Source: Candidatus Thermoflexus tengchongensis
GTDB lineage: Bacteria > Chloroflexota > Anaerolineae > Thermoflexales > Thermoflexaceae
DNA: 32,500 nt
Reading direction: 5' to 3'
Assembly: GCA_016842085.1 (NCBI GenBank)
Contig: JAEVEX010000045.1
Coordinates: forward strand, 1 to 32,500
Below, piece after piece: positions 1 to 32,500 of the stretch (the first letter of the stretch is position 1; each line of letters opens with the position of its first letter). The notes under the pieces were generated by a model. That model saw only the letters and a list, made by a program, of their open reading frames with translations. It searched no databases and had not been told where the DNA came from. The translations under genes and the position numbers were made by a program.

Positions 1-768
1 CTGGCCGCCCAGTCCGATGTGGCGGAATCCTGGAGGGATCCCTGGGGGACCTTCGAGACCAACGTGCGGGGCACTCTGAATTTGCTGGAAGGCATTCGGG
101 CGCTGGGGTTGCAACCCCGCGTTCTGATCGTGACCTCGAATGAGGTCTACGGCCTGATCCGCCCGGAGGACGTTCCCGTTCGGGAGGATCACCCATTCCG
201 CCCGGCCAATCCGTATGGGATCAGCAAGGCCGCCCAGGACTGGCTGGCCGCCCTCTATGCTACGGCTTACGCCCTGCCGATCATCCGGGCCCGCCCTTTC
301 AATCACATCGGCCCCGGCCAGGATCCTCGCTTTGTGGTCCCGTCTTTCGCCCGTCAAATCGCCTGGATCGAGGCGGGATTGCAGGAGCCGGTGTTGTGGG
401 TGGGGAATCTGGAAGCCCAGCGGGATTTCACGGATGTCCGGGATGTGGCCCGCGCGTATCGCCTGCTGCTGGAGCGGGGAGAGCCCGGCGAGGTCTATAA
501 CATCGGGTCCGGTCGACCCCGCCCGATCCGGGAGGTGCTGGAGCTCCTCCTCGCCATGGCTCGAGTGAACGTCCGGGTGGAGGTGGATCCCCAGCGCATC
601 CGTCCCGTGGAGATCCCGATCAGTGCAGCCGACACAGCCCGGATTCGGGAGCGCCTGGGGTGGGAGCCCCGCATCCCCCTCGAACAATCCCTGCGGGACG
701 TGCTGGAGGAGTGGCGGGTCCGGGCCCGGGAGGAGCAGGGACGGCGATCGGCGGCGCCGCAAACCTGA
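1..768 (+). CDS. GDP-4-keto-6-deoxy-mannose reductase-like SDR epimerase (5' partial)
   Basis: Extended short-chain dehydrogenase that probably reduces GDP-4-dehydro-6-deoxy-D-mannose to GDP-D-rhamnose in the cytoplasm. The frame is open from base 1 (LAAQSDV...), so the N-terminal Rossmann glycine motif lies outside the window and about 255 residues are visible. The SDR active site is present as TSNEVYG followed by YGISK (Tyr and Lys of YxxxK), then [24 protein letters not shown] and YNIGSG, all typical of Rmd and related NDP-sugar epimerases. The next gene (gmd) makes exactly the substrate of Rmd, which supports this call over a generic epimerase. It could also be another NDP-sugar epimerase or dehydratase. 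Stop is TGA at 766-768, with 53 bp to gmd. Confidence 0.8.
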
Positions 769-821
769 TCGATGGACGCACGATCCCGAAAGCGTTAAAC
801 CCCACTGGGAGGCGTTCGAGG

Positions 822-1808
822 ATGGAACGGAAACGCGCGTTGATCACGGGCATCACCGGCCAGGATGGTTCCTATCTCGCAGAGTTCCTGCTGGAGAAGG
901 GCTACGAGGTCATCGGGATGGTCCGACGCACCAGCACCATCAACTTCGAGCGGATCCGCCACATCCAGGATCGCATCACCCTGGTTCAGGGGGATCTGCT
1001 GGATCAGTCCTCCCTCATTGACATCCTGCGGGAATACCGTCCCCATGAGGTTTACAACCTGGCCGCCCAATCCTTCGTGCCCACCTCCTTCAAGCAGCCG
1101 GTCCTCACCGGGGAATTCACCGCCCTGGGGGTGACCCGCCTGCTGGAGGCTATCCGCCTGGTGGATCCCACCATCCGTTTCTATCAGGCCTCCAGCAGCG
1201 AGATGTTTGGGAAGGTTAGGGAGGTCCCCCAGAACGAGAACACCCCCTTCCATCCCCGCAGCCCGTATGGGGTGGCCAAGGTGTATGCCCACTGGATCAC
1301 GGTGAATTACCGGGAGAGCTATGGGATGTTCGCCGTCTCCGGGATCTGCTTCAATCACGAGAGCCCGCGCCGGGGGCTGGAGTTCGTCACCCGTAAGATC
1401 ACCCACACGGCGGCGAAGATCAAGCTGGGCCTGGCCCACGAGCTCCGCCTGGGGAACCTGGAGGCTCGCCGGGACTGGGGTTACGCGCCGGATTACGTGC
1501 GGGCCATGTGGCTGATGTTGCAGCAGGACGAACCGGAGGACTACGTGATCGCCACAGGGGAAACCCACTCGGTGCGGGAGTTCGTGGAGCTGGCGTTTGA
1601 CTATCTGGGCCTGGACTGGAAGAAATACGTGGTGGTGGATCCGGCCCTCTATCGCCCGGCGGATGTGGATCTCCTGGTGGGCGATGCCACCAAGGCGCGG
1701 ACCAAACTCGGGTGGACGCCCTCAGTAACCTTCGAGCAGCTGGTGAAAATCATGGTGGACGCCGATCTGGAACTGGTGAAGCAGGAGTATGGGATTCGGG
1801 AGGGCTGA
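822..1808 (+). CDS. gmd: GDP-mannose 4,6-dehydratase
   Basis: Converts GDP-D-mannose to GDP-4-dehydro-6-deoxy-D-mannose, the branch point to GDP-rhamnose and GDP-fucose. The protein has 328 residues, close to the family norm. Visible motifs are the NADP-binding [10 protein letters not shown] (residues 10-19), RRTS near 35-38, the catalytic SSSEMFG (124-130) with YGVAK (149-153), and the family signature NHESPRRG (178-185), which is diagnostic for Gmd rather than other SDR epimerases. The frame is open further upstream, but ATG 822 is preferred because the Rossmann motif starts right after it and GGGAGG lies at 807-812 with a 9-bp spacer. The gene sits between the reductase and the phosphomannomutase in one operon. 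Confidence 0.95.
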
Positions 1809-1809
1809 G

Positions 1810-3231
1810 ATGACGATCATCCGATTCGGCACTGACGGATGGCGCGGCCGCATCGCCGACGATTACACGTTTGCGAACGTCCGGCGGTGCGCGCAGGGCT
1901 TCGCCCAATGGTTGCTGGATACCGGACAGGCGGAGGGCGGGGTGGTGATCGGCTACGATCACCGTTTCGCCTCCGAGCACTTCGCAGCGGCCTGCGCCGA
2001 GGTCCTGGCCGGCAACGGCATCCGGGCCTATCTGTGCGAGCGCGCCGTGCCGACGCCGGTGATCAGCTACGGCGTGGTCGCTCGCGGCGCGGCCGGAGCC
2101 ATCAACATCACCGCCAGCCATAACCCTCCCACGGACAACGGATTCAAGGTCCGCAACCGTTTCGGGGGCGCGGTGGATCCCCAGGGCCTTCTGGAGATCG
2201 AAGCCCGCATCCCGCCGGATGAGAGCGGAGTGAAACGGATGCCGCTGGCGGAGGCCCGGGCGAAAGGACTGGTGGAGATCTTCGACCCGACCCCCGCTTA
2301 CATCGAGCATCTCCAGACCCTGGTGGACCTGGAAACCCTCCGGCAGGCGGATCTCACCATCGTGGTGGACCCGATGTGGGGGAGCGGGGCAGGCTGGCTG
2401 CGGCGGCTGCTCTCTCCCGGGCGCATCCGGATTGTGGAGATCCATGGCGAGCGCAATCCCGTCTTCCCCCGCATGAAGCGCCCGGAGCCCATTCCCCCGA
2501 ACCTGGAGGACCTGCAGGAGCAGGTACGGAACCTGAAAGCCGATGCCGGGATCGCGACGGATGGGGATGCGGATCGGGTGGGTCTGGTGGATGAGCAGGG
2601 GGAATTTGTAGATCAGCTGCGTGTCTACGGCCTGCTGGCGCTTTACCTCCTGGAGGTCCGGGGACAGCGGGGGCCGATCGTCAAAACCCTCTCCACCACC
2701 TCCATGCTGGAGAAACTGGGGGAGCGCTATGGGGTCCCGGTTTATGAGACGGGCGTTGGCTTTAAATATGTGGCCCCGAAGATGCTGGAGACCGATGCCC
2801 TCATCGGGGGTGAGGAGAGCGGGGGCTTTGCCTTCCGGGGGCATCTGCCAGAGCGGGACGGCATCCTGGCGGGTCTGTATCTGCTGGATTTCATAGTCCG
2901 GACGGGGAAGCGGCCCTCCGGGCTCATCCAGGAACTCTTCCGTCTGGTCGGTCCCCACTATTACTCCCGCATTGACGTGGAATTTCCGCCGGAGCGCCGG
3001 GGAGAAACCCGGGCCCGGCTGGATCAAGCGCAGCCGGAGCGGCTGGCCGGGCTCCGGGTCGTTCGGATCGACCGCAGCGATGGCTACAAGTTTTACCTGG
3101 AAGATGGCGGCTGGCTGCTGATCCGGTTCTCGGGCACGGAGCCCCTGCTCCGGATCTACACAGAGACCACGATCCCGGAGCGGGTGCCGCAACTGCTCGC
3201 CGCAGGCCGTGAGCTGGCCGGTCTGGAGTGA
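1810..3231 (+). CDS. Phosphomannomutase/phosphoglucomutase
   Basis: Alpha-D-phosphohexomutase of 473 residues, likely making mannose-1-phosphate (and/or glucose-1-phosphate) for GDP-mannose synthesis. All four family loops are visible: the phosphoserine loop TASHNP (101-106, Ser103), the Mg2+ loop DGDADR (251-256), the sugar-specificity loop GGEESGG (333-339) and the phosphate-binding loop RFSGTEP (439-445). Loop 3 with GEESG fits enzymes acting on both glucose and mannose phosphates. ATG 1810 starts one base after the gmd stop, with GGGAGGG at 1798-1804, so translation is probably coupled. The GDP-mannose pyrophosphorylase needed between this enzyme and Gmd is not in the window. Whether mannose or glucose is preferred cannot be read from the sequence. 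Confidence 0.92.
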
Positions 3232-3239
3232 GGATCCGG

Positions 3240-4028
3240 ATGCCACTGATCGACACCCATTGCCATCTGGATGATCCCGCCTTCGATGGGGACCGGGAGG
3301 AGGTGCTGGCCCGGGCCCGGATGGCCAGCGTGGAGGCCCTCGTGATCCCTTCCGTCACCCTGGAGCGGATCCCGGTTGCCCTGGCGTTGGCCGAGCGGCA
3401 TCCGGGGATCTACGTGGCGGCGGGGATCCATCCCCATGCGGCCTCTACCTTCTCGTCCGCAGCGCTGGCGCAACTGCGGGAATGGGCCCGGCATCCCCGG
3501 GTGGTGGCGATCGGGGAGATCGGCCTGGATTTCTATCGGGATCTTTCCCCCCGGGAAGCGCAGCGCGAGGCTTTCCGGGCACAGCTGGAGCTGGCCGGCG
3601 AGCTGGGGCTGCCCGTGATCATCCACCAGCGGGAGGCCCGGGACGCCGTGATGGAGGAGCTGGAGCGCTGGGTGGCCTCCGGTTCAGGGGCTCGTGGGAT
3701 CCTGCATGCCTTCTCCGGGGACACGGCCATGGCCCGGACGGCCGTTGCCTGGGGTTTTGTCCTGGGCATCGGAGGGCCCATCACCTATCCTCGTGCGGAG
3801 GCCCTTCGGGAGGCTGTGCAGGCGGTCGGGGCCTCCGCGCTGGTCCTGGAGACCGATGCGCCCTATCTGCCCCCTCAGCCCTATCGAGGGCGGCGGAATG
3901 AGCCAGCCTATCTCCGGCTGATCGCCGAAGCCCTGGCCCGCGTCCTGGGCCTTTCTCTGGAACACATCGCCGAGCAAACAAGCCGGAACGCTCAGCGCAT
4001 TTTCCGGTTTAAGGGATTCGAGGGGTGA
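3240..4028 (+). CDS. TatD family metal-dependent hydrolase (DNase)
   Basis: TIM-barrel metal-dependent hydrolase of 262 residues; TatD proteins are 3'-5' exonucleases or DNases in DNA repair and turnover. The metal ligands can be followed: HCH (residues 7-9), the conserved AGIHPH segment (61-66), Glu93 in GEIGLD, His129 in VIIHQ, His156 in HAFSG and Asp206 in ETDAPYL. ATG 3240 starts 8 bp after the mutase stop; a GTG at 3228 that overlaps that stop would add four residues (RIRM context) and is less likely. It is the last gene of the sugar-nucleotide operon with no obvious functional link to it. A hairpin overlaps the stop codon. Confidence 0.92.
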   Translation: MPLIDTHCHLDDPAFDGDREEVLARARMASVEALVIPSVTLERIPVALALAERHPGIYVAAGIHPHAASTFSSAALAQLREWARHPRVVAIGEIGLDFYRDLSPREAQREAFRAQLELAGELGLPVIIHQREARDAVMEELERWVASGSGARGILHAFSGDTAMARTAVAWGFVLGIGGPITYPRAEALREAVQAVGASALVLETDAPYLPPQPYRGRRNEPAYLRLIAEALARVLGLSLEHIAEQTSRNAQRIFRFKGFEG

Positions 4029-4057
4029 ATGAGGCGCTGAGGGCGCTCGCTCACCCC
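4022..4057 (+). terminator. Possible stem-loop at the end of the tatD operon
   Basis: GGGGTGA (4022-4028) pairs with TCACCCC (4051-4057), with a further partly paired GAGGCGC/GCGCTC interior. The stem begins in the tatD stop codon. No run of T follows, so it may slow or protect the transcript rather than act as a standard intrinsic terminator. Confidence 0.3.
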
Positions 4058-4139
4058 AGGGCCATCCGGGCTTTAGCAAAGAAGAAGGGAAGAGCAGGCG
4101 CTCCGCGTTATAGAATTTTGTGGAAAGATTCGCTTTTCT

Positions 4140-4168
4140 GTGACAGAACCAGTGGGCTGCTTTAAAAT
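4140..4168 (+). promoter_or_regulatory. Predicted sigma70-type promoter of the polyprenyl synthase gene
   Basis: GTGACA at 4140-4145 (5 of 6 matches to the -35 consensus), 17-bp spacer, TAAAAT at 4163-4168 (5 of 6 matches to the -10 consensus). It lies in an AT-richer patch inside the 200-bp gap before the ATG at 4229 and points the same way. The predicted start is near 4175, giving a leader of about 55 nt. Confidence 0.6.
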
Positions 4169-4228
4169 GAATAAGACAGGCATGGAGCACGGCTTTCCGA
4201 CCGCATCCTGAACCCAGGTAAACCGGGA

Positions 4229-5218
4229 ATGCCTCTCACGGTGCAACATGGACCCTCATTGCGAATGATCCAGGAATGGCTCCGCGAGGATCTGGAGCGC
4301 GTGGAAGCTCGGATGCGGGAGATCCCGCTGACCTTCGAGCCTCTCAGGACCGCGGTGGATCATCTGCTTACGGCAGGAGGAAAACGCATTCGCCCCCTGC
4401 TGGTCCTCCTGACCGGCCGGCTCTACCGGCCTGCGGATGAAGCGATGGTCAGCCTCGCCGCTGCAGTCGAGATGCTGCATACCGCCACCCTGGTCCATGA
4501 TGATCTGATCGACGGCTCCCTTCTTCGACGAGGGGTTCCCACCCTCAACGCTATCTGGACCCCAGCGGCGACGGTGCTCACCGGGGATTATCTTTTCGCC
4601 TACGCCGCCTCTCTGGCCGCGCGAACGGAAAACGTGCGGGTGATGTCGATCTTCGCCCGCACGCTGATGACGATCTGCGAGGGGGAACTCCATCAGCAGT
4701 TCGGCGACCGTGAGGCGATGCTGAGCCGGCAGGATTACCTGCGGCGGATCTACGCCAAGACCGCGGCGATGTTCGAGCTGGCCACTGAGGCGGCGGCGGT
4801 GCTGGCTCAGGCGCCAGAGCCGGAGGTGGAGGCCCTGCGACAATACGGGGTGGACCTGGGCATGGCCTTTCAGATCATGGATGATGTCCTGGACTTCACG
4901 GGGGAGGTGCAGGCTCTGGGCAAGCCGATCGGCAACGATCTGCGCCAGGGGCTGGTGACCCTCCCCGTGCTGCTTTACCTGGAGGAGCACCCGGAAGATC
5001 CGCTGATCCGTCAAATCCTGGGGGGGAACTCCAGGGATGATGGGATGATCGAAGAGGCCGTGCGACGGATCCGGGATTCCGAGGCCATCGCGCGTTCGGT
5101 GGCGGAGGCTGAAGCCTTTGTGCGTCGAAGCCGGGCCCATCTTCAGGGCCTGCCAGACGGCCCCGCATGGCATGCCTTGTGGTCTCTGGGAGACCATGTC
5201 CTGCGCCGGAATCGATGA
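4229..5218 (+). CDS. Polyprenyl diphosphate synthase (trans-isoprenyl)
   Basis: All-trans prenyltransferase that condenses isopentenyl diphosphate units onto an allylic diphosphate to give the side chain of quinones or a similar long prenyl chain. It has 329 residues. Family motifs are GGKRIRP (50-56), the first aspartate-rich motif DDLID (91-95), with RRG next to it, and the second aspartate-rich motif DDVLD (218-222). The residues before the first DDxxD (LVH) are typical of long-chain synthases, but product length cannot be fixed from sequence alone. ATG 4229 is chosen; ATG 4265 (MIQEW) is a possible later start. The gene stands alone with its own promoter and terminator, so it is probably expressed independently of the flanking glycan genes. 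Confidence 0.9.
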   Translation: MPLTVQHGPSLRMIQEWLREDLERVEARMREIPLTFEPLRTAVDHLLTAGGKRIRPLLVLLTGRLYRPADEAMVSLAAAVEMLHTATLVHDDLIDGSLLRRGVPTLNAIWTPAATVLTGDYLFAYAASLAARTENVRVMSIFARTLMTICEGELHQQFGDREAMLSRQDYLRRIYAKTAAMFELATEAAAVLAQAPEPEVEALRQYGVDLGMAFQIMDDVLDFTGEVQALGKPIGNDLRQGLVTLPVLLYLEEHPEDPLIRQILGGNSRDDGMIEEAVRRIRDSEAIARSVAEAEAFVRRSRAHLQGLPDGPAWHALWSLGDHVLRRNR

Positions 5219-5371
5219 GGGGTTTCCCCGAGGGCAGTATGAGTTCAGCCCATTGCTTCCTCCCGGAAAAGCCCTGGCTCCTGCCGGCTTCCAGGTGAAA
5301 GCGGGATGACCCCTCCCTGTAGCCCCTGCTTTGCCTGCTTATTCTGGGTTTATCCACCCGGGGGATTTTCG
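5219..5371. other. Non-coding gap between the prenyl synthase and its terminator
   Basis: About 150 bp with no convincing gene, RNA or promoter. It holds a 10-mer GAAAAGCCCT (5266-5275) identical to one end of the element at 32294-32425, but no matching second end nearby. The remaining sequence up to the GT2 start at 5516 contains the terminator listed next and a weak AT-rich stretch (GTTATAAC, 5495-5502) that could be a -10 box without a clear -35. Confidence 0.4.
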
Positions 5372-5419
5372 GGGGTTGGGGGCTACCGAAGATAGCCCTC
5401 AACCCCTGGATGATTTTTT
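5372..5419 (+). terminator. Strong intrinsic terminator downstream of the polyprenyl synthase
   Basis: A 14-bp stem with one G-U pair joins 5372-5385 (GGGGTTGGGGGCTA) and 5393-5406 (TAGCCCTCAACCCC) around a 7-nt loop. A run of six T follows at 5414-5419, seven bases after the stem. A related copy of the loop and inner stem occurs at 20889-20916. Confidence 0.7.
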
Positions 5420-5515
5420 CTCCCCTCATGCCTCTCCGGGCTGTAGGGAGGGACCATCCATCTCCCTGGGGATCCGGGCGACCTGGATCCTGAAGTTATA
5501 ACCGGATGGAACGGG

Positions 5516-6457
5516 ATGGATGTCTCGGTCATCATTGTGAGCTGGAACGTCTGGGAGTGGCTGGCTCCCTGTCTGGACTCGGTGCGGGGGGCGCTGGGTG
5601 CGCTGAAGGGGGAGATCATCCTGGTGGACAATGCATCCACGGATGGGACGCCGGAGCGGGTGCGGGAGGCTTTTCCAGAAGTTCGTCTCCTGGCCAATTC
5701 GGTCAACCGGGGCTTCCCGGCGGCGAATAACCAGGGGATGGCCGTTGCCCGGGGTCGTTATTTTTTCCTGTTGAACCCGGACACCCGGGTTCTGGATCGG
5801 GCCATCGAATCCCTGGTGGCCTTCGCCGAAGAGCACCCGGAGGCCGGCGTGGTGGGCCCGCAGCTGTTGAACCCGGATGGGACCGTTCAGTCCTCCCGCC
5901 GCCGGTTCCCCACGTTCTGGACGGCCCTCTTTGAAAGCACCTGGTGGCAGCCTTACGCGCCCCGCAGGATCCTGCAGCGCTATTACGTGCTGGACCGCTC
6001 GGACGAAGAGATCCAGGAGGTCGACTGGGTGACAGGAGCGGCCATGCTGGTTCGTCGGGAGGCGGTGGAGCAGGTCGGGCCGATGGATGAGGGGTTCTTT
6101 ATGTATGCGGAGGAGATGGACTGGTGCCGGCGGATGCGAGCGGCGGGCTGGCGGGTGTTTTACTATCCTCGGGCGAAGGTGATCCATTACGGAGGGCGGA
6201 GCAGCGATCAGGTGCCCGCGGTGCAACATCTGGCCTTTCAGCGAAGCAAAATCCGTTATTTTCGGAAGCATCATGGCCCGATCGCCGCGGTCGCCCTCCG
6301 GGCCTTTCTCATCGGACAATATCTGTGGCAGATGCTGATGGAGGGATCGAAAGCGGCCCTGGGGCACAAACGGGCGATGCGCTGGAAGCGGGTTCGGATC
6401 TATGCGCGAGTGGTTCAAGGGTTGCTCTCCGCGAAGGAGAGATGGGGCCCCTCATAG
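5516..6457 (+). CDS. Glycosyltransferase family 2 (rhamnosyltransferase-like)
   Basis: Inverting GT-A fold glycosyltransferase of 313 residues that probably adds a sugar to a cell-surface polymer. Motifs are the N-terminal VSVIIVSWN strand, DNAST (38-42) for the nucleotide, NRGFPAANNQG (64-74), and NPDT (87-90), which takes the place of the metal-binding DxD in WbbL-like enzymes, then VDWVTGAAMLVRR, and an acceptor-side segment with MDEGFFMYAEEMDWCRR (catalytic ED region). This pattern matches dTDP-rhamnosyl or GDP-sugar transferases of O-antigen type, though the donor cannot be told from sequence. The C-terminus is basic (KRAMRWKRVR) and may touch the membrane. ATG 5516 directly precedes the first beta strand; the upstream ribosome site (GGAACGGG) is weak. 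Confidence 0.88.
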   Translation: MDVSVIIVSWNVWEWLAPCLDSVRGALGALKGEIILVDNASTDGTPERVREAFPEVRLLANSVNRGFPAANNQGMAVARGRYFFLLNPDTRVLDRAIESLVAFAEEHPEAGVVGPQLLNPDGTVQSSRRRFPTFWTALFESTWWQPYAPRRILQRYYVLDRSDEEIQEVDWVTGAAMLVRREAVEQVGPMDEGFFMYAEEMDWCRRMRAAGWRVFYYPRAKVIHYGGRSSDQVPAVQHLAFQRSKIRYFRKHHGPIAAVALRAFLIGQYLWQMLMEGSKAALGHKRAMRWKRVRIYARVVQGLLSAKERWGPS

Positions 6458-6519
6458 GCTGAGGTGTCTGGTCTCATCCAGTGAGGGAAGTGGAAAAATC
6501 TGCTGGAGGTGAACAGGCC

Positions 6520-7704
6520 GTGAGAAGGAGGCGAGTCGGGCGCTTGGGGGTGGAGGCATGGCTTCTGTTCATACCCTCATGGATCCTCTACGGGCCCAGC
6601 CTGTTCTTTCCGCTTTTCTATGATGATCTCCTCCATCTGGCCCTGGTCGAGGGCCGGCCCTGGATGGCTCTGCTTCGGCCGACGCCGGAATATGGCTATT
6701 ATCGTCCCCTCGTCCTCCTGTGGACGCGTTTGGCGTTTGCCATGCCAGGGCATCACGCCCCGATGCTGCTCCATCTGGGCGCGGTCGCCTTTCATATGTT
6801 GAACATTGCGCTGCTGGTCCGGCTGCTTCGCGTGCTGCCGCCTCTGCGGCCTTTTGCCCTCATCACGGGGATCCTCTTCGGGCTGTTCCCCTTCCATTAT
6901 CAAGCCATTCTGACGCCCGCTTTCTCCCTGCACGTCTGGCAGATGACCTTCTTTCTCAGCATGGGAATCCTTTATACTGTTCCCGGGCTTCACACCTGGC
7001 TCCGGCATGTCCTGTTGTCCTTGCTGTTCCTCCTTGCCCTGCTCAACCATGAGACAGCTGTCCTGGCTGGGGTGTTCCTTGCTGGGGTGGATTACCTGGC
7101 TGCGGTCCGCAGCCGCCGATGGTTGCCTTATTTGATCGCGGGGGCCGGATATGCGCTTCTGTATCCGGCCTTGCCCCATGGCCGGCCTCCAGGAACCATA
7201 TGGAGCCTGCCGGATCTGGCTGAGCGTCTCCGGTTCGCGTTCCAGGTGCTGGCCTTTCCTCTCCTCGCGGGCTGGAATCGGTGGCTGGGGGAAGAGAAGG
7301 CAAATCTTGCATTTGAGATTAGCCTCATGTGGCTGGCTCTCCGCTGGACAGCGATCCCGGGGGATCTCAGGCGGCGCGCCACAGCCGCGGGCTTGCTCTT
7401 CTTTCTCCTGGCAATCCTCCCTTCCGTAGTGTTGCTGCCAGCCGGGTATCTCCTTCACGGTCCCCGCCTGCTCTATCTGGGAAGCGCTGGCGTAGCGATC
7501 TTCTGGGTTGCTTGCCTGAAAGCGCCGCCCCATGCTCCCTTCGGGCTTCGGGCGCTTTATCGGGTTGCTCTCATGGTGGTCATCATCCTGGCCGGGGCGA
7601 TCAGCCAGCGGCAGGTGGATCTTATACGCCAGGGCCCTGGAGCCCCTCCGGCTCGTCCAGAGGCTTCCGCCGTCGACGCCGGTGCGCCGTGCTCTCCTGG
7701 TTAA
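6520..7704 (+). CDS. GT-C-like multipass membrane protein, N-terminal part of a frameshifted gene
   Basis: Integral membrane protein with about ten hydrophobic segments. An early acidic motif FYDDLLH follows the first segment, as in GT-C glycosyltransferases that use lipid-linked sugars, where this first loop carries the catalytic acid. Later landmarks are YYRPLVLLW, FPFHYQA and HETAVL. GTG 6520 is preferred over GTG 6481 because a GGAGGTGA box lies at 6505-6512 with a 7-bp spacer. Sense coding ends around 7625: after QRQVDL the frame runs into a low-complexity Pro/Ala tail and stops at 7704, while the next frame resumes with a sensible sequence. The real product was probably one protein with the following entry. 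Function is inferred from topology only. Confidence 0.75.
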   Translation: MRRRRVGRLGVEAWLLFIPSWILYGPSLFFPLFYDDLLHLALVEGRPWMALLRPTPEYGYYRPLVLLWTRLAFAMPGHHAPMLLHLGAVAFHMLNIALLVRLLRVLPPLRPFALITGILFGLFPFHYQAILTPAFSLHVWQMTFFLSMGILYTVPGLHTWLRHVLLSLLFLLALLNHETAVLAGVFLAGVDYLAAVRSRRWLPYLIAGAGYALLYPALPHGRPPGTIWSLPDLAERLRFAFQVLAFPLLAGWNRWLGEEKANLAFEISLMWLALRWTAIPGDLRRRATAAGLLFFLLAILPSVVLLPAGYLLHGPRLLYLGSAGVAIFWVACLKAPPHAPFGLRALYRVALMVVIILAGAISQRQVDLIRQGPGAPPARPEASAVDAGAPCSPG

Positions 7705-8419
7705 CTTCCCGGAGTGGATCGCCTATAATACTCGAATCTTTCCGCTGGGGTCAGAGGGAGCTCTGGTGTTCGGTGGCCATCTCCTCCCGGGGGCGCTTCT
7801 GATCGCGAACTCTGCCCAGCGGCCGGAGGTCCGGCTGTTACGGGTGGATCTCCCTTTCCATCAGCCTCATGGCTATGCGTTCCAGCCGGCCGGCCCGCTG
7901 GCTGGGCCTGCAGAACTGCTCCGGGAGCTCCGGGAGGCGGACCTGATTCTTTTCACAGTTTATCGGGAAGCAGGGCCACAAACGGAGAGGCTATTGAAAT
8001 CTGAGGCGCGGTTGGCGCCGATTCATATCGCTTTCTCGGAAGGATTGATGCTGCAAGAGGGCCTTGTGTGCGAACGCACCTCGGTCGTCCGGATCTATCT
8101 GCGCTGGACGCGCCAGGGTCCGATTTCCTCGTCCCTTTCCCTGGCGGTGCATCTGCTGGATTCCGAAAAGCGCATCCTCGCCCAGGCGGATGGTCCGCCA
8201 TGGAAGGGGGCCGTTCCCTTTGAGGAAATCCCCCTGGGGGAAAGCCTTCTGGAGGTTCGAACCCTCCCACTCCGCACAGGGTTTTCACCGGCCGCAGTGC
8301 GAATCGGTCTCTATGACTGGCAGAGTGGCCAGCCTTTCGCAATCCAGAAGAATCCCTATGCTCTCCCCACTGAAGATGGGAGGTTCCTTATCCTTCCTAT
8401 CTGGCCCTGTCCAGGATAA
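7625..8419 (+). pseudogene. C-terminal part of the frameshifted membrane protein (extracytoplasmic beta domain)
   Basis: Frame +2 continues the upstream gene from about 7625 (YARALEPLRLVQRLPP) through RRALLVNFPEWIAYNT to the TAA at 8417-8419, with no in-frame start supported by a good ribosome site; GTG 7682 is the best candidate if it is translated alone. The last third (from about 8050) is a beta-sandwich-like module, SVVRIYLRW...LAVHLLDSEKRILAQADG...AVRIGLYDW, of the same type as the end of the next protein (FVHLVDEKGQLAAQQD...RYRIRLGWY). Skipping one base near 7624 joins the two frames into one protein of about 630 residues. This may be a real mutation, a sequencing error or, less likely, programmed frameshifting. 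Confidence 0.65.
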
Positions 8420-8511
8420 AGGAGAGCTGATCATAGGCCCTGCGCTTCTCCCGGGTGGAAAGCTCGGCGAATATCGTAAAGCCAGCGGGACGTAGATCCA
8501 GTTCTAATCCC

Positions 8512-11196
8512 ATGCGCGTCGTGAAAAGGCTACTGGAACCAGGGTTGTTCTGGATTGCCATCGGGCTCAGAGCCTGGTGGGAAGGGGTGAATCAGCCCGG
8601 CCTGCCCCGGGAGGGGGATGCCCTGCTCCATGCCTATCGCGCGCTGGAGATGGCCCGGATGTGGCGGGCGGGCATTCTGTATCCCCGGTGGGCACCGGAC
8701 CTCGCGGGCGGGGCCGGTTATCCGCTGTTTGTCTTCCACGCCCCCCTGTTCCCCTGGCTTGCTGCCGCGCTTTCCATCGGGTTGGGGCTTTCGATCGAAC
8801 AGGCGATGAAATCGGTTCTGATCATGGCTACGCTAGGGGGAAGCCTGGGGGTATATCTCCTGGCCTGGCGATGGGGGTTGAGCCCCCCCGCTGCCATGAC
8901 GGCGGGCCTTGCCTTCGGTTACATGCCGTTCCAGCTCCAGCAGAGTAACTATCCTCAATACCTTGCGATCACTCTGCTGCCCTGGCTGCTGATCAGCGTC
9001 GATGGTGCGCTGCGGAGCGGCGGTTTCGCAAAGCGCTGGTCCTTAGCCCTCACCGTGGCGCTCCTGGGGCTCAGCCATAACCTCACGGCATTGATGGGAT
9101 ATCTGCTGGCCTTCTCCTATGCCTTCGCCCTGGGGATTTCCCGGAAAGCCAGCAGGCAGAACATGCAAAAAGCGCTTGTTGCCTTTGTCCTGGGGCTGGG
9201 CATGGCCCTCCCCTATCTGGGTCCGGCCATTACCGAAATCCCGCAGGTCCACCTGGAACGCGCTCGCACCGGGGTCTATGAGGTGGTTCATCATTTCCGG
9301 AGCCTCTCCCAGCTTCTGCAGTGGCCTCCTATCCGGGATGAGCGCTGGGGGAATCGTCCCTTGATCCTGACGATTGGGTTGCATCAGGCGCTTCTGGCCT
9401 TCCCCTCCCTTGCCCTGGGATTCCCCGGACGTCGTCGGGCCCTGCGGGTTCAGGTGTGGTGGGGATGGATCACCGCACTGGCCTTGATCTTCCTGATGAC
9501 ACCCGCCTCCCACCCGCTCTGGGTTATCCTCCCGGGCCTTTCTTACATCCAGTTCCCATGGCGCTGGCTGGGTCCTGTGGGGTTGATCGTGGCGCTCCTC
9601 ATCGGCTTTTCGGTTGAAATGGTGAAACCCTCCATCCGCTGGCCTGCTGCTTTCATGGCCTCTTTTTTGCTCATCCTGGGGACCCTGGGGTTTGTCTATG
9701 AGGGCGGATCCCGTGTGTCCTTCGCCCGGGCAACCCTGGTGGATCTGCATCGTTATGAGCGGGAGCAACTTTACCCTGGCCTCACCGCGACGGGGGAGCT
9801 GTTCCCGAAATGGGTGGAAGGATGGCCGGAGCCGCCCCCGGATGTGGTCCAGGCATATGGGCGGGGCGAGGAGCCGGATCGCCTGGATCGAAGGACGCTT
9901 CCCCCTGAAGCGATGGTGCGAGCCCTTCGCCGGGGGCCCCTGGATCAGAGCTGGGAGATTCAGGTCCCCCATCGCACCCCTGTCCGCTTCGGTGTTCTCG
10001 GATACCCGGGCTGGATGGTTGCCGTGGATGGCCAGCCTGCCCCTACCTGGGTGGAGGCTCGTGCCGGATGGCTCTGGGCGGAAATCCCCGCTGGCTCCCA
10101 CCAGGTTCACCTCTGGTTCCCGGGCCGGGGGCGCTGGCGCCTCTTTGACTGCATCGCCCTGGGGATCGGGCTCGGGTGGCTGCTCTGGGGCATCTTCCGA
10201 CGCTGTCGTCGGAAGTCGCGGGATCCTTCGTGGGGGCTCTGCGCAGGGCCACCGGAACGCCATGATGAATCCCCCCATTGGGGAGCCACCGGAGTCTCTC
10301 TCATGTTCCTGCTGGCTTTTAACTTCCGTCTCCCGTATCACCTGTGGGCGATCACCCGCGTGCCGCTGGATCGCCCCCCCGGTGTCGACCTTTCCATCCA
10401 GACCGACTTTGAGGGCCGAATTCGGCTGGTAGGTTATCAGATCGATCGATGGGTTGTATCCCCCGGGGAAACTGTGCGGCTGACCCTGTGGTGGCGCCCT
10501 CTGATCGAGCTCAGGGAGGACGCGCATGCTTACGTCCATGGGATCCCGGCGGATCAACCGTTCTCGTTCGCTCAAGTGTTTCAAAGCGACCATGTTCATC
10601 CAGGCGATCTTCCCACCCGGCGATGGGATCCGGAGAAACATTACCGCGATGACCATGTGCTCAGGATCCCGCATGATCTCCTGCCCGGCCCCTATCGAAT
10701 TCGCGTGGGATTGTATGGCGGGCCGAACAACCGGCGCTGGCGGGCTGGAAACGGGAAGGACGACGGAGTGGATTTGCCGCGGGTGCTGATCGTCCGCCGA
10801 ACTGTTCAAGTCCTTCCCTCGCCGGTATCCTTTGGGGAGATGCTCCAGCTCAACGGCGTGGAAGGGCCTGTAGAGGTTCGGGCCGGTGAGCGGGTCGAAC
10901 TGTGGCTAAACTGGCGGGCTTTCAGGCCGCCGGATCGGAATTATACGCTTTTTGTTCACCTGGTGGACGAGAAGGGGCAGCTGGCCGCCCAGCAGGATCG
11001 GCTCCAGCTCACGTCCATGTGGCCGGTGGGGGAGGATGTGCCCCTGAGGGTGGAATTCCCCTCCCTTCCCCCCGGGCGTTATCGCATTCGCCTTGGATGG
11101 TATCTGTGGCCATCGATGGAGCATCTTCCGGTCCACGGCCCGATCGGAGAGAGCCCCGAATGGGAGCTCCCGCAGGAGCTCCAGGTGCATCCATGA
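8512..11196 (+). CDS. Large PTPS-related multipass membrane protein with C-terminal beta domains
   Basis: Membrane protein of 894 residues resembling the 6-pyruvoyl-tetrahydropterin synthase-related membrane family (PF10131), a GT-C-like group of unknown activity. The signature region is LYPRWAPDLAGGAGYPLFVF (about residues 61-80), after an early EGDALLHAYR acidic loop. About a dozen hydrophobic helices fill the first 400 residues and the region near 540-620. Two beta-rich modules follow at the C-terminus: DLSIQTDFEGRIRLVGYQID...GLYGG and FVHLVDEKGQLAAQQD...RIRLGWYL, likely outside the membrane. ATG 8512 is chosen because the preceding residues from GTG 8455 look non-coding; neither start has a strong ribosome site. 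The gene follows the frameshifted protein with the same module, suggesting a shared role in surface glycan assembly. Confidence 0.75.
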   Translation: MRVVKRLLEPGLFWIAIGLRAWWEGVNQPGLPREGDALLHAYRALEMARMWRAGILYPRWAPDLAGGAGYPLFVFHAPLFPWLAAALSIGLGLSIEQAMKSVLIMATLGGSLGVYLLAWRWGLSPPAAMTAGLAFGYMPFQLQQSNYPQYLAITLLPWLLISVDGALRSGGFAKRWSLALTVALLGLSHNLTALMGYLLAFSYAFALGISRKASRQNMQKALVAFVLGLGMALPYLGPAITEIPQVHLERARTGVYEVVHHFRSLSQLLQWPPIRDERWGNRPLILTIGLHQALLAFPSLALGFPGRRRALRVQVWWGWITALALIFLMTPASHPLWVILPGLSYIQFPWRWLGPVGLIVALLIGFSVEMVKPSIRWPAAFMASFLLILGTLGFVYEGGSRVSFARATLVDLHRYEREQLYPGLTATGELFPKWVEGWPEPPPDVVQAYGRGEEPDRLDRRTLPPEAMVRALRRGPLDQSWEIQVPHRTPVRFGVLGYPGWMVAVDGQPAPTWVEARAGWLWAEIPAGSHQVHLWFPGRGRWRLFDCIALGIGLGWLLWGIFRRCRRKSRDPSWGLCAGPPERHDESPHWGATGVSLMFLLAFNFRLPYHLWAITRVPLDRPPGVDLSIQTDFEGRIRLVGYQIDRWVVSPGETVRLTLWWRPLIELREDAHAYVHGIPADQPFSFAQVFQSDHVHPGDLPTRRWDPEKHYRDDHVLRIPHDLLPGPYRIRVGLYGGPNNRRWRAGNGKDDGVDLPRVLIVRRTVQVLPSPVSFGEMLQLNGVEGPVEVRAGERVELWLNWRAFRPPDRNYTLFVHLVDEKGQLAAQQDRLQLTSMWPVGEDVPLRVEFPSLPPGRYRIRLGWYLWPSMEHLPVHGPIGESPEWELPQELQVHP

Positions 11197-11266
11197 GGCA
11201 GTTCGAAGGGGAGGGCACCGAAAGCCCCTCCCTTCACCGACGTGTCCCCGGCACAAAGGAGGCCCG

Positions 11267-12043
11267 ATGCCATCTTCCCGGAAGGAGATCATGGCGGTCC
11301 TTCTCGACCTGGATGGTACCCTCTACACGGCGGAAGGCCCGATCCCGGGCGCGGTGGAGGCCGTGCGAGCCCTCCGGGCGCATGGGGTGGCCGTTCGCTT
11401 CGTCACCAATACCACGACCCGCAGCCGCCGCGCCCTGGCCGAGCGATTGACCCGGATGGGGTTCCCGGCTGCCCCGGAGGAGATCTACAGCCCGCCCTGG
11501 GCGGCCGGCCGCTTCCTGAAGGCCCGGGGCGCCCGGGCCTTCCTGCTGGTGCCTGAGGGCGCCCGGGAGGACTTCGCAGGCGTCCAGGAGGATGAGCAGC
11601 GGCCCGATTATGTGGTGGTGGGCGATCTGGGGGACGCGTGGACCTTTGATAAGCTGAACCGGGCGTTCCGGCTGATCCTGGAGCATGGCGCGGCCCTCAT
11701 CGGGCTGGGACGGACTCGCTATTATCGGGCGGCGGATGGGCTCCGGCTGGATGTGGGGCCCTTCATCGCCGCCCTCGAGGAGGCGACCGGACAGAAGGCC
11801 ATGATCTTCGGGAAGCCGGATCCCGCCTTCTTCCGGTTGATCCTCGAGGATCTCCATGTGCCGCCGGAGCAGGCCGCGATGGTGGGAGACGACATCGAGA
11901 TCGATGTCGGCGGGGCGCAATCGGTGGGGATGCGAGGCGTCCTGGTGCAAACGGGGAAGTTCCGACCGGCGGATCTGAAAGGATCCATCCGGCCGGATGC
12001 GATCCTAACTTCGGTGGCTGAGCTTCCAGCATGGCTGGGTTGA
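11267..12043 (+). CDS. HAD superfamily hydrolase, subfamily IIA (LHPP/NagD-like phosphatase)
   Basis: Cytoplasmic phosphatase of 258 residues with all four HAD motifs: DLDGT (14-18, nucleophile Asp14 and acid Asp16), TNTT (47-50), Lys183 in FGKPDP (181-186) and GDDIEID (207-213). The IIA cap lies between motifs II and III. The sequence fits the group that includes the phospholysine/phosphohistidine phosphatase LHPP and NagD; the substrate is unknown. AAAGGAGG (11255-11262) precedes ATG 11267 by 4 bp; ATG 11291 (MAVLLDLDG) is an alternative with its own GGAAGGAG box. It lies 70 bp after the membrane protein gene and ends at a strong stem-loop. Confidence 0.88.
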   Translation: MPSSRKEIMAVLLDLDGTLYTAEGPIPGAVEAVRALRAHGVAVRFVTNTTTRSRRALAERLTRMGFPAAPEEIYSPPWAAGRFLKARGARAFLLVPEGAREDFAGVQEDEQRPDYVVVGDLGDAWTFDKLNRAFRLILEHGAALIGLGRTRYYRAADGLRLDVGPFIAALEEATGQKAMIFGKPDPAFFRLILEDLHVPPEQAAMVGDDIEIDVGGAQSVGMRGVLVQTGKFRPADLKGSIRPDAILTSVAELPAWLG

Positions 12044-12067
12044 AGAACATATCGGACGAATCAGCCA

Positions 12068-12106
12068 AACATCAGGGGGGCCACCTCCAGCGGCCCCCCT
12101 GATGTT
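12068..12106. terminator. Bidirectional terminator between convergent genes
   Basis: Perfect 15-bp inverted repeat AACATCAGGGGGGCC (12068-12082) and GGCCCCCCTGATGTT (12092-12106) with a 9-nt loop. It sits between the HAD gene (+, ends 12043) and the secreted protein gene (-, ends 12124), so it can serve both. Only two T follow the stem on the plus strand and three on the minus strand. Confidence 0.7.
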
Positions 12107-12123
12107 CCCCATTATGGATCAGG

Positions 12124-13641
12124 TTACTTCCCCTTGCCCTTCCCCTGGCCCGGCGGGGTCTCCGGCCGTTTCTCCTGTCCGGGCGGGGTTTCGGGGCGCT
12201 GCTCCTGCCCGGGCTTGTTCTCGGGGCGGTTCTCCAGGCCGGGCGGCATCGCCGGCCGCTTCTCCAGGCCGGGTGGGGTCTCCGGCTTCCCACCGCCCTT
12301 CTTCGGCGGCATCGCCGGCCCGGCTTCCACGTTCTCACAGTGCGGGACGCCCATCTTCCCCTCGTTGAAGGCCGCCAGGGTCTCCGACCAGTGGACGAGG
12401 GTCTGGCCCTCCGGCGACGACGCCGGGACGCCCGGACCGTGGCTGCTGAACCAGGCGGTCGCATCGTCGATCACCGCGGCCACCTCCGCCGGCGGCGTCG
12501 CCCCGTTCGCCACGTTCAGCACCGCGGCGATGTACTGGTGGGCCAGGATGTAGTAGGCATCGCCCCGCGGCGCCGTCCAGAGGACCTCCATCCAGGTCTT
12601 CCCGCTGGAGAAGAAGGGATCACTCGGGGAATGACCCGCCGGCCAGGCGTCCGGATGAGTCTTCCAGAAGCCCTGGGTGAGCACGCACCCAACTGGGCAC
12701 GCCGGCGCCGTCAGGTGCACCACCGCCTCCGCGGTCCGGGTCTCATGGGTATCGGACTCGGTGAGGGTGGCGATGTTATGAAGCTCCGCGGTTGCGTCGC
12801 AGACGTTCTCATTCGTGATGGTTTTGTGGAAGGAGATCGATCCGGAATCGGAGAACGCCCACGGACCGGTCGCGCTGGGCGTGCAGGCGAAGCCGGTGGG
12901 GCAGTGCTCTTCATCCGTCACTGTTGCGGATGCGTCGACCTCCACGAGGGTGGGATGCTCCGGCAGCGAGAACCCGACCTTGGGTTCCGGCCCGAACGGC
13001 TCGCCGAGGTGCCCCGAGTGATTGGTGATGGTGACGATGGCGTGGTTACGATACTGGGTGACGCCGGGGAGCGGCGTGAAGGGGATCTCATAAGGATAAC
13101 AATGGGACTCGCCGGGCCCCAGGGAGGGCTTTGCGCTCACATCCACGGTCACCGTGATGAACGGCGTCCAATCGGTCACCGCGGGAGGGTTCTTGAACTC
13201 CACCACATCGGTGATCGTCAGGCCCTCCGTGGCGACGTCCCCGGTGTTGGTAACGCAGATGGTGCCCCGCACGCCGGCGATCTCCGCCTCGGCCGCCACG
13301 TGGCGGGTGGTGGTGATCGTGTAGTGCACCTCGCCCGATTGGCCCTTCGCCAGGGTGAGAGCATCCGACGTCACCGTTTTCTCAACGGACCAGTCGTAGG
13401 TGATCACATGGGTCCAGAAGCCCTCCGCCGTTTTATCCGCCTCAATGCTGGTGCCGGATTGGCCTTGCGAGGGATCCGCACGAGGGGGGATGATCTCCCG
13501 GCCTCCGGTGAGCCCCGAGACCATGGCAGCGAGGCCAGAGGAGCCGCCGCCCGCGGCCATGGCGGTGCCGAGGATCAATACCCCCAGCATGAGCAGCGCA
13601 ACAGCGACCGCGATCCCAACACGCATCCATGAGGTCCTCAT
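12124..13641 (-). CDS. Secreted beta-rich protein with repetitive Pro/Gly/Lys-rich C-terminal tail
   Basis: Exported protein of 505 residues, function unknown. An N-terminal signal sequence is clear (MRTSWMRVGIAVAVALLMLG, then TAMAAGGG as a likely cleavage area). Residues of about 65-320 form DUF11-like beta repeats with phrases such as ICVTNTGDVATEGLTITDVV, as in surface and adhesion proteins. A segment near 318-335 reads CVLTQGFWKTHPDAWP, a module seen in many secreted proteins of environmental bacteria. From about residue 440 the chain is low complexity: degenerate repeats of PPGLEKRP/PPGQEKRP type ending in GKGKGK. The start at 13641 has AAGGAGG 6 bp upstream; an upstream in-frame start at 13692 lacks one. 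An AT-rich inverted repeat lies about 70 bp upstream. No sortase motif is visible. Confidence 0.8.
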   Translation of the reverse strand: MRTSWMRVGIAVAVALLMLGVLILGTAMAAGGGSSGLAAMVSGLTGGREIIPPRADPSQGQSGTSIEADKTAEGFWTHVITYDWSVEKTVTSDALTLAKGQSGEVHYTITTTRHVAAEAEIAGVRGTICVTNTGDVATEGLTITDVVEFKNPPAVTDWTPFITVTVDVSAKPSLGPGESHCYPYEIPFTPLPGVTQYRNHAIVTITNHSGHLGEPFGPEPKVGFSLPEHPTLVEVDASATVTDEEHCPTGFACTPSATGPWAFSDSGSISFHKTITNENVCDATAELHNIATLTESDTHETRTAEAVVHLTAPACPVGCVLTQGFWKTHPDAWPAGHSPSDPFFSSGKTWMEVLWTAPRGDAYYILAHQYIAAVLNVANGATPPAEVAAVIDDATAWFSSHGPGVPASSPEGQTLVHWSETLAAFNEGKMGVPHCENVEAGPAMPPKKGGGKPETPPGLEKRPAMPPGLENRPENKPGQEQRPETPPGQEKRPETPPGQGKGKGK

Positions 13642-13712
13642 GGCTGCCTCCTTTGTCCCATTCTTCTGACCAATATACCGAAGCGATTCCACAAAAAGTT
13701 ACCGCGCGATTT

Positions 13713-13754
13713 GTATAAAATTTATAACCTCGCAAGATGTTAAAAATTTTATAC
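13713..13754. promoter_or_regulatory. AT-rich 16-bp inverted repeat, possible operator/promoter
   Basis: GTATAAAATTTATAAC (13713-13728) and GTTAAAAATTTTATAC (13739-13754) are inverted copies with one mismatch, separated by 10 bp (CTCGCAAGAT). Each arm is itself nearly palindromic and contains TATAAA-like boxes on both strands. It stands in a sharply AT-rich island of an otherwise GC-rich sequence, 72 bp upstream of the secreted protein start at 13641 (minus). A TATATT at 13668-13673 on the minus strand is a further possible -10 box. Operator function is inference. Confidence 0.45.
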
Positions 13755-13935
13755 CATTCGGGTGAGTCGATCTGGATGAGGGGGAGGATCCCTCCTCGGG
13801 CCGCTCTATAGCGGGGGATGGAAAGCGTTTGGGGGCGAGGGGGGGCGGGCCGAAGGCGCGTCCACCCACCTCCAGCAGGTGATCCTTCGGGCTTCGGGGA
13901 ATGTGCTTTAGGGCTGGGCCCCCAGGAGGAGATCC

Positions 13936-13980
13936 ACGGCGGAGCTTCGATTCCGGTGGGGGGGGCGGGGGCTCCGCCGT
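13936..13980 (-). terminator. Stem-loop downstream of the GH63-like gene
   Basis: ACGGCGGAGC (13936-13945) and GCTCCGCCGT (13971-13980) are perfect 10-bp inverted repeats around a 25-nt loop, starting 18 bp after the stop codon of the minus-strand gene. No T run follows. The rest of 13755-13997 is GC-rich with no gene that I can support. Confidence 0.35.
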
Positions 13981-13997
13981 CGCGCTTATCGGCCGCT

Positions 13998-15788
13998 TCA
14001 CGCTTCCTCGCGGCTGGCCTCGATGGCCAGCTCGATGAACACGGCGGAGGTCCACCCGAAGATCGGGGCCGCCCGGGGCGGGCGTTCCCCGGTTTCCGGA
14101 TGGTAATACTCGTAAAGATCCGGATGCCCCATCGCCAGCTCAAGGGTCCGACGCCGCAGCTCCCGGGCCAGGTCCGCGTATCCACACCGGAACAGCCCCT
14201 CGATGAACAGGCGGTTGATGTTCAGCCATGTGGGGCCGCGCCACATCTGCTCCGGGTTATAGTGCGGATCGTCCATCGCCACCGTGGGGATGGGATAGCG
14301 CGGCCAGAAGGCGCGGGGATCCGTCAAATGGGCGATCAGGCGCTCCACCATCGCAGGGGGAAGCCGGCCAGTGAGCAGCGGGTAAAGGCTCAACGGGGTC
14401 TTGATGCGGACCGGCCTTTCCCCCCGTAGGGGCCAGAACAGCCCGGCTTCTTCATCCCACATGGCCTCGATCATCCGGCGGGTCAGCGCCTCCGCCTCCG
14501 CCCGCCACCGCGCTGCGTCCTCCCGCTCCCCGATCACCTCCGCGATGCGGGCCAGATGCTCCATCTGGATCACCAGATAGGTGTTCAGATCCGGCGACTC
14601 CACCGGCACCCCCTCGTCCCACACCGGGGAGTCATCCCATCCTGAGGAATACGGATGGTTATACTGACACAGGCCATCCCGATCGTCATCGTTCCGCTCA
14701 AACCACCAGCGGTTCCAGCGCACCAGCGGTTCATAGATCTCATCCAGGAAATCCCGATCTCCGCCCATCTCATAGATCTTCCACGCGGCCCATGCCGTGA
14801 TGGGGGGCTTGGTGACGTCCGCGTCCACCGGGACGGGAAGATGGGTTACCCGCCCCTCGTCGTGGACGGCGTCGGGCACCATCCCGTCTTCCCGCTGGTG
14901 ATCCAGAACGAGGCGGATCTGATCCTCGGCGAGCTTCAGGTCCACGTAGCGATAGGCCAGGGCGTGGAAGCACGCATCCCACTGCCACACGCCCACATAG
15001 TGGATCTTGCTGGGGGTCATCCCCTCGCGGGTCATGTAATAGCGAGGGGAGATCAATCCGGCCCGCATCACCCACCAGGCGTAGTAATACTGGGGTGCCA
15101 GATCCTCGCGAACGGGCGGGGCGGCCGCGAACCAGTCGTGCCAGCGGGCCTCCGCCTCCAGGAAGACCGGGAGGGCGGGGCGGATGGCCCGATTGAACCC
15201 GAGGCGCGGCGTGATGTTCAGCAGGACCGCCGCGTCGGGCGTCGGTTCGATGATAAAGGTCACCCGGAACAGCCCGGGGCCGGCCGATTCGATCCGGTTG
15301 AGCCGCAGGCGGGCGTTGGTGGTGTAAGCCAGGTTGCGCACCCCTCGCAGAACCCCTCCCCGGCGGTCGGCCCGCGCGGTCTCCGCCTGGGCGATGAACT
15401 GGATCCCGACGGCCTCGGAAGGCAGGGCGATGTAAAGGGCCTCCGGGTCATTGAAGGTCATCCCGATGATGCCGCGGGGGGTATGGAAGAACACGGCATG
15501 GGGATAGGAGACGAAGGAAGCAGAGAGCGGCTCGCCGTCCGGGCTGAGGAACACCATGCGTTCCACAATCGGCCGGCGGTGGCGATAGTCTCCGAACTTC
15601 TCCTGTTGCTTCTCCCAGCGCTCTGCCAGCTTGATGAACAACCCCGGTACCCCGGGGCGCAGGTCCTCGGCGAACACCATCATGCGCGAAGACCGCTCGC
15701 TGAACGGCACGTGGTAGAGGTCCAGCCGGCCCTTCAGCAGGCGACAGAACGGACTCCTCGGTTCCTCCCATCCGATGGGAAAGGCCAT
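13998..15788 (-). CDS. GH63-like (alpha/alpha)6-barrel glycoside hydrolase
   Basis: Glycoside hydrolase of 596 residues related to family 63 (alpha-glucosidase, mannosylglycerate hydrolase and similar). The N-terminal about 220 residues form a beta domain; the barrel follows. Landmarks are GVWQWDACFHALAYR (about 268-282), SGWDDSPVWDEG (about 381-392, with the Asp expected as general acid), MWRGPTWLNINRL (about 520-532) and EYYHPETGE (about 559-567, with the Glu expected as base). No signal peptide is seen, so it probably acts on cytoplasmic oligosaccharides or compatible solutes. ATG 15788 is preferred over GTG 15800 because GGGAGGTGAGG ends 6 bp before it. Substrate is uncertain; mannosylglycerate or glucosylglycerate would suit a thermophile. 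Confidence 0.82.
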   Translation of the reverse strand: MAFPIGWEEPRSPFCRLLKGRLDLYHVPFSERSSRMMVFAEDLRPGVPGLFIKLAERWEKQQEKFGDYRHRRPIVERMVFLSPDGEPLSASFVSYPHAVFFHTPRGIIGMTFNDPEALYIALPSEAVGIQFIAQAETARADRRGGVLRGVRNLAYTTNARLRLNRIESAGPGLFRVTFIIEPTPDAAVLLNITPRLGFNRAIRPALPVFLEAEARWHDWFAAAPPVREDLAPQYYYAWWVMRAGLISPRYYMTREGMTPSKIHYVGVWQWDACFHALAYRYVDLKLAEDQIRLVLDHQREDGMVPDAVHDEGRVTHLPVPVDADVTKPPITAWAAWKIYEMGGDRDFLDEIYEPLVRWNRWWFERNDDDRDGLCQYNHPYSSGWDDSPVWDEGVPVESPDLNTYLVIQMEHLARIAEVIGEREDAARWRAEAEALTRRMIEAMWDEEAGLFWPLRGERPVRIKTPLSLYPLLTGRLPPAMVERLIAHLTDPRAFWPRYPIPTVAMDDPHYNPEQMWRGPTWLNINRLFIEGLFRCGYADLARELRRRTLELAMGHPDLYEYYHPETGERPPRAAPIFGWTSAVFIELAIEASREEA

Positions 15789-15928
15789 GGAAGGCCTCAC
15801 CTCCCTGGTCTGGATTCCGCAGGGCCGGGGCCCTGCGCGTCCTCCCCCGGATTATAGAAGGCTGGAGCCGGCGGTCAACTTTTCCGCGGGCGCTTCCAGG
15901 ACGGGAGATCCCTTTGGCATCCTCGGGT

Positions 15929-16966
15929 TCACAGGCTGATCCGCGTCATCCGGCGGATCACCAGGAGGCCCAGGAGAACCAGAAAGAGGATCAGGCCGAG
16001 CATCGCATAACCCGGGAGGCCGCTGGTGAAGAAGCGCATCATATAGCGTCGGTTGATGGGGAAGAGAACCAGCCACAGGAGCAGGGGAAGGGCCGTCAGG
16101 ATCTGGGCGCTGAGCCGGTAGGAAGCCGTCAGCACCCGGATCTCGTTCTGCAGGTGAACCCGCTCCCGGATTCGGGAGGCCACCTTTTCCAGGAACTCCG
16201 AAAGGTTTCCTCCCACCTGCTGGTTGATCTGGATGGCTGTGATGGCCAGCGAGAGGTCCTCGCTGGGCACCCGCTCCCGCATATGCTCCAGGGCCTCGGT
16301 GATCGAGAACCCCAGGCGCACCTCCAGCATCACCCGCCGGAACTCCTCGGCGATGGGTGGGGGGAGCTGCTGGGCGATCTCTTCGAACGCCCGGTAGAGG
16401 CTGCCGCCGGCCTGCAGGGTGCGGGAGATGAGCAGCAGCGCATCGGCCAGCTGAAGCTCCAGGCGGCGACGGCGGACCTCGCGACGGTGACGGAGGAACA
16501 GAAAGGGGAGCGCGCCTCCCATCACCATCCCCAGCAGGACGAAGCCGGGCAGGCGGTAAACCTGAAGTCCGATCCAGGCCCCCAGCGCCGCCAGCCCCAC
16601 GGTCAACCCCATCCACTCCAGGGGATGCCAGGGGAGATCGGCCTCCGCCAGCCGGCGGCGAAGCCCGCGCGTGATCCCGCGCTCCAGATCCCGGATCCGT
16701 CGTCCGGGGCCCTGGAGCGCGGTCAGGCGTCCCTGGATCCATGCCCGGACGGCCTGCAGGCGTTCCTCCACCGGATTCGGCCCGGTCTCCAGACCCCACG
16801 CCTGAGAAGCGAAGGCGAGGAACGTTTCCTCCAGGTCTCCCTCAGGGGCCAGCGAAACCCGGCCGGGCGTCTCCTCCGGCTCTTCCTCGGGAGCGAGCAG
16901 GAGCCAGGCCAGCAGGAGGCCGATGAGGCTGAACCCGATCCCCACGATCAGCATGGCGCTCGTCAT
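15929..16966 (-). CDS. Type II secretion F-domain protein (TadB/TadC-like pilus assembly)
   Basis: Inner-membrane platform protein of a Tad/Flp-type pilus, 345 residues. One N-terminal hydrophobic helix (MLIVGIGFSLIGLLLAWLLL), a cytoplasmic region rich in charge, two helices near 130-175, then the T2SSF domain with LQLADALLLISRTLQAGGSL and a long amphipathic stretch ending in RIRERVHLQNEIRVLTA, followed by two C-terminal helices. This order matches TadB/TadC. ATG 16966 overlaps the stop of the upstream gene (ATGA), so the two are translationally coupled. No TadA ATPase, TadV peptidase or pilin gene is present in the window, so the rest of the machine must be elsewhere. Confidence 0.85.
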   Translation of the reverse strand: MTSAMLIVGIGFSLIGLLLAWLLLAPEEEPEETPGRVSLAPEGDLEETFLAFASQAWGLETGPNPVEERLQAVRAWIQGRLTALQGPGRRIRDLERGITRGLRRRLAEADLPWHPLEWMGLTVGLAALGAWIGLQVYRLPGFVLLGMVMGGALPFLFLRHRREVRRRRLELQLADALLLISRTLQAGGSLYRAFEEIAQQLPPPIAEEFRRVMLEVRLGFSITEALEHMRERVPSEDLSLAITAIQINQQVGGNLSEFLEKVASRIRERVHLQNEIRVLTASYRLSAQILTALPLLLWLVLFPINRRYMMRFFTSGLPGYAMLGLILFLVLLGLLVIRRMTRISL

Positions 16967-18204
16967 CGCAGGAGCTCCACCCGGGCAGTGCCCGCCGGGC
17001 ATACCGTGGGATCAAAGGCGAGTTGAAGACGTCCACCCCTTAAATCCAGCGCCTTCCCGTAAATCGCGCCGCGATCGGACCAGGCCTGGAGGGTTGCAGA
17101 GAGCCTCACCGGCCCGCCGCGGGCCAGGATCAGGCCGATCCACCAGAAACTGGGGGTGGTGATGGTGATCCCCTGGTCGGCGATGAGCAGCGGGGCGCCG
17201 CGCTGAGGGTCGTTCAGGGCAGGCTGGAGCTCGTATTGGTTGTGGACATCCTCCAGGATCAGTGATCCGGTGGCGGCCAGGGTGACCTCTGCCTGGATGG
17301 CTGCCATGCCCTGGCTCCGAAGGATCCGGGCCTCTCCCTCCAGGTAATACAGTCCATCTCGTAAGCGAACACGCTGGGCGGTAATGCACTGGTTGGGAGA
17401 GGGATTCACCGCCCCGGCTGGATGCGCGTCCAGCACAATGGGCTGCCCGGGATTCAAAGGTCGGATGCAATAACGGTTCCCAACGAAGGCGTTCCAGAGG
17501 GCTCCCCCCGGGGCGAAATCGCTCACGGCATAGAGGGAGGGGAGCGGCTGGAAGGGGGCCTGGATCCGCCCGCCCTGACATTGCACGCCGAATTCAATGG
17601 AGGCGCTTGCGCCGTATTCGCAGGGGCCCTGGATGACGCCCGCCCATCGGAGCGTGAGATCCGTCCCCGCGTGGACACCGGCAGCCTGGATCTGAAGAAC
17701 AGGAAACTCCGCCCGCAGATCGTTCTCGGCGAACATGGCGAAAGCGCAGGCGGCTGTCGGATGGACCACCGCGGTGGCCACCGCCCGAACCTCCATCGGA
17801 TCGAAACCAAAGACGCCGGCGAAGAAGGCGTCGAACCGGTTGATCACCGTGACCTGCACGCCCCCCGCATTCCCCGGGATGACCCCGGAGCCCAGAGGCC
17901 CCAGGACGCTTCCGTTTTCATCCACATAGAAGGCCTCGAAGCGGTTAGGCTGGCCGTCCACATTGAACGTTCCGTGGGCGTCTATCGCCTCCCGGATCGC
18001 AGCGAGAAGATCCGCCTCGCTCCCGCCCTGACGCCGGATCTCCCACAGCCGGCGGGCGGCGGAGAGGGCGGCGGCGTCGGCGGCGTTCTGCGCCCGCCGT
18101 CGTTGCGCGTAGGCGTTGCCGCCATCGATGGCCAGCGCCAGCAACGCCAGGAACGCCGCAAACGCCAGCGCGATCAGCACCAGGGCCTGCCCCCGATGGT
18201 TCAT
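16963..18204 (-). CDS. TadG/TadE-like pilus-associated protein
   Basis: Protein of 413 residues with the N-terminal Tad-like domain (PF13400 type): short positive start MNHRGQ, a hydrophobic helix ALVLIALAFAAFLALLALAI, then the conserved DGGNAYAQRRRAQNAADAAA segment. The rest (about 60-413) is exported and beta-rich with several cysteines (including CEYG, VQCQGG, RYCIRP), possibly disulfide bonded. Such minor pseudopilin-like proteins are thought to anchor or prime the Flp pilus. ATG 18204 has GAGGGG just upstream; GTG 18216 would add four residues. It forms a two-gene unit with the following F-domain gene. Confidence 0.82.
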   Translation of the reverse strand: MNHRGQALVLIALAFAAFLALLALAIDGGNAYAQRRRAQNAADAAALSAARRLWEIRRQGGSEADLLAAIREAIDAHGTFNVDGQPNRFEAFYVDENGSVLGPLGSGVIPGNAGGVQVTVINRFDAFFAGVFGFDPMEVRAVATAVVHPTAACAFAMFAENDLRAEFPVLQIQAAGVHAGTDLTLRWAGVIQGPCEYGASASIEFGVQCQGGRIQAPFQPLPSLYAVSDFAPGGALWNAFVGNRYCIRPLNPGQPIVLDAHPAGAVNPSPNQCITAQRVRLRDGLYYLEGEARILRSQGMAAIQAEVTLAATGSLILEDVHNQYELQPALNDPQRGAPLLIADQGITITTPSFWWIGLILARGGPVRLSATLQAWSDRGAIYGKALDLRGGRLQLAFDPTVCPAGTARVELLR

Positions 18205-18301
18205 CCTGCCCCTCACAGATCAAAGGTCAGAATCCTCTGTCCTGTTTATCCTACACGGCCAGCCGGCTCGACTCGATAGGACGAAGGTCCGGGGATTCGG
18301 C

Positions 18302-19033
18302 TTATTCTGTGAAGCGTTCCGGCTTCGGCTGGTCGCCTGGTCCCGTCAGCCATGGAAGGATCTCGGGGGGGACCAGGGCATCCACTGGCTCTCCCCGGGC
18401 CAGCCGCTGGCGGACCTCAGAGGAGGAAAGGGTCGCGAAAGCGGGGTCAAGGGTCAGGAAAGCGATCCGCGCCCGATACGCGGCCCGCGAAGGCTCCTTC
18501 AGGAAGGCTTCCAGGGATGGTCGATCCCACGGCGGGCGGGGAGCGACCAGCAGGTGAGCAGTCTGGAAGAACTGCTCCAGAGCGGATTCCATCGGGATAT
18601 CCGGGTAATAGCGAGGATCGAACAGACGGACCATCGTGTCGCCGCCCATAAGAAAGAAGAGCTCGGGTCCTTCTCCCACATCCTCCCGAAGCGCCCGCGC
18701 TTTCTCGAAGAACCGGGCACGGTTGCAGAGGGCTACGCTCCATCCCGGTCGCCCCCGGGCGATCGCCCGCAACATCTCCAGGCGCTCCCGCCATCCGAAC
18801 CCGCTAAGGGGTTTCTCCACATGGGTGAGGGCGAGCAGGAGCACGTTTTCTTCCAGCTGGAAGGCTTCCCGGGCGGCCTCCAGCAGGGCGAGATGGGCTC
18901 GGGTGGGCGGATTGAAAGAGGCGGATAAGATCCCGATGCGCCGCGCCCCGGGACCCGCGCGATGGACCCAGCGCCATTGGGGTGGGGCCTGGGGGTCCAG
19001 GCCTTCCAGCTCCGGCATTCGATGGCTGGACAT
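18302..19033 (-). CDS. Nicotinate/nicotinamide-nucleotide adenylyltransferase-like protein
   Basis: Nucleotidyltransferase of 243 residues that probably transfers AMP from ATP to a pyridine mononucleotide in NAD synthesis. The ATP-binding site reads SASFNPPTRAHL, a variant of GxFxPxHxGH with Thr and His at the catalytic positions, as in eukaryotic NMNAT and its bacterial relatives. Further motifs are FFLMGGDT, and TLSSSEVRQRL, the ISSTxxR motif. It is followed in genome order by NAD(P)H-hydrate repair genes, which fits NAD metabolism. It is longer at the N-terminus than usual NadD and diverges from the common bacterial form, so another nucleotide substrate is possible. The start (ATG 19033) is uncertain; ATG 19018 is possible. 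Confidence 0.7.
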   Translation of the reverse strand: MSSHRMPELEGLDPQAPPQWRWVHRAGPGARRIGILSASFNPPTRAHLALLEAAREAFQLEENVLLLALTHVEKPLSGFGWRERLEMLRAIARGRPGWSVALCNRARFFEKARALREDVGEGPELFFLMGGDTMVRLFDPRYYPDIPMESALEQFFQTAHLLVAPRPPWDRPSLEAFLKEPSRAAYRARIAFLTLDPAFATLSSSEVRQRLARGEPVDALVPPEILPWLTGPGDQPKPERFTE

Positions 19034-19123
19034 ATCTACCGCCCCGCGGTATGGATTGGGCTCTTTCCCCACGGATGATCGGGGAGAGCAGAGCTGGCCA
19101 TCTGCTCGGGGGAAGCGCCCGTG

Positions 19124-20818
19124 CTATCCGGTTCCGCTCAGCGCGCGAAGGGCGCCGGGGAGCCGGGGGATGAGATCCCCAGCGGTTACGCCGGCCGCCC
19201 CGATCTCCTGACGCGCCCGTTCCCCGGCCAGGCCGTGGAGATAGGCGCCCAGGGCCGCGGCCTCAAACGGCGGCAGGCCCTGCGCCCGCAATCCGGCGAT
19301 CGCCCCCGCCAGCACATCCCCTGTCCCCGCAGTGGCCATCGCGGGGTTCGCGAAGGGCATCACCAGCGCTCGCCCATCGGGGGCGGCCACCACGGTGAAT
19401 GCCCCTTTCAGCACGACCACGTGGCCCCAGGACTGCGCGAATTGTCGCGCGATCCCCAGGCGGTCCTGCTCGATGGCCGCTTTCTCCAATCCGGTCAGCC
19501 GGGCCATCTCGCCGGGATGGGGGGTGAGGATCGCCGGGCCGGGCAGGCGGGCCGCCCAGTCTTTCGCCTGGGCGAGGGCGTTCAACCCATCCGCATCCAC
19601 GATCAGCGGGGGCCAGGTGAAGGAAGGCGCCGCCGGCTTCACCGCTTCCTCCTCTTCAACATGAAAACCGATGCGGCCCCGTCGCATGGCCCGCTCCAGT
19701 CCAAACATCCCGTGCACAAAGGCGATGGCCTCTTTCTCCTGGGTCAGCCCTGGACCCAGCACCATCGCGGCGTAGCCTTCGACGGCCCTGGCCAGGACCT
19801 CCACCGCGTCCGGGGTCAGGACCCCGAGCTCATCCGGCAGCAGGATGTAGGTGATCTCGGTGGTTTTCGCCGCCAGGACGGGATAAATCGCCCGGGGGAT
19901 AGCCAGGGTCACCCAGCCTGCGCCGACCCGCGCTGCTGCCTGAGCGGCCAGCCAGGGCGCGCCGGGGTAGTTAATGGAGCCAGCGACCACCGCCACTTTC
20001 CCGAACGTGTTTTTATGCGCATCCGATGGGCGGGGTGGGCACCACGTGCGGGCCGTGGCCACGTCCATCACTTCGAAAGCGCCCTCCGGCACCCACTTCG
20101 CCTCGATCCCGATATCGGCCACCGCCAGCTCGCCGACCGCATGGGCGGCCGGGAACCGGAAATGTCCGACCTTCGGATGGGCGAATGTTACCGTGAGATC
20201 CGCGTGAAACGCATGGGGATCCAGTTCCCCCGTGTCGTAGTTCATCCCGGTCGGCCCATCCACGGCCACCAGCCAGGGCTCCGGCGGCGTTCGCGGAGGC
20301 CATGCGCTCGGAGTGAAAGGGGGGCCCGGGGCGAAGAACGAAACCGGCCACGGCCGTCGATCGCTCACCTCCGCCCGCACGATCTGAAGCATGCGGAGGA
20401 GATCCCCTTCCAGGGGCCGGGTGGTCCCGGTTCCCAGCAGGGCGTCGATGATCACTGCAGCGCTTCGAACCCAGAGGCGCAGCACCCGCCATGTCCGGTC
20501 ATCCGCTGCCTGGGCGATAAAACAGCCTGCCGCTTTCGCTCCCTGGAAAACCGGGTCGGTTTCCTCGCGAGGCCTCAACAGATAGCAGGCCACCTCCGCT
20601 CCGGCCTCCTTGAGAAAGCGGGCGGCGGTCAGGCCATCGCCGCCGTTGTTCCCGGGGCCTACCAGCACCAGGATGCGGCGGCCCTGAACGGACATCCGTC
20701 GCATGATCTCGGAGGCCACGGCGTGGCCAGCCCGCTCCATCATTCGCGCATAGGTATGGCCTGCCGCATCCGCGGCCGCTTCCGCCTGACGCATCTGAGC
20801 CACGGTCAGCACTTTCAT
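19124..20818 (-). CDS. nnr: Bifunctional NAD(P)H-hydrate epimerase / ADP-dependent NAD(P)H-hydrate dehydratase
   Basis: Repairs hydrated NADH and NADPH in the cytoplasm. The 564-residue protein has an N-terminal YjeF_N epimerase domain (about 1-260) with GPGNNGGDGL near 54-63, a DALLGTG motif and DGPTGMNYDTGE, then a ribokinase-like dehydratase domain (about 275-564) with KNTFGKVAVVAGS, MVLGPGL, DADGLNAL, TPHPGEMARL and the phosphate-binding AGTGDVLAG near 495. Both halves keep their key motifs. The epimerase half has a proline-rich insert (about 165-195) before DGPTG and the dehydratase half an acidic insert (HVEEEEAVK). ATG 20818 has GAGGAG upstream. Its 3' end lies 90 bp from the NMNAT-like gene, so the two NAD-related genes may be co-transcribed. 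Confidence 0.93.
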   Translation of the reverse strand: MKVLTVAQMRQAEAAADAAGHTYARMMERAGHAVASEIMRRMSVQGRRILVLVGPGNNGGDGLTAARFLKEAGAEVACYLLRPREETDPVFQGAKAAGCFIAQAADDRTWRVLRLWVRSAAVIIDALLGTGTTRPLEGDLLRMLQIVRAEVSDRRPWPVSFFAPGPPFTPSAWPPRTPPEPWLVAVDGPTGMNYDTGELDPHAFHADLTVTFAHPKVGHFRFPAAHAVGELAVADIGIEAKWVPEGAFEVMDVATARTWCPPRPSDAHKNTFGKVAVVAGSINYPGAPWLAAQAAARVGAGWVTLAIPRAIYPVLAAKTTEITYILLPDELGVLTPDAVEVLARAVEGYAAMVLGPGLTQEKEAIAFVHGMFGLERAMRRGRIGFHVEEEEAVKPAAPSFTWPPLIVDADGLNALAQAKDWAARLPGPAILTPHPGEMARLTGLEKAAIEQDRLGIARQFAQSWGHVVVLKGAFTVVAAPDGRALVMPFANPAMATAGTGDVLAGAIAGLRAQGLPPFEAAALGAYLHGLAGERARQEIGAAGVTAGDLIPRLPGALRALSGTG

Positions 20819-20888
20819 CGCTTCAGCTCCTCAACCGTCATGGTGCTTTGCCTGGTTCGATCCGGGCTGATCGGCCCGAAAGATGCCC

Positions 20889-20916
20889 GGAGTTGGAGGG
20901 CTGCCGAAGATAGCCC
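20889..20916. repeat. Second copy of the short motif found in the 5372-5406 terminator
   Basis: This stretch contains CTGCCGAAGATAGCCC, matching CTACCGAAGATAGCCC at 5383-5398 at 15 of 16 positions, preceded in both copies by a GTTGG-and-G-rich arm. Here the outer stem is weak (GGGCT/AGCCC only) and no T run follows. It lies directly before the palindromic array. Confidence 0.45.
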
Positions 20917-20938
20917 GGAACCGCTCTATGAGCCCCGA

Positions 20939-21272
20939 CCCTGGTCGCCGCTGAAGCGGCTCCTACCGGTTACAACCATCCCGGCGAGGCCACCGGGTAG
21001 GAGGGGCTTCAGCCCCGACAGCTTCAGCCCCGACGGCTTCAGCCCTGACCCTTAAGGTCACCGCTGAAGCGGGCTCCTACCGGTTACAACCATCCCGGCG
21101 AGGCCACCGGGTAGGAGGGGCTTCAGCCCCGACAGCTTCAGCCCCGACGGCTTCAGCCCTGACCCTTAAGGTCGCCGCTGAAGCGGCTCCTACCCGGCTT
21201 ACGATCGACCGCCTGGTAAGGCCACCGGTAGGAGCCCCGACTTTAGCCCCGACGGCTTTCGCCCCGACCTTC
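20939..21272. repeat. REP/BIME-like palindromic repeat array (three 113-114-bp units)
   Basis: Units start at 20943, 21056 and 21170. Each has a left hairpin GCCGCTGAAGCGGC followed by CTCCTAC, a spacer of about 30 bp, then GTAGGAG with the hairpin GGGGCTTCAGCCCC, so the two hairpins face each other with GTAG/CTAC at their heads. Units 1 and 2 add short tandem copies of GCTTCAGCCCCGACG and end in CCCTTAA. Units 1 and 2 are nearly identical; unit 3 is degenerate. The GTAG-headed hairpins resemble REP sequences mobilised by TnpA-REP (RAYT) proteins, but no such gene is in the window. The array fills the divergent gap between the nnr gene and the ASCH gene. Confidence 0.8.
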
Positions 21273-21384
21273 ATGTCATGCTGGGGGGTCGTCTTCCCGT
21301 TTGAAGCCCGGTAGCGTATTTATCTTGTATCGTAAAATATACACGAAAGCCGGGAGGTATAGCGGACTGAAGGAAGAGGGGGTG

Positions 21385-21771
21385 ATGGAGATGCGCCCGG
21401 AGCTGGGTTTGATCGTGCAGGAGCCCTATGCGACCTACATCGTCTCCGGCGAGAAGACGTGGGAGATCCGCCGGTATCCCACCCACATCCGGGGGCGCAT
21501 CGGGATCATCAGCCACCGGGGATGGATCGGGACCGCCGTGCTCACCGAAGTCCGGGGCCCCGTCCCGGTGGAAGCCCTCCGGCGGAAGTTCCCTCAGCAC
21601 CGGGCGGATCCGGAGTTTCTGGAGGCCTACGCGCGGGGCCGGCCGCTTTACATCTGGGTGCTCACGGACCCTCAGCGCTTCCCGGAGCCGATCCCGATCC
21701 ATCGCCCGCGGGGGCCAGTGGTCTGGATCCGGCTGGAGGAAGCACTGACGGAGAGAACGTATAAGCGGTAG
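21385..21771 (+). CDS. ASCH-domain protein (PUA-like fold)
   Basis: Small cytoplasmic protein of 128 residues that looks like an ASCH domain, a PUA-related fold linked with RNA binding or base modification (one characterised member, YqfB, removes acetyl groups from N4-acetylcytidine). Family features are the start LGLIVQEPYATYIVSGEKTW, with GxKxWE, then EIRRYPTHIRGRIGI (basic strand) and a beta-rich middle with WIGTAVLTEV. The function of this member is not known. GAGGGGG lies just before ATG 21385; ATG 21391 is also possible. An AT-rich patch (TAAAATATAC, 21333-21342) upstream may hold its -10 region. It is tail to tail with the GNAT-ABC gene. Confidence 0.7.
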   Translation: MEMRPELGLIVQEPYATYIVSGEKTWEIRRYPTHIRGRIGIISHRGWIGTAVLTEVRGPVPVEALRRKFPQHRADPEFLEAYARGRPLYIWVLTDPQRFPEPIPIHRPRGPVVWIRLEEALTERTYKR

Positions 21772-21795
21772 AGGCAATCCAGCTGTCTGTTCTCC

Positions 21796-21816
21796 CCCTC
21801 CCTGCGGCCCGGAGGG
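21796..21816. terminator. Weak stem-loop between the convergent ASCH and GNAT-ABC genes
   Basis: CCCTCC (21796-21801) pairs with GGAGGG (21811-21816) over a 9-nt loop in the 70-bp gap between two convergent stops. It is short and lacks a T run, so the assignment rests mainly on position. Confidence 0.3.
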
Positions 21817-21841
21817 TCACAGGAAGAGAGGGGATGGTCCT

Positions 21842-23761
21842 TTATTTCCCTCGGGCCGACACCCGGAACAGGCCGTAACCAGCGATCAGGGTGAGATCGG
21901 GCTCCAGACCCTGGATGACCTCCGGGCGATGGGTGGCGGCGATGAGGGTGATGCCGTGCTGGCGGCAGAGGGCGGCCACCTTGCGGGCCACCCGCAACGC
22001 CATCTGGGGATCCAGGTGGGCGGCGAACTCATCGATCAGCAGGAGGTTCGGCCGCCGGGCTAAAAGATAAGCGATGCGGGCACGCTCCTTCTGCCCGGTG
22101 GAGAGCTCGGAGAAGCGCGCGCGATAAAGCACCGCATCGGCAATTCCAGCGACGTTCAGGACCTCGATCGCCAGCACCTCGTCCTCGGTCAGACGATAAA
22201 GGGCCTCCAGGATCGTTTCCCCATCGAACTCCGGCTCGACCTCGCCCGGCAGATAGGCGGCGGCCTGCACGTTCTCCGGCATCTCGATCCGGCCGAACTG
22301 CACCCGATACAGCGGATCCCGCCGCCCGGTCGCGGCGCCGTAAAGCAGGCGCAGCAGCGTGGTTTTCCCCGCCCCGGAAGCGCCGATCAGCGCCACGATC
22401 TGCCGCGGGTGGATGGTCAGCGAGACGTCTTTCAAAACGATCTTTTGAATGGTTCGCTCGTGGACCCCGAAGGCTTCCAGGATCTCATGGAGCGGTGGGG
22501 CCATTCCACTCAGGCTCAGTGTGTTTTCGTAACGATAAGTGACATGGTGCAGGCGGATCGGCCCGGCCAGCGGCTCGACGGATCGGAAAGCCGGGCGATA
22601 CAGCTTCCCCTGATGGACGCGCGCGACGGGGTCGGTTTCGTAAAATCGCTCCAGGTAGGGGAGCGCCTCGTCTTCCAGAGGATATACCAGCACGGGACGG
22701 CCGGAGGCTGTATCCCCGAGGTAGCGAAAGCCGGACCGCTCCATGAACGGGTTGTAGCGCGCCATCTGGGCGATGGTCTCCAGAACGACCTTGGGCCGGC
22801 GCATCTCCGGGATACGCCGCTCCCGGATCCAGGCGATGGCCGCTCGCAGGGCCAGCTGTCCCAGGCCCTCCGCCCGGTAATCCGGATGAACCACCACGCG
22901 GGCCAGGCGGGCCCCCCGCGTGTTGCAGGTTCGGAGGGCGATTTCCTGGGATTCCCACCACAGATCAAAGGGGGAGAGATCCGGCCGCTCCCGCTTCAGC
23001 TCTTCCTCCAGCCGCTCCGGCCAGAAGGAGGGCTCGAACCAGTCCGCGGGGAAAACCGCCTGCCGCAGGTTGGGCTGGATCGTGCCATCGGGCAGGCGGC
23101 GATGCATCATCGGGATCGGCGGATCGATCCGCACATACCCGATGTAGAGCGGCTCGTAGGGGGCGCGATCCTCCAGGAGCAGCACCAGGAAACGGGAGGC
23201 GCGGGTGGCGTCTTTCAGATCGCCGAAGCGCATGGGGCGTCGGCAGCGCGGGCAGAGCGGCCGGGCGTTGGCCTCCGCCCATGTTCGATCCTCCGGGCAC
23301 CACCAGCGGGCCAGGATCTCCGCCTCCGAGGCGTAGTGATGCTGCTCCAGATCGACGATCGCCTCGAAATCCGATTCCAGCCCGGCTTCCCGGGCGAGCA
23401 CCGTGTAGCGATAAAGGGGCGTCGTGGAGAGCGGCGAGGAGCGTTCCAGGGTGAACCGCTCCTGATAAAAGGGCCAGATCAGGACGGCTTCTCCATCCAC
23501 GACGCGCCAGAGCGTATAGGCATCAAATGTGAGCGCCCGTGGATCCGCCTGCGGTTCCAGAGCCACCCGGACCTCCTCGCCGGGTTGAAACCACTGAGCC
23601 ACAGTCCCCGTCATCGGGAGGCGAAGACGCCCTGCCTCTCCTTCGACTTCCAGCATCCCGAACCAGCGATACCGGAAGCGATCCAGCCAGACCTGGAGCA
23701 CCCGGTAAGGCCTGGATTCTTTCCACGGATCAGAACGTTCGGATGCGCGCGGATCGGTCAC
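21842..23761 (-). CDS. ABC-type ATPase fused to an acetyltransferase (GNAT) domain, COG2401-like
   Basis: Soluble 639-residue fusion of unknown function. An N-terminal region (about 1-150) is followed by a partial zinc ribbon (Cys155 in WWCPED, then CPRC at 170-173), a GNAT domain with VVVHPDYRAEGLGQLALR (about 289-306, the acetyl-CoA loop RAEGLG), and a C-terminal ABC ATPase with Walker A GASGAGKT (about 457), signature LSTGQKERARI (about 549), Walker B LLLIDEF with the catalytic Glu (about 571-577) and switch His in ATHRPE. No membrane segment is present, so it is not a transporter. The same architecture is known as an ABC ATPase fused to a predicted acetyltransferase, mostly in archaea. 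GTG 23761 is preferred (GGAGGGAG at 23768-23775); ATG 23878 would overlap sfsA. Confidence 0.8.
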   Translation of the reverse strand: MTDPRASERSDPWKESRPYRVLQVWLDRFRYRWFGMLEVEGEAGRLRLPMTGTVAQWFQPGEEVRVALEPQADPRALTFDAYTLWRVVDGEAVLIWPFYQERFTLERSSPLSTTPLYRYTVLAREAGLESDFEAIVDLEQHHYASEAEILARWWCPEDRTWAEANARPLCPRCRRPMRFGDLKDATRASRFLVLLLEDRAPYEPLYIGYVRIDPPIPMMHRRLPDGTIQPNLRQAVFPADWFEPSFWPERLEEELKRERPDLSPFDLWWESQEIALRTCNTRGARLARVVVHPDYRAEGLGQLALRAAIAWIRERRIPEMRRPKVVLETIAQMARYNPFMERSGFRYLGDTASGRPVLVYPLEDEALPYLERFYETDPVARVHQGKLYRPAFRSVEPLAGPIRLHHVTYRYENTLSLSGMAPPLHEILEAFGVHERTIQKIVLKDVSLTIHPRQIVALIGASGAGKTTLLRLLYGAATGRRDPLYRVQFGRIEMPENVQAAAYLPGEVEPEFDGETILEALYRLTEDEVLAIEVLNVAGIADAVLYRARFSELSTGQKERARIAYLLARRPNLLLIDEFAAHLDPQMALRVARKVAALCRQHGITLIAATHRPEVIQGLEPDLTLIAGYGLFRVSARGK

Positions 23762-23820
23762 CGGGGTCTCCCTCCAGGCGGAAATAGGCCAGGGTATCCA
23801 GCGAAAATCGGTATCGGCAA

Positions 23821-24528
23821 CTATAGAAGCACCGGGATGGGATCGGTCAGGCGGATCTCCTCCAGGGAGACCTCGCATCGATAAGCGAGGATCTGAACGC
23901 CATGGGCCGCGGCGGCCCGCAGGATCCGCCCGAAATCTGGATCCGCCTGATCATGAGGCCGAAACGCCCGGGCATCCGGCCGCTGCACGACGAAGAGCGC
24001 GAAAGCCTGAATGCCGTCCGCGCGCGCTTCTATCAGCGCGGCCATATGGCGCCGCCCTCGCACCGTGGGCGCGTCCGGGAACAGGCCGATGCCGTCTTCC
24101 ACCAGCGTCACGCTTTTCACTTCCACATAGGCCACGCCCTCGGAGCCCGAGAGGCGGAAATCCACCCGACCCTCTCCCAGGGGAACCTCCGCCTCCAGGG
24201 TGGTGTAGGCCTGAAAGGGCGGAAGCTCGCCCCTCTCCCAGGCCTCCCGGAACAGGAAATTGGGCACCCGCGCATCGGCGGACACCAGCGTTCCATCCGG
24301 CAGGCCTACTACCTGGAGATCATAATGGGTTCGCCGCTGACCCTCCCGCCGGGCCATCCATATGGGATAGCCGGGGACCAGGAGTTCATGCAGGCGGCCG
24401 GAATTCGGGAGATGGGCCGGCACCCGTTGCCGCCCCAGACGCACTTCCACCGCGAATCGGTTCAAACGACGCAGGAAAACCCCCGGAATCAGCGGCGGCC
24501 AGCGCATGGTGTCTGGTTTGCCTGGCAT
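23821..24528 (-). CDS. sfsA: SfsA family protein (DNA/RNA nuclease-like)
   Basis: SfsA homologue of 235 residues (family length about 230). SfsA was first noted as a sugar fermentation stimulation protein in E. coli and has an OB-like N-terminal domain plus a nuclease-type fold. Here the N-terminal part PPLIPGVFLRRLNRFAVEV and LPNSGRLHELLVPG match the family, as do RVDFRLSG and VEVKSVTLVEDGIGLFPDAP, which hold the acidic and Lys residues of the nuclease-like site. The start is not certain: ATG 24528 lies 7 bp after the queA stop, while ATG 24507 begins exactly at the conserved region; neither has a good ribosome site. It is the fourth gene of the minus-strand operon. Confidence 0.9.
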   Translation of the reverse strand: MPGKPDTMRWPPLIPGVFLRRLNRFAVEVRLGRQRVPAHLPNSGRLHELLVPGYPIWMARREGQRRTHYDLQVVGLPDGTLVSADARVPNFLFREAWERGELPPFQAYTTLEAEVPLGEGRVDFRLSGSEGVAYVEVKSVTLVEDGIGLFPDAPTVRGRRHMAALIEARADGIQAFALFVVQRPDARAFRPHDQADPDFGRILRAAAAHGVQILAYRCEVSLEEIRLTDPIPVLL

Positions 24529-24535
24529 AAGGGGA

Positions 24536-25612
24536 TCAGAGGATCAGCATGGCGTCCCCGAAGGAGTAGAAGCGATAGCCTTCGGCGATCGCTACTTGAT
24601 AAGCCTCCCGCATCCGTTCATAGCCCATGAAAGCGGCCACCAGCAGCAACAGCGTGGAGCGTGGCAGATGGAAGTTGGTGATCAGGGCATCCACCACCCG
24701 GAATTCAAAGCCGGGATAGATGAAGAGATCCGTTTCCCCCTCAAAAGGTCCCACAACCTGCCATGGGCAAACGGCCTCCGGCGAGCATCCCAGCCCGTAG
24801 CGGGCGGCGGTCTCCAGAACCCGCACCACGGTGGTGCCCACGGCAATGATCCGGCCCCCCTCCAGCCGTGTCCGGTTGATGAGCGCGGCGGTATCCGCCG
24901 ACAGGGAGCACCATTCCCGGTGCAGTTTGTGTTCCCGCACGTCCGGAGTCTCAATCGGACGAAAGGTGTCGAGGCTGATGTGGAGCGTGACGAAGGCGAG
25001 GCGGACGCCGTGATCCCGCAGGCGGGCGAGAAGCTCCGGGGTGAAATGCAGCCCCGCCGTGGGCGCGGCCACCGAGCCGGGAACCCGGGCGTAGACGGTC
25101 TGGTAGCGTTCCGGATCGTGAAGCGGCCGCCGGATGTAAGGGGGGAGAGGGATCACCCCCAGCCGTTCCAGCCATCCTTCCGGGGGGATGGAAAAGCGAA
25201 GCAGGCGGAGCGGCCCCTCGCCCTCGGCCTCCACTTCCGCGTAGAGATCGACGGGCTGGCTGCCGGAGAGCAGCTGGAGGCGCGTTCCGGGGCGGATATG
25301 ACGCCCCCGCACCATCGCCCACCATCGCTCCGGATCCACCCGGCGCACCAGCAACAGTTCCACCCGTCCCCCCGTCGGCTTCACCGCGAACAAACGGGCC
25401 GGGATCACCCGCGTGTCGTTGAACACCAGCAGATCCCCGGGGCGCAGGTAGTCGACGATCTCCCGGAAGATCCGGTGCTCGATCCGCCCCGTCGCCCGAT
25501 GCACCACCATCAACCGCGCGGCGTCCCGTGGCTCCATCGGGGACTGGGCGATCCGCTCCGGGGGCAATTCGTAATCATAGGCTTCAAGGCTCAGGAGATC
25601 CTTCGGCTCCAT
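24536..25612 (-). CDS. queA: S-adenosylmethionine:tRNA ribosyltransferase-isomerase
   Basis: Transfers the ribosyl group of SAM to 7-aminomethyl-7-deazaguanine in tRNA, giving epoxyqueuosine in the wobble position of GUN-anticodon tRNAs. The 358-residue protein shows the family landmarks YDYELPPERIAQ near the N-terminus, DLLVFNDTRVIPARL (about 60-74), PPYI, TAGLHFT (about 186-192), VREHKLH, IAVGTTVVRVLE and the C-terminal ITNFHLPRSTLLLLVAAF, all typical of QueA. ATG 25612 overlaps the upstream DUF3109-like gene by 29 bp, so expression is likely coupled. No other queuosine genes (queC-F, tgt, queG) are in the window. Confidence 0.96.
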   Translation of the reverse strand: MEPKDLLSLEAYDYELPPERIAQSPMEPRDAARLMVVHRATGRIEHRIFREIVDYLRPGDLLVFNDTRVIPARLFAVKPTGGRVELLLVRRVDPERWWAMVRGRHIRPGTRLQLLSGSQPVDLYAEVEAEGEGPLRLLRFSIPPEGWLERLGVIPLPPYIRRPLHDPERYQTVYARVPGSVAAPTAGLHFTPELLARLRDHGVRLAFVTLHISLDTFRPIETPDVREHKLHREWCSLSADTAALINRTRLEGGRIIAVGTTVVRVLETAARYGLGCSPEAVCPWQVVGPFEGETDLFIYPGFEFRVVDALITNFHLPRSTLLLLVAAFMGYERMREAYQVAIAEGYRFYSFGDAMLIL

Positions 25613-26195
25613 AGCGGATCCGATATAGCTCCAGGAGGGTCTGAAAGCCTTCCTCCCCCAAAACCCATTTCACTTCCTGATCGAAGACCATAAACAGAGG
25701 CCGCGCCTCCTCCGCAGGCTGCTGACAGGAGGCTTCCGCATAGAGCTCGTTCTCATCGTCCAGGATCAGCTGGCCTTCCCATAACGTGAGCGGATAGAGG
25801 GCGCAGTGAAAGGGCTTCAGGGCCCAGGGGTGCAGACCAGCCTCCATAGCGGCCGCCTGCAGGCCGCAACGCCCATCATCCAGCAGGAAAATACAGGACT
25901 GGCCGGCCGGGTGGGCCGGGTTCTCAATGACCGTGGTGCCTACCCAGTAGCCCGCCGGCGGCGTGTCATCCCACTCCGGCTCTCCATCGAACCAGCGGGT
26001 CTCATCATGCCGATCCGGCGGCAGCACCTTTTTGATCAGCTCCGCATGGCGGAGGATCTCATCGCGTTGCTCAACCCGCACCCACACGCCATAGGCGCAA
26101 CAGCGACCCCGGCAATAGGCAGGGCCGCATCGTTGAACCGGCCGGGGCTCCAGCAAGCGGGGATCCACTCGAATCCCGCGGATTTCGATTTCCAT
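25584..26195 (-). CDS. DUF3109/YkgJ-like cysteine-cluster protein
   Basis: Protein of 203 residues with a Cys cluster for zinc or iron, function unknown. The N-terminal motif is CGPAYCRGRCC (about residues 23-33), followed by further cysteines in SCIF, GRCGLQ, FHCALYPL and ASCQQ. This set resembles the DUF3109 and YkgJ-type families proposed to bind a metal cluster. The motif KPFHCALYPL is typical. ATG 26195 has GGGGAGGGG 6 bp upstream; the frame is open further to 26357 but that part looks non-coding and would overlap the aminopeptidase. The end overlaps queA by 29 bp, and the protein lies between the M29 aminopeptidase and QueA. Confidence 0.78.
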   Translation of the reverse strand: MEIEIRGIRVDPRLLEPRPVQRCGPAYCRGRCCAYGVWVRVEQRDEILRHAELIKKVLPPDRHDETRWFDGEPEWDDTPPAGYWVGTTVIENPAHPAGQSCIFLLDDGRCGLQAAAMEAGLHPWALKPFHCALYPLTLWEGQLILDDENELYAEASCQQPAEEARPLFMVFDQEVKWVLGEEGFQTLLELYRIRYGAEGSPEP

Positions 26196-26313
26196 GGATC
26201 CCCTCCCCATCCGCGAATCTCCATCGGGCAACATCCGGGTTTGGAACAGAGCAGGACACTCGCCCAGCCCACGCCCCCGGGCGGACGACCGGGGCCCTGA
26301 GCGTCCCCACTGG

Positions 26314-27417
26314 CTATCGGATGAGGAATCGCCCATCGCGGTAGAGCACCTCCCCATCGACCACGATCTCCCCTTCCTTCAGATCACAGATCATATCCCA
26401 GTGGATGGCGGACTGATTCGTCCCGCCGGTCTCCGGATAGGCGGCTCCCAGGGCGAGGTGGAAAGTTCCCCCCAGTTTCTCATCGAACAGGATGTTGCGG
26501 GTGAACCGGCGGATGGCGAAGTTCGTGCCGATGCCCAGCTCTCCCAGCCGCCGGGCGCCTTCATCGGTCTCCAGCATCCGATGCAGGAACGCCTCGTTCT
26601 TCGTCGCCGTGGCTTTCACCACCTTCCCACCTTCGAAGACCAGCTCCACCCCATCGACTTCCCGGCCGCCGTAGAGGGCCGGATAGGTGAAGCGCACCCA
26701 GCCCTCGGTGACGGTCTCCTCCGGGCCGGTGAAGATCTCCCCGTCCGGGAAGTTGTGGCGACCGTCGGCGCTGATGAAAACCCGGCCTTCGATTCCAAGC
26801 ACCAGATCCGCATGCGGGCCGCGGATGTGGATCCGCCGGCGCCCTTTCAACCATTCCACCAGCCGTTCCTGAAAAGCCGCCTGCTCCCGCCAGCGGGCCA
26901 CCGGGTCTTCGTCGTTCAACCATCCCGCCTCATACACGAATTCCTCGAACTCCTGGAGGCTCATCTCGGCCTCCTGGGCATACGCCTCAGTGGGGTATAG
27001 CGTGAGGACCCAGCGTAATTCCCCACGGGCAGCCCGCTCCATATACGTGCGCGTGAGGTCCCGCCGTGCCGCGGAGAATTTGGCCTGCTTGGCGGGATCC
27101 ACATTGCTCAGGGATCGGGTGTTGGTTTCGCTCAGCACGCTGATCAGCGCGTCGAAGGTCTCCATGACCAGGCGGTCGATCGGTGAAACGAACGTCAACT
27201 GGGGTTCCTCCGCCACCCGGTAGAAGATCTCCGCCGCCCCGGGCAGGGAGACCAGTAGATGGGGATGCCCACCCTTCTCGAGCACCCGGCGGTAGACGGT
27301 GAGCAGGAGGGGGGCGGCAGCCGGGGTGCCCCGAATGGCCACCTTATCCCCGGGCTTGACCCCCGTCGCGTAGTCCACCAGCACCCGGGCCCATTTCTCC
27401 AGACGTGGATCGCTCAT
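26314..27417 (-). CDS. M29 family aminopeptidase (leucyl aminopeptidase/AmpS-like)
   Basis: Metal-dependent aminopeptidase of 367 residues, cytoplasmic, of the M29 family known from Thermus and Bacillus species. The N-terminal domain (about 1-200) carries LVDYATGVKPGDKVAIRG. The C-terminal half holds the expected metal ligands: the Glu in GEIFTGP, the Glu in RRLGELGIG, the His in GTFHLALG, the Tyr in AAYPETGG, and His and Asp in AIHWDMICDL. These match the family's Glu, Glu, His, Tyr, His, Asp ligand order. ATG 27417 is preceded by GAGGT at a 5-bp spacer. It is the first gene of the minus-strand operon and lies downstream of a TATAAT box. Confidence 0.94.
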   Translation of the reverse strand: MSDPRLEKWARVLVDYATGVKPGDKVAIRGTPAAAPLLLTVYRRVLEKGGHPHLLVSLPGAAEIFYRVAEEPQLTFVSPIDRLVMETFDALISVLSETNTRSLSNVDPAKQAKFSAARRDLTRTYMERAARGELRWVLTLYPTEAYAQEAEMSLQEFEEFVYEAGWLNDEDPVARWREQAAFQERLVEWLKGRRRIHIRGPHADLVLGIEGRVFISADGRHNFPDGEIFTGPEETVTEGWVRFTYPALYGGREVDGVELVFEGGKVVKATATKNEAFLHRMLETDEGARRLGELGIGTNFAIRRFTRNILFDEKLGGTFHLALGAAYPETGGTNQSAIHWDMICDLKEGEIVVDGEVLYRDGRFLIR

Positions 27418-27601
27418 GGTGCACCTCGAGGAAGGGGATTCCCGGTTGCGCCGTCGACCTGGGGGCCAGGTGGGCCGCCTTCAGGAGCCTGCTGGACCCC
27501 AAAGCGGCTTGCTCCCGCGGCTCCCCGGGCCACGGAAAGGGAGAGAAAGAGCGATCTCGCCTCTCCGAATTTGAGCGCAATCGGTAAGTCCTATCAGGGA
27601 A

Positions 27602-27607
27602 ATTATA
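27602..27607 (-). promoter_or_regulatory. Possible -10 box of the aminopeptidase operon
   Basis: On the minus strand this reads TATAAT, a perfect -10 hexamer, inside a GC-rich flank, about 185 bp upstream of ATG 27417. The region 16-17 bp further upstream gives only TTCTTT or CTTCTT, a weak -35. The long leader (27418-27595) holds no gene that I can support. Confidence 0.35.
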
Positions 27608-27675
27608 GCGCGGGCGATGAGGTAAAGAAGAGGAGGGGAAGAGCAGGAGTCACATAGCTGGCCTCCTCGCGAAGC

Positions 27676-28434
27676 TCATGGAGTCCGACGGGCGACGATC
27701 AGCATCTGGGGGCTATCCTCCCGATAGGGGGCAAGTTCGTAGGTGCCGAACATCTCCTCCAGGGCGAAGCCGCAGGTTTCCAGCAGCAGTCGGAACTCCC
27801 CCGGCCACAGGAAACGCATCCGGCTCGGGAACGCCCAGCGCCGCCATGTTCCATCCGAGTGACGTTCCTCCACCAGAATGAGGAGTTCCAGACGCTGGGC
27901 GGCGGCATCGACCCGCCGCGCCTCCAGCCAGAGCAGAAGGACCCCGGCCTCTGGATCCTCATGCCAGCTTCGCGCGTAAAGCTGACCGTTTTCCCCCAGC
28001 AGGGCGGCGTCAGGGTTCAGGCAATCCAGCAACAGAAGCCCGCCGGGCTCCAGCACGCGATGCAGGTGATGAAGAACGGCCCGCTGGGCCTCCAGGGAGT
28101 CAAAGTGCAGAAAAGTGTTCAGGGGAATGAAGGCCATGGGGTAAGGTCCTGGGGGGAGCTCCTGCGTCGCATCCCCCTGGATCCATGTGATGCGATCGGA
28201 CACACCGGCCCGTTCGGCGCGAGCCCGGGCCCGGGCCAGCATCGCGGCCGAGGCGTCCAGGCCGACCACCCGGAACCCGGCGACCGCCAGAGGGATGGTT
28301 AACCGGCCGGTGCCGCATCCCACCTCCAGCAGCGGCGATCCCGCCCGCTCCGCATAGCCCTGATAAAAGGGCAGATCCTCCAGGAAATCCCCAAAGAAGC
28401 GATCGTAGAATTCCGCAAAAGCTTCATAGTTCAT
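27676..28434 (-). CDS. Class I SAM-dependent methyltransferase
   Basis: Methyltransferase of 252 residues with a Rossmann-like SAM-binding fold. Motif I is LLEVGCGTGRL (35-45); motif II has VVGLDAS; motif III region is IQGDATQ; motif IV-like is FIPLNTFLHF and a later PGGLLLLDCLNPD. The C-terminal part is beta-rich and likely forms the substrate lid. The substrate is not known; such proteins are often annotated as ubiquinone/tRNA or small-molecule methyltransferases. ATG 28434 is preferred because the conserved NYEAFAEFYDRFF starts there; an open frame reaches 28482. The nearby genes give no hint on the substrate. The upstream gap toward the lipoprotein gene contains several stem-loops. Confidence 0.85.
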   Translation of the reverse strand: MNYEAFAEFYDRFFGDFLEDLPFYQGYAERAGSPLLEVGCGTGRLTIPLAVAGFRVVGLDASAAMLARARARAERAGVSDRITWIQGDATQELPPGPYPMAFIPLNTFLHFDSLEAQRAVLHHLHRVLEPGGLLLLDCLNPDAALLGENGQLYARSWHEDPEAGVLLLWLEARRVDAAAQRLELLILVEERHSDGTWRRWAFPSRMRFLWPGEFRLLLETCGFALEEMFGTYELAPYREDSPQMLIVARRTP

Positions 28435-28899
28435 GGTCCGGATCCCCCACGGGCATCCCCCAGCCGGGAATGCGGGATGCATCCCCTTTCCATTCCATCT
28501 TACCTCTGCTCTGCGCTACGGCTTCGCCCAGGGTTTCCCGGGAGTCGGAGCCCGCAGGGGTGCGGGCTGCCTTCGGTGGCTTGTATCTCTCTTCTCAAGC
28601 AGAACCCTCATCGCGACTCCCTGGGGTGGCGATCCGAGTGGGTCTTCCAAACGTAGAGCGACGCGCCAGGGAGGGAGCGGTAACTTTCCCGAAGTTTGTC
28701 CTCCTTTTTGGGGGACACTCCGAAGCCCTGGAGGCATTAAAATAGACGTGGTCAGATTTGATCCTTGTCAACATTAGAGGGAAGGGTAGACCTCTGTAGA
28801 AGAGCACCTCACGCCTCCTGAGATGTTGGGGGGTGCGCTGTTCGTCCTGTCCCCCGGGATCTCCAGGAGAGGGACGATCTCTCCGTGAGGAGCGCAGGG
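28435..28899. other. Divergent intergenic region with several stem-loops
   Basis: 465 bp between the methyltransferase (-) and lipoprotein (+) starts. No gene seen. Inverted repeats include AGCCCGCA/TGCGGGCT (28549-28568, 4-nt loop), CTCCCTGG/CCAGGGAG (28617-28624 and 28666-28673) enclosing GATCC/GGGTC (28631-28644), and GTCCTCC/GGGGGAC (28698-28716, T5 loop). TAAAAT at 28738-28743 is a possible plus-strand -10 without a clear -35. These may be the leader of the lipoprotein gene or an RNA of its own. Confidence 0.35.
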
Positions 28900-30372
28900 A
28901 TGGCAGAAGGGAAACAGGTTTCCAGGGTTCTGCTGATGATGCTGATGGTATGGGCCTGCCGGGGCAGGCCGGAGCCGTTCGCCTCGATGCCTTCTCCAAC
29001 GCCTTCTCCTGCTCCTGCGCGTTTCCCCTCCCCGACGTCCATATTTACCCCGTCCACTCCGGAGGTGGAACTCCAGCGCCATCGGCCGCTTCCCCCGACG
29101 TGGACCCCCACGCCGACTCCAGCTCCGCTGCCTGTGGAGCAAGCCTGCGAGGAGCCGGAGGGGCTGGTGGGCAAACTGGCTTATATCCATGAAGGAGATC
29201 TGTGGATTCGGGAGCTCCCCGCAGGATCCAGCATCCGGCTGACGCATGGTGGCCTGATGCGAATGCCCCGCTGGTCTCCTTCCGGGCGCTGGCTGGCCGC
29301 TGTCCATGGGGAGGCTGAGGTTCAGATCTTCGATACCGGGGGGAAGCTGGTGCAATCCCTGTCCGGCGTTTCGTTCCGCTGGTCCCCGGTAGCGGATCTG
29401 CTGGCCGTTCGCACGGCGGAGGGAGCCCTGTTGCGCGTCGCCCCCGGAGAGGCGCCGCAGATCCTGCTGGAGCCTGGCGCCGGGATTCAGGAACTGGCCT
29501 GGAGCCCGGATGGACGCTGGATCGCTTACTCCGGCCTGCGGATCCTGGAGGGGGAGAAAGATGTTTACACCGGGCAACCCGGGGCGCGTTACGCCTTTCT
29601 GGGACGTGTTCGGGCGGCGGGCGGACGTCCGGAGGAGCTCTTGAACGCTGGCCGGCCCTCCGAATTCGGCCTGATCCTGGCCGGCTGGTCGCCCGATGGG
29701 CACGCCCTGCTTTACTGGGTGGATCCGATGTTCTCCGCCTCATTGCTGGCCGATGGGGTTCCCCTGTGGGCGCTGCCGGTCAGGGGAGGCCCCGCCCGGG
29801 CCTTGACGATGGAGCCGATGTTGCTTTATGAGGATTTCCTGGCGCCATCCCCGAAGGGGGACGATCGGATCGCGGTGGTGGTGGGAGGCTATCGGGGCGC
29901 GTGGACCAGTAAACAGCTTCATTTGCTGTCCGTCCGAACCCGGGAGAGTCAGGTCCTGTTCTCCGGGCCCTACGCAGTCTCTTCGCCGGCCTGGTCGGCG
30001 GATGGAACACGGATCGCCTTCATCGCCATGCCGGATCGGGGCGATCTGGCCGGGGGGGAAGAGGCTCGTCGGGGGTTGCTCCAGCGTCGCCTGTTCGTCG
30101 TGGATGTCGACGGCGGATCTTCAGGGCCTCGGTGGGAGCAGTTGACCGATGACCCGGCCTATCGCGACGAATATCCCAGGTGGTTGGGGGAATGGATCAT
30201 ATTCATCCGGCTCGATCGTTGGGATCGGATCTCCCTATGGGCGATCCCGGCCTCCGGAGGCTCGCCCTGCTGGATTCTGGAAAGGATCGATGCCCCGCTG
30301 ACCTGGTTTGGATATTACGGCCATCTGGATTGGGGAAATTATCTGGATGTCTGGCGGCCCCCGGCGCCGTGA
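28900..30372 (+). CDS. Lipoprotein with beta-propeller (TolB/WD40-like) repeats
   Basis: Exported lipoprotein of 490 residues, function unknown. The signal peptide ends at the lipobox VWAC (Cys20). A Pro/Thr/Ser-rich linker follows (about 27-80, with PTPSPAPARFPSPT and WTPTPTPAPLP), likely spanning the wall or tethering the domain. From about residue 90 the chain has blades such as GKLAYIHEGDLWIREL, PRWSPSGRWLAAV, LAWSPDGRWIAYS, AGWSPDGHALLYW and PAWSADGTRIAFIA, the WSPDGxxIAY pattern of TolB-type propellers. ATG 28900 is chosen with GAGGAG at 28887-28892; GTG 28885 is a possible earlier start. It is convergent with rsmA. Confidence 0.85.
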   Translation: MAEGKQVSRVLLMMLMVWACRGRPEPFASMPSPTPSPAPARFPSPTSIFTPSTPEVELQRHRPLPPTWTPTPTPAPLPVEQACEEPEGLVGKLAYIHEGDLWIRELPAGSSIRLTHGGLMRMPRWSPSGRWLAAVHGEAEVQIFDTGGKLVQSLSGVSFRWSPVADLLAVRTAEGALLRVAPGEAPQILLEPGAGIQELAWSPDGRWIAYSGLRILEGEKDVYTGQPGARYAFLGRVRAAGGRPEELLNAGRPSEFGLILAGWSPDGHALLYWVDPMFSASLLADGVPLWALPVRGGPARALTMEPMLLYEDFLAPSPKGDDRIAVVVGGYRGAWTSKQLHLLSVRTRESQVLFSGPYAVSSPAWSADGTRIAFIAMPDRGDLAGGEEARRGLLQRRLFVVDVDGGSSGPRWEQLTDDPAYRDEYPRWLGEWIIFIRLDRWDRISLWAIPASGGSPCWILERIDAPLTWFGYYGHLDWGNYLDVWRPPAP

Positions 30373-30427
30373 TCGGCGAGCTTTCGCTCCCGGCGGCCTT
30401 AGCGGTGCGGGTCGTGCCCGTCGGGCT

Positions 30428-31345
30428 TCACGGCCTGGCCTGGCTGGGGCGCAGAGAGCGAAGCGCCGCGCTGAGCCTCGCCCACTCCTCCAGTGAGAGG
30501 GTCTCCGCCCGGCGGGCGGGATCGATCCCCGCTTCCGCCAGTGCCCTTCGGATACGATCATCCGGGATTCCCAGGCCGTGGCTCAGGGCGTTGTGCAGCT
30601 GCTTGCGCCGCTGGCTGAACCCTGCCCGCACCACCTCGAAGAACCAGTCGGGATCTCCCAGATCCACCGCGGGTTGTTCATAGGGGTCGATGACCACCAC
30701 CGCGGAATCCACCTCCGGTCGGGGCCAGAAGGCGCCCGCCCGGATCCGATCCACAATCTGGGGGCGCCCGTAGACCTGCACGCTCACCGCAAGCAGGCTC
30801 ATCTCCCCCGGCCTGGCCGTGATCCGCCGGGCTACCTCCAGCTGAACGGTGAGGACGATCCGGCGGGGCTTGAGGGGGACTTCCATCAGATGCCGGAGGA
30901 TGGGCGATGTGATGTAGTAAGGGATGTTGCCGATCGCGCGGTAAGGATGGCCCTGAACCAGGGCGATGGGGTTAAGCGTCAGGATATCCCCGGGGACGAT
31001 CGTGACGTTGGGAAAGGGGGCCAGGATCTCGCGAAGCAGTGGCAGGAACTGTTCATCGATCTCCACGGCCACCACGTGATCGGCTCGCAGGGCCAGATGG
31101 CGGGTGAGGGTGCCCGGGCCCGCCCCGATCTCCAGCGCCCACTCCCCGGGCTCCAGCCCGGCTGCCTCCGCGATCCGGGCCAGGATATGCTCATCGATCA
31201 GGAAATGCTGTCCCAGCCCTTTGCGCGGCCGGATGCCGTGGGCCTTCAGGTATTGAGGCCAGGGGATCGGAGGTAGCGTCGGACCATGCGACCGATCACG
31301 CAACAGCGCCCCATCCTTTCCAGATGAATGGTAGGAACAGCGCAA
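30428..31345 (-). CDS. rsmA: 16S rRNA (adenine1518/1519-N6) dimethyltransferase
   Basis: Dimethylates two adjacent adenines in the 3'-terminal loop of 16S rRNA during small-subunit assembly. The 305-residue protein (if the TTG start is right) shows GLGQHFL (43-49), the SAM motif EIGAGPGTLT (72-81), VEIDEQF, the catalytic NIPYY (140-144, in place of the usual NLPY) and the C-terminal GFSQRRKQLHNAL. No ATG is available in frame upstream of the conserved region. TTG 31345 has GAGGAG with a 7-bp spacer; TTG 31303 is another candidate and would shorten the unusual N-terminal extension. It is convergent with the lipoprotein gene, 55 bp away. Confidence 0.94.
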   Translation of the reverse strand: MRCSYHSSGKDGALLRDRSHGPTLPPIPWPQYLKAHGIRPRKGLGQHFLIDEHILARIAEAAGLEPGEWALEIGAGPGTLTRHLALRADHVVAVEIDEQFLPLLREILAPFPNVTIVPGDILTLNPIALVQGHPYRAIGNIPYYITSPILRHLMEVPLKPRRIVLTVQLEVARRITARPGEMSLLAVSVQVYGRPQIVDRIRAGAFWPRPEVDSAVVVIDPYEQPAVDLGDPDWFFEVVRAGFSQRRKQLHNALSHGLGIPDDRIRRALAEAGIDPARRAETLSLEEWARLSAALRSLRPSQARP

Positions 31346-31672
31346 TGGGCCTCTCCTCGAGGGCCTTCGAAGCTGGCCCGGCCCTTGAAGCTTCCTTCCA
31401 TGGGCAGAGGGCCGGGGGCTACTCGCTTTCCCGATCCGGGCCAGCCGCGCACATCCTACCTGAATCTACGTCCAGAAGCGCCCCGATCACAAGTCCACGC
31501 TACGGATTCAACAGGGTCGGAGAGTGGGGAAGGCCGGCCTCACAGTGAGATCTCCCTTCGGTTCAGACAACGGGTGCTCTCCAGCAAAAGCGGATGTTCC
31601 CATCATGTTCCCACAGCCATGAGATAAACCCTTCAGGAATCGATGGGTCCATTCCCGGATCCGGAGGTGACG
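31346..31672. other. Non-coding gap upstream of the small membrane protein
   Basis: 327 bp between divergent genes. I found no tRNA-like cloverleaf, no convincing promoter and no conserved open frame. It contains the 10-bp palindrome AGGCCGGCCT near 31530 and otherwise unremarkable sequence. Confidence 0.4.
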
Positions 31673-32164
31673 ATGGCGACGCAGGGCACATCTTCCCCCT
31701 CGTGGAAGCTGTGGGCGCTGATCGGAGGGCTTCTGGTGCTCCCCCTATGCCTGTGCGGGTTCTGCCTCATCAGCGGCCTGGGGGCCACGGCGCTGGGCGT
31801 GATCGGCCTGGGCGGTCTGGTGGCGGCCGAGGTCCGGCCGGCTCAGGAGGCGGCGGATGGATTCCTCTCCGCCCTCCGGGATGAGCAATGGGAGGCCGCC
31901 TATGCCCGGTGCACGCCGTCGTTCCAGAGGGAGCTGGGCGGGCCTGGAGAGCTGGCCCGGCAGTATGGGGGCGAGCGCCGGCCGGCCACGTGGTCCTTCT
32001 CCAGCTGGAGCGTGAAAAGTGAGAACGGGATCCGACGCGCGGAGCTGGGAGGCACCCTGACGGTGGCGAGCGGCGAGAGGATGGGATTTTCCATTGAGCT
32101 TCGCGTGCGATCCGCCGGATCCGATGAGGTCTGGGAGGTCAACGCCTTCACGCTCCACGATTGA
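31673..32164 (+). CDS. Small membrane-anchored protein with NTF2-like (DUF4864/4878-type) exported domain
   Basis: Protein of 163 residues of unknown function. An N-terminal region with a hydrophobic helix LWALIGGLLVLPLCLCGFCL and a second apolar stretch up to LGGLVAAEV (about 14-55) anchors it. The remainder, from AQEAADGFLSALRDEQWEAA (about 57-76), resembles the NTF2-like fold of DUF4864/DUF4878 proteins: a first helix with the phrase FLSALRD, a region with CTPSFQRELGG and beta strands WSFSSWSVK, RRAELGGTLTV and FSIELRVRS. ATG 31673 has GGAGG with a 5-bp spacer. The domain assignment is tentative. Confidence 0.65.
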   Translation: MATQGTSSPSWKLWALIGGLLVLPLCLCGFCLISGLGATALGVIGLGGLVAAEVRPAQEAADGFLSALRDEQWEAAYARCTPSFQRELGGPGELARQYGGERRPATWSFSSWSVKSENGIRRAELGGTLTVASGERMGFSIELRVRSAGSDEVWEVNAFTLHD

Positions 32165-32282
32165 GCCCCTGTCGTGTTCCAGGCGGCATGCCCGAGTTTC
32201 CAGGGCTTCGAGGATCTCGGAGAGGAACCTGCCCCCATGGATCAGGCGAGGCGCTGACGAAGGCTGGCGCTGCAGGCGGCAG

Positions 32283-32436
32283 GCCGGTCCTGCAGGGCTT
32301 TTCAATGTTCTGAGAGACAGGGGGGTGCAGGGGGCTTTTGCCCCCTGCCGGGGGGCTGCGGGGGGTGTCCCCCCACCTTCTCCCTCCACTTCCTGTCTGG
32401 ATGGGTAAGATCTTCGAAAAGCCCTGCCGGTCCTGC
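32283..32436. mobile_element. MITE-like foldback element with terminal inverted and flanking direct repeats
   Basis: AGGGCTTTTC at 32294-32303 and its inverted copy GAAAAGCCCT at 32416-32425 bound a 132-bp element with no coding capacity. Immediately outside lie perfect direct repeats GCCGGTCCTGC (32283-32293 and 32426-32436), as expected of a target-site duplication; the exact border is ambiguous, since the inverted repeat can also be read as 12 bp with a 7-bp duplication CGGTCCT. Inside are nested pairs AGACAGG (32315-32321) / CCTGTCT (32392-32398), hairpin GCAGGGGGC-TTTT-GCCCCCTGC (32327-32348) and G6-TGT-C6 (32360-32374). No transposase is present. Confidence 0.65.
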
Positions 32437-32443
32437 TGGCATC

Positions 32444-32473
32444 TTGACAGAGACGGCCTTCGGCGTATAAAAT
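32444..32473 (+). promoter_or_regulatory. Strong sigma70-type promoter at the right edge
   Basis: TTGACA at 32444-32449 (perfect -35), 16-bp spacer, TATAAA at 32466-32471 (or TAAAAT at 32468-32473 with an 18-bp spacer). It points to the right, out of the window, toward an unseen gene. It begins 8 bp after the flanking repeat of the MITE-like element. Confidence 0.65.
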
Positions 32474-32500
32474 CATAAGCGCCACGGGAGATATGGGCCT

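Follow-up and report, generated by a model that had tools for sequence, protein, structure and literature searches.

An ABC-type ATPase joined to a GNAT acetyltransferase on one chain already has a name in sequence annotation, "MK0520, ABC-type ATPase fused to a predicted acetyltransferase" (a family that we take to be COG2401), and this name is also attached to a homologous phage gene. TmcA is a precedent for the coupling of an ATPase to a GNAT on RNA, and TmcA and Nat10, which join both domains on one chain, offer an analogy in the mode of action; their ATPase, however, is a RecD-type helicase, and Sas-Chen and colleagues are said to have ascribed, in 2020, all ac4C of Thermococcus to the Nat10/TmcA homologue. 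In (PIN)-GNAT-EVE operons, a GNAT, a PUA-like domain, an ASCH protein and an AAA_17 ATPase are found together (PMC7641849).

We report here a locus of Candidatus Thermoflexus tengchongensis, located in a window of 32,500 nt (the whole stretch of DNA analyzed), that encodes a GNAT-ABC fusion protein and, convergent with it, an ASCH-domain protein (Table 1). By its domain pair, the fusion is a member of the MK0520 family, an assignment that concerns the annotation name only; the description of that family includes neither an ASCH partner nor a C-terminal ASCH fusion, both of which were found here. Like the (PIN)-GNAT-EVE operons, the Thermoflexus system combines a GNAT and an ATPase with ASCH and a PUA-like domain, but it differs from them in that the ATPase is of the ABC and not the AAA_17 type, EVE and PIN domains are absent, and the gene is near-universal and single-copy in Thermococcales. 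A search of the open literature, which makes up part of all publications, returned no paper on the GNAT-ABC family or its link to ASCH, and no assigned function was found for this fusion. The family name is known from annotation; what is new, to the extent tested, is the pairing with ASCH and the fusion of all three parts.

Table 1. Features of the GNAT-ABC/ASCH locus, with positions in the 32,500-nt window
Feature	Positions	Strand	Basis
GNAT-ABC ATPase fusion gene, 639 aa, GTG start	21842..23761	-	Stop-free translation, Pfam, AlphaFold, homology to 80 loci, full or partial
N-terminal beta-rich domain, residues about 17-100	23462..23713	-	AlphaFold, pLDDT >90 here
GNAT domain, residues about 112-361; LEQxHYA, RxxGxG, MARYNPFxE conserved	22679..23428	-	Pfam, invariant columns, predicted topology
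Zinc ribbon inside GNAT, residues about 149-181, CPED..CPRC	23219..23317	-	Alignment; weak Pfam zinc-ribbon matches, Thermococcus relative
ABC ATPase, residues about 402-636; GASGAGKTT, LSTGQ, LLIDEF, PGExEP	21854..22558	-	Pfam, structure search, alignment
ASCH-domain protein, GEKTWEIR motif	21385..21771	+	PF04266, E 5.8e-8; convergent neighbor of GNAT-ABC
sfsA (DNA/RNA nuclease SfsA)	23821..24528	-	Directly upstream of GNAT-ABC gene
queA (tRNA queuosine synthesis)	24536..25612	-	Upstream of sfsA

The reading frame of the fusion, from 23761 to 21842, contains no internal stop, and its start codon is preceded, at a spacing of about 8 nt, by GGAGG, a putative ribosome-binding site; an alternative ATG at 23878 would yield a longer frame running into sfsA. 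The part of the protein outside the ABC domain is conserved at 45-97% identity across 80 bacterial and archaeal loci, which excludes a chance frame, and the gene is confirmed as genuinely coding. A GNAT domain and a complete soluble ABC ATPase lie on the one chain, as the initial annotation had proposed, according to both Pfam (GNAT PF00583 above the cut-off, ABC_tran PF00005 with an E value of 1.5e-18) and an AlphaFold model (m99294c228d7b; pLDDT 92, pTM 0.87), from the predicted secondary structure of which the domain boundaries were read off. The zinc ribbon had been correctly described as one Cys short, but it is not the separate segment it was taken for: in the predicted secondary structure, it splits the GNAT fold, following a helix (129-139), occupying residues about 150-180 and preceding strands at 190-213, and a further, beta-rich domain stands at the N-terminus. 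The residue lost in Thermoflexus is the second ribbon Cys (CPED); Cys is present there in 41 of the 54 archaeal and 19 of the 33 bacterial alignment rows. Most relatives have a complete ribbon (CxxC..CxxC/H), with CxxC at the site of the window's CPED in most archaeal and ASCH-fused bacterial relatives. In two Diapherotrites members, the ribbon is almost wholly gone, and zinc is therefore dispensable in places.

Across 87 aligned sequences, the Walker A motif, the LSTGQ signature and the DE of Walker B are essentially invariant, and RxxGxG, matching the acetyl-CoA loop of GNAT acetyltransferases (R/QxxGxG/A), is found in every row; MARYNPFxE and LEQxHYA are further hallmarks of the family. The Q-loop position holds PGExEP, in which P505, E509 and P510 are invariant and E507 is replaced once by Asp, and the H-loop has His in all bacterial rows and His or Asn in archaeal rows. 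With Walker A, the signature, Walker B including the catalytic Glu, and no membrane domain, the ATPase is of the soluble ABC type. The acetyl-CoA-binding residues, singled out in the initial annotation as decisive for enzymatic acetylation, are intact, as are the ATP motifs and, judged by these motifs, the GNAT-ABC protein looks enzymatically active. The best PDB sequence match for the ABC domain was methyl-CoM reductase component A2 (8s7v_K), and structure searches of PDB and BFVD gave matches dominated by this domain. The protein has a single ABC domain, versus the two joined by a P-tRNA interaction linker in ABC-F translation factors. It also differs from TmcA/Nat10, with their helicase and GNAT_acetyltr_2 domains: no TmcA domain was detected above the cut-off, the only match being to PF13718 (E 0.066). 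Because the ac4C of Thermococcus is reportedly made by the Nat10/TmcA homologue, ac4C is an unlikely product of the GNAT-ABC protein.

In 84,980 scanned species genomes, 179 relatives were found, the best 80 of which come mostly from hyperthermophilic archaea, along with thermophilic bacteria, where the family is patchy; the initial annotation was right to describe it as mainly archaeal and uncharacterized. Archaeal relatives are 45-53% identical to the Thermoflexus protein. The gene was detected in 58 of the 115 genomes of the Thermococci phylum, seemingly covering the whole of the Thermococcales, where it is in single copy, as well as in 14/250 genomes of Thermoproteota and 12/197 of the Archaeoglobi phylum, and whole-genome search identified a full-length form in 7 of 400 Chloroflexota genomes. 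All five sampled Thermoflexus genomes have the gene. The 16S GC content, a proxy for growth temperature, is 0.647-0.676 in four carriers versus 0.52-0.59 in 15 of the 17 non-carriers, with the caveat that the 16S of one non-carrier (G010) may be misplaced, given the odd position of the motif.

In a phylogenetic tree, built from the best matches only and unrooted, hence silent on the direction of any ancient transfer, a branch with 100% support parts 30 bacterial from 48 archaeal rows. This split, the third-position GC content (GC3) of the gene, which is the same as that of its neighbors, and the presence of the gene in 5/5 Thermoflexus genomes all argue against the recent transfer from archaea raised in the initial annotation, and recent archaeal acquisition was rejected. 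Wide vertical presence in Chloroflexota, proposed as a check on such transfer, was not observed, the distribution there being patchy; even so, a recent archaeal origin gains no support, because the tree separates bacteria from archaea. An ancient transfer may have occurred. Two Bipolaricaulota metagenome-assembled genomes cluster with Thermoflexus, and other Bipolaricaulota have the ASCH-fused form; the sequences suggest that the gene has moved between bacteria.

The ASCH gene, which the initial annotation had not mentioned, starts with ATG at 21385, preceded by GAGGGG, in a frame open from 21301, and its product belongs to the ASCH superfamily by PF04266 and the GxKxxExR motif. In an all-against-all comparison of gene neighborhoods, ASCH was the commonest recurring family, with 20 adjacent loci. 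The arrangement varies: ASCH is convergent with GNAT-ABC in Thermoflexus, Thermomicrobium roseum, other Thermomicrobia and some Bipolaricaulota; co-directional and immediately upstream in six archaeal loci; divergent in 10 of the 11 Archaeoglobi genomes, at a distance of 43-82 bp; and fused to the GNAT-ABC C-terminus in 18 bacterial loci, so that in one bacterial branch the system is a single chain. In two Thermoflexus genomes, both genes are present about 75 kb apart. Within Chloroflexota, the 7 of 400 genomes with ASCH are precisely those with GNAT-ABC. In the Thermococci phylum (115 genomes), it accompanies 57 of the 58 carriers, with one GNAT-ABC-only genome and four ASCH-only genomes, mostly small assemblies, and in the Archaeoglobi phylum (197 genomes) 11 of the 12, with one GNAT-ABC-only and no ASCH-only genome. 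Co-occurrence is significant in each of the three phyla (p <1e-14, by statistics that ignore kinship), and the evolutionary distances among the ASCH proteins track those among the GNAT-ABC proteins (r 0.80, 0/5000 permutations). The ASCH partner is almost obligatory in Chloroflexota, Thermococcales and Archaeoglobi; an ASCH of this subfamily was missing from most Thermoproteota carriers (Desulfurococcales, Thermoproteales), and the partner is therefore not required everywhere. Where both are present, the two proteins almost certainly work together.

ASCH domains have a PUA-like fold. Profile comparison assigns the partner to the subfamily of TTHA0113 (E 1e-42) and also matches it to the ASCH domain of human ASC-1; the nearest solved structures are those of the same two proteins (TTHA0113, PDB 1WK2 and 2DP9; human ASC-1 ASCH). 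TTHA0113 and human ASC-1/EOLA1 share the GxKxxExR motif with the partner, but we know of no GNAT-ABC partner for them, and the inclusion of the Thermus protein in the subfamily counts against the explanation that we favor below. EOLA1, which is of the same type, has been proposed to bind RNA, and the GxKxxExR motif to line a base-binding cavity (PMC6803910). The ASCH amidohydrolase YqfB uses a catalytic Lys21-Thr24-Glu74 triad with Thr as the nucleophile (PMC6972931). We considered and rejected a role of the partner as a YqfB-type ac4C hydrolase: with YqfB placed by motif and not by program alignment, the Thr24 site is an invariant Glu, and this replacement of the nucleophile makes a deacetylase of the YqfB type unlikely.

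Phages also encode homologs of both enzymatic domains. In the unrelated SSU5-like phages, Gordonia Jace and Leptospira LE3 (L149, 3333-5550; L150, 2983-4622; L151, 3342-4963), these form a conserved cassette in which a ParB-like gene is immediately followed by the two domains, either on neighboring ABC and GNAT genes or joined in one ABC-GNAT chain; phage relatives also lie near terminase genes. Profile-profile comparison of the phage and cellular domains with hhalign gave probabilities of 99.5% for ABC and 90.7% for GNAT, and two motifs of the Thermoflexus family, the DEF of Walker B and YNPF, recur in the SSU5-like members. In contrast to the cellular family, the phage cassette consists of separate genes or has the ABC-GNAT order, with ParB in place of ASCH and no zinc ribbon. 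The reversed ABC-GNAT order recurs in Thermoproteota contigs (L137-L141), where the protein follows immediately on a gene recognized by eye as coding for a terminase-like large subunit, and these contigs are probably proviruses. In Chloroflexota, two distant GNAT-ABC cousins share the Walker B of the DEF type and lack the ribbon; one of the two adjoins a DrmE-like gene of the DISARM defense system (L033, 3766-8488). These associations point to nucleic acid as a theme common to cellular and viral relatives, and they connect a phage cassette that is still unexplained with the cellular family.

The reading that we put forward, with a probability just short of even, is a two-component, thermophile-associated acetylation system with a nucleic-acid substrate, RNA being likelier than DNA. 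The GNAT domain would pass an acetyl group from acetyl-CoA to the substrate, and the ABC domain would pair with a second copy on ATP, gating where the GNAT domain or the substrate sits. Substrate binding would fall to ASCH together with the zinc ribbon and the N-terminal beta domain; the molecule bound would most likely be structured RNA (tRNA or rRNA), less likely DNA, and ASCH would be a reader or docking subunit that binds nucleic acid or a modified base, not a YqfB-type deacetylase. From motifs and gene associations, we infer ATP-dependent dimerization, acetyl transfer and a nucleic-acid substrate, with RNA preferred over DNA. Among the substrates initially considered (RNA, a nucleoprotein or a translation factor), nucleic acid now appears better supported, at roughly balanced chances, and RNA in particular is rated as less likely than not. 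RNA is put before DNA because the thermophile bias, the zinc ribbon and the ASCH partner fit structured RNA; the phage ParB link fits DNA equally well and so counts against the RNA reading, and GNAT enzymes often modify proteins or small molecules, which speaks against a nucleic-acid substrate altogether. A more specific version, in which GNAT as writer, ABC as motor and ASCH as binder form one complex or chain that places an RNA mark, such as the N6-acetyladenosine (ac6A) of archaeal tRNA, is unlikely, and the case for ac6A as the product is circumstantial: an ac6A-like mass has been reported from the mesophile M. maripaludis (PMC7668247), and the enzyme for ac6A was unknown as of 2018 (PMC6313347). 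The ASCH link offers a concrete two-protein complex, which may prove to be the enzyme that an orphan RNA modification still lacks.

The main competitors of this reading are a protein substrate and modification of DNA. Most GNATs with known substrates act on amines of proteins or small molecules, and the closeness in sequence of the ABC domain to soluble, non-transport ABC proteins is likewise compatible with a protein acetyltransferase, unlikely in our estimate, that would target a ribosomal protein, a translation factor or a chromatin protein and be delivered to a ribonucleoprotein by ASCH; taken alone, however, this account leaves both the near-obligatory PUA-like partner and the ParB partner of the phages unexplained. 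If the substrate were DNA, the pair would acetylate or acylate bases of thermophile chromosomal DNA, whereas the ParB-ABC-GNAT cassette would mark phage DNA against restriction. The ParB-like and terminase genes beside the phage relatives of both domains, the terminase-like gene preceding the permuted Thermoproteota ABC-GNAT and the cousin next to DrmE all favor DNA, as does an ASCH-containing (PIN)-GNAT-EVE system that, according to its citation in PMC7641849, has been proposed as a DNA-base acetylator. We nevertheless regard DNA modification as unlikely: instead of ParB, cellular members bring ASCH, a zinc ribbon and a bias toward thermophiles, and the family is near-universal in Thermococcales without a mobile context. 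Nor did hhalign match it to the DNA-modification GNAT Mom of phage Mu (probability 0.3%); at this level of similarity a Mom relative was rejected, and any relation that exists would be very remote.

The single-copy, nearly universal presence in Thermococcales, again outside mobile contexts, also speaks against a toxin-antitoxin or defense module of the (PIN)-GNAT-EVE kind, in which ASCH would be the antitoxin. GNAT toxins and ASCH proteins do co-occur in such modules (PMC7641849), and the patchy occurrence in Chloroflexota and the distant cousin near DISARM would fit; but ASCH is often unlinked from GNAT-ABC or fused to it in one chain, unlike an antitoxin, and we consider this reading highly improbable. 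The acetylation system with a nucleic-acid substrate remains the one that we prefer.

In the immediate setting of the Thermoflexus gene, GNAT-ABC is immediately preceded by queA and sfsA in 5/5 Thermoflexus genomes and nowhere else among those tested; a conserved link was rejected, the synteny being confined to Thermoflexus, where queA, sfsA and GNAT-ABC possibly form a single operon. No Rfam or tRNA features were found in the window. At 19121-21055 on the plus strand, the window also contains a 644-aa open frame without a Pfam or NCBIfam match, opposite which runs a 564-aa frame on the other strand.
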